A stretch of 64,000 bases of DNA from Actinomyces ruminicola (lineage in GTDB: Bacteria; Actinomycetota; Actinomycetes; Actinomycetales; Actinomycetaceae): positions 124,001 to 188,000 of the forward strand of contig NZ_FNIM01000001.1 of the NCBI RefSeq assembly GCF_900103885.1, read 5' to 3'. Positions 1 to 64,000 of this stretch are shown here, one piece after another (position 1 is the first letter of the stretch; the number at the start of each line of letters is the position of its first letter). The notes under the pieces are model-generated. The model did no database searches, had not been told where the DNA came from, and saw only the letters and a program-made list of their open reading frames with translations. The translations under genes and the position numbers were made by a program.

Positions 1-1011
1 GGCGGGGGCGACGGCGTCGGCGAGGAACTGTACGCCGTCGGGGGACAGCAGCAGCTGGTCGACGCGGTGGCTCAGCTCCGCCCCTGCGCTGGTGAGGAAG
101 GCCCGTTCCGAAGCATCGGGCAGTGTGAACCGCACCAGGTTGCGGCTCGGCGCGAGGCTGCCGGCGCGGACGACGGCGGGGATGGGGATCTCATAGTCGA
201 CATCGCCCAGCAGGGTCTGGTAGCGGCGGCGGGAGCCGTCCTCCGCGGAGGGCAGTGTGGCGGTCAGCCCGATCAGGGTGGGGCGGGCCCCCACGGCTTT
301 CAGGCGGGCCAGCAGGTAGTGGACGACCGCCGCCCAGTGAGCGCGCAGGTGGTGACACTCGTCGACGACGATCGTGGCGACGCGCTCGTCCACGAGGGCG
401 TCGAGTCGGGCGCGCGCCGTCGGGCGAAGCAGGGAAGCAAGGTGATCGATGTCGAGCGAAGCCAGTGCGGCACGCATGGCCGAGGCGCGCCGGGAGATGC
501 CGGAGCGATAGGCGGCGGAGTTGGTACGGGAGAGCTCCTCAAGCCAGGTTTCGGCGCGTCCGGGGGCCTGTCCCGAGGCGGTGAGCTCTTCGAGCCAGCG
601 TTTGCGGGCGGCATCGCGCCAGCGCACCGAGGTGTCGACCACGGACAACGACTGGTAGGTGAGCACCGTGAGCCCGGCCGGTGCGGCGTCGTCGGCTGGA
701 TTCTCGCAGGTGTCACGTATGCTCGGCGCCCGCCCATCCGGTGTACGCAGGTGAGTGCGGGCCTGTTCGCACCACTGCTCGCGAATGACCGTGGTGGGGG
801 TCAGGACAAGTGCCCGACGCCCGTTGGCGCGCGCAAGGGCGAGACCGATCAGGGTCTTTCCGGAACCCGGCGGCGCCACCAGGTGCAGACGCGCGCCGTC
901 GGCAGGGTCCACGGCGCGCATCAGGTCCGCCTGGTAGCCGCGCAGCGGCACGGCCAGGCTCCATTCCCGCAGCGGTCGCGGCTGGTGCTCGCCGTTAGGC
1001 GTGCGCTTCAT
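1..1011 (-). CDS. DEAD/DEAH-box (SF2) helicase, C-terminal part beyond window
   Basis: This is the N-terminal 337 codons of an SF2 helicase whose reading frame stays open to the left edge. Translating the minus strand from the ATG at 1011 gives motif I APPGSGKT about 50 residues in, a strand ending [13 protein letters not shown] (motif Ia), the Walker B/DECH box as VVDECHH, and motif III as GLTATLP. This order is diagnostic of a RecA-like domain 1. The start lies inside the last codons of proS, so the two genes overlap by 17 bases and are probably co-transcribed. The second helicase domain is outside the window, so the subfamily (XPB-like or general DEAD/DEAH repair helicase) cannot be decided. 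No strong Shine-Dalgarno sequence is seen before the start. Confidence 0.85.
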
Positions 1012-2830
1012 CCCGGGATAGTGCCGCCTGCACCAGGTCACGTACATGGGCGGCGGCCTGTTCTGCGGGCACGGAGGTGCGCTCGCCGCTGCGGCGGTCG
1101 CGGATCTCCACGGTGCCCTCCTTGGCCAGGTCGCGGCCGACCACCACGGTGTAGGGCATGCCGAGCAGCTCGGCGTCCTTGAACTTAACGCCGGCGCTGA
1201 CCTTGCGGCGGTCGTCGTACAGGACCTCCACTCCGGCCTCGTCCAGCGCGCCGGCCAGATCGGCGGCAGCCTCGAAGACGGCGTCGTCCTTGCCGGTGGC
1301 CAGCACCTGCACCTGGTAGGGCGCCACCTGGATGGGCCAGGCCAGTCCCTGCTCGTCGTGGTTGGACTCGGCCAGGGCGGCCAGGGCGCGGGTGACGCCG
1401 ATGCCGTAGGAGCCCATGGTGACCACGCGGGACTTGCCGTTCTCGTCCAGCACGGTCAGGTCCAGGGCGCGCGCGTACTTGCGTCCCAGGGCGAAGATGT
1501 GCCCGAGCTCGATGCCTCGGGCCAGGTGCAGGGGGCCCGAGCCGTCGGGGGCGGGGTCGCCCTCGCGGATCTCGGCGGCTTCGATGGTGCCGTCGGCGGT
1601 GAAGTCGCGGCCGGCCACCAGGTCGAGCACGTGCCGCTGGTGGGCGTTGGCGCCGGTGACCCAGGCGGTGCCGGGCACCACCCGCGGGTCGAGCAGGTAG
1701 CGCACCGAGCCGGTGAGCACCTCATTGCCGTCAGTGTCCCGCTCCACGCGGCGCTTCGGCGAGTTGGGGCCGATCGCCGCCGGGCCGATGTAACCGCGCA
1801 CCAGCTCGGGGTGAGCGGCGAAGTCGGCGTCGGTGGCCATCTCCACCTCGGCGGGGGCGACGGCGGCCTCCAGGCGCCGCATGTCGACGTCGCGATCGCC
1901 GGGAATACCGACGACCAGCAGCTCGCGCTCGCCGGAGGGATGGGTCAGGGCGACCACGACGTTCTTGAGCGTGTCCGCGGCGGTCCAGGCGCGCCCGTCG
2001 GCGCGCGGGTAAGCGGCGTTGACGAAGTCCACCAGGGTTTCGATGGTGGACGCGTCGGGGGTGTCCACCTCCCGGGCCGGGCCGGTCCCGGAGGCGTCGA
2101 CATCGGCGGGAACGGGCGTGGTGACGGCCTCCGCGTTGGCCGCGTAGCCGCCATCGGTGCGTACGAAGGTGTCCTCACCGATGGGCGAGGGGTGCAGGAA
2201 CTCCTCGGAGTGGGAGCCGCCCATGGCACCACTCATGGCGTTGACGATCACGTACTCCAGGCCCAGGCGCTGGAAGATGCGCTGGTAGACGGCGCGGTGC
2301 GCCTGGTAGGAGGCCTCCAGCCCGGCGTCGTCGATGTCGAAGGAGTAGGAGTCCTTCATGACGAACTCGCGACCGCGGATGACGCCGGCGCGCGGGCGGG
2401 CCTCGTCGCGGTACTTGGTCTGGATCTGGTAGATGGAGACCGGCAGGTCCTTGTAGGAGGAGTACAGGTCCTTCACCAGTAGGGTGAACATCTCCTCGTG
2501 GGTGGGTGCCAGCAGGTAGTCCGCGTCCTTGCGGTCGGTCAGCTTGAACAGGGTGGGCCCGTAGTCGTCCCAGCGGCCGGTGGCCCGGTAGGGCTCGGCC
2601 GGCAGCAGTGCGGGGAAGAGCACCTCCTGGGAGATGGTGTCCATCTCCTCGCGGACGATCGCCTCGATCTTGCGCAGGGTGCGCAGGCCGAGCGGCAGCC
2701 AGGTGTAGACGCCGGGGGCGGCGCGGCGGATGTAGCCGGCGCGCACCAGCAGCTTGTGGCTGGCGACCTCGGCGTCGGCGGGGTCCTCGCGCAGGGTTCG
2801 GATGAAGGCCTGGGACATGGTCTGAAGCAC
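995..2830 (-). CDS. proS: prolyl-tRNA synthetase (bacterial type)
   Basis: ProRS charges tRNA-Pro with proline in the cytoplasm. The 611-residue protein matches the long bacterial form. It opens with the class II N-terminal segment ([20 protein letters not shown]) and carries motif 2 around [20 protein letters not shown] roughly 150-residue insertion follows in the middle, the YbaK-like editing domain that removes mis-charged alanine. Motif 3 is [16 protein letters not shown], and an anticodon-binding domain ends the protein. The start MLQTMS resembles other actinobacterial ProRS starts. The gene reads away from the divergent plus-strand pair at 3.0 kb, so its promoter should lie in 2831-2920. 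Confidence 0.97.
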
Positions 2831-2921
2831 GGGGCGATCTTACGCGGTGACGCCGCAGGACATGGACCACATCTGCATGGCCGCGGAGGGAGGAGAGCCT
2901 TGGGCGCCCGCGAGGGGGCAC

Positions 2922-2985
2922 CCAACCAGTTTGCAATGCAAACTGGTTGGCGATACATTAGACCCGAAGGTTTGCGCAGCAAACT
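2922..2985. promoter_or_regulatory. two operator-like palindromes overlapping a putative promoter
   Basis: A perfect 14-bp inverted repeat (arm CCAACCAGTTTGCA, one-base spacer) spans 2922-2950. Its core AGTTTGCAATGCAAACT recurs as GGTTTGCGCAGCAAACT at 2969-2985. Both share arms GTTTGC/GCAAAC around three bases, and the centres are 41 bp apart, about four helical turns. A possible -35 TTGCAA (2932-2937) and -10 TACATT (2954-2959), 16 bp apart, sit in site 1 and between the sites. Binding here would block transcription of the downstream membrane protein and regulator. The regulator at 3691-3996 is the obvious candidate ligand, which would make the unit self-repressing. The sites are seen; the regulator assignment is inferred. 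Confidence 0.7.
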
Positions 2986-3010
2986 ACTTTGAATGCAACG
3001 AGGAGCTGTT

Positions 3011-3685
3011 ATGAACCCCGCGCCCATCTCCACCATCAATGACGAGGCCGGGCTCGAGCCGGCCGCAGCGCTCGCCGCCATCGGCGAGCAGCAATCCGCC
3101 TACCGGCGCCTCATCGAGATCCGCTCCGCACCGTTCTACTTCGCCTGGGGGTTTGCCTGGCTGATCGGCTACGGCGTCTGCGGTCTCACGGTGGGCCGCG
3201 ACCATCTGCTCCCGGTCGGGTCGTTGCTGGTCTTTCTGGGCTGTCTGGCAGCCGCGGCCGTTTTCACCTGTGTCTACATCGCCCGCCGCTCGCGCGGTCT
3301 GCGCGGGCGTAGCTCCTGGATCGGCACACTGTACGGACTGGCCTGGATGGGCGGCATGATCCTGGCACTCACGGTGTCCGGGCGTATCGGTGCCTTTCTG
3401 AACGAACTGGGGACTCCGGAGGCGGCCGACCTGGGGTCAGTCATGGCCAATGCCCTGCCCTGCCTGGTGGTCGGGGTGATGTTCCTTGCCGGAGCGGCGA
3501 TCTGGGAGGAGACCTCGTTGGCCGTCACCGGCGGCTGGGTGCTAGCAGTGACCATGGCCGCCACCATTGTCGGCGGACACGCGCTGTGGGCGATCATGGC
3601 CCTGGCCGGCGGCGGCGGCCTGCTGGTCGCCGGCGCGGTCACGGCGCTGCACGGCCGTCGTCAAAGCGCGCGTGTGGGAGCCTGA
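3011..3685 (+). CDS. small polytopic membrane protein, partner of winged-helix regulator
   Basis: The protein has 224 residues with about six hydrophobic segments (near residues 42-60, 69-92, 107-125, 147-168, 170-190 and 192-212) after a soluble N-terminal stretch of about 40. The ATG at 3011 is preferred over the in-frame ATG at 2993 because AGGAG lies 5 bases before it and would be inside the gene otherwise. The next gene, a winged-helix regulator, starts 5 bases after the stop. Paired membrane proteins and regulators of this size are common in Actinobacteria. No family with a known function is recognised. A role in membrane stress or in anchoring or sensing for the regulator is a guess. 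Confidence 0.75.
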   Translation: MNPAPISTINDEAGLEPAAALAAIGEQQSAYRRLIEIRSAPFYFAWGFAWLIGYGVCGLTVGRDHLLPVGSLLVFLGCLAAAAVFTCVYIARRSRGLRGRSSWIGTLYGLAWMGGMILALTVSGRIGAFLNELGTPEAADLGSVMANALPCLVVGVMFLAGAAIWEETSLAVTGGWVLAVTMAATIVGGHALWAIMALAGGGGLLVAGAVTALHGRRQSARVGA

Positions 3686-3690
3686 TATCA

Positions 3691-3996
3691 ATGAATAACC
3701 CCCCAGTACCGCTCGACCCCGTCATTCATGCCCAGTCCCGGTTACGGATCATGGCCACCCTGGCCGCGGTCCCCCGGGGCGACGCACTGGTCTTCCCCCG
3801 TCTGCGTCAGCTGCTGGGAATGACGGCGGGCAACTTGTCCACTCATCTGTCCAAGCTGGAAGCGGCCGGATACGTGGAGCAGTCCAAGACCTTCTCCGGG
3901 CGCACCCCCGCCACCTACGTGTCACTCACGGATGACGGCCGCGCCGCCTTCAACGAATACACCCGTGCACTACACGAGCTACTGAACGACGAGTGA
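3691..3996 (+). CDS. winged-helix transcriptional regulator (MarR/ArsR-like, 101 aa)
   Basis: This is a compact DNA-binding protein. It starts with a helix containing AQSRLRIMATLAAV, followed by a helix-turn-helix whose recognition helix is in TAGNLSTHLSKLEAAGYV. A beta-wing segment (KTFSGRTPATYVSLT) and a final dimerisation-like helix complete it. This matches the single-domain winged-helix regulators that are stand-alone repressors. GGGAG lies 10 bases before the ATG at 3691. It is downstream of and presumably co-transcribed with the membrane protein gene. The two palindromes at the operon promoter (2922-2985) are the likely targets. No ligand-binding domain is visible, so the signal may come from the membrane partner. 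Confidence 0.85.
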   Translation: MNNPPVPLDPVIHAQSRLRIMATLAAVPRGDALVFPRLRQLLGMTAGNLSTHLSKLEAAGYVEQSKTFSGRTPATYVSLTDDGRAAFNEYTRALHELLNDE

Positions 3997-4009
3997 CAAC
4001 TACGCCCGC

Positions 4010-4043
4010 CGTCGTGGGTGCACCAGACCCCGCACCCACGACG
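4010..4043 (+). terminator. strong hairpin after the regulator gene
   Basis: A perfect 12-bp stem (left arm CGTCGTGGGTGC at 4010-4021, right arm 4032-4043) encloses a 10-base loop and begins 13 bases after the regulator stop codon. There is no T-run, as is common in high-GC genomes. It probably ends the membrane protein/regulator transcript. Confidence 0.6.
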
Positions 4044-4052
4044 CATTACTGC

Positions 4053-4163
4053 ATGATGCATGTCATGCGCACCACCATCGACCTGCGGCCCGCCTTACAC
4101 AACCGGGTGAAACGGCTCGCCGAGGAGCGAAGAACAAGCTCTTCCGGTTTGGGGGTGTGGTAG
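4053..4163 (+). pseudogene. truncated ribbon-helix-helix antitoxin-like ORF
   Basis: A 36-codon ORF reads MRTTIDLRPALHNRVKRLAE after two extra upstream Met codons, then loses similarity and stops at 4161. This is the N-terminal beta-strand and first helix of VapB/CopG-type ribbon-helix-helix antitoxins, which normally run 70-90 residues and are followed by a PIN-domain toxin. Here the second helix and the toxin are missing. I read it as a remnant of a lost toxin-antitoxin locus. A functional micro-ORF is less likely because the RHH fold needs the second helix for dimerisation. Confidence 0.5.
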
Positions 4164-4491
4164 CTGGTTCCGGAAGTCGCAGAAACGCATCCCTGCTCCC
4201 GTCGAGGACGCGGGTCCGGCGTCGAGAACGCGGGCGAGCCGCCCAGAACGCACCCCGCGACGGCGTCCTCACGGGTTGCTCAGCGTCCTCAAGGGCTCCC
4301 CCACGTCCTCAAGGCCAGCTGCCGCCATGCGGTTCTGGCCTGCACCGCACACGATCTGGGCCGCAGACGACACCGGGGATAGGGGCGGCGCGCATCGGTG
4401 GCAAGGCGGATCCTGGGCTGCGCTCGCCTCACCAGCACACCCACAAACCGGAAGAGCTCCGTATACAGGTGAGCGCCGCGCTCGGCCGGCC
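4164..4491. other. intergenic stretch without a supported gene
   Basis: About 330 bases lie between the truncated antitoxin ORF and the convergent acetyltransferase. Several overlapping open frames exist, but none shows a domain, a ribosome binding site or plausible composition. It probably holds debris of the lost toxin gene. Confidence 0.4.
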
Positions 4492-5478
4492 TCACAGCAG
4501 CACGGTGGCGAAGGTGCCCACGCGCTCGAAGCCAAGACTGCGGTATAGGCCCAGGCCGGCGGTGTTGAAGGAGTTCACGTACAGGCTCACCACGCCGTCA
4601 CCACCCATGTGGTCGCGGCGCACCGCGTCCACCACGGCGGCCAGCGCCACCGAGCCGATGCCGCGTCCGCGCAGATCCGGGCGGGTCCACACGCCGGTCA
4701 GCTGTGCCACCGCCCCGCCCGGCCGCGACCACAGCGCGCCCACGTCCGCCTTGAAGGCCACGGCGGCTCCCCCATACACGCCCGCAGCGGCGTCCATCCC
4801 CGCGGCGGCCCCGGCGCCGTCGTCGAGCAGCACGTAGCTGCGCCCGGAAGTGATCAGCCAGTTCACGTGTCGGGCGTAGGAGGAGCCCGCGGTGGTCGGG
4901 TCGTAGCCGAGCTCCCCGGTGAACATGTCCACGCTCGCCGGCAGCACCAGCGCCTCCTCCGCGGGCGTCGCCCGGTGCACCCCGGCCGCCGCCCAGGCCA
5001 GGCCCGGGCGCCGTCTCAAGGCAGCGGTGGCCAGTGTGCCTCCGGCGATCCGCGGCGCCACCAGCAGGGGCTGCTCCCAGCGCTCCTCGCGCGAGCGCAT
5101 GCCGGCCGCGGCCAGGTGCTCCCATACGGCCGCGACGTCCGCCGCCGGCCCGGCCACCGAGCCGTGGTGGCTCAGGCGCCGGTAGGCATGGTCCGCGAGC
5201 GCATGGGCCACATGGTCTCCGGCACCTGGGTGTCCGAGCTCCGGCCGCGCGGCCAGTCCGAAGGGCATCAGCGAGCCGGTGGCCCAGGCGCCGGCCGCGG
5301 GACGCCACCGATCGTCAGCGACGACGTCCCCTCGCGCCCAGCTGGGCCAGCGCAGCACCTGGTGCGCCAGGCAGACGCCTGCGACCGAGTCGATGGAGCA
5401 CAGCTCGAGCAGCCCGTCCAGCTGGGTCGGGTCGAGCGGGGTAAGCGGCGATGGCGGGCGGCGGCCGAACAGGTTCAC
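4492..5478 (-). CDS. DUF4081 + GNAT acetyltransferase
   Basis: A 328-residue protein with an N-terminal DUF4081 region (about 20-130) and a C-terminal GNAT fold. The acetyl-CoA pyrophosphate loop is RGRGIG at 270-275, and the C-terminal signature is NTAGLGLYRSLGFERVG. It lies next to ispG, as does its counterpart beside gcpE, rip and dxr in Mycobacterium (Rv2867c neighbourhood). The substrate is unknown. The start is a GTG with a weak ribosome binding site. A 47-base gap separates it from ispG upstream, so it is probably the last gene of the ispG/dxr transcript. Confidence 0.88.
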   Translation of the reverse strand: MNLFGRRPPSPLTPLDPTQLDGLLELCSIDSVAGVCLAHQVLRWPSWARGDVVADDRWRPAAGAWATGSLMPFGLAARPELGHPGAGDHVAHALADHAYRRLSHHGSVAGPAADVAAVWEHLAAAGMRSREERWEQPLLVAPRIAGGTLATAALRRRPGLAWAAAGVHRATPAEEALVLPASVDMFTGELGYDPTTAGSSYARHVNWLITSGRSYVLLDDGAGAAAGMDAAAGVYGGAAVAFKADVGALWSRPGGAVAQLTGVWTRPDLRGRGIGSVALAAVVDAVRRDHMGGDGVVSLYVNSFNTAGLGLYRSLGFERVGTFATVLL

Positions 5479-5525
5479 GTGCTCGCAGGCGGTTGTCCGT
5501 AAGGGCGCGGTGAGGCGAAAAGAGG

Positions 5526-6707
5526 TCAGGCGCTGGCGACCACGCTCGGGGAGGTACCCGCCAGGGCCTCCTCACCCAGCTCGGAGCGCATCTGCTCGGC
5601 CATGTCCTGGGCGTACTCCAGCAGCGTCTCGACCACCTGGTCCTCGGGGACGGTCTTGACGACCTTGCCGCGCACGAAGATCTGGCCCTTGCCGTTGCCG
5701 GAGGCGCAGCCGAGGTCGGCCTCGCGGGCCTCACCGGGGCCGTTGACCACGCAGCCCATCACGGCCACGCGCAGCGGGGCGGACACGTCCTTAAGGCCCT
5801 CCTCCACGGACTCGGCCAGTGACCACACGTCCACCTGGGCGCGCCCGCAGGACGGGCAGGAGACGATCTCCAGCTTGCGCTCGCGCAGCCCCATGAACTC
5901 CAGCAGCTTGGTGCCGACCTTGACCTCCTCCACGGGCGGGGCGGACAGGGACACCCGGATGGTGTCGCCGATGCCCTGGGCCAGCAGGATGCCGAAGGCG
6001 GCACAGGACTTGATGGTGCCCTGGAAGGCGGGGCCGGCCTCGGTCACGCCCAGGTGCAGGGGCCAGTCCCCCCGCTCGCTGAGCAGCTGATAGGCCTGCA
6101 CCATGGTGACCACGTCGTGGTGCTTGACGGAGATCTTGAAGTCGTGGAAGCCGCACTCCTCGAACAGGCTCGCCTCCCACACGGCGGACTCCACCAGCGC
6201 CTCGGGGGTGGCCTTGCCGTACTTCTTCAGCAGGCGCGGGTCCAGGGAGCCGGCGTTGACGCCGATGCGCAGGGAGGTGCCGTGGTCGGCGGCGGCCTTG
6301 CAGATCTCGGCGACCTTGTCGTCGAACTTGCGGATGTTGCCGGGGTTGACGCGCACGGCGCCGCAGCCGGCCTCGATGGCGGCGAAGACGTACTTGGGGT
6401 TGAAGTGGATGTCGGCGATGACCGGGATGCGCGACTGCTTGGCGATCACCGGCAGCGCAGCGGCGTCTTTGTCCGTGGGGCAGGCCACGCGCACGATGTC
6501 GCAGCCGGCGGCGGTGAGTTCGGCGATCTGCTGCAGGGTGGCGCCGATGTCGTGCGTCTTGGTGGTGGTCATCGACTGCACGGAGATGGGGGCGTCACCG
6601 CCTACGGCCACGTCGCCAACACGGATCTTGCGGGTGGGTTTGCGCGGGGCCAGCACCGGGGGCTCCTCGCGCACGGTCGGCATGCCTAGAGCGATCGCTT
6701 CTGTCAC
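5526..6707 (-). CDS. ispG: 4-hydroxy-3-methylbut-2-enyl diphosphate synthase (IspG/GcpE)
   Basis: IspG reduces MEcPP to HMBPP in the MEP isoprenoid pathway using a [4Fe-4S] cluster. The 393-residue protein has the bacterial two-domain layout: a TIM barrel carrying [18 protein letters not shown] and RVNPGNI, then the cluster domain. The cluster ligands are visible as C284 and C287 in SCPSCGR and C319 with the fourth ligand E326 in [10 protein letters not shown]. The GTG start at 6707 agrees with actinobacterial homologues, although the GGGAGG before it is unusually close. An internal ATG at codon 9 is the alternative. dxr of the same pathway lies two genes upstream. Confidence 0.97.
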
Positions 6708-6817
6708 GCCTCCCAGTATGGCACCGGGCGGGCCCCGCCGCGGAGCGGCCGGCTCACAAGGGGTGCGATTTGGCTCCCAGGGGCGGGCGCCTCGCGACCG
6801 CGGCGGGCCCGGGCGGC

Positions 6818-8134
6818 TCAGATGGGGGCGACGATATCCACCCAGATGAGGATCGCGGCCATGATGATCAGCAGGTAGAAGACCACCTGCCCGACCGGCA
6901 GCATCCGGGCGGTGTCGGCGTAGCCGGGGTCGGGGCGGCGGTGCGTGCGCGCCCAGACGCGCCTGATCCCCTCCCAGCAGGCACCGGCGACGTGTCCGCC
7001 GTCCAGCGGCAGCAGGGGGATCAGGTTGAAGGCGAACAGGGCCAGGTTCAGAGAGCCGAGCAGGTTCAGCATGTAGAACAGGCGCACGGACAGGGGCAGG
7101 CCCGTGCCCGTCCCGGCACCGGCGCTGCTCACCTCACCGGCGATGCGGCCCACCCCGACCAGGCTGACCAGGCCGTCGGGGCTGCGCTCCTCCAGGCCCA
7201 GCCCGGCGGCGACGGCGTGGTAGAGGCCGACCGGCAGCGTCACGATCGCCTTCAGGGTCTGGCCGACGGCGCTGCCCACCACCTGCGGAATATCGCCCGG
7301 GGACGTGCGCACGGTACCCAGGGAGGGGCCGATGCCCACGTAGGGGCGCAGCTGCGTCACCACCTCGCCGGAGTCGTCTGTAGTCGGGTTGCCCTCGGCG
7401 TCGTAGACGGTGCGGGGCACCTCCACGGCGGTGACTGTCAGATTCAGTTCCTGCCCGTCCCGGTCGACGACGACGGCGGCCGGCTCGGTTCCGGCGGCGG
7501 CGATGGCCGCCTGCACGTCCGCCCAGGTGGTGGTGGGGGTCCCGTCCCAGGAGGTGATCGTGTCGCCCGCCCGGAGCCCGGCTGCGGCGGCCGGGGAGGT
7601 GGGATCGGCGTCGGTGCAGGCGGCGCCGGCGTCAATATCGCTCGAGACGCACTCGGACACCGAGGACAGGGTGGCAGTGTAGGCGGGCTGGCCGACCACG
7701 CCCAGGGCGACGGTCAGGCAGATGATGCCCAGGGCCAGGTTGGTGAGGATGCCGCCGGCCATCACCAGCAGCTTGCGAGGGGTGCTCAGGCGGTAGAAGG
7801 CACGATCCTGCTCTCCGGGGCCGAGCTCGGACAGGGACTCCGCGCGCGCCTCGGCAATCATCGAACCGGGCTTGTCCGGGTGGTCGGCACGTGCCGGCGG
7901 CAGCATGCCCAGCAGCCGCACGTAGCCGCCCAGCCAGATGGCCTTGATGCCGTACTCGGTCTCCCCGCGCCGCGTGGACCAGAGTCTCGGGCCGAAGCCG
8001 ATGAAGTACTCGGGCACCTTCACGCCGAAGTGCTTGGCGGGCAGCATGTGCCCCAGCTCGTGCAGGGCGACCGACAGGCCGATCCCGATGATGAGGACGA
8101 TGACGCCCAGTACGTAGGCGAGGGTGTGGCTCAA
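6818..8134 (-). CDS. rip: M50 site-2 protease (Rip1/RseP family)
   Basis: An intramembrane zinc metalloprotease that cleaves transmembrane anti-sigma factors. In 438 residues it has the zinc motif HELGH at 25-29 in the first membrane helix, a periplasmic PDZ domain near residues 170-230 ([15 protein letters not shown]), and the third zinc ligand in LDGGH at about 377-381 followed by a final membrane helix. Its position between ispG and dxr matches rip in mycobacteria. It starts 12 bases downstream of the dxr stop codon, so the two are co-transcribed. The substrates cannot be read from the window. Confidence 0.95.
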
Positions 8135-8146
8135 GGGGCCTCCTGG

Positions 8147-9454
8147 TCAGCGGGTGCGGGCGGCGATCAGCTCGTCGGCGCGGGCGCGCGCCCAGGCGTC
8201 GGCCGCGAGCACGTCTTCGAGATCCGGGTCGGCGTGCCCGGTGTGGGCCTCCAGCACGGCGGCGTCGATGCCGACGATGTCCAGCCAGTCCAGGCTCCCG
8301 TCCAGGAAGGCGGCCACGGCCTGCTCGTTGGCGGCGTTGAACACGGCCGGGTGGGTGGCGGAGGCGGCCACGGCGGCGCGGGCGAGGTCCACGGCCGGGA
8401 AGGTGCCGCCGTCCAGTGGCTCGAAGGTCCAGGCGGTGGGCGCATCCCAGGCCTGCGGGGCAACCAGGCCGTCCAGGTCGGGGCGGTGCGGCCAGGTCAG
8501 GCCCAGGGCGATGGGCAGGCGCATGTCCGGCGGGGAGGCCTGGGCGATGGTGGAGCCGTCAATGAACTCGACCATGGAGTGCACCACGGACTGGGGGTGG
8601 ACGGCCACGGTGATGTCTGCGGGGTCGACGTCGAACAGCAGGTGCGCCTCAATCAGCTCCAGGCCCTTGTTGACCAGGGTGGAGGAGTTGACGGTGACCA
8701 CCGGGCCCATCGCCCAGGTGGGGTGATTCAGGGCCTGGGCGGCGGTGACGCCGGCCAGGTCGGCGCCGCTGCGGCCGCGGAAGGGGCCGCCGGAGGCGGT
8801 CAGGATCAGGCGCCGCACCTCGCTGCGGCCGCTGACGGTGGGGCTGGTCATTCCCTTCTCGTGCACGCCGGCGCGCAGCGCCTGGGCGATGGCCGAGTGC
8901 TCGGAGTCGACGGGCACGACCTGTCCGGGACGGCGCAGCGCCCGCTTGACCAGGGCGCCGCCGACTACCAGGGACTCCTTGTTGGCCAGGGCGAGGGTGG
9001 CGCCGGATGCGAGGGCGGCCAGGGTGGGGGTCAGGCCCACCGAGCCGGTGATGCCGTTGAGGACCACGTCCCCCTCCCCCACGTCGGCTGCGGCGATCAG
9101 GTCGCCGGCGGCATCCGGGCCGGTGAGGATCTGGGTTACGGGATCGGGGCGGCCCGCCCGGGCGGCGGCTTCTGCCAGGGCGGCCCGCAGCGCCGGAACT
9201 GCGTCGGCTCCTGCGGACACGGCCAGGCGGGGCACGGCGTGGGCGACGGCCTGCTCGGCGAGCAGTTCCAGGCGGCTGCCGCCGGCGGCCAGCCCGACCA
9301 CGCGCGGCGCTCCGGCAGATCCGCCCGCCTCGGCCGTGCGGGCGGCGAGGCGGTCGGTCAGGTGGTCGATGACGTCGAGGGCCTGGGTGCCGATGGAGCC
9401 GGTGGAGCCGAGCAGGATCACGGCGCGCTCGGCGGCGCCTCCGCTTGCGGCCAT
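8147..9454 (-). CDS. dxr: 1-deoxy-D-xylulose 5-phosphate reductoisomerase
   Basis: Dxr converts DXP to MEP, the committed step of the MEP pathway. The 435-residue protein starts at the ATG at 9454. The NADPH-binding motif GSTGSIG is at 16-22. Later come ALANKESLVVGG, VPVDSEHSAIAQ (metal-binding D and E) and LTASGGPFRG, all standard. The region around APTAWTFEPLDG and AANEQAVAAFLDG matches the C-terminal helical domain. A longer open frame continues upstream, but it runs through the DivIVA gene in another frame and is not coding. The gene lies 8 bases after the DivIVA-motif gene. Confidence 0.96.
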   Translation of the reverse strand: MAASGGAAERAVILLGSTGSIGTQALDVIDHLTDRLAARTAEAGGSAGAPRVVGLAAGGSRLELLAEQAVAHAVPRLAVSAGADAVPALRAALAEAAARAGRPDPVTQILTGPDAAGDLIAAADVGEGDVVLNGITGSVGLTPTLAALASGATLALANKESLVVGGALVKRALRRPGQVVPVDSEHSAIAQALRAGVHEKGMTSPTVSGRSEVRRLILTASGGPFRGRSGADLAGVTAAQALNHPTWAMGPVVTVNSSTLVNKGLELIEAHLLFDVDPADITVAVHPQSVVHSMVEFIDGSTIAQASPPDMRLPIALGLTWPHRPDLDGLVAPQAWDAPTAWTFEPLDGGTFPAVDLARAAVAASATHPAVFNAANEQAVAAFLDGSLDWLDIVGIDAAVLEAHTGHADPDLEDVLAADAWARARADELIAARTR

Positions 9455-9462
9455 GGGTGCCC

Positions 9463-10008
9463 TCACTCCACCGACAGCAGGACCTCGACGGCCCGGGCGA
9501 GGAAGCGGTCGACGCTGGCCTCGTCGTAGGCCTTCTTCCCGCGGGCGGCGGGGAAGACGGCGGCGCGCACCTCGGTGGAGGTCAGGGCGCCGTCGGAGTC
9601 GAAGTAGGCGGCGATGCGATCCATGAGGGCGTCGACTGCGTCCTTGTCGTAGCCCTGGCGGTCGGCGGGGGCGAAGCGCTCGCCCGCCGGGCGCAGCAGC
9701 CGCGGGTACAGCGTGGTGGCCAGCTGCGCCACCTGGTCCATCCAGGCCTTGCGCCCGTTGGCGGCCACGTACTCGGCGCGGCGGCGCTGCAGGAAGGCGG
9801 TCTCGAGCCGATCCAGGGCGGCGTCGACGGCGTCGGGCCGGTAGCCGCCGTGGACGATGTCGAAGGCGACCGTGCGCACCCCCTCGGAGTCCATCTCGGC
9901 CAGCTCGCCGGCGTCGTAGATCTCGTGGGCGGTCTCGAAGTAGCCATCCACCTGCTCGACGCGGTACCCCTGCTTGAACAGGCCGACCTTGGGGAACATG
10001 TCGCTCAT
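9463..10008 (-). CDS. DivIVA-motif repeat protein (181 aa)
   Basis: The protein contains four copies of the short DivIVA-type motif, an aromatic start followed by GYxxxxVDxxLxR: [11 protein letters not shown] (14-24), [14 protein letters not shown] (55-68), [14 protein letters not shown] (119-132) and [14 protein letters not shown] (160-173). In DivIVA this segment forms the N-terminal membrane-binding hook. Here no long coiled coil follows, so this is a chain of motif units and not a Wag31-type polar scaffold. The ATG at 10008 overlaps the rlmN stop (ATGA), so translation is coupled. Its function is unknown; an accessory cell-envelope or septum role is only inferred. Confidence 0.8.
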
Positions 10009-11285
10009 CGGGTGTGCGCCGCCCTTTCCTGGTTGAGCGCCTCGGTGGCCAGTTGGCCGCAGGCGCCGTCGATGTCGCTGCCACGAGTGTCTCGCACCGT
10101 GGTGGTAATGCCGGCACGACGCAGCGTGTCGACGAAGAGGTCTTGCACGCCCGGCTCGGAGCAGGTCCAGATGGAGCCGGGGGTGGGGTTCAGTGGGATC
10201 GGATTGACGTGCGCCCAGCCGTGCCCGCGGCGGTTGAGCTCGTCGGCGAGCAACCGGGCCCTCCAAGCGTGGTCGTTCATGTCCTTGATCAGGGCGTACT
10301 CGATGGACACGCGCCGCCCGGTGGCCTCGAAGTAGTCGTGGGCGGCGTCGAGCAGCTCGCCGACCTTCCACTTGGAGTTGACGGGGATCAGGGCGTCACG
10401 CAGCTCGTCGTCGGGGGCGTGCAGCGATACCGCCAGGGTGACCGGCAGGCCCTCGCCGGCGAGCTTGCGGATCAGCGGGACCAGCCCAACGGTGGAGACG
10501 GTGACCCCGCGGGCGGACAGGCCGAAGCCCTCCGGGGCCGGGTCGATGATCCGGTGCAGGGCGGCGACGACGTTCTTGTAGTTGACCATGGGCTCGCCCA
10601 TGCCCATGAAGACCACGTTGGACAGGCGGGCGGGGCCGCCGGTCAGGCCGCCCGCCTCGGACAGGGCGGCGGCGTGGCGGATCTGCTCGACGATCTCGCC
10701 GGCGGACAGGTTGCGGGTCAAGCCCATCTGGCCGGTGGCGCAGAAGGGGCAGGCCATGCCGCAGCCGGCCTGGGAGGAGACGCACAGCGTGGTGCGGTCC
10801 CGGTAGCGCATGAGTACCGACTCCACCCGCACGCCGTCATGGAGGGCCCACAGGTGCTTGATGGTGCGGCCGCCGTCGGCGCGCAGGGCGCGCACCTCGT
10901 GGATGAGGTCGGGAAGCAGCTCGCCGCACAACTGCTCGCGCTGGGCGGCGGGCAGGTCCGTCATGTCGGCGGCGTCGCGGGTGAAGTGGCTGAAGTAGTG
11001 GCGGGAGAGCTGATCGGCGCGGAATGCGGGCAGGCCGGCATCGCGCAGGGCCCGCTTGCGACCGGCCATATCCAGGTCGGCCAGGTGCCGGGGGGCCTTG
11101 CCGCGCGCGGGCGGGACGGCGAAGGACAGGCGGGGCCGGGCATCGGGACTGGTGGCTCCCTCCGGCGGCTGGTCCGTGGGCAGCACCTGGACGCGGCCGC
11201 GGTCGGCGAGGCGGCGCGGCGCCGTCGGGCGGGTGGGCCCGGAGTGCCTGCCGCGTGCGCGGGTGGCGTCGTGCGTGTTGCTCAC
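10005..11285 (-). CDS. rlmN: 23S rRNA (adenine2503-C2)-methyltransferase RlmN
   Basis: A radical-SAM enzyme that methylates A2503 of 23S rRNA and A37 of some tRNAs. The 426-residue protein has the CxxxCxxC cluster motif at C175, C179 and C182 ([10 protein letters not shown]). The flavin-independent SAM fold continues with [13 protein letters not shown]. The C-terminal catalytic cysteine is about C409 in [11 protein letters not shown]. About 60 N-terminal residues are a basic, disordered extension beyond the usual length of about 350-380, so a downstream start cannot be excluded. It lies upstream of the DivIVA-motif gene, with a 4-base overlap. Confidence 0.96.
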
Positions 11286-11425
11286 TGGGTCAATGATCCT
11301 CTCGGTCGCTGCGGCCGCACGCCGGGGCGGCTGCCCGGGAAGCGTACTCGCGCCCCGCCACCGGTGCCACGGCGGCGGTCACAGTCAGCGGCGGACGGCG
11401 AGACGGCGTCAAGGTCATACCCGCC

Positions 11426-12364
11426 TCACCCGACCAGCAGGCTGAAGACGTAAACCACCGGCGCGGCCACCAGGATGGAGTCGAGCCGGTCCATGAGGCC
11501 GCCGTGGCCGGGCAGGAGGGTGCCCATGTCCTTCAGTCCCAGGTCGCGCTTGAGCAGGGACTCCCCCAGGTCGCCGAGCGTGGAGACGACGACGACCGTT
11601 GCCCCCAGCACGGCCCCCGCCCACAACGGACCGTTCAGCGTCCACAGGCAGGCCACGCCGGCACCTACGGCGGCCGTCAGGGAGCCGGCCAGCCCCTCCC
11701 AGGACTTCTTGGGAGACACGCGTGGCGCCATCGGGTGCTTGCCGAAGTTGATGCCGGCGAGCCAGCCGCCGGTGTCGTTTGCCACCGGCAGGGCGATCAG
11801 GGTCAGGACCTTGCCCACGCCGTGAGGCTGGGATACCAGCAGCACCGCGAATCCGGCGAGGAACGGCAGGTAGGTGGCGGCGAACACGGACGCCGAGGCA
11901 TTCACGGAGCGGGAGCGGCGCACGGCGTCGTGGGCCTCGGTGCGCAGCACGTCATGCCCGGCCTCCTCCAGGACGGTGCCGGACTCGGCCTCGGCCTGAT
12001 CCAGGAAGCACCACACCACGCAGGCGCCGGCGGTGGCGATGTAGGCGCCCAGGGCGGCCTCCGCACCCGCCCGCCAGGCGCATACCGCCACCCCGAGCGT
12101 GCCTATCCACAGCGGGGCCAGCGGCAGGCGGATGCCCTTGCGGGCGAAGGCGCCGGCCAGCTCCCACAGGGCACCGCACACGACCAGGACCACTACGCCG
12201 ACGAAGGCGGCCTTGTTGAACACCAGCGACGCCAGGATCGCCCCGACCAGGACGACCGCGACCCCGACGGCGGCGGGCAGGTTGCGTCCCGCCCTGCCGG
12301 TAGCGGGCAGGGGGGCGCGATTGCGCGTCGGCGGCGGGGTGAGCAGAGCGGACAGCAGGCTCAC
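11426..12364 (-). CDS. cdsA: phosphatidate cytidylyltransferase
   Basis: CdsA makes CDP-diacylglycerol from phosphatidate and CTP in the membrane, feeding all phospholipid synthesis. The 312-residue protein has about eight hydrophobic helices after a proline-rich cytoplasmic start. It ends with the family signature spread over SPKKSWEGLAGSLTAA, then GDLGESLLKRDLGLKD and LPGHGGLMDRLDS. It lies 33 bases downstream of frr in the conserved pyrH-frr-cdsA order. The 140 bases between rlmN and cdsA show no gene. Confidence 0.96.
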   Translation of the reverse strand: MSLLSALLTPPPTRNRAPLPATGRAGRNLPAAVGVAVVLVGAILASLVFNKAAFVGVVVLVVCGALWELAGAFARKGIRLPLAPLWIGTLGVAVCAWRAGAEAALGAYIATAGACVVWCFLDQAEAESGTVLEEAGHDVLRTEAHDAVRRSRSVNASASVFAATYLPFLAGFAVLLVSQPHGVGKVLTLIALPVANDTGGWLAGINFGKHPMAPRVSPKKSWEGLAGSLTAAVGAGVACLWTLNGPLWAGAVLGATVVVVSTLGDLGESLLKRDLGLKDMGTLLPGHGGLMDRLDSILVAAPVVYVFSLLVG

Positions 12365-12397
12365 GGCTTGCGGCGGGAGGCGGTCGGTGTGGTGCGG

Positions 12398-12955
12398 TCA
12401 GACCTCGAGGAGCTCGGACTCCTTGGTGGCCAGGGCGGCGTCGATCTGCTCGACGTAACGCTTGGTGAGGGCGTCCAGCTCGCTCTCGGCGCGCTTGACG
12501 TCGTCCTCGCCGGCCTCGCCGTCGCGCTTGATGGCCTCCAGCTCCTTCTTGGCCTTGGCGCGCACGCCGCGCACCTGGACGCGGGACTCCTCGGCGCGGG
12601 AGCGGGCGAGCTTGACGTAGTCGCGGCGGCGCTCCTCGGTCAGCACGGGCAGGGTGACGCGGATGACGGTGCCGTCGTCGGTGGGGTTGACGCCCAGGTC
12701 CGACTCGCGGATCGCGGTGACGATCTCCTTCATGGCGCCGCGGTCGTAGGGGCTGACTATGACGGAGCGGGCCTCGGGGATCGTGATGGAGGCCAGCTGC
12801 TGCAGGGGCGTGGGCGCCCCGTAGTAGTCGACCATGATCCCGTTGAACATGGACGGGTTGGCGCGGCCGGTGCGGATGGAGGCGAGCTCGTGCTTGCCGG
12901 CGTCTAGGGCCTTGTCCATCTTGTCCTCGGCCTCGAGCATGACGTCGTCGATCAT
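12398..12955 (-). CDS. frr: ribosome recycling factor
   Basis: RRF splits post-termination ribosomes together with EF-G. The 185-residue length is standard. The N-terminal helix with [16 protein letters not shown], the beta domain ([15 protein letters not shown]) and the long C-terminal helices ([19 protein letters not shown]) are all recognisable. The ATG at 12955 is preceded by AAGGAA at a good distance. A longer open frame upstream includes the 10-bp tandem repeats and is not part of the gene. pyrH is immediately upstream. Confidence 0.97.
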
Positions 12956-12980
12956 GGTGGGTTCCTTCGGTTGTTTGCAG

Positions 12981-13020
12981 TGTTGGTCGGCGTTGGTCGG
13001 CGTTGGTCGGCGTTGGTCGG
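12981..13020. repeat. four tandem copies of a 10-bp unit
   Basis: The unit CGTTGGTCGG is repeated four times (first copy TGTTGGTCGG) in the short spacer between pyrH and frr, 25 bases upstream of the frr start codon. Such a tract can slip during replication and change the pyrH-frr spacing or leader length. Confidence 0.9.
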
Positions 13021-13063
13021 CGGAGTGCGTGGGTGCGTCGGCGCGGGGCGGGCGCACGGCTGG

Positions 13064-13816
13064 TCAGTCGCGGGTGACGAGGGTGCCGATGTCCTCCCCC
13101 AGCAGGGCGCGGGTGATGTTGCCGGGCTCGCCCATGCCGAACACGCGCATGGTCAGCTCGTTGTCTCGGCTGAGGGCGAAGGCCGAGGCGTCGGCGACCT
13201 GCAGCCCGTCGGCGAGGGCACGCTCGTAGGTGAGGCGGTCGAGCTTGACGGCGGTGGGGTCGCGGCGCGGGTCGGCGGTGTAGACGCCGTCGACCCCGTT
13301 CTTGCCGACCAGCAGCTCGTCGCAGTGGGTCTCCAGGGCGCGCTGGGCGGCGACGGTGTCGGTGGAGAAGTACGGCATGCCGGCGCCGGCGCCGAAGACG
13401 ACGGCGCGACCCTTCTCCATGTGCCTAATGGCGCGCAGCGGGATGTAGGGCTCCGCCACCTGGGTCATGGTGATGGCGGACTGGACCCGGGCGGGCACCC
13501 CGGCCTTCTCGATGAAGTCCTGCAGGGCCAGCGCGTTCATGACCGTGCCGAGCATGCCCATGTAGTCGGCGCGGGCGCGGTCCATGCCGCGGGCGGACAG
13601 CTCGGCGCCGCGGAAGAAGTTTCCGCCGCCCACGACGATCGCCACCTGCACGCCCTGCTTGATGGCGGTGGCGATCTGCTGGGCGGCATCGGCCACCACA
13701 TCGGCGTCCAGGCCCACCGAGCCTCCGCCGAACACCTCGCCGGAGAGCTTGAGCAGTACTCGGCGGGGGTGCGTTCCGTGGGCTATACGATCATCGCGGT
13801 CCGGGGTCTCGCTCAT
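13064..13816 (-). CDS. pyrH: uridylate (UMP) kinase
   Basis: PyrH phosphorylates UMP to UDP and belongs to the amino-acid kinase family. The 250-residue protein has the start [13 protein letters not shown], the glycine-rich [13 protein letters not shown], the UMP-site region [12 protein letters not shown], and [13 protein letters not shown] near the ATP site. The ATG at 13816 follows an excellent AGGAGG, so the 75 further upstream codons of open frame are not used. It is the first gene of the pyrH-frr-cdsA run. The upstream region also serves the divergent ABC island. Confidence 0.97.
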
Positions 13817-13955
13817 GCGTTTTGCCTCCTGGCTGGGGTGCGGACGGTTCGGCGGCTCGCGTGCGGGCGCTCGGCACAGCCTACCCGTACAGGGTGGCTG
13901 CGCGCCGGAGGTAACGATAGAGTGAGGGGCGACGGAACGCATATCCACGGGGTGA

Positions 13956-14810
13956 ATGGCCGTGCCCGGGTTCAGTCTCAACGGAGCGTCAGCACCACAC
14001 GAGCGTCGGCGACTCACCGAAAGATCGCCTCGCCAAGGCAATCATGCCAACGCGATCGAGGTACGCGCGCTGACGAAGTGCTACGACGGACCCGCCGTCC
14101 TCACAGACATCACCGTGGACGTCCGCTACGGTGCCGTCACCTGCCTCCTTGGCCCCAATGGAGCCGGCAAGACCACGCTGATGCGCATCCTCGTAGGGCA
14201 CGAGGCCATCAGCCGTGGGGGCGCCCGCATCGTTCTGCCGAGTGACGGCGCACTCGCTGATCGCGCCGTCGGTTACGTTCCCGACTCCTCACTGGTCTAC
14301 CCGCTATTGACGGTGCGCGAGCATCTACGGCTGGTGGAGGCGGTTTACGACCTCGACCGGTTCAGCCGGGCGCGGGGGGAGAGGTTCCTTGAGGCTCTGG
14401 GCCTGGATGAGCACGCGGATGTGCTGGCCAGCAAGTTGTCGAAGGGCTTGAAGAAGCGGTTGATGCTCGCCTGTGCGGTGCGCCAGGGTGCGCGGGTCCT
14501 GGTCCTCGACGAGCCCTTCGACGGACTCGATCCCGCGGGCCAGGAGATGCTCATGTCGCTGGTGGAGCAGCTACGGGACCAGGGGCGCTGCGTGCTGGTA
14601 TCGACACATCGGCTGGACATCGCCGAACGGGTGGCGGACGAGCTGATCGTCCTGGACCATGGTCGACTCGTGTTCTCCGGGACGCCCGTGCAGTTCGTGC
14701 GGCTTGGCGAGGCCTCCGGTTCCAAGACCGCGTTCGAGGCCGCCTTCGCCGCCGTCAGCCGCAGTAGTTCTCGGCCCCGGCTGGACGAGTTCGACGGGAC
14801 GAGTCCATGA
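13956..14810 (+). CDS. ABC transporter ATP-binding protein
   Basis: A single nucleotide-binding domain of 284 residues. Walker A is GPNGAGKTT, the signature segment is [14 protein letters not shown] (a variant of LSGGQ), Walker B is [13 protein letters not shown], and the H-loop is STHRLDIAE. The layout matches exporter ATPases of the Nat/CcmA type. About 32 residues precede the domain start [12 protein letters not shown]; no better start with a ribosome binding site was found. Its stop overlaps the start of the membrane protein gene (ATGA), so they form one transporter. The substrate is unknown. Confidence 0.92.
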
Positions 14811-16417
14811 CCGCCGCGCGCCCCGGCAGCCGGCAGCATGCCTCACGACTGGTCGCAGTGCTGCTGGCGGCCCGCTTGCGCAGTCTCCGGCACAAGGTGG
14901 GAGGGCTGCTCACCCACTGGCCGATTCGGCTGGCCTGCGTCGGCGTGGTGCTGGTGAGTGCCCGATTGCTTTGGATTCTGGCAGCACCCCCGTCAGCGCG
15001 CACGCCGGCGATTCCCGACGGGGTTTTGCAAAACGTGCTTGGTGTGCTGCTGATCGGAGCCCTCACGGTCTGGGGTTGTCATTCACTGACCCGGGCTCCA
15101 GTCATCCTCAACACCGGTGACATCGGCGTCGTGGACTCAGGCTCCCTGATTCGCGTATCGCTCACCGCGGGCGTCCTCGCCCGCCTGCCAGCTCCCGCAA
15201 TCGGTGGCCTGTACCTGAGCGCGGTACTCGTCGGGCTGGCGCCCGCGCAATGGGCGAGCCTCGATTCGCGCCTGCGCCTGTGGGCGGTGCTCGCCGCACT
15301 CGGCGCCTGGATGACCAGCGCCCGCCTGGCCTGCGGCTGCGCTACGTGGGCGTTTCCCCGCACGCGCCCGCTCCTGACCCTGGCGTGGTGGAGTCCGGCG
15401 GCAGTACTGGCATGCAGTGTGCTCGCCCGCGTGCCGGAGCAGGGGGTGGGGGCCCTGCACGTGCTGGGCCGCGTCTTCATACTCCTGACCGGCCACTGGC
15501 TGTCGGCCATGCTGCTCGCCGCCGCCACCGCAGTGACCTACGCGGTGGTGATGGTCCTGGCGCCCCGGCTGACCCCCTTATGGGCAGCGCCCGCATACCA
15601 GCTCGCGGCAATCCTGGACCTGGCCGAGAGCCGGGACGCCTCCGCGGCATTGGCGCTCATGCGCCCGGCCCGTGCGCGAAGCGGGCGCATGCCCGGCTTC
15701 GTCCAGGGCGCGGCCGCCTTCGCCGTCCGCCAATGGTGGGAGACGAAACGCCGACACACCTGGAGGGCCTTTGTCTTCGAGGCGCTGGCGGCCTATGCGG
15801 CCGGCCGCCTGGTCGGTTGGCTGCTGCCGGAGTGGTGGCCGCTCGCCTTCCTGATCATGGGCGGATTAGCCGCCTCCTCCTGCACGCTGGACGGCGCCCT
15901 GGCCGAGGCTCGTTATCCCCCGTTTGCTGCGGCGAGCAGCACCCGCCGCAGCGCCCTGGAAGTGGGCGCGTGGAGCTGCCTCCTACCGGCGTCGCAGGCG
16001 TGGGCGATCTGTCTGCTGACCATCTTCGGTGGCACTCATGCCCGGGTCTCAGAGCAGACGGTGGGCATCGCACTCGGTTGCGCGCTCACCTGGCCCGTGA
16101 TAGCGGCGGCGTGCTCCGTGTCCGCCGCGCTCCTATCCATACGGGGCGTGTCGAACCGACTGAGCGGCGGCGTCGGCGGGCTCTCCGCCCTGGGAGGACC
16201 GCTCACATTCGCCGTCGGGCTGGGCACATCGTCCCTCGCACCCGGGCATGTGGCATTCGCCGCTCAGTTCGGGGCCGCCGCACTGGTCTCGTGGGCGCTG
16301 CTGCACATCGCCCTTGCGAGCTGGTCCGGCTCGCGCTACACGGTGCGAATCGAGAGCCGGACGACCGACACAGATCTTGTCAACGCAATCAACAGTCCCG
16401 CCGAAACGGAGGAATAA
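14807..16417 (+). CDS. polytopic membrane protein, presumed permease of the ABC pair
   Basis: A 536-residue, very hydrophobic protein with roughly ten or more predicted membrane segments, beginning near residue 40. It has no recognisable family signature. It is translationally coupled to the upstream ABC ATPase by a 4-base overlap and followed 2 bases later by the Clp-N-like gene. Its size resembles two-half permeases of ABC-2 style exporters. The permease role is inferred from context, not from a motif. Confidence 0.7.
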   Translation: MTAARPGSRQHASRLVAVLLAARLRSLRHKVGGLLTHWPIRLACVGVVLVSARLLWILAAPPSARTPAIPDGVLQNVLGVLLIGALTVWGCHSLTRAPVILNTGDIGVVDSGSLIRVSLTAGVLARLPAPAIGGLYLSAVLVGLAPAQWASLDSRLRLWAVLAALGAWMTSARLACGCATWAFPRTRPLLTLAWWSPAAVLACSVLARVPEQGVGALHVLGRVFILLTGHWLSAMLLAAATAVTYAVVMVLAPRLTPLWAAPAYQLAAILDLAESRDASAALALMRPARARSGRMPGFVQGAAAFAVRQWWETKRRHTWRAFVFEALAAYAAGRLVGWLLPEWWPLAFLIMGGLAASSCTLDGALAEARYPPFAAASSTRRSALEVGAWSCLLPASQAWAICLLTIFGGTHARVSEQTVGIALGCALTWPVIAAACSVSAALLSIRGVSNRLSGGVGGLSALGGPLTFAVGLGTSSLAPGHVAFAAQFGAAALVSWALLHIALASWSGSRYTVRIESRTTDTDLVNAINSPAETEE

Positions 16418-16419
16418 CC

Positions 16420-16836
16420 ATGGCAGGAATGGATGAGAGCGCCAAGACGGTGCTCAAGGACGCCCGCGCGGTTGCGCGTGAGCGCGGCGCACGCAACGCA
16501 GAGCCCCTGGATGTGTTCGTCGCCGCGCTCCGCACCAGCCCCGAGGTGGAGGCGCTCGTCGGTACGCCTCACCGACTGAGTTGGGAGGAGTTGACGCAGG
16601 AGGCGACCGCCGATGTTCCCCGCCGCGGCCTGGGGCGGCTGCTGCCCCGGCCGGTCGGCTTCGGCGACCGCGCCAAGGCGGCCTCGATGCGGGCGGTCGC
16701 GCTGGCGGTCGACTCCGACGTCTCCGCGCGTCATCTGGCGGCGGCCGCGCTGGAGCAGGACGACGCCCGCCTGAATGAGTACCTCGTGGCGCACGGCACC
16801 AGTTGGAACCGGCTCGTCGAGATGCTGGTGTCCTGA
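16420..16836 (+). CDS. stand-alone Clp N-domain-like protein (138 aa)
   Basis: The sequence resolves into two similar helical repeats. The first runs SAKTVLKDARAVARERGA with LDVFVAALR (about 6-40). The second runs DRAKAASMRAVALAV with SARHLAAAALEQDD and ends with NRLVEMLVS (about 83-138). This is the pattern of the double Clp N repeat at the front of ClpC/ClpA, but no AAA+ domain follows. The ATG at 16420 follows GGAGGA. It is the third gene of the ABC island, 2 bases after the permease stop. It could be a ClpC-like adaptor or decoy that controls turnover of the transporter. That is inference. Confidence 0.65.
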   Translation: MAGMDESAKTVLKDARAVARERGARNAEPLDVFVAALRTSPEVEALVGTPHRLSWEELTQEATADVPRRGLGRLLPRPVGFGDRAKAASMRAVALAVDSDVSARHLAAAALEQDDARLNEYLVAHGTSWNRLVEMLVS

Positions 16837-16864
16837 GCCCGTTCGGGAGAGCAACACCGCGCCG

Positions 16865-17119
16865 TCAGGCCGCAAGCTGACGCCTACTCCGGGTCATCCG
16901 TAGGCTCTGCATCGTGGAGAGGATGTGCTCGAATTCCCCGATCGATGCCCGTGGCATACCGAGCACACCGTGCAGGAGTGCCTCGTCCACCAGGCGGCGT
17001 GCTGTCTCCTCCTCTCCCGCGCGCAGTAGGGCGTCTACCCTGTCCGTGCCAGCCGCAGTGACGACCGCCGAGTCGGTCGGCGGGTTTGGACGTCTTGGCG
17101 AGGCGCGCGGGGCGGTGTA
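16865..17119 (-). pseudogene. C-terminal remnant of an unidentified gene
   Basis: On the minus strand an open frame ends at 16865 and reads coherently upstream (DRVDALLRAGEEETARRLVD, then GEFEHILSTMQSLRM). It is a normal-looking helical C-terminus with charged heptads. The frame runs into an in-frame stop inside the palindromic repeat near 17119. There is no plausible start codon except an internal ATG that leaves about 30 residues. It looks like the tail of a gene whose 5' part was lost at the repeat. Family unknown. Confidence 0.35.
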
Positions 17120-17227
17120 CTACGCCGGTTCGCCGTCTACTACGCCGGTTAGGGGTCGGTTGAAGGCATCGGAGGCCTTCAATCAACCGCCAACCGGCGT
17201 ACCCAACACCGAAGTGGCGTAGTAGAA
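17117..17227. repeat. palindromic repeat element
   Basis: The motif TACTACGCCGGTT occurs twice in direct order (17118-17130 and 17138-17150). Nested inverted repeats follow: TCTACTACGCC (17136-17146) with its complement at 17216-17226, TACGCCGGTT (17141-17150) with 17192-17201, and GGTTGAAGGC with GCCTTCAATCAACC inside. The whole can fold into one long imperfect hairpin of about 90 bases. It resembles a small non-coding mobile or REP-like element. Confidence 0.7.
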
Positions 17228-17486
17228 GGGGCAGGCCACGGCTAACGGGCTGTTCATGTGCGCGGGTGGGGTGGCGCAGTGGAGCAGTGCCGCCCACGGG
17301 CCAAGCCGCCCACCGACCGCCCCAGCACCGCGCGCAGCCGCACCAGCCCCCACACGAACGGAGCCGCAGAACCGCTGACAGCCCTACGCTGCAACAATCG
17401 GCGCCTCCGGGGAAGCACCCGACCGGGTGCCCCCGATGGCCACCCGCCGCCCCCTGCCACTACCCACCGCCACCGGGAAACGCCGC
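17228..17486. other. intergenic, no supported gene
   Basis: About 260 GC-rich bases lie between the palindromic element and the tsf terminator. Open frames exist on both strands, but none has a start signal or recognisable domain. No tRNA fold was seen. Confidence 0.4.
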
Positions 17487-17522
17487 GGGGTCCTCCGCAA
17501 GCGGGCACTTGCGAAGGACCCC
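17487..17522 (-). terminator. hairpin downstream of tsf
   Basis: A 15-bp stem with one mismatch (arms 17487-17501 and 17508-17522, starting GGGGTCCT) and a 6-base loop lies 22 bases after the tsf stop. No T-run follows. It probably ends the rpsB-tsf transcript. Confidence 0.65.
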
Positions 17523-17544
17523 GGGTAGTGGTGCCGGTTTTAGC

Positions 17545-18384
17545 TCAGGCGCCGACGCGGAAGCGGACGAAGCCGGTCAGGTTGCCTCCGGTGGCCGCGA
17601 TGACCTTGCCGACGGTGGTCTTGGGGTCCTTGGCGTAGGCCTGGTCCACCAGGCAGTTCTCCTTGTAGAAGCCGTTCATGCGACCCTCGACGATCTTCGG
17701 GATGGCCTTCTCGGGCTTGCCCTCGGCGCGCGTGGTCTCCTCGGCGATGGCGCGCTCCTTGTCCACGGTCTCGGCCGGGACGGAGTCGCGGTCCAGGTAC
17801 AGCGGGGAGTAGGCGGCCACGTGCATGGCGACGTCGTGGGCGACCTCGGCGGCCGCGGCGTCGGTGCCGACCAGCACACCCACCTGCGCGGGCAGGTCGG
17901 GGTTGGTGCGGTGCAGGTACAGCTCGACGTGGTCGGCGGCCAGGCGGCCGACACGGCGCACGACGATCTTCTCGCCGATGACGGCCTGCATGGAGTCGGT
18001 GAGCTCCTTGACGGTGGTGCCGTCGACGGCGACCTCGGCCAGGGCCTCGGCGGTCTCGGCACCGGAGTCGATGGCGGCGATGAGGACCTTGTCGGCGAAG
18101 TCGAGGAACTTCTCGTTCTTGGCCACGAAGTCGGTCTCGGCGTTGATCTCGACGAGCACGCCGACCTGGGCGCCGTCGGCGTCGACCACCTTGGCGGCGA
18201 TCAGGCCGGCGGAGGCGGAGCGGCCCTCGCGCTTGGCGATGCCCTTGAGGCCCTTGACGCGGATGATCTCGATGGCCTTCTCGGCGTCACCGTTCGCCTC
18301 GTCGAGCGCCTTCTTGACGTCGAGCATGCCGGCGCCGGTCTTCTCGCGCAGCGCCTTGATGTCAGCGGTGGTGTAGTTGGGCAT
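17545..18384 (-). CDS. tsf: translation elongation factor Ts
   Basis: EF-Ts exchanges GDP on EF-Tu. The 279-residue protein has the N-terminal UBA-like domain (ALREKTGAGMLDVKKALDEA), then GRSASAGLIAAKV and the core NAETDFVAKNEKFLDFAD, which contacts the EF-Tu G domain. A coiled-coil region and a second core repeat follow (RVGRLAADHVELYLH). It lies 50 bases downstream of rpsB, the standard pairing, and a hairpin follows. Confidence 0.97.
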   Translation of the reverse strand: MPNYTTADIKALREKTGAGMLDVKKALDEANGDAEKAIEIIRVKGLKGIAKREGRSASAGLIAAKVVDADGAQVGVLVEINAETDFVAKNEKFLDFADKVLIAAIDSGAETAEALAEVAVDGTTVKELTDSMQAVIGEKIVVRRVGRLAADHVELYLHRTNPDLPAQVGVLVGTDAAAAEVAHDVAMHVAAYSPLYLDRDSVPAETVDKERAIAEETTRAEGKPEKAIPKIVEGRMNGFYKENCLVDQAYAKDPKTTVGKVIAATGGNLTGFVRFRVGA

Positions 18385-18434
18385 GGATATCTCCTGGAAT
18401 TGCTGAGATTGGGGTGAACGGGCGGCTACCGGGC

Positions 18435-19316
18435 TCAGGCCTGCTCGACGGGAGCAGGCTCGCTATCCGAGGGAGCCGCCGGGGCTTCGCTCTGGGTGGC
18501 CTCGGCGGCCGGCTCGGCAGCGGCCTCGACGTTCTCATCGCCGGCCAGCAGCTGCGCCTCCCACTCGGGCAGCGGCTCTGCCTCGGCGGGCACCTCGGCC
18601 TCCTCGCCGGTGCGGGCGCGGCCGGCGGAGCGAGAGACCAGCCCCTCGGCGACGGCGTCGGCGACGATGCGGGTCAGCAGGGTGACGGAGCGAATGGCGT
18701 CGTCGTTGCCGGGAACGGCGTAAGTGACCTCGTCGGGGTCGCAGTTGGTGTCCAGAACGGCGACGACGGGGATACCCAGCTTCTGCGCCTCGGAGATGGC
18801 CAGGTGCTCCTTCTTGGTGTCCACCACCCAGATGGCGGCCGGCGGCTTGGCCATGTCGCGGATGCCGCCGAGGGTCTTGACGAGCTTGTCCTTCTCACGG
18901 CGCATCATGAGCAGCTCCTTCTTGGTGTGGCCGGAGCCGGCCACGTCATCGAAGTCGATCTGCTCGAGTTCCTTCATGCGGTCCAGGCGGCCGCGCACGG
19001 TGGTGAAGTTGGTGAGCATGCCGCCCAGCCAGCGCTGGTTGACGTAGGGCATGCCGACGCGCTGGGCCTGCTCGGCCACGGCGGCCTGCGCCTGGGTCTT
19101 GGTGCCGACGAACAGGATGTTGCCGCCGCGGGCAACGGTCTCCTTGATGAAGTCGTAGGCGGTGTTGATGCCATCGATCGACTGCTGCAGGTCGATGATG
19201 TAGATGCCGTTGCGCTCGGTGAGGATGAACCGCTTCATCTTGGGGTTCCAACGGCGGGTCTGGTGGCCGAAGTGGACACCGTTCTCAAGCAACTGGCGCA
19301 TGGTGACGATCGCCAT
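18435..19316 (-). CDS. rpsB: 30S ribosomal protein S2
   Basis: S2 binds the small subunit near S1. The mature-looking start is the ATG at 19316 ([18 protein letters not shown]), with AAGGA upstream. Family blocks include [23 protein letters not shown] and [16 protein letters not shown]. The 293 residues include a C-terminal tail of about 50 residues rich in Ala and Glu, typical of Actinobacteria but poorly conserved. An open frame extends about 150 codons upstream but lacks coding features. Confidence 0.97.
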
Positions 19317-19858
19317 GAGGGTCCTTTCAGGCGCGTCCGGCGGACGCGCAGTCAGGGGGCGCCCGCGGCCGGTCGGCCGGGACGCCCGGTTATGGGTGGT
19401 TGCTCCCCTTTGACCGGAGGCCCCGTAGGCAGGGCGCGGCTGCCCGGAGACCGGGCATGGGGCCTGGTGTCCGCGGCGCTGGGCCACCCGCTGCGCTTGC
19501 GCGATGCGGGACCTCGGCCCTAGCGCCCGAAAGGACGTTCCCGCCCCGCCTACGGCGGAGCGGGCGCGGACACGCGAAGTCAGCCGCGCACCGGAACGGC
19601 GAAGATCGCCGCACCCGCGCGGGGCTGCGGGCGCGAGGCTATCACAGCGCCGACGCGGACCTTGCGGGCAGATTCCGCACCGGGCACCCGGGGCGGACGC
19701 ATCTACCGGCGCCCCGCGGCCCGCCCCGGAGCGGGCGCCTCGCTTATCGGCGCGCCGGCGTCCACAGGGACGGCCAGAAACAGGCACTTGGCTCAGTTAT
19801 CCCCAGGCAGGCGGGCCCGCAGGTGCGTCTGCCTGCGAGTCGGCGCACGCTGGCGACC
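19317..19858. promoter_or_regulatory. long divergent region: rpsB leader and M23 promoter
   Basis: About 540 bases separate rpsB from the divergent M23 gene. Close to the rpsB start lies a perfect 8-bp hairpin (GCGCGTCC at 19331-19338 pairing with 19342-19349), and further GC-rich inverted repeats follow to about 19380. A structured leader before rpsB could allow feedback by S2, as known for rpsB leaders in other bacteria. No specific published motif could be matched by eye. Confidence 0.4.
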
Positions 19859-20707
19859 ATGAGCAACCTCACAGCAGTTCACACCGCCGACGGCACCACC
19901 GCAGCAGCGGTTTCCTCCGACTCAGCTCCCTCCGAGGGGCACCCCGCCCCGGGTCCGGGCCGGCGCAGCACTGGTCCTGCACCGTCCGACCGCTCCCCCG
20001 GCGGGATCCTCCCGGGAGTGCGCAGCCCCGCAAGACCGCGCCGACGGCCTCCGGGGCTGCGCCGCCCCGCCCGCCGCCTGACGGCGGCCGGTGCCGCACT
20101 GGCCACCGGTGCCGCCCTCGTGCTGTCGTCGGCTCCCGCGCTCGCGGGGGCGACCGCGGCGCTCCCGTCCGCGCAGATCGCGTCACGGCAAACGGTGTCG
20201 GCCTGGCGGGGCGGTGACCCGAGCCCGCTGCAAGCGCTTGCGGCCGGGCCTGCCTCCGGGAGGGCAGCGGCGCTGCCCGGGGCGCTGGCCCCGCGGGTGC
20301 GCTACGCCTGGCCGACAGGCATGGCGACTACGGTGCTGGCCGACTTCGATCCGCCGGCGGTGGTCTGGGGCGCGGGGCACCGCGGCGTGGACCTGGCGCT
20401 GGCGGCGGGGTCGCAGGTGTTGGCGGCCGCGGACGGGACGGTCGCCTTCGCGGGGATGGTGGCCGGACGGCCGGTGGTGTCCATTGACCACGCCGACGGC
20501 ATCCGCACCACCTACGAGCCGGTGGATCCGTGTGTCAAGGCCGGCGACGTGGTGGCGCGTGGACAGGTGATCGGCACGCTGCAGTCCGGTCACCGCGCCG
20601 ACGGTGCGGACGCCCTGCACTGGGGCGCCCGCACCGGCCCGAAGACCTATGTCAATCCGCTGCGCCTGCTGGAGCCGGCGGTGATCCGTCTCAAGCCGCT
20701 CAACTGA
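19859..20707 (+). CDS. secreted M23-like (LytM-fold) protein with incomplete zinc site
   Basis: The protein has 282 residues. The first 70 or so are Pro/Ser/Arg-rich, then a hydrophobic segment (about 74-96) ends in a likely signal-peptidase site ALA at 94-96. The LytM/M23 domain follows from about 150. It has the first zinc motif HRGVD (H174, D178), but the HxH motif is ALHWG: H254 is kept and the preceding histidine is Ala252. The M23 gene beside rpsB in mycobacteria (Rv2891) has the same kind of LHWG motif. It may therefore be a regulatory envelope protein rather than an active endopeptidase. The ATG at 19859 was chosen because the N-terminal extension upstream is unsupported. Confidence 0.85.
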   Translation: MSNLTAVHTADGTTAAAVSSDSAPSEGHPAPGPGRRSTGPAPSDRSPGGILPGVRSPARPRRRPPGLRRPARRLTAAGAALATGAALVLSSAPALAGATAALPSAQIASRQTVSAWRGGDPSPLQALAAGPASGRAAALPGALAPRVRYAWPTGMATTVLADFDPPAVVWGAGHRGVDLALAAGSQVLAAADGTVAFAGMVAGRPVVSIDHADGIRTTYEPVDPCVKAGDVVARGQVIGTLQSGHRADGADALHWGARTGPKTYVNPLRLLEPAVIRLKPLN

Positions 20708-20771
20708 CCGAACCCACAGGTGCCGCCCGGGCCCACCGCAGGCGACCGGCGAACTCGACGTCAAGCAGCCG

Positions 20772-21809
20772 TCAGGCCCGCGGGAAGGCCTGGGCGTAGA
20801 CGGCGCGCAGGCGCTCGGCGGAGACATGCGTGTAGCGCTGGGTGGTGGCCAGCGAGGAGTGCCCCAGCAGCTCCTGCACGCTGCGCAGGTCCGCTCCCCC
20901 GCTGAGCACGTGGGTGGCCGCGGAGTGGCGCAGCCCGTGGGGGCCCAGGTCCGGCACGTCGGCGCGGGCGGCCGCGCGGTGGACGATCTCGCGCACGGCC
21001 CGCGGTCCGATGCGGTGCCCGCGCGCACCCAGGAACAGGGCGGCCCCGGCGTCGGAAGCGGCGACGGCGCCGCGCACAGCCAGCCAGTCCTCCAGGGCCG
21101 TGGCGGCGGGGCCCCCGTAGGGGACGGTGCGTTCCTTGTTGCCCTTGCCCAGCACGCGCATGGTGCGGCGCGTGGCGTCCACGTCGCCGAGGTCCAGGGC
21201 GCACAGCTCGGATACGCGCACGCCGGTGGCGTATAGCGCCTCGAGGATCGCCCGGTCTCGCAGCGCCAGTGCGCGAGTCGTTGCGGCAGCGTCGTCGTCC
21301 GTCGCCGCCCCGGCCGTGGCGGCGACGTCGGCCGCGGCGTCCAGCAACGCGGTGGCCTGGGCGGGGGTGAGCACGGAGGGCAGACGTCCGTCGGCGCGGG
21401 GCGAGCGCAGCCGGGCGGCGACGTCGGCGGCGAGCATCCCGTTGCGGTGGGCCCAGGTGGAGAAGGTGCGGCAGGCGGCGGAGCGGCGGGCCAGGGTGGC
21501 GCGAGCGGCGCCGTCGGCCGACATGGTGGCCAGCCAGGCGCGCAGGTCGGACAGGTCCAGGCTGTCCAGGGCGGGGCCGACGGGTTCGCCGTCCGCCTCC
21601 CCGACACCGAGGAAGGTCAGCAGGTCCGCGAGATCACCGAGGTAGGCGCGCACCGTGTGGGCGGACAGCCCCCGTTGCAGATCCAGGTAGCGGGCGAAGG
21701 CGTCCAACAGCTCGGCCCGAGTGGCGCATGCGGTAGTGTCCGCCGCTCCCGGATCTCTCCTATCCGCAGGGGCGGAATCGACCGGCCCGCCCTGGGCTGA
21801 CATGTGCAC
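20772..21809 (-). CDS. xerC: tyrosine recombinase XerC
   Basis: XerC with XerD resolves chromosome dimers at dif. The 345-residue protein has an N-terminal SAM-like core-binding domain (about 32-135) and the catalytic domain. The full catalytic set is present: R198 (ATGVRVSEL), K222 (GKGNKER), H291 and R294 ([10 protein letters not shown]), H317 ([10 protein letters not shown]) and nucleophile Y326. An extra Ala-rich stretch (155-180) makes it longer than the usual 300. The location between the M23 gene and dprA matches the actinobacterial order. MSAQ at codon 3 is an alternative start. Confidence 0.95.
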
Positions 21810-22120
21810 GCGGCCAGCTTAGTGACTGCGCCTCCGAGACGGCACGCCCGTTGCCCTTTGGTGGTCGCCGGCGCGCCCGGGATGATGCTCGCCGGGCTGC
21901 CCTGAACACGTGTTTGCGCCACGAGCACGAGTCCTGGCGGTTTGCATGGGTTAGACGCGTGTAAACCCTCCATAAGACGTGTCTTCGCACCGAAGTCGTG
22001 TAGCATTTCCGTCATGTGCGAGACGCCACACTCGTTCCTGAAGGCGACTTGTTCGGTAGTTCCTCCGGCCGTTCGGCATCACCCTCGTCCCACGACTCCG
22101 CGGACCTTCAAGGACATGCC

Positions 22121-23041
22121 ATGACCGCGGTCATCACCGCCGCTGCACTGCACAAGCGCTTCGGACGGGTGCACGCGGTGCGCGGCATCGATCTGTCCAT
22201 CGAGCGCGGCAGCGTGTACGGGCTGATCGGCCCCAATGGCGCCGGCAAGACCACCGTGCTGCGCATGCTGCTGGGCATTATGCGCCCCACCAGCGGCGCC
22301 ATCCGCGTGCTGGGCGCCTCACCCAACACCGACCGCCCAGAGCTGCGCCGTCGCATCGGCTTCCTGCCGGGCGAGCTCAGCCTCAGCGAGCGCACCAGCG
22401 GCGCCGCCCTGCTGCGCCACCTGGCCGAGCTCAGTGGTCCGGTAGCCCCCGGCAGGATTGAGACCCTGGCCGAGCGTTTTGAGCTGGACCTGAGCCGTCC
22501 GGTGCGAACCCTGTCCAAGGGCAATCGGCAGAAGCTCGGGCTGATCCAGGCGTTCATGCATTCCCCCGAGCTGTTGATCCTCGACGAGCCCACCAGCGGC
22601 CTGGACCCGCTCATGCAGCGCGAGTTCCTGGGCCTGGTGCGCGAGGCGCGCGACGCCGGGCAGACGGTGCTGCTCAGCTCCCACATTCTCAGCGAGATCC
22701 AGCACGCGGCGGACGCCGCCGCCGTGCTGGCTCACGGCGAGATCGTCGCCGCGGGCGAGGTCTCCACCCTGCGTCCGGCGGCCGCGTCCCGACTGCGCGC
22801 GGTGCTGGCCGACACCACCGAGCGGGATGCACGGGCCGCACTCGTGGGTCCCGGATTGCTCAAAGAGCTGCACACCGAGTCGGCGGCCGGGCAGCAGTTG
22901 CGCGTTCAGGGCTCCTTCCGCGGCCGAGCGGACGGCGTGGTCAAGGCCCTGTCGCGCTTCACGGTCGAAGAACTGGCGATCGAGGAGCCCGATCTGGAGG
23001 AGTCCATTCTCAACCTGTACGCCCAGGAGGAGCCCGCATGA
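22121..23041 (+). CDS. ABC transporter ATP-binding protein (exporter)
   Basis: A nucleotide-binding protein of 306 residues. It contains [14 protein letters not shown], the signature region LSKGNRQKLGLIQAF, Walker B LLILDEPTSGLDP and the H-loop SSHILSEIQ. A C-terminal domain of about 90 residues follows, as in drug or lipid ABC-2 exporters. The ATG at 22121 has AAGGA upstream; the 35 further open codons upstream show no coding signal. Its stop overlaps the permease start (ATGA). The substrate is unknown. Confidence 0.93.
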   Translation: MTAVITAAALHKRFGRVHAVRGIDLSIERGSVYGLIGPNGAGKTTVLRMLLGIMRPTSGAIRVLGASPNTDRPELRRRIGFLPGELSLSERTSGAALLRHLAELSGPVAPGRIETLAERFELDLSRPVRTLSKGNRQKLGLIQAFMHSPELLILDEPTSGLDPLMQREFLGLVREARDAGQTVLLSSHILSEIQHAADAAAVLAHGEIVAAGEVSTLRPAAASRLRAVLADTTERDARAALVGPGLLKELHTESAAGQQLRVQGSFRGRADGVVKALSRFTVEELAIEEPDLEESILNLYAQEEPA

Positions 23042-23868
23042 GCGCATCCACCCCGCAGGCTGTCGCCGCGCGCCGTAGCGGCGTGCCGATCCTGCGCCGG
23101 CACCTGGCCGACGGCGCCCGCGCGATGTTGGGCTGGGGCCTGGCCGTCGTTGCGGTGCTGGCCCTGTATCTCCCGATATACCCGTCGTTGCAGACGCCGG
23201 AGTTGGCGGGGATCGTGGAGACGCTGCCGGAGGAGCTGGTCGCCGTCATGGGATACGACCAGATCGCCTCAGGAGCGGGGTATGCGCAGGCCGCGTTCTT
23301 CGGACTGCTCGGCTTCGCTCTCGGCGCCATCGCCGCTACCGCATGGGGCGCCCGCTTCATCGCCGGCATGGAGGAGAGCGGCCGCCTGGAACTCACGCTC
23401 GCGCATGCGGTGGGACGCTCCCAGTACGCGGCCGAGAGCGCCGCTGCCCTGGTGGCGCGAGTCTGCGTGCTCGGCCTGGTCACCGTGGTGATGCTGGCGG
23501 CGCTGAACCCCGTGGCCGAGTTGGGGCTGGCGATCGGCAATGTGCTGGCAGCGACGGCCGCCTGGGCAGGGTTGGTTCTGCTGTCCGGCATGGCGGCGCT
23601 CGCAGTCGGCGCGTTCACGGGCCGGAGCCCCTGGGCGCTTGGGGCCGGCGCCGGGGTGGCCCTGCTCGGCTACGCGCTCAACGCGGTCACCACGATGGCC
23701 GCGGATCTGGACTGGATGCGTCACCTGTCCCCATATCACTGGGCCTTCGGAAACCGGCCTCTGAGCAACGGCTTCGACTGGGGCGGCCTGGCCCTGCTGT
23801 GGGGGCTGAGCGCTCTCCTGGCCGCGGTCGCTTGCGTGGCCCTGTCCCGCCGCGACATCGGCCGCTGA
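23038..23868 (+). CDS. ABC-2 type permease
   Basis: A 276-residue membrane protein with six likely helices: one near residues 31-51, others near 80-102, 130-155, 160-182, 190-215 and 245-268. It is coupled to the ATPase gene by a 4-base overlap, which makes it the permease half of an exporter. Proteins of this layout (hydrophobic start, large first loop, final short cytoplasmic tail with SRRDIGR) are common in actinobacterial ABC-2 drug exporters. No regulator is adjacent. Confidence 0.88.
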   Translation: MSASTPQAVAARRSGVPILRRHLADGARAMLGWGLAVVAVLALYLPIYPSLQTPELAGIVETLPEELVAVMGYDQIASGAGYAQAAFFGLLGFALGAIAATAWGARFIAGMEESGRLELTLAHAVGRSQYAAESAAALVARVCVLGLVTVVMLAALNPVAELGLAIGNVLAATAAWAGLVLLSGMAALAVGAFTGRSPWALGAGAGVALLGYALNAVTTMAADLDWMRHLSPYHWAFGNRPLSNGFDWGGLALLWGLSALLAAVACVALSRRDIGR

Positions 23869-24027
23869 GACGGGCAGACGCCAGGCCGAAGACGTCAGCC
23901 GGGAGCGCCGTCGTGCTCCGGCATCGACATCATCGGCTCCCGCGGGCACGCCGCCGGGGAGCATCCCGTGGAGCCCGATCCCTAGCGGGCGCTGCGGCCA
24001 CCCAGTGAAAGACCGCAGCCGGCACCA

Positions 24028-24540
24028 TCAGGGCTCATACTTCATTTCAACAAAGTCATAGAAACCCCCGTTGGTGGCCTGCTTATACAAGCGCACCGAC
24101 CGGAATCCGCACCGACGATACACCGCGATAGCACGTTCATTGAAGCAAGCCACACTCAGCCGAATCTCGCGACCAGGGAGATTCCGTTCCACCCACGCCA
24201 AGTTGCTCCTCACGAAGCTCACCCCCAGACCGCCGCCGGTGAGATCGGGACGCATCCCCAGGCCGATCTCGACAGCGCTTTCACCCACTACCGGCTCAGC
24301 CGACAAGAAACCGACAAGCTCACCTCCTGAACGGACCTGCACAAAAGCATCAGGCCATCTTTCAGGAGTCACGAACTCATCATAGTCATCCGGATCTGCC
24401 GTCAGGTCATAAAAGTCATAGGGAGGCGGATACTTCCATCCGTCGGCGATTTCCAAAGCAACCCCGAGCGTCATAACGCTGTATGAGAACTCGAGAACAC
24501 GTGTCTCCGAGCCCCAATCAAGAACAGAACTGGACTCCAT
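24028..24540 (-). CDS. GNAT acetyltransferase of atypical composition
   Basis: A 170-residue single-domain GNAT protein. The acetyl-CoA loop is PDLTGGGLGVSFVRSNL, and a C-terminal AVYRRCGFRSVRLYK follows. RimI-like proteins that use amino groups of small molecules or peptides have this shape. The ATG at 24540 follows GGAGAAGGG, so a longer frame from 24585 is unlikely. The DNA is clearly more A/T-rich than the flanking genes, and codon use includes many A/T-ending codons. This suggests recent acquisition between the exporter and dprA. Confidence 0.82.
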   Translation of the reverse strand: MESSSVLDWGSETRVLEFSYSVMTLGVALEIADGWKYPPPYDFYDLTADPDDYDEFVTPERWPDAFVQVRSGGELVGFLSAEPVVGESAVEIGLGMRPDLTGGGLGVSFVRSNLAWVERNLPGREIRLSVACFNERAIAVYRRCGFRSVRLYKQATNGGFYDFVEMKYEP

Positions 24541-24647
24541 GCCCTTCTCCCCTGAACAGCACCAGACCTCACGGCTGCCGATCATGATGCCTCATGGCCC
24601 CACATCGAGTACAGCCGGCGCGAGGGGCACCACAGGCACGGTCCGGT

Positions 24648-26003
24648 TCATGAGCGCTTGCGGGCACGCCGCCAGGCAGTGCCTCGCCGCTCCACCCGCC
24701 CGGCGAGTTCCAGCACCCCCAGGGCGGCGATGGCCTCCCGCTCGGACAGCCCCGCTGCCCGCGCGATCGACTCAACGCCGGCGTCGGCGCGGGCCGGCAG
24801 CGCGTCCAGGACTGCGGCCGTGGGCCCGTCCAGGCCGTCCAGCAGCCCGGAGACGGCGTTGGCGGGGTCGGCGGCCTTGGCGCCGTCGGGATCCGTTGCG
24901 CCCAGGGGCGTGACCAGCTCCAGGGCCTCATCGGCGTCGGTGACGCAGACGGCACCCTGGCGCAGCAGCCGGTGGCAGCCGACCGAGGCCATGGAGGTGA
25001 CCGGACCGGGCACTGCCCCCACCGCCCTGCCCAGCTCCAGGGCATGGTGGGCGGTCGACAGGGCCCCGGAGCGCCAGGCGGCCTCGACGACCACGGTGGC
25101 CTCACTCATGGCGGCGATCAACCGGTTGCGAGTCAGGAAGCGGTGTCGTCCGGGCTGGCACCCGGGCGGAACCTCGGCCACCAGGGCACCGTTGGCGATC
25201 ACCTCCTCCAGCACGTCGGTGTTGCCCGCCGGGTAGAGGCGGTCCACTCCCCCGGCGGACACCGACACGGTGGCGCCGGCACGCAGGGCGCCGCGGTGGG
25301 CGGCGGCGTCAATGCCGAAGGCGCCCCCGGAGATGACGACGACGCCCTTTGCCGCCAGACCGCTCGCCAAGTCGAAGGTGACGTGCTCGCCGTAGTCGGT
25401 GGAAGCGCGCGCCCCGACCAGGGCCAGCCCATAGCCGGCACCGGGTCCGGCCGGTACTAGATCCTCACGCATGCGCGGCGCAGCCAGGTCGGTCTCACTG
25501 CCGCCGGACTCGGCACTGCTCCGGGCTGCGAGCAGGGCGGGGTCACCCCGCACCCACAGGCAGTGGGGCGGGCGTTCCAGGTCATTCAATCCAGTCGGCC
25601 ACCACGGGTCGGTGGGGATCAGCAGGCTGCCGCCCAGTCGCTCCAGCACCTCCAGCTCACGGCGGATGTCCAGGCCCTGCAGACGCGGCGCCCAGCGTCC
25701 GGCGGCGGTGGCCCAGTCGGAACTGGCGCGGGCGGCGTCCCCGCGGGGCCGCAACGGCGGGCGCGGGGCCGGCCGGGGAGCGCCGTCGGCGTCAAGGGCC
25801 TCGTGGACGAGCCAGTCCAGGGCGGCGGTGGCGCCGAGCCGCCCCACCAGGGCACAGGCGTGGGCGTCGGCGGGCTCAGCCAGCCGGGACCAGGTTGCCC
25901 GGGCCAGGGCCTCGGCGTCGTCGCCGACGGCGGAGGCGGTATCGGGGATGCCGACAGCGGTGGGGCCGGGGCTGGGGCTGGAGGCGCTGCTGGGGGTGAT
26001 CAT
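24648..26003 (-). CDS. dprA: DNA-processing protein DprA
   Basis: DprA loads RecA on incoming single-stranded DNA during transformation. The 451-residue protein has an N-terminal SAM-like region, then the Rossmann-type DprA core. Core motifs include ALVGARASTDYGE, ISGGAFGIDAAAHRGAL, GGVDRLYPAGN, RNRLIAAMSEATVVVEA and GALSTAHHALELGR. A winged-helix C-terminal domain follows. Its ATG overlaps the yifB stop (4 bases), the usual yraN-yifB-dprA order. Other competence genes are not in the window. Confidence 0.95.
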   Translation of the reverse strand: MITPSSASSPSPGPTAVGIPDTASAVGDDAEALARATWSRLAEPADAHACALVGRLGATAALDWLVHEALDADGAPRPAPRPPLRPRGDAARASSDWATAAGRWAPRLQGLDIRRELEVLERLGGSLLIPTDPWWPTGLNDLERPPHCLWVRGDPALLAARSSAESGGSETDLAAPRMREDLVPAGPGAGYGLALVGARASTDYGEHVTFDLASGLAAKGVVVISGGAFGIDAAAHRGALRAGATVSVSAGGVDRLYPAGNTDVLEEVIANGALVAEVPPGCQPGRHRFLTRNRLIAAMSEATVVVEAAWRSGALSTAHHALELGRAVGAVPGPVTSMASVGCHRLLRQGAVCVTDADEALELVTPLGATDPDGAKAADPANAVSGLLDGLDGPTAAVLDALPARADAGVESIARAAGLSEREAIAALGVLELAGRVERRGTAWRRARKRS

Positions 26004-27574
26004 GGGCGGGCTCCTCTCGTGCGCAGTGCCAGGGCGGCGCCGATGTCGGTGGGGGTGGGTGCGGGGCGGGCGCCGAGGTCGGCCAGGGTCCAGGCCAGCC
26101 GCAGCACGCGGTCGACGCCCCGCAGGGTCAAGTCACCGCGATCCAGTGCGGTCATCAGTGGGGCGAGCAGCTCGGGGTCGGTCCCGGATGCGGGTGAGCG
26201 CAGCCAGCCCCCGGGCACCTCCCCCATGAGTCGCCAGGGCGTGTCGGCCAGGCGGCAGGCGGCTCGTGCCCGTGCCTCGGCGACCCGGGCAGCGACGACG
26301 GCGCTGGACTCACCAGCGGTTCCCGCGGCCAGGTCCCCGGCGGTGACGGCGGCGACCTCCACCTGGATGTCCACCCGGTCCAGCAGCGGGCCGGACAGGC
26401 GGGAGAAGTAGCGGCGTCGCTGCAAGGAGGTGCAGGTACAGTCCAGGCCGCGGCCGGTGGCGCGCCCGCACGGGCAGGGGTTGGCGGCCAGCACCAGCTG
26501 GAATGCGGCCGGGTAGGTGGCACGCCCGCCCACCCGGTCGATGGTCACCACCCCGGACTCCAGGGGCTGGCGCAGGCAGTCGAGTACCCCGGCGGGGAAC
26601 TCGGGGGCCTCGTCCAGGAACAGCACGCCGCGGTGAGCTAGTGACACGTCGCCGGGGCGGGGCGAGCCGGAGCCGCCGCCGATGACCGCAGCCCGGGTGG
26701 CGGTGTGGTGGGGTGCGCGCAGGGGCGGGCGAGTCAGCAGGCCGGTGTCAGCGTTGAAGGTACCGGCCAGGGAGTGGATGGAGGTGACGGTGACGGCGTC
26801 GTCGGGGTTCAGGGGCGGCAGGATGGAGGGCAGGCGCTCAGCCAGCATGGTCTTGCCGGCACCGGGTGGGCCGACCAGCAGTAGGTGGTGTCCGCCGGCG
26901 GCCGCGACCTCCAGGGCGTGGCGGGCCTGCGCCTGCCCGACCACGTCCGCCAGGTCCGGTTCACGGCCCGGTGTGGGGGCGTCTGCCGGGCGGGCCTCAT
27001 GGGCAGCCTGCTGGCGTGCGCGGCGCATGAGCTGACGGGCGCGGCTGGGCAGCTTTCCGCCGTAGCGCTCCAGCAGCTCGCCGATGTGGCTGACGGCGGT
27101 GACGTCCACACCTGGCACCAGGGCCGCCTCCCGTCCGGCGCCGGCGGCGACGACCACCTCAGTGACCCCAGCGTCGGCGGCGGCGCGCACGGCGGGCAGG
27201 ATCCCGCGCACCGGGTGTACGGAGCCGTCCAGGCCGAGTTCCCCGATGTAGACGGTGCGGGCCAGGTGGGCGATGGCGCGCTCCGGCAGCTGACCGCGAG
27301 CTCCCAGCACCGCAAGCGCCAGGGCCAGGTCGAAGCCGGTGCCGGTCTTGGGCAGGTCGGCCGGGGAGAGGTTGACCGTGAGGCGGTGTTCGCCCCAGGT
27401 GACTCCACAGGTGGACAGGGCGGCGCGGACGCGTTCGCGCGACTCGCGTATGGCCGCGTCCGGCAGGCCCACGAGCGTGAAGCCGGGCAGCCCGTGGGCG
27501 GAGTGGGCCTCGACCTCCACCAGATGCCCCGCTAGCCCGGTAAGGGTGACGGCGAGGGTGCGTGCCAGCCCCAT
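26000..27574 (-). CDS. YifB/ComM family Mg-chelatase-like AAA+ ATPase
   Basis: A 524-residue AAA+ protein. The N-terminal Lon-protease-like S5 fold contains LPGFTLVGLPDAAIRESRER. The AAA+ module follows with Walker A GPPGAGKTML, Walker B GVLFLDEAPEF, and a C-terminal Mg-chelatase segment containing CPCGR plus CTCT, probably metal-binding cysteines. ComM homologues act as branch-migration helicases in natural transformation. The stop overlaps dprA and the start overlaps yraN by one base (TGATG), so these three are one translational unit. Confidence 0.93.
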   Translation of the reverse strand: MGLARTLAVTLTGLAGHLVEVEAHSAHGLPGFTLVGLPDAAIRESRERVRAALSTCGVTWGEHRLTVNLSPADLPKTGTGFDLALALAVLGARGQLPERAIAHLARTVYIGELGLDGSVHPVRGILPAVRAAADAGVTEVVVAAGAGREAALVPGVDVTAVSHIGELLERYGGKLPSRARQLMRRARQQAAHEARPADAPTPGREPDLADVVGQAQARHALEVAAAGGHHLLLVGPPGAGKTMLAERLPSILPPLNPDDAVTVTSIHSLAGTFNADTGLLTRPPLRAPHHTATRAAVIGGGSGSPRPGDVSLAHRGVLFLDEAPEFPAGVLDCLRQPLESGVVTIDRVGGRATYPAAFQLVLAANPCPCGRATGRGLDCTCTSLQRRRYFSRLSGPLLDRVDIQVEVAAVTAGDLAAGTAGESSAVVAARVAEARARAACRLADTPWRLMGEVPGGWLRSPASGTDPELLAPLMTALDRGDLTLRGVDRVLRLAWTLADLGARPAPTPTDIGAALALRTRGARP

Positions 27575-28032
27575 CAGTCCCCCACCCCCCGGTGGTGACG
27601 CAGCAGGGCCGGGAGACCCGCACGCAGCTGAACAGAGACCACGTCCAGACGCAGACCCGCATGCGGCACCGGGTGGGCAGCAGCACAGGCGCCGACCAGC
27701 GAGCGCAGGCGCAGGAGCTTGAGGGGGCCGACGGCGGCCGCGGGCGGACCGGCGACGGTGGATGTGCGGGTCTTCACCTCCACGATCACCAGCGTTCCGG
27801 GTCCGGCGGGCTGCAGTTCCAGGGCGACGATGTCGACCTCGCCTCGCAGCCCCGGGCCGGGCCGCCAGTTGCGGTCCAGAATGTGCCAGCCCTGATCGCT
27901 CAGGTAGCGGGCGGCAATGGCCTCTCCGCGCTGGCCGATCAGTCGGCGCGGGTCGGTGGGTGGTGCGCCCTTAGCGAGGGGCGCGGGCTGTGCGGCGGGT
28001 GGTGCGGTTGGCATGGGCTTGACCTCCGCCAC
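27574..28032 (-). CDS. YraN/UPF0102 endonuclease-like protein
   Basis: A 152-residue protein of the UPF0102 family, a restriction-endonuclease-like fold. It has GQRGEAIAARYLSDQGW, then the nuclease core RGEVDIVALE and VIVEVKTRTS (acidic residues and Lys of a PD-(D/E)xK site). The first 25 residues are Pro/Ala-rich and probably disordered. It is the first gene of the yraN-yifB-dprA unit; its stop shares a base with the yifB start. The molecular role of YraN remains undefined. Confidence 0.9.
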   Translation of the reverse strand: MAEVKPMPTAPPAAQPAPLAKGAPPTDPRRLIGQRGEAIAARYLSDQGWHILDRNWRPGPGLRGEVDIVALELQPAGPGTLVIVEVKTRTSTVAGPPAAAVGPLKLLRLRSLVGACAAAHPVPHAGLRLDVVSVQLRAGLPALLRHHRGVGD

Positions 28033-28149
28033 CAGCGTGCCTGCGGGGCGGGACGGGGGCCAGCGCGCGTTTCGATCTCTGTGGATTAGGGGTGCACGAA
28101 CGCTGCCTGTGGACTCTGGTGAGACCCTCCCGGCCCACCCCGGCGCAGG

Positions 28150-28455
28150 TCAGGAGGGGATGTCCATCTCCGGCTTGGTCAGCTCCTCGACGTTTACGTC
28201 CTTGAAGGTGACCACGTGCACGGACTTGACGAAGCGACTGGCGCGGTAGATGTCCCACACCCACGCATCCTCCAGCGTCAGTTCGAAGAACACCTCCCCG
28301 CCGTTGGTGCGCACCTGCACGTCCACGGCGTTGGCCAGGTAGAAGCGGCGCTCCGTCTCGACGACATAGGAGAACAGGGACACGACGTCGCGGTACTCGC
28401 GGTACAGGTCGAGCTCCAAGTCGTTCTCATACGACTCCAGATCTTCAGCACTCAC
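28150..28455 (-). CDS. DUF2469 domain protein
   Basis: A 101-residue acidic protein highly conserved in Actinobacteria. It starts with SAEDLESYENDLELDLYREY and contains ETERRFYLANAVDV and VKSVHVVTFKDVNVEEL. The counterpart beside rnhB in Mycobacterium (Rv2901c) has the same start and length. The start is a GTG at 28455, since the open frame beyond it runs through rnhB in another frame. It lies 7 bases after the rnhB stop. Function unknown; probably soluble. Confidence 0.9.
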   Translation of the reverse strand: MSAEDLESYENDLELDLYREYRDVVSLFSYVVETERRFYLANAVDVQVRTNGGEVFFELTLEDAWVWDIYRASRFVKSVHVVTFKDVNVEELTKPEMDIPS

Positions 28456-28462
28456 TCGTCCA

Positions 28463-29248
28463 TCATGCCCAATGGGCGCGTCCTCGTGCAGCAGGTCTTG
28501 CGGGCGCGTCGGCCACAACCGTCTCAACGGTCCCGGTGGCACGGTCGAGCCCCGGCAGATGCCAGGAGCGGCGGTGGAAATCGCCGGCACCGAGCCGGGC
28601 CAGGCCCGCGACATGGGCGGGCGAGGCATATCCCTTGTTGCGCGCCCAGTCGTAGCCGGGATCGGGCAGGGCGGCCATGAGCGCGTCGCGCTCCACCTTG
28701 GCCAGGACGGATGCGGCGGCGACCACGGCGCAGTGGGCGTCTGCCTTGACCTGGGTGTACACCGGCGGCGCAGCCAGTGCCGCTGCGGCCTCTTCCCCGC
28801 TGGTCAGGGGATACTCATCCGTCAGCATCCCGGCGGTCAGTGGAGCCGGCTCCCGCAGCCAGTTCACGGTGCCGTCCAGGATGATGGCGCCGGGCAGGTG
28901 GCCGCGAGTGGCGACCTCGGCCAGAGCCCGCTGCCCGGCCAGCCGGAGCGCACCGATGATGCCGACGGAGTCGATCTCCGCAGGGCTGGCGTGACCGACG
29001 GCGTGGTCGGTCGCCCAGGCGCGGCAGGGCTCCACGAGTGCCTCCCGGCGGCGCGGCGTGAGCTGCTTGGAGTCTGCCAGCCCCGGCGGGAAGGCGGCGG
29101 GCGTGGTGCGGGAGACGACGGCGAGGCCGACGCTGACGGGCCCGGCCAGCGAGCCGCGCCCCACCTCGTCCATGCCGCCGACCAGCGCGTATTCGGCCAG
29201 CAGGTGCTCCTCCACCTCGCGGTCGGGGAGGATGCGGGCGCGAGTCAC
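28463..29248 (-). CDS. rnhB: ribonuclease HII
   Basis: RNase HII removes ribonucleotides from DNA. The 261-residue protein carries the DEDD site: D and E in GMDEVGRGSLAG, an Asp in IILDGTVNWL, and another in VKADAHCAVVAAASVLAK. The GYASPAHVAGLARLG segment and the basic C-terminus are also typical. The start is a GTG at 29248 overlapping the lepB stop (GTGA), so translation is coupled. An upstream open frame of about 70 codons in lepB is not coding. Confidence 0.95.
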   Translation of the reverse strand: MTRARILPDREVEEHLLAEYALVGGMDEVGRGSLAGPVSVGLAVVSRTTPAAFPPGLADSKQLTPRRREALVEPCRAWATDHAVGHASPAEIDSVGIIGALRLAGQRALAEVATRGHLPGAIILDGTVNWLREPAPLTAGMLTDEYPLTSGEEAAAALAAPPVYTQVKADAHCAVVAAASVLAKVERDALMAALPDPGYDWARNKGYASPAHVAGLARLGAGDFHRRSWHLPGLDRATGTVETVVADAPARPAARGRAHWA

Positions 29249-30123
29249 GGGTCGGCGCCGACAGTCGCGTCGGCGGTGGCGTCGGGCACGGCGTCGAAGG
29301 CGCCGCCATCGGAAAGGGCGGACCAGCGCGATGGGGGCAAGACGATTGCCTTGGCGACTCCGACCACATTGTCCAGGGGGACGAATCCGCCATTGGCGTC
29401 GTCCTGGTGGAACCGGGAGTCGGCGGAGTTGGAGCGGTTGTCCCCCATCACCCACAGGTAGCCGGCGGGGACGGTGACGTCGAAGGCGACGTCGGAGGCG
29501 GAGCGCCCGGACTTCAGGTAGGGCTCGTCGACCTCGACGCCGTTGATGGTCAGCGACCCCTTGCCGTCGGCGACGATGTGGTCCCCGCCCACGCCGATCA
29601 CCCGTTTGATCAGATGGTGTCCGGAGTCCTCGGGCAGCAGGTGCAGGAAGATCAGGGTGTCCTGAACGAAGCCCTTAAGGCCGGTGGGCTCGGTGACGGT
29701 GAGCCAGTTGTCCGGGTCGGTGAAGACCACGACGTCGCCACGGTCGACGTCGTCAGTGTCGTACATGGTCACGGCCACCCGGTCGCCCTCCCGCAGGGTG
29801 TCCTCCATGGAGCCGGAGGGGATGCCGAAGGTCTGGACGACGAAGGTCTTGACCAGGGCGACGACCACCAGCACCGCCAGCACGATCAGCAGGTTGGAGC
29901 CGCGGCGGCGCGGCGTACTCTTGGCGGCCTCGGCGTCGGCCCGCTCGGGGGCGGCCAGGGGCGTGGGGCGGCGCACCGGCTTGAAGGAGGGTGGCAGATC
30001 GCTGGTGTCGGCGGCGTCCATTGACTCGCCACTGTCCGCAGTCTGGCCGTCTTCCTCGAAAGCTGCCGAAGCAGGGGTGCCGACTTCAGGCAGGTCGTCG
30101 GCGTCTTCCTGCGGTGCGGTCAC
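29245..30123 (-). CDS. lepB: signal peptidase I
   Basis: LepB cleaves signal peptides at the outer face of the membrane. The 292-residue protein has about 70 disordered acidic cytoplasmic residues and one membrane helix at about 77-95. Box B follows with the catalytic serine S105 in IPSGSMEDTL, then the general base K173 in HLIKRVIGVGGD, then box E VMGDNRSNSADSR. The GTG start at 30123 follows AGAGGGAAA; the frame continues upstream without coding signals. It lies downstream of rplS with an intervening hairpin and is coupled to rnhB. Confidence 0.95.
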   Translation of the reverse strand: MTAPQEDADDLPEVGTPASAAFEEDGQTADSGESMDAADTSDLPPSFKPVRRPTPLAAPERADAEAAKSTPRRRGSNLLIVLAVLVVVALVKTFVVQTFGIPSGSMEDTLREGDRVAVTMYDTDDVDRGDVVVFTDPDNWLTVTEPTGLKGFVQDTLIFLHLLPEDSGHHLIKRVIGVGGDHIVADGKGSLTINGVEVDEPYLKSGRSASDVAFDVTVPAGYLWVMGDNRSNSADSRFHQDDANGGFVPLDNVVGVAKAIVLPPSRWSALSDGGAFDAVPDATADATVGADP

Positions 30124-30181
30124 CGTTTCCCTCTCGAATAGTGGCTGGAAGGTTTCAGGATCGGGGTTGGGCGGATGCGGT

Positions 30182-30229
30182 GGTGCCCGGGACCCGTGGG
30201 CCCCGGGCACCAGGGCTTGGAGTAAGCCC
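30182..30229 (-). terminator. hairpins between rplS and lepB
   Basis: A 10-bp perfect stem (GGTGCCCGGG at 30182-30191 with 30202-30211) and a second 6-bp hairpin (GGGCTT/AAGCCC, 30213-30229) sit directly after the rplS stop codon on its strand. They may end most rplS transcripts or act as a processing site before lepB. Confidence 0.55.
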
Positions 30230-30234
30230 GGCCG

Positions 30235-30585
30235 TCAGTTGGCGCGGTACTCCTTGATCTTCGCAGCCTTGCCGTGCAGGTTGCGCAGGTAGTACAGCTT
30301 GGCGCGACGCACGTCACCGCGCGTGACGACCTCGATCTTCTCAATGGTGGGCGTGTGCACCGGGAAGGTGCGCTCCACGCCGACGCCGAAGGAGACCTTG
30401 CGGATCGTGAAGGTCTCCGACACGCCGCTGCCCTTGCGGGCGATCACTACGCCCTGGAAGACCTGGACGCGGGTGCGAGCACCCTCAACGACCTTCACGT
30501 GCACCCGGAGGGTGTCGCCGGGCCGGAAGTTCGGGATGTCGTCGCGCAGGGAGGCGGCGTTGATCTCGTCGATCAGGTTGGTCAT
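30235..30585 (-). CDS. rplS: 50S ribosomal protein L19
   Basis: L19 sits at the subunit interface. The 116-residue length and motifs ([56 protein letters not shown]) fit the family. It lies in the usual trmD-rplS-lepB order. About 220 bases upstream, between the trmD fusion and rplS, hold no gene and could carry its own promoter. Confidence 0.97.
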
Positions 30586-30803
30586 TGATATCTCTCCACG
30601 TCCGTGCCACTGGTCAGCGGGCGTTTAACAGGCGGATCCGCCCGACCGGGGTGCCGGTCGGCAGCAGATGCCGCGTTCTGGTGCCTGCGGATCCTGCTCC
30701 TGGCCGCCTCCCCAGTGGCAGAGGCGACTCGCGGTCCGAGGCCGGTCCAGTCTGCCACAGGCTCCCGGTGGCCAGGCGGGACAACGGCGCTACGTGCTGG
30801 ATT

Positions 30804-32363
30804 TCACGCCTGCCGCGTCGCCTGCGGGTCCACGGCCATGACGACGTCGCGGCACCGATTCCCGCCGACCTCGTACACACGGGTGCCGACCTTGCGGAAG
30901 CCGGCCCGCCGGTACGCCTTCTGGGCACGCCGGTTATCGGCGTGAGTGCCCAGCCACAAGGCGGTGACGCCCATGGTACCGGCGTCGCAGATGGCCTCGG
31001 CGAGCAGGGTGGAGGCGATGCCGGATGCGCGCAGGCGGGCGTCGACGTAAACCTTGGACAGCTCCGCGGCCAGTCCGCTCCCGCCGGCAGCGGGCGGAAC
31101 GGAGACCGCGCGCGGGCGCGGATCGAGCCCGGCCGGAAGGGCGCCGTCGGCGTCGGGCAGCTCTGCGATCACGGCGCTGTAGCCGACCAGGGCACCGGCC
31201 GGCAGCGCCGTAGCGCCGGTACTCCCGGAGGGCGCGGGCAGGCCGTCCGGCAGCTCGGCGACGGTGAGGACCACGCGCGGGTCGGCGAGCCAGGTGGCCA
31301 GGCGCTCCGGGGACAGGTTGACCGCGATGTGGGAGGCGATCTGCTCGGCGGTGAGGAAGCTCGGGCAGGCGTCGGGGAAGGTGCGCGCCGCCAGCTCGGC
31401 GAGCGCGTCCAGGTCGGCCTGAAGCGCCGGGCGAATCACGAGCGGCACCGGACGGTCGTTCCCGGCAGGCGCCACCCAGCCGTTGCGGGTCAGGGCGACG
31501 CGGTCGCCGACGTCCAGGAGGGCGGGGTCCGCACGGGCGATCAGGTCGGGGCGGCGCTCGGCGGTGCGGGCGATGGCCTGGTCGCGTCGGTGGCGGGCGA
31601 TGCGGGCGTGGTCGCCGGACAGGAGCACCGGCTGCGTGGCGGCGAGGTCGCGTCCGCGCCAGGCCACGGGGCGGGTGTAGACCGGGTACTCCAGCAGGCC
31701 GACGCCGGTGTGGGACTCCTCCACAATGGACTCGGGGTTGCCCAGCACGCCGGGACGCAGGCGGGCGATCGCCTCGATCATCACCAGGGCGGCGGCCTCG
31801 CCGCCGTTGAGCACGTAGTCGCCGATGGACGCCTCGTGCACCTCCACGCCGCGCGCGGCGTAGTGCTCGGCCACCCGGGCATCGATGCCCTCGTAGCGTC
31901 CGCAGGCGAAGACGAGCTGATCGGCACCGGCCAGGTCCTCGGCGGTGCGCTGGGTGAACAGGTCCCCGGACGGCGTGGGGATCACCAGCACGCGACGGGG
32001 CTCATTCGGCCTCGCGGCGATCGGCTCCGCGGCTGGGGACGCGGCATCTGCGCCCGCGGCGGCGTCCATAGGCCCGGTGGGCAGAGCGCTGGACAGGACG
32101 TCGTCGAGAGCGGCACCCCACACGTCGGGCTTCATGACCATGCCGGCACCGCCGCCGATGGGAGTGTCATCCACGGTGCGGTGGCGGTCGTGGGTCCAGT
32201 CGCGCAGGTCGTGAACATGCAGGTCGAGCAGACCGTCCGTGGCGGCGCGGCCGATCAGGGACAGGTCCAGCACGCGCAGGTAGTCGGGGAAGATCGTCAC
32301 CACGTCCAGCCGCAGAGGCTCGGCGGCCCGCGGCACCGGTGAGGGCGCGGTGGGACGGCTCAC
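30804..32363 (-). CDS. trmD: TrmD tRNA (guanine37-N1)-methyltransferase fused to a GNAT acetyltransferase
   Basis: The 519-residue product joins two enzymes. Residues about 18-300 are TrmD, a SPOUT-fold enzyme that methylates G37 of tRNAs: [50 protein letters not shown], and the trefoil-knot [11 protein letters not shown] at 179-189. An Ala/Pro-rich insertion sits at 98-120. Residues about 309-512 form a GNAT domain starting [17 protein letters not shown]. Its motif A is [20 protein letters not shown] (439-458) and [14 protein letters not shown] follows. There is no stop or frameshift between the halves. The GTG start at 32363 overlaps the rimM stop. Normal TrmD has 230-270 residues, so the acetyltransferase is an added module of unknown substrate. 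Confidence 0.92.
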
Positions 32364-32911
32364 CGGTCCTCCTCTACTTCGCCCACGCCGGGGAACAGGC
32401 CGCCGGGCGGATCGATGATGACAGTGCCGGTCTCGGGGTCGACCTCGGGGACCAGCTCCTCCACGAAGGGCACGGCGATCTCCTGCCCGTCCGGGGTGCG
32501 CACCAGCAGGCGGTCCTGGGCCACCCCGGGCTCGATGCCGGTCACCTCCCCCAGTACCTGGCGGGTACCGTCGTCCAGAATGCGCACGGCCGCCATTCCG
32601 GCCAGTTCGTGGGCGTACCAGGCGTCGTCCTCGGGCTCCTCGGCGTCGGCCTCCACCAGCAGCTTGACGCCGCGCAGGGCCTCGGCGGCGGTGCGGTCCG
32701 GGGCTTCGGCAAAGGCGGCGAACCAACGGGAGCCGTCGAAGCGCAGCCGGGAGACGGTCAGGTGTCCCGCCGCTGCGGGCCCGATGGCGGGTTCGACGGG
32801 AAGCACGCTGCCGGGGGCGAGTCGGCCCTCGGGGTCGTCGGTGCGGATTTCCAGGCGGACCTCGCCCTTGAGCGCGTGGGCGGGACCGATTACGGCGACG
32901 GTGAGCAGCAC
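32360..32911 (-). CDS. rimM: ribosome maturation factor RimM
   Basis: RimM helps 30S assembly by binding S19. The 183-residue protein begins [20 protein letters not shown], typical of the N-terminal beta-barrel, and continues with [17 protein letters not shown]-barrel C-domain follows ([34 protein letters not shown]). The GTG start at 32911 fits homologues; upstream open codons lie in a region without coding signal. It overlaps trmD by 4 bases. A terminator separates it from rpsP-khpA, so rimM-trmD should have its own promoter in 32912-33024. Confidence 0.95.
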
Positions 32912-33024
32912 GTGCCCAAACCTACCGTGCGCGGCACGGACGGAGAGCGCCGTGCGTGCCGAGTGGTGCGGGTCTTCTGCCTCGGCTGCGGCATTCCGGC
33001 TTCGAACCGATAGCAGGGGAGCAG

Positions 33025-33066
33025 AAAAACACCGTCGCCCGATCCACTTGGGAGATCGGGCGACGG
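33025..33066 (-). terminator. intrinsic terminator after khpA
   Basis: A perfect 13-bp stem (CCGTCGCCCGATC at 33032-33044 with 33054-33066) and a 9-base loop lie on the minus strand just after khpA, followed at 33029-33025 by a run of five T. This is the clearest rho-independent terminator in the window. It separates rpsP-khpA from rimM-trmD. Confidence 0.85.
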
Positions 33067-33094
33067 CGCTCACACGTTATCGGGACTGCCTACC

Positions 33095-33331
33095 TCAGCG
33101 ACGGTCGGTGTCAACGACGTCCACGCGCACCGGCGAGTCCGCCAGGGCGCCGACGACCGTGCGCAGGGCGCGGGCGGTGCGGCCGGAACGGCCGATCACG
33201 CGGCCGAGGTCGTCGGGGTTGACCCGGACCTCGAGCAGGTCTCCGCGGCGCAGCGTCCGGGAGGTGACGGTGACGTCGTCGGGGTTGTCGACGATGCCGC
33301 GCACGAGGTGCTCAAGTGCGTCGGCGAGCAC
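33095..33331 (-). CDS. khpA: KH-domain RNA-binding protein KhpA
   Basis: A 78-residue single KH domain. The GxxG loop lies in DDLGRVIGRSGRTARALRTV, and the start MLADALEHLVRGIVDNPDDV is the family pattern. KhpA forms an RNA-chaperone pair with KhpB (Jag-like) in Gram-positives. The gene sits one base after the rpsP stop, so both are translated from one message. It is not essential for identifying the operon but is consistently found there in Actinobacteria. Confidence 0.95.
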   Translation of the reverse strand: MLADALEHLVRGIVDNPDDVTVTSRTLRRGDLLEVRVNPDDLGRVIGRSGRTARALRTVVGALADSPVRVDVVDTDRR

Positions 33332-33332
33332 G

Positions 33333-33776
33333 TCAGGCCTCCTCGGCGGGGGCCTCGGCAGACTCCTCGGCCGCAGCGGCCGCCTGGGCCTCGGCCTGAG
33401 CGACGGCCGCAGCGGCCTTGCGCTTCTCGGCGTCGTCCGCGACGGCCTTGACCGCGGCCTGCTTGGCGGCGGTCTCGGCCTCGGCGTCCTTGACCTTCAG
33501 GCGGGGCTTGACGCCCTTGAGGCCCTTGAAGGTGTGGTAGTCGCCGGTGATCTTGAGCAGGTTGAAAACAGCATCGGAGGGCTGCGCGCCTACGCCGAGC
33601 CAGTACTGGGCCCGCTCGGAGTCGATGCGGATGAGCGAGGGCTCCTGCATCGGGTCGTAAACGCCGATCTCCTCGATGACACGGCCATCGCGCTTCTTAC
33701 GGGAATCGACGACGACCACCCGGTAGAAGGGGGCGAACTTCTTGCCGAGGCGCTTGAGGCGAATCTTGACTGCCAC
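33333..33776 (-). CDS. rpsP: 30S ribosomal protein S16
   Basis: S16 is needed for 30S assembly. The first 80 residues carry the family blocks ([47 protein letters not shown]). The remaining 65 are an Ala/Glu-rich, low-complexity tail typical of actinobacterial S16 and probably disordered. The start is a GTG at 33776 with AGGAG 12 bases before it. In many bacteria rpsP directly follows ffh. Here the symporter and ATPase/DUF4276 genes lie in between. Confidence 0.96.
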
Positions 33777-34056
33777 TTGGTTGAAACTCCTGGTTCTCGA
33801 TGGTTTGGCCCATGCCGGTTCCCGGTGGGGTTACAGCAACGGGGGCCGGTTAAGGCCGAGACGCGATCGCACCGGGAGAGGGACCGGGAACGGTCGAGTA
33901 CAGCCGTGCATTCTGCCAGAGCGACACCGCCGCATGCCAGCCGAGCGGCGCCCGCGCCGCTCGGATTCCGTGCGATATCGCCCACAGGCCGCGTCGACAG
34001 GCGCCGCTCCCCCGGCCGGAGGGGCTCGACGACGGCGTCCGACTCCGCGCCCGGGT
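33777..34056. other. rpsP upstream region
   Basis: About 280 bases without a gene lie between the symporter stop and rpsP. They should hold the rpsP promoter. No clear operator or riboswitch fold could be picked out by eye. Confidence 0.4.
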
Positions 34057-35544
34057 TCAGATCTCCTCGTGCAGGCTCTCCTGGCGCAGGGCGGCCCGGT
34101 CCGCGGTCCACACGTCGCCGTCGAGCTCCCCGGGAAGCCAAGGGTTGCCGGGAGCGACGAACACCGGCTCGGCGACGCCGGAGCGCCGCTGGGCGTCGTA
34201 GTCCTTGAGCGTGGCCAGCACCCAGCCGGAAAGCCACAGCACGGCTATCAGGTTCAGGATCGTCATCAGGGCCAGGGCCACGTCGGCCATCGCCCAGGCC
34301 AGCTCCAGGGCGGCGAGCGCGCCGAGCCCCGTGGCCACGGTCATGGCCAGCCGCAGGGCGGTGCCGGCCCGGCGGCCGCCGCCGAGGTAGCTGACGTTGA
34401 TCTCAGCGAAGGTGGAGTACCCCAGCACCGAGGAGTAGGCGAAGGTGAGCACCACGAAGCTCATGAACCAGATGACCCAGTTGCCGGGCACGGCGTCGGC
34501 CAGCGCGTGCTGCACCAGGGTGGTCTTGGCCCACTGCGGCTCGACCCCGGGGGTGTAGACGGCCGGCGACGACAGCAGAATGGTCAGCCCCGTCGCGGTA
34601 CAGATCAGCAGGGTGTCCACGCACACGCCCAGCGCCTGAATGAGCCCCTGGGTGACGGGGTGGGCGACGTCCGCGGTGGCGGCCCCGTTCGGGGAGGAGC
34701 CCTGGCCGGCCTCGTTGGAGAACAGGCCGCGCTTGGTGCCGTTGAGGAAGGTGACGAAGATGCCACCGCCGGTGCCGGCCAGGCCGGAGCGCAGGTTGAG
34801 GGCGCCGGCGAAGATGTCGGCGAAGACGCCGGGAACCCGGTCGATGGACACGATGATGACCACGAGCACCACCACCAGGTAGGCCAGGGCCATCAGCGGC
34901 ACCAGCCACTCGGTCACCTTCGCCACCATCCGCATGCCGGCCAGGAGGATCGGGGCGGTCAGCACCATGAGCACGATCGCCGTGACCTGGGTGCTCACGC
35001 CGTGTGCCTCGGACAAAGTCTGGGCAATGGTGTTGGACTGCACCATCGGGAAGATCAGCCCGTAGGAGAACACGAGCATGACCGCGAAGACCACGCCCAT
35101 GCCCCGCCCCAGGGCACCGCGGCCGATGCCGCGCTGCATGTAGTAGGCCGGGCCGCCCCGGAAGATGCCGTCGGCGTTGCGGACCTTGAACACCTGGGCG
35201 AGGGTCGACTCGGCGAAGCTGGTGGCCATGCCGAGGATCGCCACCACCCACATCCACAGCAGGGCACCGGGGCCTCCGATGGTGACGGCTAGGGCCACGC
35301 CGGCGATGTTGCCGGTGCCCACGCGCCCGCCCAGGCCGATCACGAAGGCCTGAAAGCTGGACAGGGAGCCGCGCTGGTGGCGGGAGTGGGCGACCAGCCG
35401 GAGGGAGCGCACGAACAGCCGCAGCTGGACGGCGCGGGTGCGCACGGTCAGGTACAGGCCCGTACCCAGCAGGATCCAGACCAGGATGTTGCCGGAGACG
35501 AAGCCCTCGAAGCTGGACAGGGCGTCGGTGAGTGCAGCGGACAC
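34057..35544 (-). CDS. alanine/glycine:sodium symporter (AGCS family)
   Basis: A 495-residue membrane transporter with 10-11 helices. It imports alanine or glycine with Na+. Family motifs are visible: GLGGRVGTGNIAGVALAVTI near residues 70-90, GGPAYYMQRGIG, SNEAGQGSSPNGAATADVAHP and VFSYGLIFPMVQSNTI. The GTG start at 35544 begins SAALTDALSSFEGFVSGNI. The gene sits between rpsP and the DUF4276 gene with 164 bases before it, so it is probably transcribed separately. Confidence 0.94.
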   Translation of the reverse strand: MSAALTDALSSFEGFVSGNILVWILLGTGLYLTVRTRAVQLRLFVRSLRLVAHSRHQRGSLSSFQAFVIGLGGRVGTGNIAGVALAVTIGGPGALLWMWVVAILGMATSFAESTLAQVFKVRNADGIFRGGPAYYMQRGIGRGALGRGMGVVFAVMLVFSYGLIFPMVQSNTIAQTLSEAHGVSTQVTAIVLMVLTAPILLAGMRMVAKVTEWLVPLMALAYLVVVLVVIIVSIDRVPGVFADIFAGALNLRSGLAGTGGGIFVTFLNGTKRGLFSNEAGQGSSPNGAATADVAHPVTQGLIQALGVCVDTLLICTATGLTILLSSPAVYTPGVEPQWAKTTLVQHALADAVPGNWVIWFMSFVVLTFAYSSVLGYSTFAEINVSYLGGGRRAGTALRLAMTVATGLGALAALELAWAMADVALALMTILNLIAVLWLSGWVLATLKDYDAQRRSGVAEPVFVAPGNPWLPGELDGDVWTADRAALRQESLHEEI

Positions 35545-35708
35545 GGTGTTTCCGTCCGTCGGGGATGCGGGGCGGGTGTGAGGTTACCGCAGGCGGTGGC
35601 TACGGATGGCCGACGTGCAAAGAGTGGACGCCGCCGAAGCCACCGTCAAGGACGACCCAACGGGGCGAGAGCAGTCCAAACGCAGCATCCGCGCAGAACG
35701 GTGATATC

Positions 35709-36281
35709 TCAGCGCTTGTCTTCCAGTGCTGTCAGCAAAGCCCGTTCGAATGCTGCGAATGACGGGCTGCGCGTTCGGGCGGCCTCCAAGCTCATCACCC
35801 CTGTGAAGCGCGCCTGGTGGAGGGTCTCCTTGTAGGACTCCGTCATGAGTTCTTCCAGCCGCAGCTTGGCATTGCGGGGTCGCTCGGGATCGCCGTCGAA
35901 GCCTGCGTCATCGCGGATGGACGCATGAGAACGCAGCGATTCGATGGCGGCAAGGAACCATGCCTCATACTCCTTCACCGCCAGAGCGACCACCGCCTGA
36001 GTGTCTCCCAGAGCTTTCGAAGTCAGGCGCTGTGACTGCTCGGGATCATCGTCGTCGGCGTCGTACAGGACGATGACGACGCCGTCCTCACCTGCTCTGA
36101 GCCGTTGCATTTGGACAGCTGCAGCGACCTTGGTGCCGGTCATATCGGCGCGTGGAAGCCGGTGCGGCGAGAGGACCTTCACGTCGTAGTATCCACGTTC
36201 CTCTGCGATACGTCGTATGAGTACCGGGAGTGCCTTGACTTCGCCGTGTCCCTCAACTACAGATCCGACGCATGTACTCAT
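35709..36281 (-). CDS. DUF4276 family protein (TOPRIM-like)
   Basis: A 190-residue protein of the DUF4276 family, which adopts a TOPRIM-related fold. The first acidic motif is VVEGHGEVKALPVLIRRI (E10, E14). The second is VVIVLYDADDDD (D74, D76), followed by AVKEYEAWFLAAIESL (E104, E106). These match the E...DxD arrangement of TOPRIM nucleases. Its ATG overlaps the stop of the upstream ATPase gene (ATGA), so the two are translated together. Paired ATPase/TOPRIM proteins are typical of anti-phage modules such as PARIS, RloA/RloB and OLD. Activity against RNA, DNA or protein is not known for this family. Confidence 0.85.
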   Translation of the reverse strand: MSTCVGSVVEGHGEVKALPVLIRRIAEERGYYDVKVLSPHRLPRADMTGTKVAAAVQMQRLRAGEDGVVIVLYDADDDDPEQSQRLTSKALGDTQAVVALAVKEYEAWFLAAIESLRSHASIRDDAGFDGDPERPRNAKLRLEELMTESYKETLHQARFTGVMSLEAARTRSPSFAAFERALLTALEDKR

Positions 36282-37462
36282 GAAGCAACCGCCTCCTGCG
36301 TCTCTGGGTGGAGCTGATCGGCGCGCAGGAGCTCGCCCGCAGTAAACAAGGATTCCTTAAGGGCCAGGCGCGAGGCCTCATCGGGCCGGCTTACTTCGGT
36401 GGTGCCCTCGACAGATCGAACCGCGAGCAGCTCATCGGGACGAATCGATACCGAATCGAGGAGGTCCGGACTGTGGGTAGTAAGCAGCACCTGTCTCCTA
36501 TCGGAGGCGTCCCGAATCGCATCGAGGAGTATGCCGGCGGCAGCCGGGTGCAACGCGGTCTCCGGTTCCTCCACACCCACTGTTGACAACGTTGCGTCGG
36601 TTCCCGCGAACAGGGCCACCAGCACGCCCAGGGCGCGCAACGTGCCGTCGCTCATTGATGTTGCCTGGAAGGACCAGGGATTCGAAGCGCCCCGTACTTT
36701 CTGCTGAAACACCAGGGTCTCCCAGCGCGCAACCGCGAGCCGCCGCACCGATTCGACACCCGGGACGATTGAGCGCAAGTAGTCCTCGATCCGACGCTTC
36801 ACCTCTGGATTGGTGCGGTCCAGCCGCTCAATTACCGAGGCGATGTTTGAGCCGTCGCGGCGCAGCAGGTCCCCCGGATCCGGCGCGACGGGCCTACGCA
36901 TGGCATCTGGCGAGGGGCTAAACACCTCCATGGCTGACAATCCGTCATATACAGGCCGAAAGGCTTCGATGCCGGACAGCGAGACCAGTGCCAGCCTGTC
37001 CGTCGAGAGCCGCGGAAGGCGGTCCTCCGAAGTGGAAACCACCTCTCCGTCGCGGATCTCGTAGTGGTGCTCCTCGCTGCCGAAGTCCGTCGACCTGACC
37101 GCGCAGGCCTCCTTAGCCACGCGGAAGCCGCCACCGGAGACCGCCCCCACTTGAAACTCGTAGGTACCCGCCACATTTCCCGCGGACCCGAGGAAGTCAA
37201 CCGCGATCGTGAAATGCGTGGGATGCCCGGTGGAGCGCCTCCTCACCTCCGCGACTCCGCCGCGATCTCTGAGCGCGTTGTCGAGGTTCTCACCGAGCGC
37301 CTGCCGGACGAACCGCAGCGAGTCGAGCACATTCGACTTTCCGGAGCCGTTCGGTCCCACAAGGATGGCGAGCTTCCCGAGTTCCAGATCGCAGGAACGA
37401 ATGCTGCGATAGTTCTTCAACCGAAGACGACGCAGCCGAAAAGTGTGGCCGACCATGCCCAT
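36278..37462 (-). CDS. AAA (RecF/ABC-type) ATPase, partner of DUF4276
   Basis: A 394-residue ABC-like ATPase of the AAA_21 type. The N-terminus reads FRLRRLRLKNYRSIRSCDLE, then Walker A is GPNGSGKS at 36-43. The signature-like MSDGTLRALGVLVALF follows, Walker B VEEPETALHP is near 297-306, and the switch H-loop LTTHSPDLLD is near 326. There is no long coiled coil, unlike SMC or RecF proteins of DNA repair. No ribosome binding site precedes the start; an AT-rich TATAGC just upstream suggests a leaderless message. It overlaps DUF4276 by 4 bases and lies 34 bases after ffh. It probably senses a trigger and controls DUF4276. Confidence 0.88.
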   Translation of the reverse strand: MGMVGHTFRLRRLRLKNYRSIRSCDLELGKLAILVGPNGSGKSNVLDSLRFVRQALGENLDNALRDRGGVAEVRRRSTGHPTHFTIAVDFLGSAGNVAGTYEFQVGAVSGGGFRVAKEACAVRSTDFGSEEHHYEIRDGEVVSTSEDRLPRLSTDRLALVSLSGIEAFRPVYDGLSAMEVFSPSPDAMRRPVAPDPGDLLRRDGSNIASVIERLDRTNPEVKRRIEDYLRSIVPGVESVRRLAVARWETLVFQQKVRGASNPWSFQATSMSDGTLRALGVLVALFAGTDATLSTVGVEEPETALHPAAAGILLDAIRDASDRRQVLLTTHSPDLLDSVSIRPDELLAVRSVEGTTEVSRPDEASRLALKESLFTAGELLRADQLHPETQEAVAS

Positions 37463-37496
37463 AGGCTATACGAGTCCTGCCCCGGCCTCATGCTCC

Positions 37497-39200
37497 TCAG
37501 CCCAGACCCAGGTGGCGGCGCAGGTCTTCCGGCAGGGCGGCCATGGCGTCGGCGACCTCGTCGCCGGTGGCCTGCGGCTGCGCTGCGGTGGCCGCCTCCT
37601 GGTTCGGCATGATGCCGTAGCTCGCGCCAGCCGGGGTGGGGGCGGCGGGCTGCCCCAGCCCGAAGGCGGAGCCGGCCGGGGCGGGGGCGGGAGCCTCTAC
37701 CGCGCCCGCGGCCTTCTGCGCACGGGCGGCGGCGGCCTCGCGCGCCTGCCGGGCGGCCTTGGCCGGGTTGCCGGAGCGGCCCTTCTTGCCGCCCTTGCGC
37801 TTCTTGCCCTTGGGCGCCTGGCGGGCCTTGGCGCGCTTGCCCGTCGAGGGCAGCGAGCCCATGCCGGGCATGCCGCCGGGTCCGCCCAGGGCTCCCGGAC
37901 CACCGGCCGCCATCGCCTCCATCATCTTCTTGGCGGCCTCGAACCGATTCACCAGCTCGTTGACGGCCTGCACGGTGGTGCCCGAGCCCTTGGCGATGCG
38001 GGAGCGTCGCGAGCCGTTGAGGATGGACAGGTCCCGGCGCTCCGCCGGAGTCATGGAGCAGACGATCGCCTCGATGCGGTCGACCTCGCGCTCATCGAAG
38101 TTCTCCAGGGCCTCGCGCATCTGCCCCATTCCGGGCATCATGCCCAGCAGCTTCTTCATCGACCCCATCTTGCGGATCTGGCGCAGCTGGGACAGGAAGT
38201 CGTCGAGGGTGAAGGTGCCGGAGGCGAGCTTGGCGGCGGCGTCCTCGGCCTCCTTCTCGTCGAAGGCCCGCTCGGCCTGCTCGATCAGGGTCAGCAGGTC
38301 ACCCATGTCCAGGATGCGGGAGGCCATGCGGTCGGCGTGGAAGCGCTCGAAGTCGTCCAGCCCCTCACCCGTGGAGGAGAACAGCACGGGGGCGCCGGTC
38401 ACGCCGCGCACCGAAAGCGCGGCACCGCCGCGGGCGTCGCCGTCGAGCTTGGACAGCACCACTCCGGTGAAGCCGACGCCGTCGCGGAAGGCGACGGAGG
38501 TGTTGACGGCGTCCTGACCGACCATGGCGTCCAGGACGAACAGGATCTCGTGGGGGCCGACGGCGTCGCGGATGCGGATGGCCTGGTCCATCATCTCGGC
38601 GTCCACGCCCAGACGGCCGGCAGTGTCGATGACGACGACGTCGTAGCCGTTGGCGCGGGCCTGCTCGACGCCGCTGCGGGCCACCGCCACCGGGTCGCCC
38701 ACGCCGTTGCCCGGCTCGGGCGCCCACACGTCCACCCCGGCGCGCTCGGCAACCACGCTCAGCTGGGTGACGGCATTGGGACGCTGTAGGTCGGAGGCGA
38801 CCAGGAGGGTGCGCTTGCGCTCCTGCTTGAGCCAGCGGCCGAGCTTGCCCGCCAGCGTGGTCTTGCCGGCGCCCTGCAGGCCGGCCAGCATGATGACGGT
38901 GGGGCCGCGGTCGGCCCAGTTGAGCTCTCGGGACTGACCGCCCAGCACCTCGATGAGCTCGTCGTTGACAATGCGGACCACCTGCTGAGCCGGGTTCAGG
39001 GCCTGCGAGCGAGCGGCGTCCTTGGCCTTCTCCCGCACGGCGGCGGTGAAGGAGCGCACGACCGGCAGGGCGACATCGGCCTCCAGCAGGGCACGGCGGA
39101 TCTCGGAGACGGTGGCGTCGACGTCCGCTTCGCTCAGGCGGCCCTTGCCGCGCAGCGACTTGAACGAGGCGGTGAGCCGGTCGGAGAGGTTGCCGAACAC
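37497..39200 (-). CDS. ffh: signal recognition particle protein Ffh
   Basis: The SRP54 GTPase that brings nascent membrane proteins to FtsY. The 567-residue protein starts at the GTG at 39200 (FGNLSDRLTASFKSLRGKGR), with AGGAAGGA just before it. It has the N domain, the G domain with GLQGAGKTT at 107-115, DTAGRLGVDAEMMD and TKLDGDARGGAAL, then the methionine-rich M domain (KKLLGMMPGMGQM). A C-terminal tail of about 140 residues, rich in Gly, Pro and Lys, extends beyond the usual 450-residue length. Confidence 0.96.
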   Translation of the reverse strand: MFGNLSDRLTASFKSLRGKGRLSEADVDATVSEIRRALLEADVALPVVRSFTAAVREKAKDAARSQALNPAQQVVRIVNDELIEVLGGQSRELNWADRGPTVIMLAGLQGAGKTTLAGKLGRWLKQERKRTLLVASDLQRPNAVTQLSVVAERAGVDVWAPEPGNGVGDPVAVARSGVEQARANGYDVVVIDTAGRLGVDAEMMDQAIRIRDAVGPHEILFVLDAMVGQDAVNTSVAFRDGVGFTGVVLSKLDGDARGGAALSVRGVTGAPVLFSSTGEGLDDFERFHADRMASRILDMGDLLTLIEQAERAFDEKEAEDAAAKLASGTFTLDDFLSQLRQIRKMGSMKKLLGMMPGMGQMREALENFDEREVDRIEAIVCSMTPAERRDLSILNGSRRSRIAKGSGTTVQAVNELVNRFEAAKKMMEAMAAGGPGALGGPGGMPGMGSLPSTGKRAKARQAPKGKKRKGGKKGRSGNPAKAARQAREAAAARAQKAAGAVEAPAPAPAGSAFGLGQPAAPTPAGASYGIMPNQEAATAAQPQATGDEVADAMAALPEDLRRHLGLG

Positions 39201-39299
39201 GCGGGGTCCTTCCTTGGCGCTGAGGCGCAGGTGGTTTAGGGGCTGACCGGTGTGCCCCGCCGGAGCCCGGAGCAGCACACCGCACGACCCAGGATAGCG

Positions 39300-39345
39300 G
39301 TGAGGGCCTGCACCGTCCCACCCCGGGGGACGTGCGGGCCCTCAC
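39300..39345 (-). terminator. hairpin after ftsY
   Basis: A stem of more than 15 bp with one mismatch (outer arms GTGAGGGCC at 39300-39308 and 39337-39345, inner GCAC/GTGC and GTCCC/GGGAC) lies 36 bases after the ftsY stop. It separates ftsY from ffh. No T-run follows. Confidence 0.65.
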
Positions 39346-39381
39346 GCACAGTGAGGACTCAAATGGGACCTCGAGCAGGAG

Positions 39382-40593
39382 TCAGCCGAGCAGGGCGTCT
39401 ACGAAGCCCTCGGGGTCAAAGGGCGCCAGGTCGTCAGCGCCCTCGCCGAGCCCGACGAGCTTGACGGGCACGCCCAGCTCCTTCTGCACGGTGACGACGA
39501 TGCCGCCCTTGGCGGTCCCGTCCAGCTTGGTCAGCACGATGCCGGTGATGCCGACGGCCTCGGAGAAGACCTGTGCCTGACGCATGCCGTTCTGCCCGGT
39601 GGTGGCGTCCAGCACCAGCAGCACCTCGCCGACCGGGGCGACCTTCTCCATGACGCGCTTGATCTTGCCCAGCTCGTCCATGAGCCCGGCCTTGTTCTGC
39701 AGGCGGCCGGCGGTGTCGACGACGACCACGTCCACGCCCCCGCGGGCGGCCTCACGGGTAGCGTCATAGGCGACCGAGGCGGGGTCGGCCCCCTCCCGCT
39801 CGGAGCGGATGACCTCGACGCCAACCCGCTGGCCCCAGGTGGTCAGCTGGTCGGCGGCGGCGGCGCGGAAGGTGTCGGCGGCCCCCATGACGGCGGTCTT
39901 GCCGTCGGCGACGAGCACGCGGGCCAGCTTGCCGCAGGTGGTGGTCTTGCCGGTGCCGTTGACACCGACCATGAGGACGGCGGCGGCCGGCTCGCCGTCG
40001 GCGGCATTCCAGCCCGCGGCGGGGGTGGGCTTGGCCAGGTTCAGGGAGCGGTCCATGGACGGGTCGACCAGCTGCAGCAGCTCCGCGCGCAGCACGGCCC
40101 TGATGGCGGCCGGATCGGAGGTGTCCAGGACCTTGGCCTGGGTGCGCAGCTCGTCCATCAGCGAGGTGGTGACCTCGATGCCGAGGTCGGAGGTCAGCAG
40201 CGTGTCCTCGATCTCCTCCCAGTCGGCCTCGGTGAGGTCGCCGCGGGACAGGACGGACAGGATGGCCCGGCCGAAGCCGCCGGCGCCGGCCAGGCGCGAG
40301 CGCAGGCGCTGCATGCGGCCGGGGATGGACTCGGGGCGCTCCAGGGTGGCGGGCGCGGTCGGCTCAGCCGTCGTCGGCGCGGCTGCGTCCGGTGCCGGTC
40401 CGCCGGGCGCGGACTCCGGCTCGGTGACCGGTTCCTGCGGCGGGGCGAGCAGGACGTCGTCGGCGCTGATGGGCTTGTGGGCGCTGACCTCCGGCGGCAG
40501 CTCGCCACCGCGGTTGCGTCCCGCGTAGAACCAGATGCCGCCGGCGACGGCGAGTACGACGACGACTATGAGGACGATCAGCAAGGGATCCAT
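39382..40593 (-). CDS. ftsY: SRP receptor FtsY
   Basis: The membrane GTPase receptor for SRP. The 403-residue protein opens with a membrane helix (DPLLIVLIVVVVLAVAGGIW). An acidic, Pro/Ala-rich A region of about 75 residues follows, then the NG domain: GVNGTGKTTTCGKLA, VDVVVVDTAGRLQNK and VLTKLDGTAKGG. The N-terminal helix is typical of actinobacterial FtsY and replaces the lipid-binding amphipathic helix of E. coli. The gene lies in the ffh-ftsY-smc neighbourhood. Confidence 0.96.
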   Translation of the reverse strand: MDPLLIVLIVVVVLAVAGGIWFYAGRNRGGELPPEVSAHKPISADDVLLAPPQEPVTEPESAPGGPAPDAAAPTTAEPTAPATLERPESIPGRMQRLRSRLAGAGGFGRAILSVLSRGDLTEADWEEIEDTLLTSDLGIEVTTSLMDELRTQAKVLDTSDPAAIRAVLRAELLQLVDPSMDRSLNLAKPTPAAGWNAADGEPAAAVLMVGVNGTGKTTTCGKLARVLVADGKTAVMGAADTFRAAAADQLTTWGQRVGVEVIRSEREGADPASVAYDATREAARGGVDVVVVDTAGRLQNKAGLMDELGKIKRVMEKVAPVGEVLLVLDATTGQNGMRQAQVFSEAVGITGIVLTKLDGTAKGGIVVTVQKELGVPVKLVGLGEGADDLAPFDPEGFVDALLG

Positions 40594-40703
40594 GACCCCA
40601 TCATGCCCGATCGTCGGCGCCCGTGCCCCGGGAGCTTCGCCACGGCGCTAAGCGCAACCGCTCTCCCCGCTGCGGGATTCGGGTTGGACAAGCACCGCGG
40701 GAG

Positions 40704-41063
40704 TCAGTGCTGCGCCGCGGCCGCCTGAGCGCGGCGGGCCTGCGCGGCGGCCTTGCTGCGACGCACCTCGGCCGCCTTCGACTCGGCGGTGTCCATGGCC
40801 TTCTCGACCACGTCCACCAGTCCGGAGAAGGACTCGGTGCCGACGTACACCGCCGAGTCGTCCCGAGTCATCAGGTCCTCCAGCCGGGCCTCCTGGGGCA
40901 CCACGGTGACGTGCTCCTCCTTCTCCCGGGCCACCCCGGCCAGCTCGCGCAGCCGGTCGCGCCAGGTGGCCACCGGGTAGCGCTCGGCGACGACCAGGCC
41001 GAGCACGATGAGAGCAGCGACGAGGACGACGGCGAGGGGGAGGATCATGTAACCCATGGGCAT
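40704..41063 (-). CDS. small membrane protein of unknown function (119 aa)
   Basis: One N-terminal membrane helix (about 5-27, YMILPLAVVLVAALIVLGLV) is followed by a cytoplasmic charged region with YVGTESFSGLVDVVEKAM. A C-terminal 40-residue Ala/Lys/Arg-rich helix ends the protein. No family is recognised. It lies between ftsY and smc on their strand, so it may be co-transcribed with ftsY. The single membrane helix and basic tail suggest an anchored, possibly nucleic-acid-binding factor, but this is speculation. Confidence 0.6.
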   Translation of the reverse strand: MPMGYMILPLAVVLVAALIVLGLVVAERYPVATWRDRLRELAGVAREKEEHVTVVPQEARLEDLMTRDDSAVYVGTESFSGLVDVVEKAMDTAESKAAEVRRSKAAAQARRAQAAAAQH

Positions 41064-41132
41064 TATTGTGCCTTCCGTTCGTCACCGTGCCACCCAGGTG
41101 GGCGGGCTGTGTCGCCCACCAGACAGCGCCGT

Positions 41133-41178
41133 GTTGGTCACAGTTGCTAGCAGTCGCACATGCCAACTGCCGACCAAC
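41133..41178 (-). terminator. inverted repeat after smc
   Basis: GTTGGTCACAGTTG (41133-41146) pairs imperfectly with 41164-41178 (CAACTGCCGACCAAC), giving 6 bp and 5 bp stems split by an unpaired bulge. It starts 14 bases after the smc stop on the minus strand. Probable terminator without T-run. Confidence 0.5.
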
Positions 41179-41191
41179 ATGCTGTCCCGTC

Positions 41192-44100
41192 CTACTGGGC
41201 GGTCGATGAGAGCCGCTGGGAAACCGCCTGGGTGACGCCGTCGCGCATGGTGATGCCGTACAGGGCGTCGGCGATCTCCATGGTGCGCTTCTGATGAGTG
41301 ACGATGATCAGCTGGCTGGAGGCGCGCAGCTCGGTGAAGATGTCCAGCAGCCGCCCCAGGTTGGTGTCATCCAGGGCCGCCTCCACCTCGTCCATGACGT
41401 AGAAGGGCGAGGGCCGGGCCCGGAAGATCGCCACCAGCAGCGCCACCGCTGCCAGCGAGCGCTCCCCGCCGGACAGCAGGGACAGGCGCTTGACCTTCTT
41501 GCCCGCGGGCCGGGCCTCGATGTCGATGCCGGTGGTGAGCATGTCGTCGGGGTCGGTGAGCACCAGACGGCCCTCGCCGCCGGGGAAGAGCCGGTCGAAG
41601 ACGACGGCGAACTCCCGGGCGGTGTCCGCGAAGGCCTGGGTGAACACCTCCTGCACTCGCTGATCCACGTCCTCGACGATGCGCAGCAGATCCGCCCGGG
41701 ACTGCTTGAGGTCCGCCAGCTGCTCGGCCAGGAAGCGGTGACGCTCCTCCAGGGCCGCGTGTTCCTCCAGGGCCAGCGGATTGACCTTGCCCAGCCGCGC
41801 CAGGTCCCGGTTGGCTCGCTTCAGGCGCTGCTCCTGCTCGGCGCGCACGTAGGGCCTGCCGCTCGGGCGCGCCGGGGCCGGCGCGGTCCCTCCCCCGGCG
41901 CCGGTGGTGGCCGAGTCAGCCGGGGCAGGGGGCTCCACGGTCTCGGAGTCGGTGTTCTCAGTGCTCCCGGCGCCCTGCGCCCCGACATCCGGCACCAGCA
42001 TGTGGGGGCCGAACTCCTCAACCAGCGGATCGAGTTCAAGCCCGAGCTCGTTCATGGCGCGCTCGGCCAGGTTCTCCAGGCGCATGTTCTGCTCGGCGCG
42101 GGCGACCTCCTCGCGGTGCGCGGCGTCGGACAGGGCGGCGAGCTCACCTGCTAGGGAGTCCAGCTGTTTGCGGATGTCGGTGGCCGCGGCGGCGGCGTCG
42201 GCGCGCTCGGCCTCGATGCGGGCGCGCTCGGCCTGGGCCTGCTCGACCCAGGTGCGGGCGGCGTCGGCGGCGGTGCGCGCCTGGTCGCGCACGTGTGCGG
42301 CCGTCTGCATCCGGGCGGAGCGCACCTGCTCGGCACGCTCGGCGGCGGCGCGCTGCTGCCGTTCGCGACGAGCGGCGGCGCGCAGGGAGTCGGCCCGGCC
42401 GCGGCCGCTGCGCTCCCGCTCCTCGGCGGTGCGCAGGGCCAGGCGCGCCTCCGTCTCGTTGGCCCGGGCCGCGGTGGCGGCCCCGGCGGCGGTCTCACGC
42501 GCAGCGCGGGCGACGTCAATGGCGGCGTCGATGTCGGTTTCCGAGATGGCTTCCGCAGCGGGGCCGGCATCGGCAGCCGGTGCGGCACCGGCCCCGCTCC
42601 CCCTGGTGACGCTGACAGTCAGCGGACGGTTCTCCACCTCGGCCAGGGCGGCCTGGGCGGTGGCGAGCTCGGCGGCGCGCTGGGCGGCCTCCGCCTCGGC
42701 GCGCTCCAGGACGCGGCGGGCCCTGCCGGTCTCCTCCTCGGCGGCGCGCGCCGCGGAGTTCAGGCGCGCGAGGTTCTCCGCCACGCGGGCGGCCTCGGCG
42801 TCGGCGGCGCGGAGTCTCTCCAGTGCCTCGGCGACCGCGGCGCGAGCGGTGGCCTCGGCCTCGCGGGCGGCGTCAAGGGCGGAGTCAGCAGTCTGCTCCG
42901 CGGCGGCGGCGGCGGTGGCGCGGGTGGCGGCCTCCTCATGGGCGGCCGCCAGGGCGAGCACGGAGGAGGCGCCCTCGCCGGCGCCGGTGGCCCAGGTGGG
43001 GGCGAGCACGTCGCCGTCGCGGGTGGCGATGACGGCGTCGGGTACGGCCGCGCGCAGCGCTCGGGCCGCCGCCAGGTCGGACACCACCCAGGCGTCGGCC
43101 AGCAGCCCATTCAGCGTTCGGGCCAGTGCCGGGGAGTCGGCGGCGATGAGCCCGACGGCAGGCTCGCCGCCCGCTGCCGCCGCGTCCGTCGAGGCGGAGG
43201 GCCCCGACCCGGCCGCAGGAGTGGCCGACTCATCCGCAGCCGACCCGGCGACGCCGTCGTCGGCGCCTTGAATGACTAGCCGCAGCCCACCGCCGTCCTG
43301 GCTGCGGGCGCGGGTGAGCGCGGCGATGGCGGCGTCGGTGTCTACGACCACGGCGGCTCCCGCGAGTTCGCCGAGCAGCGCCGCCAGGGCGTTCTCCCAG
43401 CCCGGGGCCACCGTGACCGCCCCGGCGAGCGGGCCGAGAATGCCGGGCAGGCCCGCGTCGGCGAGTTCGGCGGTGATGTCCTGAGCGGTCAGGGACAGGG
43501 CGAGGGCATCGCGGCGGGCGGTCCAGGTGGCCAGCTCCGCGGCGGCCTCGCGGCGGGTGTCGTTGGCGACGGACACCGCATCGCGGGCCGCGTTGAGCCG
43601 AGCCGTAGCGGCATCGTGCGCGGCTGCGGCCCGCCTCTGTTCGCCGTTCACGGCCTCGGACGTACCGGTGTCTGCAGCGGCATCGGCGGAAACGGCCGCG
43701 GCCTCGGTCAGCGCCTGGGCCGCTTCGGCGGCGCGCGCCTGTGCGGCCTCCAGGCCGGCGCGCGCCTGGTCGACCGCGGCCCTGGCCGCCTCGTGGCGGG
43801 AGCGGGCCGAGGCCAGGCGGCCGCCGGCCCGGGCCAGCAGCTCGCGGTGCTCGGCACGGCGGGTCTGCAGGGCCGCGAGCTCCTGCTCGGCGGCGGCTGC
43901 GGCGGCCTCGGCGTCGACCCGGCCCCGGGTGGCGTCCACCAGGTCGGTACGGGCCGCCTCGACGGCGGCAGCCAGCTCGGTCTCCTCGGCGGCGGCCTCC
44001 TGCGCGCGGCGCTCCAGCTCCTCGGGGTCGGTTCCGGCGGCCGGCCTGGGGGCATCCGCCAGGCCGCGGACGCGTTCGGCGGCCACCTCCGCCAGGGCGG

Positions 44101-45001
44101 CCAGGGACTGGGCCGCGGTGGTCAGCTCCTCCCAGGTGGCGGTGGCGCGGGCCAGCCGCTGCGCGGAGGTGGTCTCGACGGCGGTCAGCTCCTCCAGCCC
44201 GGCCCGCGCCACGCGCTCGGACTCCTCCAGCTCGGCCCGGCGCCGGGCCAGGCGGGCCTCGTCCTCGTGGCCGGCCTCGAGCAGCGACTGCACCTGCACG
44301 ACGTCGTCGGCCAGCAGCCGGGCGGTGGCGTCGCGAACCTCCGCCTGGATGGCGTGGGCGCGGCGGGCGACTGCGGCCTGCCGGGCCAGCGGGCCGAGCT
44401 GGCGGTGCAACTCGGCGGTGAGGTCGGTGAGCCGGGTCAGGTCGGCCGCCATGGAGTCGAGTTTGCGCAGCGCCCGCTCCTTGCGGCGCCGGTGCTTGAG
44501 GACGCCGGCGGCCTCCTCGATGAAGCCGCGCCGCTCCTCCGGGGTGGCCGTGAGTACGGCGTCGAGCTGCCCCTGCCCGACCACCACGTGCATCTGCCGC
44601 CCCATGCCCGTGTCGGACAGCAGCTCCTGCACGTCCAGCAGCCGGCAGGTGGTGCCGTTGATCTGGTACTCACTGCCACCGCCGCGGAACAGGGTGCGGG
44701 TGATGGTGACCTCGGTGTAGTCGATCGGGAGGGCGCCGTCGGCGTTGTCGATCGTCAGGGAGACCTCGGCGCGGCCCAGCGCCGGGCGGGAGCCGGCGCC
44801 GGCGAAGATGACGTCGGCCATGGAGCCGCCGCGCAGGTTCTTGGCCCCCTGCTCCCCCATCACCCAGGTCAGGGCATCCACCACGTTGGACTTACCCGAG
44901 CCGTTGGGACCGACCACGGCGGTGATGCCCGGCTCCAGGCGCAGGGTGGTTGACGAGGCGAAGGACTTGAATCCCTTCATCGTCAACGTCTTGAGGTGCA
45001 C
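41192..45001 (-). CDS. smc: chromosome segregation SMC ATPase
   Basis: Smc organises and segregates the chromosome with ScpAB. In 1269 residues it has Walker A GPNGSGKS at 31-38, the Q-loop around VMGEQG, two long Ala/Arg/Glu coiled-coil arms (about 165-505 and 700-1000), and a central hinge (about 508-690). The C-terminal head carries LLSGGERSLAAVALL and Walker B FYVMDEVEAALDD. Two low-complexity insertions stand out: about 579-612 inside the hinge and about 1000-1045 before the second head, making it about 80 residues longer than usual. Its promoter region lies against the divergent ABC genes. Confidence 0.96.
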   Translation of the reverse strand: MHLKTLTMKGFKSFASSTTLRLEPGITAVVGPNGSGKSNVVDALTWVMGEQGAKNLRGGSMADVIFAGAGSRPALGRAEVSLTIDNADGALPIDYTEVTITRTLFRGGGSEYQINGTTCRLLDVQELLSDTGMGRQMHVVVGQGQLDAVLTATPEERRGFIEEAAGVLKHRRRKERALRKLDSMAADLTRLTDLTAELHRQLGPLARQAAVARRAHAIQAEVRDATARLLADDVVQVQSLLEAGHEDEARLARRRAELEESERVARAGLEELTAVETTSAQRLARATATWEELTTAAQSLAALAEVAAERVRGLADAPRPAAGTDPEELERRAQEAAAEETELAAAVEAARTDLVDATRGRVDAEAAAAAAEQELAALQTRRAEHRELLARAGGRLASARSRHEAARAAVDQARAGLEAAQARAAEAAQALTEAAAVSADAAADTGTSEAVNGEQRRAAAAHDAATARLNAARDAVSVANDTRREAAAELATWTARRDALALSLTAQDITAELADAGLPGILGPLAGAVTVAPGWENALAALLGELAGAAVVVDTDAAIAALTRARSQDGGGLRLVIQGADDGVAGSAADESATPAAGSGPSASTDAAAAGGEPAVGLIAADSPALARTLNGLLADAWVVSDLAAARALRAAVPDAVIATRDGDVLAPTWATGAGEGASSVLALAAAHEEAATRATAAAAAEQTADSALDAAREAEATARAAVAEALERLRAADAEAARVAENLARLNSAARAAEEETGRARRVLERAEAEAAQRAAELATAQAALAEVENRPLTVSVTRGSGAGAAPAADAGPAAEAISETDIDAAIDVARAARETAAGAATAARANETEARLALRTAEERERSGRGRADSLRAAARRERQQRAAAERAEQVRSARMQTAAHVRDQARTAADAARTWVEQAQAERARIEAERADAAAAATDIRKQLDSLAGELAALSDAAHREEVARAEQNMRLENLAERAMNELGLELDPLVEEFGPHMLVPDVGAQGAGSTENTDSETVEPPAPADSATTGAGGGTAPAPARPSGRPYVRAEQEQRLKRANRDLARLGKVNPLALEEHAALEERHRFLAEQLADLKQSRADLLRIVEDVDQRVQEVFTQAFADTAREFAVVFDRLFPGGEGRLVLTDPDDMLTTGIDIEARPAGKKVKRLSLLSGGERSLAAVALLVAIFRARPSPFYVMDEVEAALDDTNLGRLLDIFTELRASSQLIIVTHQKRTMEIADALYGITMRDGVTQAVSQRLSSTAQ

Positions 45002-45193
45002 GCGTCAACGATAGCGGGAAGCGGGCGGAAAGCTACGTCGGCCGCCGCCGTGGCGGACGGCCGGCCCGGCATACGGCGGGTGCGCGACCGCGCACCGCGG
45101 CGCGCCGGATGCGCGCTTGACACCACCTCCTACAGTCAAGCAAGCTTTCCACGGCAGGCGGACTGACCGCACCCGATCCCGATTGGAGCCCTC

Positions 45194-46153
45194 TTGCTCG
45201 ATATTGCCAACCTGTCCAAATGCTTCGGGAGCCTGCGGGCTCTCGACGATCTGTCCCTGCGCCTGGGCGACGGCGAGATTGTGGGCTTCGTGGGCGCCAA
45301 CGGCGCCGGGAAGTCCACCACCATGCGCATCGTCATGGGAGTGCTGACCGCCGACGCCGGCACGGTCACCTGGGACGGCACCCCGGTGGACGCCGCATCC
45401 CGCCGTCGCATCGGCTACATGCCCGAGGAGCGCGGCCTGTACCCGAAGATGAAGGTCGCCGAGCAGCTGACCTACCTGGCCCGCCTGCACGGGGCGACGG
45501 CCGCTGCCGCCCGGCAGGCGAGTGAGCAGTGGACCGAGCGGCTGGACATCGCCTCCCGGCGCGACGATGAGGTGCAGAAGCTCTCCCTGGGCAACCAGCA
45601 GCGCGTCCAGCTGGCCGCCGCCCTGGTGTCCGACCCCGACCTGCTGATCCTGGACGAGCCCTTCTCCGGCCTGGACCCGGTGGCGGTGGATGTGATGAGC
45701 CAGGTGCTGCGCGAGCGGGCTGCGGCCGGGGTACCCACGCTGTTCTCCTCACACCAGCTCGACGTCGTGCAGCGGCTGTGCGACCGGGTGGTCATCATCC
45801 GAGAGGGCCGACTGGTGGCCGACGGCACCGTCGCCGAGTTGCAGGCGGGTGCCGAGCCGCGCTGGCGCGCCGTCGTCGACGTGGTGGGCGAGCCCGAGGC
45901 CGCCGTCGGGGCCGCCACCGCCATGCTCGCGGGTGTACCCGGCCTGGGGGCCACCGCCGAGCCCGCCCCGGCAGGCGCACGGGTGACCGTTGTGGCCGGA
46001 GGGGCAGATGAGCAGCGGCTGTTGGAGGCGGCTCAGCGCCTGGGCCGCCTGCGCGAGCTCGGCCCCGTGACCCGCCCGCTGACCGAGATCTTCCGCGACG
46101 CACTCGCCGATCCCGCAGCATCCCCCGCCCCCGCAACCGCACAGGAGGCCTGA
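45194..46153 (+). CDS. ABC transporter ATP-binding protein (NatA-like)
   Basis: A 319-residue nucleotide-binding protein. Walker A is GANGAGKST, the signature is LSLGNQQRVQLAAALV, Walker B is LLILDEPFSGLDP, and the H-loop is SSHQLDVVQ. A C-terminal domain of about 100 residues ends at LTEIFRDAL, as in NatA-type ATPases. The start is a TTG at 45194 with GGAG a few bases before it. The permease gene follows 3 bases after the stop. Known NatAB pumps export Na+, but related pairs move peptides or drugs, so the substrate is open. Confidence 0.92.
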   Translation: MLDIANLSKCFGSLRALDDLSLRLGDGEIVGFVGANGAGKSTTMRIVMGVLTADAGTVTWDGTPVDAASRRRIGYMPEERGLYPKMKVAEQLTYLARLHGATAAAARQASEQWTERLDIASRRDDEVQKLSLGNQQRVQLAAALVSDPDLLILDEPFSGLDPVAVDVMSQVLRERAAAGVPTLFSSHQLDVVQRLCDRVVIIREGRLVADGTVAELQAGAEPRWRAVVDVVGEPEAAVGAATAMLAGVPGLGATAEPAPAGARVTVVAGGADEQRLLEAAQRLGRLRELGPVTRPLTEIFRDALADPAASPAPATAQEA

Positions 46154-46156
46154 GTC

Positions 46157-47416
46157 ATGTCCGCCAGTTACAACACCTCCCGTTGGGAGGAAATCCGCCT
46201 GGTCGCCGGCCGCGAGCTGCGCACGCAGTTGTTCAAGCGCTCGGCGGTGATCTCCACGCTCATCATGCTGGTGCTGGCCGTCGGCGGGGTCCTTGTGGTC
46301 GCCCGGCTCACCGGCGGTGAGGACCAGCCCTACCGGCTGGGCGTGTCCGCCTCCCAGGCGAGCGCAGTCTCCGCGCTCACGCCCGCGCTGGAGCAGGTCG
46401 CCGGCTCCAACGGCCTGCCCATCGAAGTCACCGACGTATCCGACACCGAGGCGGAGGCCGTCCTGGGAATCAGCGGCGACCTTGCTGAGGAGGCAACGGT
46501 CGACATAGTCCTGGACCTGACCGCGCCCTCCCCCGCGCTCAAGGTCACCGAGCTGGACAAGGCCGACCAGGCAGTGGTGGCTTCCGTAACCAACGTGCTC
46601 CAGCAGGTGGCGCTGTCCGAGCAGATCACCGCCCTGGGCGGCGACCCCACCCAGGTGGCGACCTCGCTGACCGCTGCCGTGCCCCAGGTGGAGGCCCTCG
46701 ACCCGCCCGACCGCGACGATGAGAACTTCGGCGCTCGCTATACCGTGCTGATGATTATCGACATCCTGCTGTTCATAGTGGTCATGGGGGGCGGGCAGAC
46801 CATCGCCATGGGCGTGGTGGAGGAGAAGTCCAGCCGCATCGTGGAGATCCTGCTGGCCTGTGTGCGCCCCACCTCGCTCCTTGCAGGCAAGGTCCTGGGC
46901 ACCGGCACCGCCATCCTGGTCTCCTACGGCGTGATCGGCGTCGCCGCCGGAATGACGGCGAAGCTGAGTGGCGTGCTGCCCGAGGGCACCGTCGACATCG
47001 ACACCGTGTTGATCGCCATGCTCGTATGGATGGTCGTGGGTTATGCGATCTACGCGGTCGGCTTTGCCGCCGCGGGTTCGCTGGTCAGCCGCCAGGAGGA
47101 TGTGTCCACTGTGGTCATGCCGCTGACCATGACGCTGATGATCCCCTACATACTGTCATTCGTGATGGCCATGCAGGATCCCTCCGCACTGGTCTACCGG
47201 GTGCTGGCCTACCTGCCGCCCTTCGCACCCTTCCTGATGCCGGTCCGGCTCGTGCTGGGCGTCTCCTCCTGGGGCGAGCAGCTGGTGGCCCTTGGGATCG
47301 CGCTGGCGTTCATCCCGGTGTTCGTGTGGCTGGCGGCGACCGTGTACACGCGGGCCGTGACCCGCACCGGCGCCCGGGTGCCCCTCAAGGAGGTCCTCGC
47401 CCGCCGCACCGCCTGA
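46157..47416 (+). CDS. ABC-2 family permease (NatB-like)
   Basis: A 419-residue membrane protein with one helix near residues 30-52. A large extracellular loop of about 150 residues follows, then five more helices from about 200. This is the ABC-2/NatB arrangement. The core contains MVVGYAIYAVGFAAAGSLVS and RQEDVSTVVMPLTM. AGGAGG precedes the ATG at 46157. It completes the transporter started by the upstream ATPase and is the last gene of that pair. Confidence 0.92.
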   Translation: MSASYNTSRWEEIRLVAGRELRTQLFKRSAVISTLIMLVLAVGGVLVVARLTGGEDQPYRLGVSASQASAVSALTPALEQVAGSNGLPIEVTDVSDTEAEAVLGISGDLAEEATVDIVLDLTAPSPALKVTELDKADQAVVASVTNVLQQVALSEQITALGGDPTQVATSLTAAVPQVEALDPPDRDDENFGARYTVLMIIDILLFIVVMGGGQTIAMGVVEEKSSRIVEILLACVRPTSLLAGKVLGTGTAILVSYGVIGVAAGMTAKLSGVLPEGTVDIDTVLIAMLVWMVVGYAIYAVGFAAAGSLVSRQEDVSTVVMPLTMTLMIPYILSFVMAMQDPSALVYRVLAYLPPFAPFLMPVRLVLGVSSWGEQLVALGIALAFIPVFVWLAATVYTRAVTRTGARVPLKEVLARRTA

Positions 47417-47462
47417 CCGCCGGCGTTCGCCCGCCCCTCCCTCTTCCTCCCCCGCTCCCTTC

Positions 47463-47544
47463 GCCGAGTTCGGTAGAAGTAACGTGCCGAGTTCGGTAGA
47501 AGTAACGTGCCGAGTTCGGTAGAACTTACGTGCTGAAATCGGTC
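47463..47544 (+). repeat. 23-bp intergenic repeat, cluster 1 (three full copies plus partial)
   Basis: Three head-to-tail copies of a 23-bp unit (47463-47485, 47486-47508, 47509-47531) are followed by a 13-bp decayed start. Each unit begins GCCGAG, has the core TCGGTAGAA and ends ACGT. The same unit recurs inverted at 48161-48219 and 50221-50256. Confidence 0.9.
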
Positions 47545-47550
47545 CAGATG

Positions 47551-47591
47551 CATGTGGGGGTCAACGCCAGCACGGCGTCGACCCCCACATG
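47551..47591. terminator. bidirectional terminator between ABC permease and ndk
   Basis: A 12-bp perfect stem (CATGTGGGGGTC at 47551-47562 with 47580-47591) extends inward with ACGCC/GGCGT. It lies between convergent genes, 27 bases after the ndk stop, and can serve both. No T-run. Confidence 0.75.
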
Positions 47592-47617
47592 CTCGGCTGC
47601 TGCGTTAACAGCTCAGT

Positions 47618-48052
47618 TCAGTTGGCCAGCTCAGGGAACCAGATGGCAATCTCCCGCTCGGCTGAGATGGGCGAGTCCGAACCATGCACCAGGTTCTGAA
47701 TGGCCTTGGTGCCCCAATCGCGACCAAGGTCACCACGGATGGTACCGGGTGCGGCCGCCGTCGGATCGGTAGCGCCCATGAGCGAGCGCACCCCCTCGAC
47801 GACGCGCTGTCCCTCCACGACGGCGGCGACAACGGGGCCGCGGGTCATGTACTCCACGACCCCGGGATAGAAGGGCTTGTCCACGTGCTCGGCGTAATGA
47901 GCGTCCAGCACCTCTACGGTGGGAAGCACCAGCTTCAAGGCAACAATGTCGTACCCCTTGGCCTCGATCCGCCGCAGGATCTCACCGACCAGATGCCGCT
48001 CGACGGCGTCGGGCTTGAGCAGGACGAGGATGCGTTCGGGGGCGTCGGTCAT
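47618..48052 (-). CDS. ndk: nucleoside diphosphate kinase
   Basis: Ndk moves the gamma-phosphate from ATP to NDPs through a phosphohistidine. The 144-residue protein starts [18 protein letters not shown]. It carries GTIRGDLG before the active-site histidine in [18 protein letters not shown]. The ATG at 48052 follows AAGGAA; the upstream open codons are not coding. Repeat clusters flank the gene on both sides. Confidence 0.97.
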
Positions 48053-48160
48053 GACGTTCCTTCCGTCGGGCCGGATTCCATAGGGGCGACAGCCGGCGTT
48101 CACCGCTGCGGCCCAACCGAGTGTAGACGACAGCCCGGCCAACCTCGCCGGAACCGTATT

Positions 48161-48219
48161 GACCGATCTGGGCACGCAAGTTCTACCGATCTGGGCACGT
48201 AAGTTCTACCGATCTCGGC
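48161..48219 (-). repeat. 23-bp intergenic repeat, cluster 2 (two full copies plus partial)
   Basis: Minus-strand copies of the 23-bp unit lie at 48174-48196 and 48197-48219, with a 13-bp partial at 48161-48173. They sit between the folC stop and the ndk start and are inverted relative to cluster 1. Confidence 0.9.
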
Positions 48220-48244
48220 AGGTTGCTGGTGCCGGTCTGGGGCC

Positions 48245-50104
48245 TCAGGGCCTGCCGAAAAGGGCGCGTGCCTCAGCGGCGAGCACCACGGACCCGACGA
48301 TCAGCACGCCGGAGGCCGTCAGCGGGGCGTCGAAGCCCTCCGACAGGTTCACCGCCTGCTCCACCCCGGACATCAGGGTGGGGGCCACCACCACCCGCTC
48401 GGCTCCGAATACCTCACGCGCCACTGCACCAAGATCGTCGGCATCCATGGCGCGCGGAGACTCGACGGGTACGCAGACGACGGCGTCGCAGGCCGGCTCC
48501 AGAACGGACAGAATGCCCCCGGCGTCCTTGTCCTTCATGAGGCCGACCACGGCAACCAGGTGCTGGAAGCCGAAGGCCTCCTCCACGGCATCGGTGAGGG
48601 CGTCCACGCCGTGGGGGTTGTGGCCGGCATCGACGATGACCGTCGGGCTGGAGCGCAGCACCTCCAGGCGGCCGGGGCTGGTCGCCGAGGCGAAGCCGTC
48701 CTCCACGATCTTGGCCGGCAGCGGCCTGCCGCCGAAGACGGCCTCCGCGGCGGCCAGGGCCAGCAGGGCGTTGTGCGCCTGGTAGCCGCCGTGGAGGGGC
48801 ACGAACACGTCCTCGTACACGGCTGCGGCGGTGGCGAAGGTGACCATCTGTCCGCCGACGGCCATGGTGCGGTCGAGCACGCGCAGCTCACCAGCCCCCG
48901 GGGCGTCCGGATCCTCCTCCGGATCGAGCTCACGACGCCACAGGACCTGGTGAGCCTGGGCCGCCTCAGCGATGACTGACTGCGCCGGCTCCGGCTGCAG
49001 GGCGGTGATCAGCGTGGCCCCGTCCTTGACGATACCGGCCTTGTTGGCGGCGACCTCCGCCAGGGTGGTGCCGAGCCAGGCGGCGTGGTCGAGCCCGATC
49101 GGGGTGATGACCTCGACATCGCCGGGCACCACATTGGTGGAGTCCCAGGTGCCGCCCATGCCGACCTCGATCACCGCCACGTCGACCGGGTAGTCGGCGA
49201 AGGCGGCCAGGGCCATGACGGTCAGCACCTCGAAGAAGCTCAGCCGGGGGCCGCCGTCGGCCTGAGAGCGGGCGTCCACCATCTCGATGTAGGGGGCCAC
49301 GTCCTCCCAGGCTGCGATAAAGCCCTCCTCGCTGATGGGCTCTCCGTCGAGGGCGATGCGCTCGCGGATGGTGGCCAGGTGCGGGCTGGTGAAGCGTCCG
49401 GTGCGCATGCCGGTGGCAGCCAGCAGCCGCTCGGTCATGCGGGCGGTGGAGGTCTTGCCGTTGGTGCCGGCCACGTGCACGATCCGGTAGTTGCCTTCGG
49501 GGTTGCCCAGGATGTCCAGCACGGCCGCGACCCGCTCCAGTGAGGGCTGCACCTGGTGCTCGGGGGCGCGGGAGAGTATCTCCGCCTCAACCTGCCGCAT
49601 GCGCGCGGACACCTCGACGGCGTGGGCGGCGGCGGTCAGGTCGGCGCGGTGACGTTCTGCGTCTGAGCCGACGGCGTCGGTGTCGGTGTCGGCAGCTGCG
49701 TCGGGCAGCACCGGCTCCCACTCTTCCCAGTCGTCGGACTCTTCGGCATCGACCTCGGCCAGGAGGGCGTCCAGGCGCTCGAGGTCGCCGCCGGGCACCA
49801 TGTTGGCGGCGACCAGTTCACGCAGGGCGGCCAGGTCCTCCGCCTCGGCCTGCTCACGGTTGCGCGCTGCGGAGGCGTCCGCCTCAGCGACCTCGGCCAG
49901 TGACTTCCCGTCGGGCGAGTCGGAGGCCTCAAGGTAGGGCAGCAGCTCGGGGTCTATGCCGGAGTGCGTACCGCCGGGACCGTAGACGGCGTCGACGACC
50001 TCCTCGCCGCTGGCGCCGGCGGGAATACCGAAGGCGGCTCCGGGGTGGATCTGCGGCTGCTCGCCGGTGTGAGCGTCCCGGTCATGCTGCTGCTTGCTGC
50101 TCAT
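48245..50104 (-). CDS. folC: dihydrofolate/folylpolyglutamate synthase with long N-terminal extension
   Basis: FolC joins glutamate to dihydropteroate and to folates. The enzyme core runs from about residue 165, with the P-loop HVAGTNGKTST at 210-220. FTSPHLATIRERI, VIEVGMGGTWDSTNVV, IGLDHAAWLGTT and VIVDAGHNPHGV follow in normal order. A normal FolC has its P-loop near residue 45, so about 165 residues are added in front. They are acidic and Ala/Asp-rich, without a recognised domain. A start inside the extension is possible, but no ATG or GTG with a ribosome binding site was found near residue 165. Confidence 0.94.
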   Translation of the reverse strand: MSSKQQHDRDAHTGEQPQIHPGAAFGIPAGASGEEVVDAVYGPGGTHSGIDPELLPYLEASDSPDGKSLAEVAEADASAARNREQAEAEDLAALRELVAANMVPGGDLERLDALLAEVDAEESDDWEEWEPVLPDAAADTDTDAVGSDAERHRADLTAAAHAVEVSARMRQVEAEILSRAPEHQVQPSLERVAAVLDILGNPEGNYRIVHVAGTNGKTSTARMTERLLAATGMRTGRFTSPHLATIRERIALDGEPISEEGFIAAWEDVAPYIEMVDARSQADGGPRLSFFEVLTVMALAAFADYPVDVAVIEVGMGGTWDSTNVVPGDVEVITPIGLDHAAWLGTTLAEVAANKAGIVKDGATLITALQPEPAQSVIAEAAQAHQVLWRRELDPEEDPDAPGAGELRVLDRTMAVGGQMVTFATAAAVYEDVFVPLHGGYQAHNALLALAAAEAVFGGRPLPAKIVEDGFASATSPGRLEVLRSSPTVIVDAGHNPHGVDALTDAVEEAFGFQHLVAVVGLMKDKDAGGILSVLEPACDAVVCVPVESPRAMDADDLGAVAREVFGAERVVVAPTLMSGVEQAVNLSEGFDAPLTASGVLIVGSVVLAAEARALFGRP

Positions 50105-50172
50105 GTACGTGTGTCCCTGCTTCCTGCTCGAGGGCGAACCCGGGCAAGCCTAGATGATTGCTCCCGGGGCCG

Positions 50173-50212
50173 GCGGGCCGGGGCCGGGGCCGGGGCCGGG
50201 GCCGGGGCCGGG
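50173..50212. repeat. hexanucleotide (GGGGCC) tract
   Basis: About six tandem copies of CCGGGG lie between folC and the HAD gene, 60-100 bases upstream of folC. Slippage here could vary the folC promoter spacing. Confidence 0.85.
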
Positions 50213-50220
50213 ACCATATC

Positions 50221-50256
50221 TACCGATCTCGGCACGTAACTTCTACCGATCTCGGC
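50221..50256 (-). repeat. 23-bp intergenic repeat, cluster 3 (one full copy plus partial)
   Basis: One full 23-bp unit (50234-50256) and a 13-bp partial (50221-50233) sit next to the GGGGCC tract. The orientation is the same as cluster 2. Confidence 0.85.
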
Positions 50257-50273
50257 GTTGGTCGGAGGGCCGG

Positions 50274-51116
50274 TCAGCGCTCGGCCTCGACCAGCTCGAT
50301 GAGCTCCCCGATGCCCTCGTGAATGCCGAAGGGCCGGAAGGGGAAGGCCTCGACCTGCTCCAGGGAGGTGGAGCCGGACAGCACCAGGTGCGTGCGCAGG
50401 CCGGCCTCGACGCCCGCCTGGATGTCGGTGTCCATGCGGTCCCCGACCATGGCGGCGGCCTCGGAGTGGGCGCCGATCTTGTTCAGACCCGCCCGGATCA
50501 TCACCGGGTTGGGCTTGCCGACGAAATAGGGGGAACGCCCCGTGGCCGCCTGAATCATGGCCGCGACGGCACCGGTGGCCGGCAACGTGCCCTCATCGGA
50601 AGGACCGTTGACGTCGGGATTGGTGGCGATGAACTTCGCCCCGCCCTCGATCAGGCGGATGGCGCGGGTGATCGCGTTGAAGTCGTAGGTGCGCGTCTCC
50701 CCCAGGATCACGTACTCGGGGTCCTGGTCGGTCATGACATAGCCGGCACCGTGCAGCGCCGTGGTCAGGCCGGCCTCACCGATCACATAGGCGGTGGAGG
50801 CGGGAGACTGCTGAGTCAGGAACGCCGCCGTGGCGTTGGCGGAGGTCCAGATCCGCTCCTCGGGGACGGTGAGCCCCGAGCGGGCCAGCCGGGCGGACAG
50901 GTCCCGGTTGGTGAAGATCGAGTTGTTGGTCAGCACCAGGAACGGCATGCCCTTGCGCTCGAGGGCGTCCAGGAACTGCTGGGCGCCGGGCAGGGCGCGG
51001 TTCTCCCTGACCAGCACGCCGTCCATGTCCGACAGCCAGGCGGTGACCGGAGGCATCTCGTCGAGCGGAAGCGGCGCGGCGGTCGCGTCGCCGACGGGGA
51101 GCGTTGATGAGGTCAT
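50274..51116 (-). CDS. HAD-IIA family phosphatase (NagD-like)
   Basis: A 280-residue HAD hydrolase with a C2A cap. Motif I is WLSDMDGVLVREN (DxD nucleophile), motif II is LVLTNNSIFTNRDLSARL, the cap contains ANATAAFLTQQ, and the lysine region is YFVGKPNPVMIRAG. Motif IV is AMVGDRMDTDIQAG. These are typical NagD/PGP-like sugar or nucleotide phosphatases. It lies between folC and the metallo-hydrolase on the same strand. Substrate unknown. Confidence 0.93.
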   Translation of the reverse strand: MTSSTLPVGDATAAPLPLDEMPPVTAWLSDMDGVLVRENRALPGAQQFLDALERKGMPFLVLTNNSIFTNRDLSARLARSGLTVPEERIWTSANATAAFLTQQSPASTAYVIGEAGLTTALHGAGYVMTDQDPEYVILGETRTYDFNAITRAIRLIEGGAKFIATNPDVNGPSDEGTLPATGAVAAMIQAATGRSPYFVGKPNPVMIRAGLNKIGAHSEAAAMVGDRMDTDIQAGVEAGLRTHLVLSGSTSLEQVEAFPFRPFGIHEGIGELIELVEAER

Positions 51117-51161
51117 GGGGCAATCCTGCCATCGCGGGCCGACAAGCGGGGCGGACCGCCG

Positions 51162-51950
51162 TCAAGACGCTCGGCCGCCGCTCCACTCCCCCTCGGGGGT
51201 GCGGTCCAGGCGGTCCAGGATGCCGGCGTCGCGGAAGGCCCGCAGGGTGGCACCGGGGCCGTCGGTGAAGTGCTCCCAGCCGGTCTGGTGGGCGACGACG
51301 ACGTGCGGCGCGCCGAGCACCTGGGCGGCCGCACTGGCCCGCTCGGCGGACAGGCTCAGTGGCCGACCCGCGAACTTGGCGGGCACGGTCGCCCGGCCAC
51401 CGTTCAGCACGGCGTGGTCGATGCCACCGAAGCGCTCCTTGACCTGAGCGATCAGTTCCAGGGAGGCGTTGTCCCCGGTCAGGTAGATGGTGGTGTCGGG
51501 CGCCTGGATGACGAAGCCGGTGACCTCGCAGTTGACGTATCCGGCGGCATCGACCTCACCGTCGGCGGGCCCGTGCTGCGCGGGCACGGCGGTGACGGTG
51601 ACGCCGTCGCCGACAACCGCGGACTGCCACGGGGCCAGGCCCTCCGCGGGCTGGCCGAGCTGCCGGGCGGAGCCGGGGTTGGTCAGCAGTCGCGGGGCGG
51701 CCAGGGCGAAGGCGCGTCCGGTGACGTCGAGGTTGTCGGCGTGGTCGGCGTGGCTGACCAGGACGACATCCACGTCCGCTAGCGCGTCGGCGGGCACGGC
51801 CGGCCCGCGGGTCTTGCGCAGGGCGCCGTAGTCGGTGGGCGGGTCGAAGGTGGGGTCGACGACGAAGCGCAACCCGGCGACGTCGACGACGACCGTGGGC
51901 CCGCCGACGACGAGGAAGCCGATTGGCCGGCGTGGCAGCCGTTCAGTCAT
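51162..51950 (-). CDS. metallo-beta-lactamase fold hydrolase (UlaG-like)
   Basis: A 262-residue MBL-fold protein of the short UlaG/YtpP type. The metal motif is SHADHADN (HxDH) near residue 66, another metal ligand lies in AQHGP, and YLTGDNASL carries a conserved aspartate. ADGEVDAAGYVNCEVTG and VVVAHQTGWEH follow. It starts at the ATG at 51950 with GGAGG close upstream. Such enzymes hydrolyse lactones or phosphodiesters; the real substrate is unknown. Confidence 0.9.
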   Translation of the reverse strand: MTERLPRRPIGFLVVGGPTVVVDVAGLRFVVDPTFDPPTDYGALRKTRGPAVPADALADVDVVLVSHADHADNLDVTGRAFALAAPRLLTNPGSARQLGQPAEGLAPWQSAVVGDGVTVTAVPAQHGPADGEVDAAGYVNCEVTGFVIQAPDTTIYLTGDNASLELIAQVKERFGGIDHAVLNGGRATVPAKFAGRPLSLSAERASAAAQVLGAPHVVVAHQTGWEHFTDGPGATLRAFRDAGILDRLDRTPEGEWSGGRAS

Positions 51951-52376
51951 GGATCCTCCGTGTCTTGACTACTGGCCACTTTACCGGCGCTTCCGGTTTA
52001 GGGGCGTGACGGTGTGGTCTCGGCAGGTCGTGGCTGAGATGGAGGGCAGGGTCAGGGTCCCGGAAACTGGGAGCTGTCGAGCCCACTCGATTACAGAGAC
52101 CTCTAGCGCATATGACCGGTCAGCCGGGGACTCATGCACTGCTGTTGCGTCTGCGCCGATGGAGGTGCGAGCGTGCCGGAGGGCGGCGGCCACGTGGGCG
52201 CCAATACTCAAGCGCCCGTCGAGACCGGGCGTAGCACACGTCTCATCCGGTCAGGATCGCCCTCACCGGAACAAATCAAGACGTTCGCTCTCCTCCCCCT
52301 CACAGCATTCATGAGGGGACCGGACACCTCCTAGAACTGGCGTAGAAGCCCAAGCACTTACGTTGTTCCCGCAGTA
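51951..52376. other. intergenic boundary of the polysaccharide cluster
   Basis: About 425 bases lie between the MBL gene and the end of the polysaccharide operon. A 76-codon frame on the minus strand (51981-52211) starts with a TTG and has no recognisable motif or ribosome binding site. The segment may hold the operon's transcription end, but no strong hairpin was seen. Confidence 0.4.
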
Positions 52377-53726
52377 CTAATCGTCGCCGCGCATGTCGCT
52401 CAGCACCGCTCCGAACGGCCGCCGTCTCCATCGGGAGGACGTCCGGTTAAGAATCACTCCTGCAACCGTGCCTCCGCCCTGCTCGACGGCAAGCATCGCC
52501 TCTTGCAGATCGTCAACCGTGGTACGCCCCGCACGAGCCACCAGCAGTACGCCACCAACACGTTCCGCCATCACCACCGCATCCGCAAACGGCAGCACCG
52601 GAGGAGAATCGACGATTACGATCCGGTCAGTTTCCAAATCGCTGATGAGTGCGGCCAGCCTCGACGACGCGACCAACTCGGACGGATTTGGTACTACCCG
52701 TCCTGCAGGAATGAAATCGAGACCGGTAATCGACGTCGCCGTCATCACCTCCTCCAACGACGCGTCCCCGGCGAGCAACTGCGAAAGCCCCCGCGCATCC
52801 GGATCGAGCCCGTATGCCTCGGAGAGCTCCGGCGCACGCAAGTCCCCCTCTATCAGCACCACGCGCTCACCCGCTAGCGCCAAGACCCGGGCCAAGCGCG
52901 CCGCCACCGTGGTGCGCCCCTCGGCCGCCCCCGGTGACGTCACGATGAGGCTGCCGCTGCTGCCAATCCCTTGAATCACATTCGTCCGCAGACGCCGCAT
53001 CGCCTCCTCGACAGCGGGGATCGCCGCCCGTACCTGGCCCGACCGGCCGATCGACTTCGAATACGGAACTACTCCCAGGGCAACCGCATCACCAACAGCG
53101 CGCACATCATCGACCCCTCGCAACGTCTTGTCCGTCACTTCCCGGAGAATGATCCAGATATAGCCCAGCACCACACCGCCAACGGCGCCGAGGCCGACAA
53201 TCCTGATGCCCGAGGGAGACCGGCTCGCTCCTGACAACTCCGATGAGGACATCAGCACTAGTTCAGCGGGGTAACGCTCACCATCTAACTCGCGCACCTC
53301 CTGCGCCGACTGCAGAATTGCCTCATCGGCGACCCGCCGCGCCATGGCAGGTGAGGAAGCTGTCGCCGTGACCACAACCGTTGCCGTGTTCTCGGCATGC
53401 GTTGCGGTCAACGATCCAGCGATTTGCGACGCAGTCTCATCCAAGCCGAGGGAATCAACAACCCGTTGGCCAACAATATCAGAAGTGAACACCGAGATAA
53501 CCGCATCGATCTTACGCGAGGCCAGCTGAGTCGCCATATAATACGAGTCAGTCGTCTGCTCAACATCGTCCGGGACGGACACGCGCATGTATCCGACGGC
53601 TCGGGCCGTGTAGGTCACAGGAAGCGCCGCAACGACGGAAAGCGCCGCCATCACGCAAAACACAGTAACCAGCACTAAGCCGCCAATACGCTGCCGAGTG
53701 AGAATCAACAGTCCATTCAGAGTCAT
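52377..53726 (-). CDS. Wzz-type chain-length regulator fused to a CpsD-like ATPase
   Basis: A 449-residue two-part protein. The N-terminus has a membrane helix near 15-36, a Wzz-like extracellular region and a second helix near 174-195. The cytoplasmic part is a MinD/BY-kinase-like ATPase: the P-loop is SPGAAEGRTT at 265-273, Walker A' is IEGDLRAP at 292-299, and Walker B is IVIVDSPPVL at 369-378. The invariant P-loop lysine is Arg271, and the usual C-terminal tyrosine cluster is missing; the tail ends in RWRRRPFGAVLSDMRGDD. It therefore may not act as a tyrosine kinase. The ATG at 53726 follows GAGGTGG. It is the last gene of the operon. Confidence 0.88.
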   Translation of the reverse strand: MTLNGLLILTRQRIGGLVLVTVFCVMAALSVVAALPVTYTARAVGYMRVSVPDDVEQTTDSYYMATQLASRKIDAVISVFTSDIVGQRVVDSLGLDETASQIAGSLTATHAENTATVVVTATASSPAMARRVADEAILQSAQEVRELDGERYPAELVLMSSSELSGASRSPSGIRIVGLGAVGGVVLGYIWIILREVTDKTLRGVDDVRAVGDAVALGVVPYSKSIGRSGQVRAAIPAVEEAMRRLRTNVIQGIGSSGSLIVTSPGAAEGRTTVAARLARVLALAGERVVLIEGDLRAPELSEAYGLDPDARGLSQLLAGDASLEEVMTATSITGLDFIPAGRVVPNPSELVASSRLAALISDLETDRIVIVDSPPVLPFADAVVMAERVGGVLLVARAGRTTVDDLQEAMLAVEQGGGTVAGVILNRTSSRWRRRPFGAVLSDMRGDD

Positions 53727-53844
53727 CGACCAACCACCTCGCATCGCTCGATTCTTGCCCTTGCCGTGCACGCGCGGCGCCCAACGCACCACCAACGGAA
53801 TACGATCTCGAACTCGCCGTGACAGGCGCACCAATCTACAGCGA

Positions 53845-54783
53845 TCACAGCATGACTCCCTTGAATGCCTTCTTCTCCGGGAGCACCAACTTATCACCGA
53901 ACCGCGCATCATAAACGTCGGGCTCGAAATATGAGGTGCCGTTCGCGTCGGTGAACGTGATCTCTCCGAAAAACACGCGTCCGTCAACCTCGTAAAAGTC
54001 CACCCTTGCGCACGCAAACCCCTTACCAAGTTCCTCCGCAAGCCGGGTCATCTCGTCCAGCCGCACAGGCGGGTCCATCTCACCGGCGAGTCCCGCCGCC
54101 CCGCGATACTCGAACGGCGCCCTGACCCACCCAGGGAGATAGGTTCCCCGCACTATGTTTGAGTGCCTACCATCGACAACGAAAATAAACTGGACAACAC
54201 CGTCAAACGTCATGAACTTATAGTCACGCAAACCACCCGAGCCGTCTTCGAGCAGGGCCTCGCACACGATACGAGGCTCGCAGAACTCATAATGCAGCTC
54301 AAACCCTCCCCGCATGGCATGTCTCCACGTCAGCCAGTCCGCGAGAGTCCGCCGCGTACGCGCCACATCGAGTTCGCTCTTGTCGTGGACAACAATGTTC
54401 CAACCAGAGCCGTGCGTCGCCTTAAGCACGAATGAGTCCGGTAGGACGTCGAAGTCGATATCATCCGGATCATCCCAGACGCCTAGCAACGGTACCAGGT
54501 ACTCCGCGCCGATACGCTGGGAGACCCATTCCCGAACCAAGAACTTGTCAGCAAGTCTCCCCTTGAGCGGAGTAGAATCATACAGCTTGAGCCAATGAAT
54601 TTTGTCCGCCAGCGTGCGGGGATTATCAAGGTCGCACGGCCGACGAATCAACCAGCACCACTGGACGAGTGCCGCGCGATACTCCTCTGGCTTAAGTCGA
54701 CAGTTGCGTCCATGCAACACGCGCAACCCCCGAGACAACGCCCAATGCGGAACAAACTTCTTTAGCGCGTGCCTGACTTCCAC
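53845..54783 (-). CDS. TupA-like ATP-grasp protein
   Basis: A 312-residue protein of the ATP-grasp fold, TupA-like. It begins with TLADKIHWLKLYDSTPLKG, continues with DSFVLKATHGSGWNIVV (phosphate loop and purine site) and has the metal-binding DYKFMTFDGVVQFIFVV. The C-terminal RVDFYEVDGRVFFGEITF closes the ATP site. Related proteins add amino acids or similar groups to glycan precursors such as teichuronopeptides. The GTG start at 54783 follows AGGAGG. It lies between the flippase and the chain-length gene, so it is expected to decorate the repeat unit. Confidence 0.88.
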   Translation of the reverse strand: MEVRHALKKFVPHWALSRGLRVLHGRNCRLKPEEYRAALVQWCWLIRRPCDLDNPRTLADKIHWLKLYDSTPLKGRLADKFLVREWVSQRIGAEYLVPLLGVWDDPDDIDFDVLPDSFVLKATHGSGWNIVVHDKSELDVARTRRTLADWLTWRHAMRGGFELHYEFCEPRIVCEALLEDGSGGLRDYKFMTFDGVVQFIFVVDGRHSNIVRGTYLPGWVRAPFEYRGAAGLAGEMDPPVRLDEMTRLAEELGKGFACARVDFYEVDGRVFFGEITFTDANGTSYFEPDVYDARFGDKLVLPEKKAFKGVML

Positions 54784-54905
54784 GCCAAACCCTCCTGACT
54801 AGAACCATACCTTTAATACGAGATACCACGGCGGGACCAACAAAAGTTGACCGGATCAGTCGGCCCGCCACGACCACACCCTGCCACACATCAGCTAAAA
54901 CGAAA

Positions 54906-56339
54906 CTAAGCCACCCCTCTCCCGACCCGGGTGTTGATCCACACGCGCGCCTCGTTCCTCAACGCACTCACAATACCGAGGTCCGAGAGCAGCAACAACA
55001 GCACGGATGCACCGGTCACACTAACTGATAGCGGCGATGCCTCGAATGATGAAACACCGGCGATCACTCCAACCAATGCCAGCTGACGATAGATCCTCAG
55101 ACCTGTCATGGGCAGCGACATTCTTCTCCTGATGTCGTAGGCCCGGATGCCGAACATGACGACGTACGCCGATAGCATGCCGAACACGGCGCCCCAAAGT
55201 CCAGCAGCCATCGAAAGGAGCATACCGACGATGACGTTAACTACTGCACCAACCAATGTCGACACCATCAGCATTCGATTGTCCATAAGCGCCTGGTAGA
55301 AGCTCTCGAAGAAGATCGACAACGCACCGAAAGCGGCGGCGAGCATCAGCAGTGGGACGTATCGCCACGCAACACCGAAGTCCGAACGCAACAACAGGCT
55401 CGATATCTGCCGACTCAGCGCGATTACGGCGCCGGAGAGCAGCAGCACCGCCCATGCGTAACCGCGCAGCACGCGCACGAAGAATACTCCACTGCCTGGA
55501 GAACCTATCGCCTTCGACGCGGAGTACTGCCAGGCCAATTGGAACACCGAGGTACCCAGATTGATGACCGCCGGCAGCTTGCTCGCCGCGGTGAAGATCC
55601 CCGCATCGCCCGCACCGCAGCACCAAAGCACGATGTATCGTCCCGATATGCTGACAACCCACCAGGCAATCAAGTTCGGAACCAGCGGCAGACTGTAGCC
55701 GAGCATCCTCTTCAACAACGTGAGGTCAACACTAGACCATGAAAGGAAACGAAACTCCCGAGACGCCACGAACGCGATCGCAGAAGCTGCAAAGTGCGCT
55801 ATCGAATACGACCACAAGTAACCCGATACGCCTCCACCAGCGTGTACCACCAACCAGTAGGTTGTAGCGAGCAGGGCAATGGCATTCGTCATCCCGTACA
55901 GGACATACCGCTTAACATGTCCACATCCTCTCGCGAACTGTGCCGTTGCCTTGTAAGAGCAAACGGAGGCGAAGAGCACGAAGACCGGCAGCGCAAACGT
56001 ATAGCCCAACGCAACGCGGGCGACCGCGCACATTACACCGACACAAACGGCGCCGCCTGCGAGCAGGATGACAGAGTTCGTGAAAAGACTGCGCTTCTGA
56101 ACCTCCTCATCGATCGAAAACCTATATAGCGCCTCGACAGCTCCCAGGGACATCACCGGCAGTAATACCTCGGTACTGTTGTTGGCGAGTTCCGCGACTC
56201 CGTACTCCTCCACGGTCATCACCGTGGTGTACAGAGGCATCAGGACAAAAGAGACTAGCTTCACGCCGAGCGTCCCGAACGCGAACAAGACCGTATTGCC
56301 GATGAGTTCTCGAAGCCTTCCTCTATCGCCTGATACCAC
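54906..56339 (-). CDS. oligosaccharide flippase (Wzx, MATE-like)
   Basis: A 477-residue membrane protein with about 12-14 helices and no soluble domain. The start region RELIGNTVLFAFGTLGVKLV with YTTVMTVEEYGVAELANN is typical of polysaccharide biosynthesis flippases that carry undecaprenyl-linked repeat units to the outside. The GTG start at 56339 follows GAGG. It lies in the right place beside the polymerase and the glycosyltransferases. Confidence 0.92.
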   Translation of the reverse strand: MVSGDRGRLRELIGNTVLFAFGTLGVKLVSFVLMPLYTTVMTVEEYGVAELANNSTEVLLPVMSLGAVEALYRFSIDEEVQKRSLFTNSVILLAGGAVCVGVMCAVARVALGYTFALPVFVLFASVCSYKATAQFARGCGHVKRYVLYGMTNAIALLATTYWLVVHAGGGVSGYLWSYSIAHFAASAIAFVASREFRFLSWSSVDLTLLKRMLGYSLPLVPNLIAWWVVSISGRYIVLWCCGAGDAGIFTAASKLPAVINLGTSVFQLAWQYSASKAIGSPGSGVFFVRVLRGYAWAVLLLSGAVIALSRQISSLLLRSDFGVAWRYVPLLMLAAAFGALSIFFESFYQALMDNRMLMVSTLVGAVVNVIVGMLLSMAAGLWGAVFGMLSAYVVMFGIRAYDIRRRMSLPMTGLRIYRQLALVGVIAGVSSFEASPLSVSVTGASVLLLLLSDLGIVSALRNEARVWINTRVGRGVA

Positions 56340-56403
56340 GTTATACCCTCACCATCACGCATAGTACCAATTGACGTGCCACCAGGTCATCGCTATGGCA
56401 CAC

Positions 56404-56850
56404 TCACAACTTCGGACCATTCCCCTCACCAACCACGATACGCGCTGGCACACCAACAGCCGTCGCACCAGCCGGAACATCAGCCAGAACCACAGCGCCC
56501 GCCCCGATCACCGCATCATCCCCGACAACAATGGGTCCCAGTAGCGTCGCCCCGCATCCAATAAGTACCCTGTCCCCTATCATGGGAACCTCCTTCAGAC
56601 CGCTTCTTCCACCAATGGTTACCTGATGCGATACCGTGCAGTTCTCGCCCACGACAGCGTCCGGGTGTATCACCACTGCAAGCGCGTGGTGAGGAAACTT
56701 GGTCCCCCTCCCAACTCGAGCACCATAGGGCACGTCACACGCGAATACGACTCGCATCAACGCCCTCACGACGTACGCGAACAAGCGCATGTGGCGTTCG
56801 GAGAACCAACGCGCGACTGAATAGCAACGGTACACCGGATCCACGGTCAT
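56404..56850 (-). CDS. serine O-acetyltransferase-like hexapeptide protein
   Basis: A 148-residue left-handed beta-helix acetyltransferase of the CysE/Wcm type. It includes RVGRGTKFPHHALAVVIHPD, NCTVSHQVTIGG, IGDRVLIGCGATLLGP and GAGAVVLADVPAGATAVGVP, with catalytic histidines in HH and SHQ. It lacks the long N-terminal helical domain of CysE, so it modifies a sugar more likely than serine. The ATG at 56850 overlaps the polymerase stop (ATGA), with AGGAAAGG upstream. Confidence 0.9.
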   Translation of the reverse strand: MTVDPVYRCYSVARWFSERHMRLFAYVVRALMRVVFACDVPYGARVGRGTKFPHHALAVVIHPDAVVGENCTVSHQVTIGGRSGLKEVPMIGDRVLIGCGATLLGPIVVGDDAVIGAGAVVLADVPAGATAVGVPARIVVGEGNGPKL

Positions 56851-57953
56851 CGCCTTTCCTGCAGAAAACTGACATAGGGAAACAGGTGGAACCACTCCGG
56901 GCGGAGGGCTAAGGAGACCGTTTTATGCACAAAGCACAAGGGGACCGTCAGCACCTCCGCACCAATCCGACGCGGAGTATCGCCCCGAGACATCACGTTC
57001 GCGACTCCAACCACGAACGGGAGGGTGAGGTACATCTCGATCCGGTCCAGCATGTTGAACCCGAGCGAGACTGTCATTACGCCGATATCCAGCAGCACGA
57101 ACGCGAGCAGGACCCGCATCCTCCCAGAGGCATCATCGGCAACGGCTGCAGTCCAGCCGCAACCCGCGGCAATCACAGCCACAACGATCCTCACGCAAAT
57201 GCCCAGGACCGTGGCCGAACGGATTCCTCCTTCCGCGTACGCTGAACTGAGGTAATGCCCATAGTACGTGAGTACGTAGGACACACGCGTCAGCACTACG
57301 CCCAACGTAACCGCCGCAAATAGAACCACAGCACCCGCCTTGAGCCAGCCAGCAAAGGTATGAGCATTGATCGAGGTTATGAAATAGACGGGCAGCAGGA
57401 TCAGCGCGGAGCTGTGGAACTGTGTTGCCAGCAGTATCAGCAGCACGTAGCGAACCGGCCTGCGGTCCAGCAGCGCAGGGAAGGAAAACAAGAACAGCGC
57501 AACCGCGAGCCCCTGCCTCAGCGCGAGCATCACGTCGTAATAGATCGACATGCCGAATGCGAGCAGTACGGCAACCGAGTTCGAATACGCATACCGATGA
57601 ATGAATACTGCGATCGATCCAAAGGACAGGACTGACAAGGCGAGCAGGAACACATTGAAGTCGTCCGTGGCTCTGCTGATCATGTAGTTCAAGAGCACGT
57701 ATCCGTGCTCGAAGCGGCTGACGGAGTACGCCTCGCTCAATGAATCAGCACCGGCGATCGAGACGAACACCCTCCGATACTCAGGGGTATCGCTACCCAC
57801 CGTCACGGCCCGCATCGAGCTCATCGCTATAAAGGCGCCGGTCGCGACGAGAAGCGACAACGTCCCCTTATCGACGCCGTCGGTTTGCGTTCCAAGGGAC
57901 AATCCGGCCGCGAGCAACAGGCATGCGAACAGGGCGAAATGAAGCCACATCAC
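56847..57953 (-). CDS. EpsG-family membrane protein (Wzy-like polymerase)
   Basis: A 368-residue polytopic protein with about 9-10 helices. It has the family features VTVGSDTPEYRRVFVSIAG with SRFEHGYVLLNYMISRAT near residue 80, ALRQGLAVALFLFSFPALL and LATQFHSSALILLPVYF. EpsG proteins polymerise exopolysaccharide repeat units. It overlaps the acetyltransferase and the glycosyltransferase genes by 4 bases at each end. The polymerase role is inferred from family and position. Confidence 0.9.
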   Translation of the reverse strand: MMWLHFALFACLLLAAGLSLGTQTDGVDKGTLSLLVATGAFIAMSSMRAVTVGSDTPEYRRVFVSIAGADSLSEAYSVSRFEHGYVLLNYMISRATDDFNVFLLALSVLSFGSIAVFIHRYAYSNSVAVLLAFGMSIYYDVMLALRQGLAVALFLFSFPALLDRRPVRYVLLILLATQFHSSALILLPVYFITSINAHTFAGWLKAGAVVLFAAVTLGVVLTRVSYVLTYYGHYLSSAYAEGGIRSATVLGICVRIVVAVIAAGCGWTAAVADDASGRMRVLLAFVLLDIGVMTVSLGFNMLDRIEMYLTLPFVVGVANVMSRGDTPRRIGAEVLTVPLCFVHKTVSLALRPEWFHLFPYVSFLQERR

Positions 57954-59107
57954 CGTCCCCCCGTCAGTGCGAGTTCCTCATAGCATCGCATAATCTCGTC
58001 GACCGCGTCACTTACGTCATAGCCGCTAAGACGTGTCGCTTCAGCACCGAGCTCTCTGCCCCGATCGGTCTGGAGACGTACCGAATCGATCTTCCTCGCC
58101 CACACATCCGGAGGTGAGTCAAGCGCGACGAACGAACAGTTCAACGTCTCAATCTCCCTAGGCACCCTGTCCGAGCACACCACGGGGACACCGGCGCACT
58201 GCGCTTCAACCCCGACCAGCCCGAGTCCTTCGAACCTCGACGGGAGAACAAACACGTCCATCGCCTGGTACAGCTCCGAGACCCGACCACTGTGTCCCAG
58301 GAAGATGACCCGATCACCAATGCCCTGCTCACTGGCAATGGCCTCGTAGCGCTCTCTCAGCTGCCCATCTCCAACCAACAGCAGACGGCTAGTGGGCTCA
58401 CGCTGGACGAATTCCTTGAAGACCGACAGCAGAAGCGTGTGGTTCTTTTCCTCGCTGAACCTGCCCACATGACCGATCACGCACGCTCCTTCAAGACCGA
58501 ACTCGGCCCGCACTGATTTCCTGGTGCCCTCATCGAAGGCGAACCGCTCGACCTCAATCGCGTTTCGCATGACGGTAAAGCCATCGTCACCGAACAGATG
58601 GACTCCGGCATCGTTCGAGCATGCCATACGTGCATCCGAGTACCGCGATATGTTCCTGCACGCCAACCAATTACGGAACGCCCTGATTCGACTGCCCGAG
58701 TATCCCGTAGAGTGCGAGTGAACTATCACGCTGGCATTCCCATTGCGGTGAATCACAGGCCACAAGAACCGGGCCAGCATAGGATCATGAATATGGACCA
58801 CGCGATACTCGCCCTCATGTTCCTTTAAAACCGTAGCCAAGTGCCTTCGTATTGTGAAGATGTTCTTGCTGTCTGGTCCTTCAAGACACCTGCCCCCAAG
58901 AGACTCGATCTCTGCCTGATAGGTTCTGTCTGACGGGTGATAGTAAGTGTAGAAATCGAACACTACTCTCGTGCGATCGATGTGCCGGAAGTAATTCATC
59001 AACACGCCCATCACACCTGAGCGGACCGTCAGCGAAGAGTGAATGTGTAACACCCGCAGGGCATTTGCGGGCGCCTCGTGAGAACCATCTGCCTCGTTAG
59101 GCAGCAT
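57950..59107 (-). CDS. family 4 glycosyltransferase
   Basis: A 385-residue GT-B enzyme. The N-terminal acceptor domain has LRVLHIHSSLTVRSGVMGVL. The C-terminal nucleotide-sugar domain contains CVIGHVGRFSEEKNH and VGDGQLRERYEA. The EX7E motif lies in LPSRFEGLGLVGVEAQCAG. It is EpsF-like, as in capsule clusters. The ATG at 59107 (AAGGAG upstream) was chosen over an upstream GTG. Donor and acceptor sugars are unknown. Confidence 0.9.
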   Translation of the reverse strand: MLPNEADGSHEAPANALRVLHIHSSLTVRSGVMGVLMNYFRHIDRTRVVFDFYTYYHPSDRTYQAEIESLGGRCLEGPDSKNIFTIRRHLATVLKEHEGEYRVVHIHDPMLARFLWPVIHRNGNASVIVHSHSTGYSGSRIRAFRNWLACRNISRYSDARMACSNDAGVHLFGDDGFTVMRNAIEVERFAFDEGTRKSVRAEFGLEGACVIGHVGRFSEEKNHTLLLSVFKEFVQREPTSRLLLVGDGQLRERYEAIASEQGIGDRVIFLGHSGRVSELYQAMDVFVLPSRFEGLGLVGVEAQCAGVPVVCSDRVPREIETLNCSFVALDSPPDVWARKIDSVRLQTDRGRELGAEATRLSGYDVSDAVDEIMRCYEELALTGGR

Positions 59108-59174
59108 TATTTCCACACTCCTTAGCACAATCGTATCGCATCGTCACCGTCAGGCGCAGGTCCTCCTCCACCCT

Positions 59175-59933
59175 CTATTTGAGTCGAAACACCTTGATCA
59201 CTCCCCATGCTATCAGATGATATACTGACGTCACCACACCCAGGCGCTCTATTCGACGATACAGGGTCCAGTGATACTTCACAAGACTGAGCTTGTTGCT
59301 CGATACCGATCCTGACCGAACGCGGTAGTACGCAAGCACGTCGGGAATACTCCATATGAACGGCTCCGTCCGCAGCATACGCAGCCATAGCGCGTCGTCG
59401 TTACGCTTCCTGATATCGGGCACTTCGAACTTGCCCATCCGTGACACGTCGTACATTACTGTGGAGTTCCCCACCGGGCAGTCCAGAAGCAGACGGCGAT
59501 AGGAGATCCGCTTCGGACTACGTATTACCCTGCCCTTGCGCATCCCTGGTCCGGTAACCTGCTGGTAGGCGGTGCATGTGAAGGATAAAGACTCCGCTGT
59601 CATGAACTGTAACTGCTTCTCGAGCTTATCGGGGTGCCACAGGTCGTCGGAGTCGAGAAAGGCCATGTATTGGCCTCGAGCGTCATTCATGGCACAATTG
59701 CGCGCAACAGCGGCGCCCGAGTTGCATGAAAGCCTGAGGCACCGTATGCGCGAGTCCTCGCGGGAGAGCTCGTGCGCCAATTCTGCGGTGCCGTCCGTCG
59801 AGCAGTCGTCCACGATAATCAATTCCCAAGCGGTATAAGTCTGCGCCTGCACGGATCGCACCGCCTGCTCGATAAACGCCTCGCTGTTGTATGCGGGCAT
59901 GATCACGGATACGAGGCCGGGTTCTAAGTTCAT
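59175..59933 (-). CDS. family 2 glycosyltransferase
   Basis: A 252-residue GT-A enzyme. It starts LVSVIMPAYNSEAFIEQAV and contains IIVDDCSTDGT (nucleotide-binding Asp pair). CNSGAAVARNCAM is followed by the metal-binding DxD AFLDSDDLWHP and the acceptor-side KRNDDALWLRML. The ATG at 59933 has AGGGGA close upstream; a GTG six codons earlier directly adjoins the sugar transferase stop. It adds the second sugar of the repeat unit by position. Confidence 0.92.
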   Translation of the reverse strand: MNLEPGLVSVIMPAYNSEAFIEQAVRSVQAQTYTAWELIIVDDCSTDGTAELAHELSREDSRIRCLRLSCNSGAAVARNCAMNDARGQYMAFLDSDDLWHPDKLEKQLQFMTAESLSFTCTAYQQVTGPGMRKGRVIRSPKRISYRRLLLDCPVGNSTVMYDVSRMGKFEVPDIRKRNDDALWLRMLRTEPFIWSIPDVLAYYRVRSGSVSSNKLSLVKYHWTLYRRIERLGVVTSVYHLIAWGVIKVFRLK

Positions 59934-59951
59934 GTTCCCCTGTTCTCCCAC

Positions 59952-60683
59952 TTACCTGTCAGTCAAGACCGCACGAATGGTCAACAGCATGATCCTGAGG
60001 TCCCGAGCGATACTGAACTTCCGAATATCATCCAAGTTGAAAGCCATTTTTCTAGGAAGGATGTACTCCGTGTATGCCCGCTCGGCGTCTGTAATAGATG
60101 TCAGCAGTTGCGCCTCATCCTTGAACTCAATACTTGCGGTTGAAGTGACGCCCGCAGGCAGCAACAGCGTCGCCAGCATCTCTGGAGTGTACTTACGGAC
60201 ATATTCCGGAACCTCAGGACGAGTTCCCACGAAGCTCATGTTCCCTTGTAAAATGTCAATCAGCTGACTAACCTCATCGATCCTGTACCGACGCAGGAAG
60301 GCACCTACTCTGGTGACTCGTGCATCGTTGTGCAAGGTCACCTGCAGGCCTGACTGATGCGGAGCCGCCTTCATAGTGCGGAATTTGTGTATCTCGAATT
60401 CGCGGCCGAACTGCGTCACTCGCTTCTGCCGAAAGAATACGGGCCCCGGAGACTCGATCTTTATGATGATTGGAAGAAAGGCGAACAGCCATCCGAACGC
60501 AGCCAACATCACGGCCGCTCCCGCAATGTCCAGCAGTCTTTTGAGCCGCAGCTCGCGCTGCCGTTCAACCAGCCGGTCGTAGTACGGACGCACGGCGTGG
60601 GTCCGCATCTCCTCAGGCAGATCCTTCCAAGGAGGCATCACCGCCATGATCCGCTTGGCCGGATCAGCACGTAGGTTCGACAT
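59952..60683 (-). CDS. undecaprenyl-phosphate sugar phosphotransferase (initiating)
   Basis: A 243-residue bacterial sugar transferase. It has one membrane helix near residues 60-78, then SPGPVFFRQKRVTQFGREFE, EIHKFRTM, RRYRIDEVSQLIDIL and MSFVGTRPEVPEYVRKY. It loads the first sugar phosphate onto the lipid carrier. The ATG at 60683 follows GGGAG; two earlier Met codons are possible. It is the first gene of the operon in reading order and sets which sugar starts the repeat unit, probably a Gal, GlcNAc or FucNAc type, not decidable here. Confidence 0.92.
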   Translation of the reverse strand: MSNLRADPAKRIMAVMPPWKDLPEEMRTHAVRPYYDRLVERQRELRLKRLLDIAGAAVMLAAFGWLFAFLPIIIKIESPGPVFFRQKRVTQFGREFEIHKFRTMKAAPHQSGLQVTLHNDARVTRVGAFLRRYRIDEVSQLIDILQGNMSFVGTRPEVPEYVRKYTPEMLATLLLPAGVTSTASIEFKDEAQLLTSITDAERAYTEYILPRKMAFNLDDIRKFSIARDLRIMLLTIRAVLTDR

Positions 60684-61690
60684 GTATCTCCCAAACATGG
60701 ACTTCCCGCCGAACGGGACGCGCATGCTTTAGCACGTAGGCTGCAGTTAGTGTTTAAGCAATCCGGTTGTCGGCGTCGCACTCAATTTCCGACAACCCGC
60801 CTGCGGGTTCAGAATTGCATACACCACCGGGCAATCAACCATTTACAAGCGGGGCCTACCGCGTCGAGAGCCCCGCCACCCCTCGTGAGAGACCTGGCAT
60901 GCCAGAGAACAGCAACTGGTCGGCTGCCTGAAGCGGTCAACTTGCTGGTGGGCTTGATTGTTGGTGGACTCAATTAAGGTCGCATCAGGGCTTGCGAGGC
61001 CTCCTCATCTGCTCAGGGCGAGGCTAGCGGGGATGTCGCGTGCTAGCGATCGAATGCTACCGCTCTTGCGCTGCGTACTACCAGTCACACCGCGCAACGT
61101 TGCCATATTGGGACTGTCGTCTTCAGATCGACATCGGCTACAGGTGTTTCTTTTGTACGTCCTTTAGAGCACGAAACGAGCGTCTGACGCTCCCTCCTGC
61201 CGGGATACTCTACTTCCGGAGTCCCGGCTACGAGGCGTTTCGGAGCGTTGTCGGAACACTTGGCTCTATTGAGTTCGATGACCCTAGGAGTCATGGTCGC
61301 CTGTTGACATCCCAGCGATGCTCGGCCACCGCCCGGCTGAGCCTGTGCGCCGCTACGACGCTCTGCTGTCATGGGGAGAGCGAAAACGAGGCCGGATACG
61401 GACCTAAGGCACCTGTATCCGCCAGACTGTCCTTGCCAGCTGGAGGGGTGTCCGTGCATGGCGGCGTCGGATGCCGTGCGTCCTCCGGTGTGGCGCCAGA
61501 GATTAGGCACCCCGGAGATGGCGTCGAGGTTGGTGGTGTGTCAGGCGAGCGGCGGCCACCGCGAGGTCCAGTTAAGTGGCGGCCGTACCGCGGGCGCTGG
61601 TAGAGGATCCGTCGCGGTGGCCGGTCGTGCTTGGCGACCGGCCACCGGGCCGATGCAGGTTCCTCTTGCGATGGCCAGCCAGGCCCGGGA
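60684..61690. other. gene-free region between polysaccharide operon and ileS
   Basis: About 1 kb without a supported gene. Several short hairpins occur: aacccgc/gcgggtt (60794-60809), a 7-bp inverted repeat at 61178-61192 and an imperfect 10-bp one at 61199-61228. Frames in 61040-61755 lack start signals and domains. It probably contains the operon promoter near 60730-60800 and decayed sequence at the edge of the inserted cluster. Confidence 0.4.
61614..61646 (-). terminator. hairpin downstream of ileS
   Basis: A perfect 13-bp stem (CGGTGGCCGGTCG at 61614-61626 with 61634-61646) and a 7-base loop lie 45 bases after the ileS stop. No T-run. Likely end of the ileS transcript. Confidence 0.7.
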
Positions 61691-64000
61691 TCAGGCCCGC
61701 GCCACCTTGGCGCTGGGAGCGTCCACGTCGGCGCTGATGACCTGCACCTCCACACAGCTGACCTCGCGCCTGATCAGGTCGAGGTGGGCGCCGGTCCAGG
61801 CCTGCTTGTCCGCCGGAACCGTCAGCGTCGCACGGGCGGGCTCACCGATGCTCAGCCCGGTGGCCTTGCGCTCGTCCATGATCAGGCGGACCAGGTCGCG
61901 GGCCCAGCCCTCGGCCTCCAGGTCGTCGTCGAGCGCCGTGTCCAGCACCACGAAGGCACCCGAAGGCAGCACGGTCGCCGACAGGGCGTCGTCGCTTACC
62001 TCGATGCGGGTGGACAGGGTGAAGGCGGAGTCCTCCGCCTCCAGCACCACCGGGGCGCCGTCGAGCAGGACCGTGTCGAAGCGGACGTCGCCGTCCGCAG
62101 TGACCTCCCACTCCCCCGCCTTGACGGCGGCGAACAGCTTGGAGGTGAGCTTGCGGACCTGCGGGGAGAAGGCGCGCGGGTTCAGCGCCAGCTCCTCGGT
62201 CAGCTCGTAGCCGGCGTCGGCGGCGTCCACCACCCGCACCTGCTTGACGTTGACCTCCTCGGCGATCAGCGCCGTGAAGGGTGCCAGCCCGGCCGGGTCG
62301 GCGGTGGCGATGGTGAGGGTGCGCAGCGGCTGGCGCACGCGCAGCTTGTCCGCCTTGCGCAGGCTCAGCGCGGCGGAGACGGCGTCCCGCGCCTCGTCCA
62401 TGGCGGCCACCAGGGCGCCGTCGGCCACGTGCGCGGGCAGGACCGGCCAGTCGGTGAGGTGCACGGAGCGCTGCCCGGTCAGGCCGCGGTAGATCTCCTC
62501 CGCCAGCAGGGGGGCCATCGGAGCCATCACCTGCATCAGCACGCGCAGCACGGTGGCGAGCGTGTCGAAGGCGGGGTGGGAGACCGCGGCGGAGCCGTCC
62601 ATGAAACGCGCACGCGAGGTGCGCAGGTACCAGTTGGTGAGCACGTCGATGAACTCGCGCACGGTGTGGGTGGCGCCGGTGACGTCGTAGGCGTCCAGCT
62701 GGGCGCCGACGGTGTCGGCCAGGTCCTTGGCCCGCGCCAGGATGTAGCGGTCCATTACGTGCAGCGACCCCTTGGGGCCGAACAGCGCGGCATCGGCCGG
62801 GTCCACGCCGTCGGTGAGGTAGCAGGCACCGTCCTCGCCCGCGTGGGCGGCGTACAGGCTGAAGAAGTACCAGGCGTTCCACAGCGGCAGCATCACCTGG
62901 CGCACCGTGTCCCGGATGGCCCGGTCGGTGACGGCCAGGTTGCCGCCGCGCACCACCGGGGAGGACAGCAGGAACCAGCGCATGGCGTCGGCGCCGTCGC
63001 GGTTGAAGACCCGCTGGACGTCGGGGTAGTTGCGCAGGGACTTGCTCATCTTCTGCCCGTCGTCGCCCAGCAGGATGCCGTGGGAGACACAGGTGGTGAA
63101 GGCGGGCCGGTCGAACAGGGCCGTGGCCAGCACGTGCAGGGTGTAGAACCAGCCGCGGGTCTGCCCGATGTACTCCACGATGAAGTCGCCGGGGTTGTGG
63201 GACTCGAACCAGTCCACGTTCTCGAACGGGTAGTGCACCTGGGCGAAGGGCATGGAGCCGGACTCGAACCAGCAGTCCAGCACGTCGGGGATGCGCCGCA
63301 TCATGGACTTGCCGGTGGGGTCGTCGGGGTTGGGGCGCACCAGCGTGTCGATGAAGGGACGGTGCAGATCCTTGACCTCCACCCCGAAGTCGCGCTCCAG
63401 GTCCGCGACGGAGCCGTACACGTCGGTGCGCGGGTGGGCCGGGTCGTCGCTCACCCACACGGGGATGGGGGCGCCCCAGAAGCGGTTGCGGGAGATGGAC
63501 CAGTCGCGGGCGCCGGCCAGCCAGTTGCCGAAGATGCCGTCCTTGATGTGGCCGGGCACCCAGGTGATCTCCTGGTTGAGCTCCACCATGCGGTCGCGGA
63601 TGGCGGTGACCTTGACGAACCAGCTGGAGACGGCCTTGTACATCAGCGGCTTGCGGCAGCGCCAGCAGTGCGGGTAGGAGTGCACGTAGGAGGCCTGGCG
63701 CACCAGCACCGCGCGCACGGCCGGCTCGCGGCGGGCCAGCGGTCCGCTGCCGTCGCGCAGGTCGGTGACGATCGGCTTGTTCGCGTCGAAGATCTGCATG
63801 CCGGCGTAGTCGGGCACCTCGGCGGTGAACACGCCGCCGTCGTCGACGGGGATCACCGTGCCGACGCCGTAGGCCTGGCAGGTGTACATGTCGTCCTCAC
63901 CGAAGGCGGGCGCCAGGTGCACCAGGCCGGTGCCGTCGGTGGTGGTGACGTAGTCGGCGGCGATAATCTGCCAGGCGGCCGCCCCGGGAGCGGCGCCCTC
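61691..64000 (-). CDS. ileS: isoleucyl-tRNA synthetase, N-terminal part beyond window
   Basis: IleRS charges tRNA-Ile. The open frame continues to the right edge, so the first part with the HIGH motif is missing; 769 residues are visible. The editing-domain segment [20 protein letters not shown] lies at the edge. The zinc-finger-like HCWRCRKPL, the KMSKS motif in [14 protein letters not shown] and the anticodon-binding domain ([15 protein letters not shown]) follow. The long C-terminal region with [20 protein letters not shown] and [20 protein letters not shown] is the type found in Actinobacteria and eukaryotes. A hairpin follows the stop. Confidence 0.96.

What the first reader, a model, noticed from the sequence alone, without database searches (positions are those of the whole stretch)
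35709..37462. Coupled ABC-type ATPase and DUF4276 TOPRIM-like pair: candidate anti-phage module
The sequence shows an ATPase with Walker A, signature, Walker B and H-loop, overlapping by 4 bases a DUF4276 protein with an intact E...DxD acidic set. The pair sits between ffh and rpsP, which are neighbours in many genomes. Known defence systems PARIS (AriA/AriB), RloA/RloB and OLD/Gabija use the same ATPase plus TOPRIM logic. To my knowledge DUF4276 has no established biochemical role in such a system; this is inference.
Basis: partly seen in the sequence, partly recalled or inferred. Interest (0 to 1): 0.65.

Follow-up and report, generated by a model that had tools for sequence, protein, structure and literature searches.

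The report
ATPase–Toprim pair, known defence candidate HEC-01
Two overlapping bacterial genes encode an ATPase and a small nuclease-like protein that probably work together as a cell-sacrificing defence against viruses; the pair belongs to a catalogued but little-studied candidate defence family.

Summary
An OLD-type ABC ATPase gene overlaps a DUF4276 gene by 4 bases, just downstream of ffh. Both proteins best match one catalogued candidate: PADLOC HEC-01A (E 1e-156) and HEC-01B (E 7e-59). So this is a member of 'Hma-embedded candidate 01', not a new system.

Its acids have the spacing of the published OLD two-metal site (E-x3-E, DxD, x-x-E), conserved in 41 HEC-01B-like sequences, though the second D is lost in some more distant DUF4276 branches. 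(2) The ATPase gene is immediately upstream at 46 of 47 testable loci. (3) In the genus the pair is patchy (9 of 49 genomes), sits at one site beside ffh, is missing there in the nearest relatives, and shows exchange and decay: accessory, not housekeeping. (4) It has its own start signal, TAgnnT-N6-ATG, so the ATPase start is probably 37456. (5) Elsewhere some copies lie inside Hma and type III R-M operons or near Gabija.

Most likely mechanism: the ATPase restrains the Toprim nuclease until infection, then it cuts nucleic acid and stops the cell. Substrate, trigger and anti-phage activity are inferred.

The parts
36278..37456 (-). HEC-01A-type OLD-class ABC ATPase (start corrected; ORF as listed begins 37462)
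   Evidence: PADLOC PDLC04178 E 1.2e-156; Pfam AAA_21/AAA_15; closest PDB sequence TsOLD 6p74 E 1.2e-22; start
35709..36281 (-). HEC-01B-type DUF4276 protein, predicted OLD-like Toprim nuclease
   Evidence: PADLOC PDLC04196 E 7.3e-59; Pfam DUF4276 60 bits; AF2 pLDDT 96.6; top PDB folds are OLD Toprim domains
36278..36281 (-). 4-base start/stop overlap of the two genes
37463..37468 (-). TAGCCT, predicted -10 box of a leaderless promoter, 6 bases before the ATG at 37456
   Evidence: TAnnnT at this exact offset in 10 of 10 loci; the start was re-chosen with the motif in view for two of them, the window and L040
37334..37357 (-). Walker A, GPNGSGKS
   Evidence: G36, N38, G41, K42, S43 identical in 34 of 34 sequences; coordinates checked
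36560..36580 (-). Walker B region VGVEEPE
   Evidence: E299 in 33 of 34, P300 and E301 in 34 of 34
36252..36254 (-). codon of E10, Toprim glutamate; E14 follows at x3 spacing
   Evidence: E10 in 40 of 40 non-gap rows, E14 E/D in 38 of 41
36054..36062 (-). codons of D74-A75-D76, Toprim DxD
   Evidence: D74 41 of 41; D76 D 37, E 4 of 41
35964..35966 (-). codon of E106, candidate metal-B ligand in E-Y-E-A-W
   Evidence: E106 and W108 41 of 41
35637..37495 (.). stretch absent from the matching site of the close relative G047
   Evidence: homology to L076 stops at 37496 (Ffh stop) and resumes at 35636
37497..39278 (-). ffh (flank)
34057..35544 (-). AlsT-like symporter gene (flank)
   Evidence: family name by my reading of the protein

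Best explanation
The pair is a HEC-01 module: a mobile two-gene defence unit of the ATPase-plus-Toprim kind. HEC-01A is an OLD-class ABC ATPase and HEC-01B a free-standing Toprim nuclease with a two-metal site (E10, D74, D76 for metal A; E14 and E106 for metal B, by analogy with OLD). The two are made together from one own leaderless promoter. The ATPase binds and restrains the nuclease. On infection, an unknown phage trigger or a failing restriction system makes the ATPase release or activate it, and it cuts RNA or DNA so that the cell stops growing and the phage is not multiplied. Shown here: gene pairing, fold prediction, conservation of the site in this branch, patchy distribution at one locus, examples of placement in restriction operons elsewhere. 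Inferred: promoter activity, complex formation, trigger, substrate, abortive outcome.
For: PADLOC HEC-01A and HEC-01B are the best models by far. ATPase directly upstream of DUF4276, same strand, at 46 of 47 loci with enough sequence: 45 by script plus L161 by eye. Predicted fold of HEC-01B: the five best Foldseek hits in PDB are OLD C-terminal regions; 6nk8_B Z 9.5, rmsd 4.0, 163 aligned. Bp OLD metal ligands E400/E404, D455/D457, T506/E508 (PMC6755086, passages) have the same spacing as E10/E14, D74/D76, E104/E106, conserved in 41 selected sequences. ATPase profile: TsOLD 1.2e-22, then retron/Septu PtuA, GajA, SMC and AriA (1.4e-10) in PDB. Embedded between HmaA and HmaB (L123), inside a type III R-M operon (L171), between a MTase and an Mrr-like gene (L169), about 1.1 kb from GajAB (L165). 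Accessory in the genus: 9 of 49, absent at the same site in close relatives, low GC3 (0.68/0.75 against 0.84-0.95). In print, AAA/TOPRIM_OLD pairs act as antitoxin/toxin (PMC10440598, passages) and PARIS AriA/AriB as sensor and tRNase (PMC9122126, PMC12409363, PMC12839542, passages).
Against: The fold match is moderate (TM 0.42-0.50; unrelated chains reach Z 8.4), and a DUF4276 profile finds no Toprim chain in PDB by sequence. The 41 sequences were chosen because they match the genus profile; in 12 further, more distant DUF4276 genes the DxD is kept in only 5, though the E-A-W glutamate is in all 12. Next to the window copy I saw no other defence gene (immediate flanks only). Of 10 chromosomal loci whose neighbours I sampled, 2 gave strong PADLOC hits, and no control was run. 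No trigger, toxicity or protection was tested.
Confidence: 0.62

Rival explanations
1. A toxin-antitoxin-like addiction pair whose main effect is its own persistence: the ATPase neutralises a toxic Toprim nuclease, and phage defence is incidental.
For: AAA/TOPRIM_OLD pairs behave as toxin-antitoxin in E. coli (PMC10440598, passages). Decay is lopsided: the ATPase gene persists while the DUF4276 gene is broken in G015 and not detected in G041 and G074, whereas no intact DUF4276 gene without the ATPase was seen among 47 testable loci.
Against: PARIS, a characterised analogue, is not toxic when either gene is deleted (PMC9122126, passages). Some copies are embedded in restriction operons. Few decayed cases; in G038 both genes are damaged.
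Confidence: 0.15
2. A direct DNA-degrading system like OLD/Gabija, in which the ATPase controls a DNase that destroys invading DNA rather than arresting the cell through RNA cleavage.
For: Best structural matches of HEC-01B are DNA-cleaving OLD Toprim domains (activity from PMC6755086 and PMC7049728, passages), ahead of AriB (Foldseek rank 32, VIA Z 6.7).
Against: AriB and RNase M5, both RNases, use a similar site geometry, so fold does not decide the substrate; the split two-gene layout is that of PARIS, not Gabija.
Confidence: 0.15
3. A chromosomal repair or housekeeping function of a RecF/SMC-like ATPase and its partner.
For: Structural similarity of the ATPase to SMC/Rad50 heads (VIA Z up to 22).
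Against: Present in only 9 of 49 genus genomes, broken in some, incongruent with core genes, atypical GC3.
Confidence: 0.03

Closest known systems
HEC-01 (Hma-embedded candidate 01, PADLOC-DB 2.0.0)
   Same: Both proteins match its models at E 1e-156 and 7e-59; the next-best models are HEC-01A and HEC-01B too; same two-gene order; one family member found here lies between hmaA and hmaB (L123).
   Different: In the window it stands alone at ffh, not in an Hma operon. HEC systems are listed under 'Unknown' mechanism in PMC10855318 (passage).
PARIS (AriA/AriB)
   Same: Separate OLD-type ATPase and small Toprim protein; weaker structural match to AriB (8ux9_A, Z 6.7).
   Different: PARIS is defined by DUF4435 (PMC9122126, passages); here no DUF4435 match, DUF4276 instead.
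OLD nucleases and Gabija GajA
   Same: ATPase profile; Toprim-like predicted fold; same metal-ligand spacing.
   Different: There ATPase and Toprim are one protein, and Gabija has a helicase partner; here two proteins, no helicase beside them.
RloA/RloB and AbiL
   Same: ATPase paired with a Toprim-related partner, in or near R-M operons (PMC10440598, passages).
   Different: No Pfam family but DUF4276 for the partner; the ATPase matches AbiLi only at E 5e-24, far below HEC-01A.
MADS (MAD3 ATPase)
   Same: ATPase distantly related (118.7 bits).
   Different: Far below the NCBIfam cut-off of 420.

Membership tests
HEC-01 (PADLOC) | ATPase best matches HEC-01A model | tested here: met
   PDLC04178 E 1.2e-156 over residues 7-390; next model, also HEC-01A, 8e-49. 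PADLOC's own cut-offs were not shown
HEC-01 (PADLOC) | partner best matches HEC-01B model | tested here: met
   PDLC04196 E 7.3e-59 over residues 2-187; next, also HEC-01B, 1.5e-40
HEC-01 (PADLOC) | the two genes adjacent and co-directional | tested here: met
   4-base overlap in the window; 46 of 47 testable DUF4276 loci elsewhere
HEC-01 (PADLOC) | embedded in an Hma system (origin of the name) | tested here: not met
   the window copy lies between ffh and an AlsT-like gene; met for a relative, L123 (HmaA, pair, HmaB, HmaC). I take this as the origin of the name, not as a requirement
HEC-01 (PADLOC) | antiviral activity | not testable with these tools
   source preprint 10.1101/2024.01.29.577857 not held; PMC12988326 says several HECs are active and names HEC-06 only (passage)
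PARIS | DUF4435 (AriB) partner | tested here: not met
   only DUF4276 found in Pfam at E <= 0.1; definition in PMC9122126
PARIS | effector and ATPase encoded by separate genes | tested here: met
RloAB | RloB-family partner | tested here: not met
   no Pfam family but DUF4276 at E <= 0.1
Gabija / OLD class 1-2 | ATPase and Toprim in one protein (plus GajB helicase for Gabija) | tested here: not met
   two genes; flanks are ffh and an AlsT-like gene
OLD-type Toprim nuclease | two-metal ligands E-x3-E/D, DxD, x-x-E | tested here: met
   met for the window protein and its branch: spacing and conservation in 41 sequences against PMC6755086 and PMC7049728; DxD not kept in 7 of 12 distant DUF4276 genes; 3D clustering not measured
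OLD-type Toprim nuclease | fold | tested here: inconclusive
   OLD domains are the top hits, but TM is 0.42-0.50 and Z 7.7-9.5 while unrelated folds reach 8.4
OLD-type Toprim nuclease | metal-dependent nuclease activity | not testable with these tools
   needs purified protein
MADS | MAD3 over NCBIfam cut-off | tested here: not met
   118.7 bits, cut-off 420

The most novel reading that the evidence does not exclude
HEC-01 is a widespread second guard of restriction systems: a DUF4276 Toprim nuclease, distinct from DUF4435 and RloB, unleashed by its ATPase when a phage inhibits or evades restriction. That would explain why unrelated restriction types (Hma, type III R-M, MTase/Mrr-like loci) carry it inside their operons, and would extend PARIS-like logic to an unstudied effector family.
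Probability: 0.22. Interest if true: 0.65.

Novelty: new member of a known kind. Interest (0 to 1): 0.4.

Why it matters
Neither DUF4276 nor PF14103 appears in the open-licence PMC library searched. Giving this branch an OLD-type two-metal site makes point mutants and substrate assays directly testable, and its placement inside several restriction operons offers a concrete trigger hypothesis for a candidate system of unknown mechanism.

Tried and rejected
Viral contigs: a scan with the DUF4276 alignment found no relative. The one 'phage' record with the gene (MT835995) is an UNVERIFIED fecal contig; of 7 other ORFs scanned, 2 gave Pfam hits, both transporters, 5 gave none. I take it as probably bacterial and do not count it as phage carriage.

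Apparent DUF4276 fusion in L147/G166: rejected. The open frame runs on past the domain through sequence that also reads as an ORF on the other strand, and its ATPase looks decayed.

Sequence-level link of DUF4276 to Toprim in PDB: a profile search found nothing meaningful. Single-sequence phmmer gave a weak hit to a chain named OT3 (E 0.0009) in two low-scoring repeats, judged to be chance.

Defence hotspot at ffh-rpsP: not established. Recurrent genes there include a two-component system and an ABC transporter; among the ORFs I scanned, only G038 has an R-M pair there. Not all ORFs of the interval were scanned, and no control for defence neighbours was run. My gene calls in neighbours are ORF heuristics, so some 'no hit' proteins may not be real genes.

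Further neighbours scanned with Pfam: L122 none, L129 a sulfatase, L132 an AAA-domain ATPase directly upstream of the pair.

Literature: DUF4276 and PF14103 gave 0 papers; HEC-01 gave 5 listings, of which I opened only PMC12724379 (one passage, lists HEC-01 in D. piger); the other four look unrelated by title. Other HEC names gave 13 listings, of which I opened PMC12988326; 'guilt-by-embedding' gave 4, of which I saw passages of PMC12988326, PMC12255303 and PMC10855318. A MADS search found none. Passages of PMC10568477 were seen as background.

Dropped rows: the 41-row alignment leaves out L113-L115 (same genomes as rows already in), the broken copies in L034 and L039, the partial L131 and L133, and 15 class loci with no or fragmentary match to the genus profile; I looked at those 15 afterwards. 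The leaderless-start count leaves out L034 (frameshifted), L038 (contig edge) and L010/L042 (G074). Two starts were re-chosen with the motif in view: the window (37462 to 37456, which also fits the protein alignment) and L040 (TTG to the GTG 6 bases on). In one search, 12 of 21 sequences lacked the motif: L040 at its first-called start and 11 loci outside the genus whose starts are uncertain. L118, L131 and L143 were too close to contig ends for the pairing count.

Full report
What is there. On the minus strand an ATPase ORF (36278-37462) and a DUF4276 ORF (35709-36281) share four bases. Pfam gives AAA_21/AAA_15 and DUF4276 above their cut-offs. PADLOC-DB names both: HEC-01A at E 1.2e-156 and HEC-01B at 7.3e-59; the next-best models are again HEC-01A (8e-49) and HEC-01B (1.5e-40), and the best outside HEC-01 are PDC-M07A (2e-40) and PDC-M25B (8e-5). 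HEC stands for Hma-embedded candidate (PMC12988326, passages), from a 2024 preprint that is not held.

Pairing. I tested 50 DUF4276 loci: 21 from genome contigs and 29 from a class-wide Pfam search, own locus left out (that search matched 29 of 394 genomes, 25 over the cut-off, own included). A same-strand ATPase lies directly upstream in 45 by script. L161 is a 46th by eye: its match covers only part of the gene, so the gap test failed. L152, a fragment, lacks it. Three loci lie at contig ends.

The DUF4276 protein. AlphaFold2 with 36 sequences gives pLDDT 96.6, pTM 0.91. The five best Foldseek hits in PDB are C-terminal regions of OLD nucleases (E 3.8e-4 to 1.4e-3, TM 0.42-0.50); PARIS AriB (8ux9_A) is rank 32 at E 0.11. 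VIA-align gives 6nk8_B Z 9.5, rmsd 4.0, 163 aligned; 6njv Z 8.2, rmsd 4.3, 165; 6p74 Z 7.7, rmsd 4.3, 135; 8ux9_A Z 6.7, rmsd 5.0, 158; but a riboflavin synthase and a channel reach Z 8.4 and 8.2 with about 120 aligned. So the fold match alone is moderate. What lifts it is the active site. In Bp OLD, E400, D455, D457 serve metal A and E404, T506, E508 metal B (PMC6755086, passages); Ts OLD has the equivalent set (PMC7049728, passages). HEC-01B has E10-x3-E14 after the first strand, D74-x-D76 at the end of a strand and E104-x-E106 at the start of a helix. Over 41 sequences with 18-75% identity to the window protein: E10 40 of 40 non-gap, E14 36 E + 2 D of 41, D74 41 of 41, D76 37 D + 4 E, E106 41 of 41. 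Equating these residues with the OLD ligands is my inference from register; distances could not be measured.

A limit of that count. The 41 rows were picked by their match to the genus profile. Of 15 class loci left out, 12 show the region: D-x-D stands in 5 (L144, L147, L151, L154, L157) and is changed in 7 (L134 and L135 read DYY, L153 DGA, L155, L156, L160 and L161 NDH), while the E-A-W (or E-N-W) glutamate is in all 12; where the N-terminus is in view the first E is in 10 of 10 and E/D at +4 in 9 (by eye). So the full OLD-like set is a feature of the HEC-01B-like branch, not of every protein that Pfam calls DUF4276.

The ATPase. pLDDT 92.8. Its profile finds Ts OLD first (1.2e-22), then retron and Septu PtuA, GajA, SMC and AriA among 107 PDB sequences at E <= 0.001, the best 60 shown. 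Fold neighbours by VIA are SMC/Rad50 heads and PtuA, Z 19-22 in the 50 rows shown. Walker A G36, N38, G41, K42, S43 are identical in 34 of 34; E299 33 of 34; H330 30 of 34, Q in the other 4; S-D-G-T stands for the signature.

Distribution in relatives. The genus is Actinomyces by named contigs of identical length (A. dentalis, A. oricola, A. bowdenii). DUF4276 relatives occur in 10 of 99 genomes searched, own included, and in 9 of 49 genus genomes. In 8 of these 9, own included, ffh lies within 1.7 kb upstream; in the ninth, G039, the contig ends by the ATPase gene, but rpsP lies downstream at the usual side. In G024, G035 and G032 an amidohydrolase-like ORF sits between ffh and the pair (Pfam on the G024 copy). 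The six closest genomes by RpsP (G012, G014, G045, G047, G030, G005) lack the pair. In G047 the window's homology stops at the Ffh stop codon (37496) and resumes at 35636; G014, G045 and G030 have there an unrelated ORF of 520-540 aa, without a Pfam match in the one scanned. GC3 of the pair is 0.68 and 0.75 against 0.84-0.95 for five neighbours. The window's ATPase is 87% and 85% identical to those of G018 and G038 and 68% to those of G022 and G015, while FtsY (75/78 against 82/83) and RimM (67/64 against 74/76) rank the other way; Ffh does not discriminate (86/85 against 84/86). Exchange at a fixed site explains this; old paralogues with differential loss could too. No tree was built.

Decay. 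G015 keeps the ATPase ORF but its DUF4276 gene is interrupted; G038 has both genes damaged; G041 and G074 carry an ATPase with no DUF4276 detected. The lopsided loss fits an effector that is harmful without its partner, but cases are few.

Expression. In 10 of 10 loci (window, seven genus relatives, G077 and MT835995) TAnnnT stands exactly 12 bases before the start codon, in otherwise unalignable upstream sequence; at 182 other offsets the most was 1. For two of the ten, the window and L040, I re-chose the start with the motif in view. This looks like a leaderless promoter carried by the pair, and puts the ATPase start at 37456. A single such match in the window is not rare by chance; the evidence is the conserved position. 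Eleven other loci lack it at their called starts.

Surroundings elsewhere. In a Rubrivivax MAG the pair lies between HmaA and HmaB, with HmaC after: the arrangement that named the family. In Isoptericola an AbiD-like gene precedes it and a SoFic gene lies near. Of 10 chromosomal loci from which I sampled 20 large or near ORFs, these 2 gave hits at E <= 1e-20 and 8 gave none. Of 15 plasmid records with a DUF4276 hit I opened 8: four lie inside or near restriction or defence genes, namely type III Mod and Res on either side (A. veronii pHX3), a MTase and an Mrr-like gene (Ideonella), a DrmD-like helicase and a methylase (A. media), and GajA/GajB about 1.1 kb on (Streptomyces NBC_00445); one follows vapBC; three show nothing evident. 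No control set was run, so this is support by example, not a measured enrichment.

Mechanism. In print, AAA/TOPRIM_OLD pairs neutralise as antitoxin/toxin (PMC10440598, passages). PARIS needs both genes and both active sites, and deleting either is non-toxic (PMC9122126, passages). AriB is a two-metal RNase cutting tRNA (PMC12409363, passages and section 24). From these and the anatomy I infer an ATPase-held Toprim nuclease released on infection. Whether it cuts tRNA, other RNA or DNA is open.

Verdict. Real, a member of a catalogued candidate family, with a better-founded nuclease assignment for this branch, a corrected start and a clear accessory history.

Noticed in passing
L034 (G038) 6033-7834: A C5 methyltransferase and a type II restriction enzyme (PADLOC REase_II) sit right after a damaged HEC-01 pair at the same ffh site.
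   Followed up: partly
L126 2-4419 (Akkermansiaceae MAG): Two ATPase plus DUF4276 pairs in tandem, one divergent, one closer to the window's type.
   Followed up: no
L014-L021 (genus and family relatives): Of 8 loci with an ATPase about 30% identical to the window's, 4 have a partner matching the DUF4276 profile (L016, L019, L020, L021), 2 a partner starting VEGQTEE (L015, L017), 1 a short open frame of that type (L018), 1 none seen (L014): apparently several related pair families.
   Followed up: partly
L153 1-1959 (G181): ATPase and DUF4276-like region in one open frame of 652 aa, perhaps a natural fusion, but without the N-terminal EG..E/D motif.
   Followed up: no
L134, L135 (best Pfam DUF4276 scorers in the class): Their DxD reads DYY, so the best-scoring DUF4276 proteins of the class may use a different metal site or be inactive.
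   Followed up: no
L077 3522-5144 and equivalents in L074, L075: In close relatives the ffh-alsT site holds an antisense 520-540-aa ORF; the L077 copy has no Pfam match.
   Followed up: partly
L164 (MT835995): Record labelled 'Bacteriophage sp.' (UNVERIFIED) carries the pair with two transporter genes and no phage family among 7 ORFs scanned; probably mislabelled bacterial DNA.
   Followed up: partly
L110, L111 (G040): Two rpsP-like genes in one genome, 65-68% identical to the window's.
   Followed up: no
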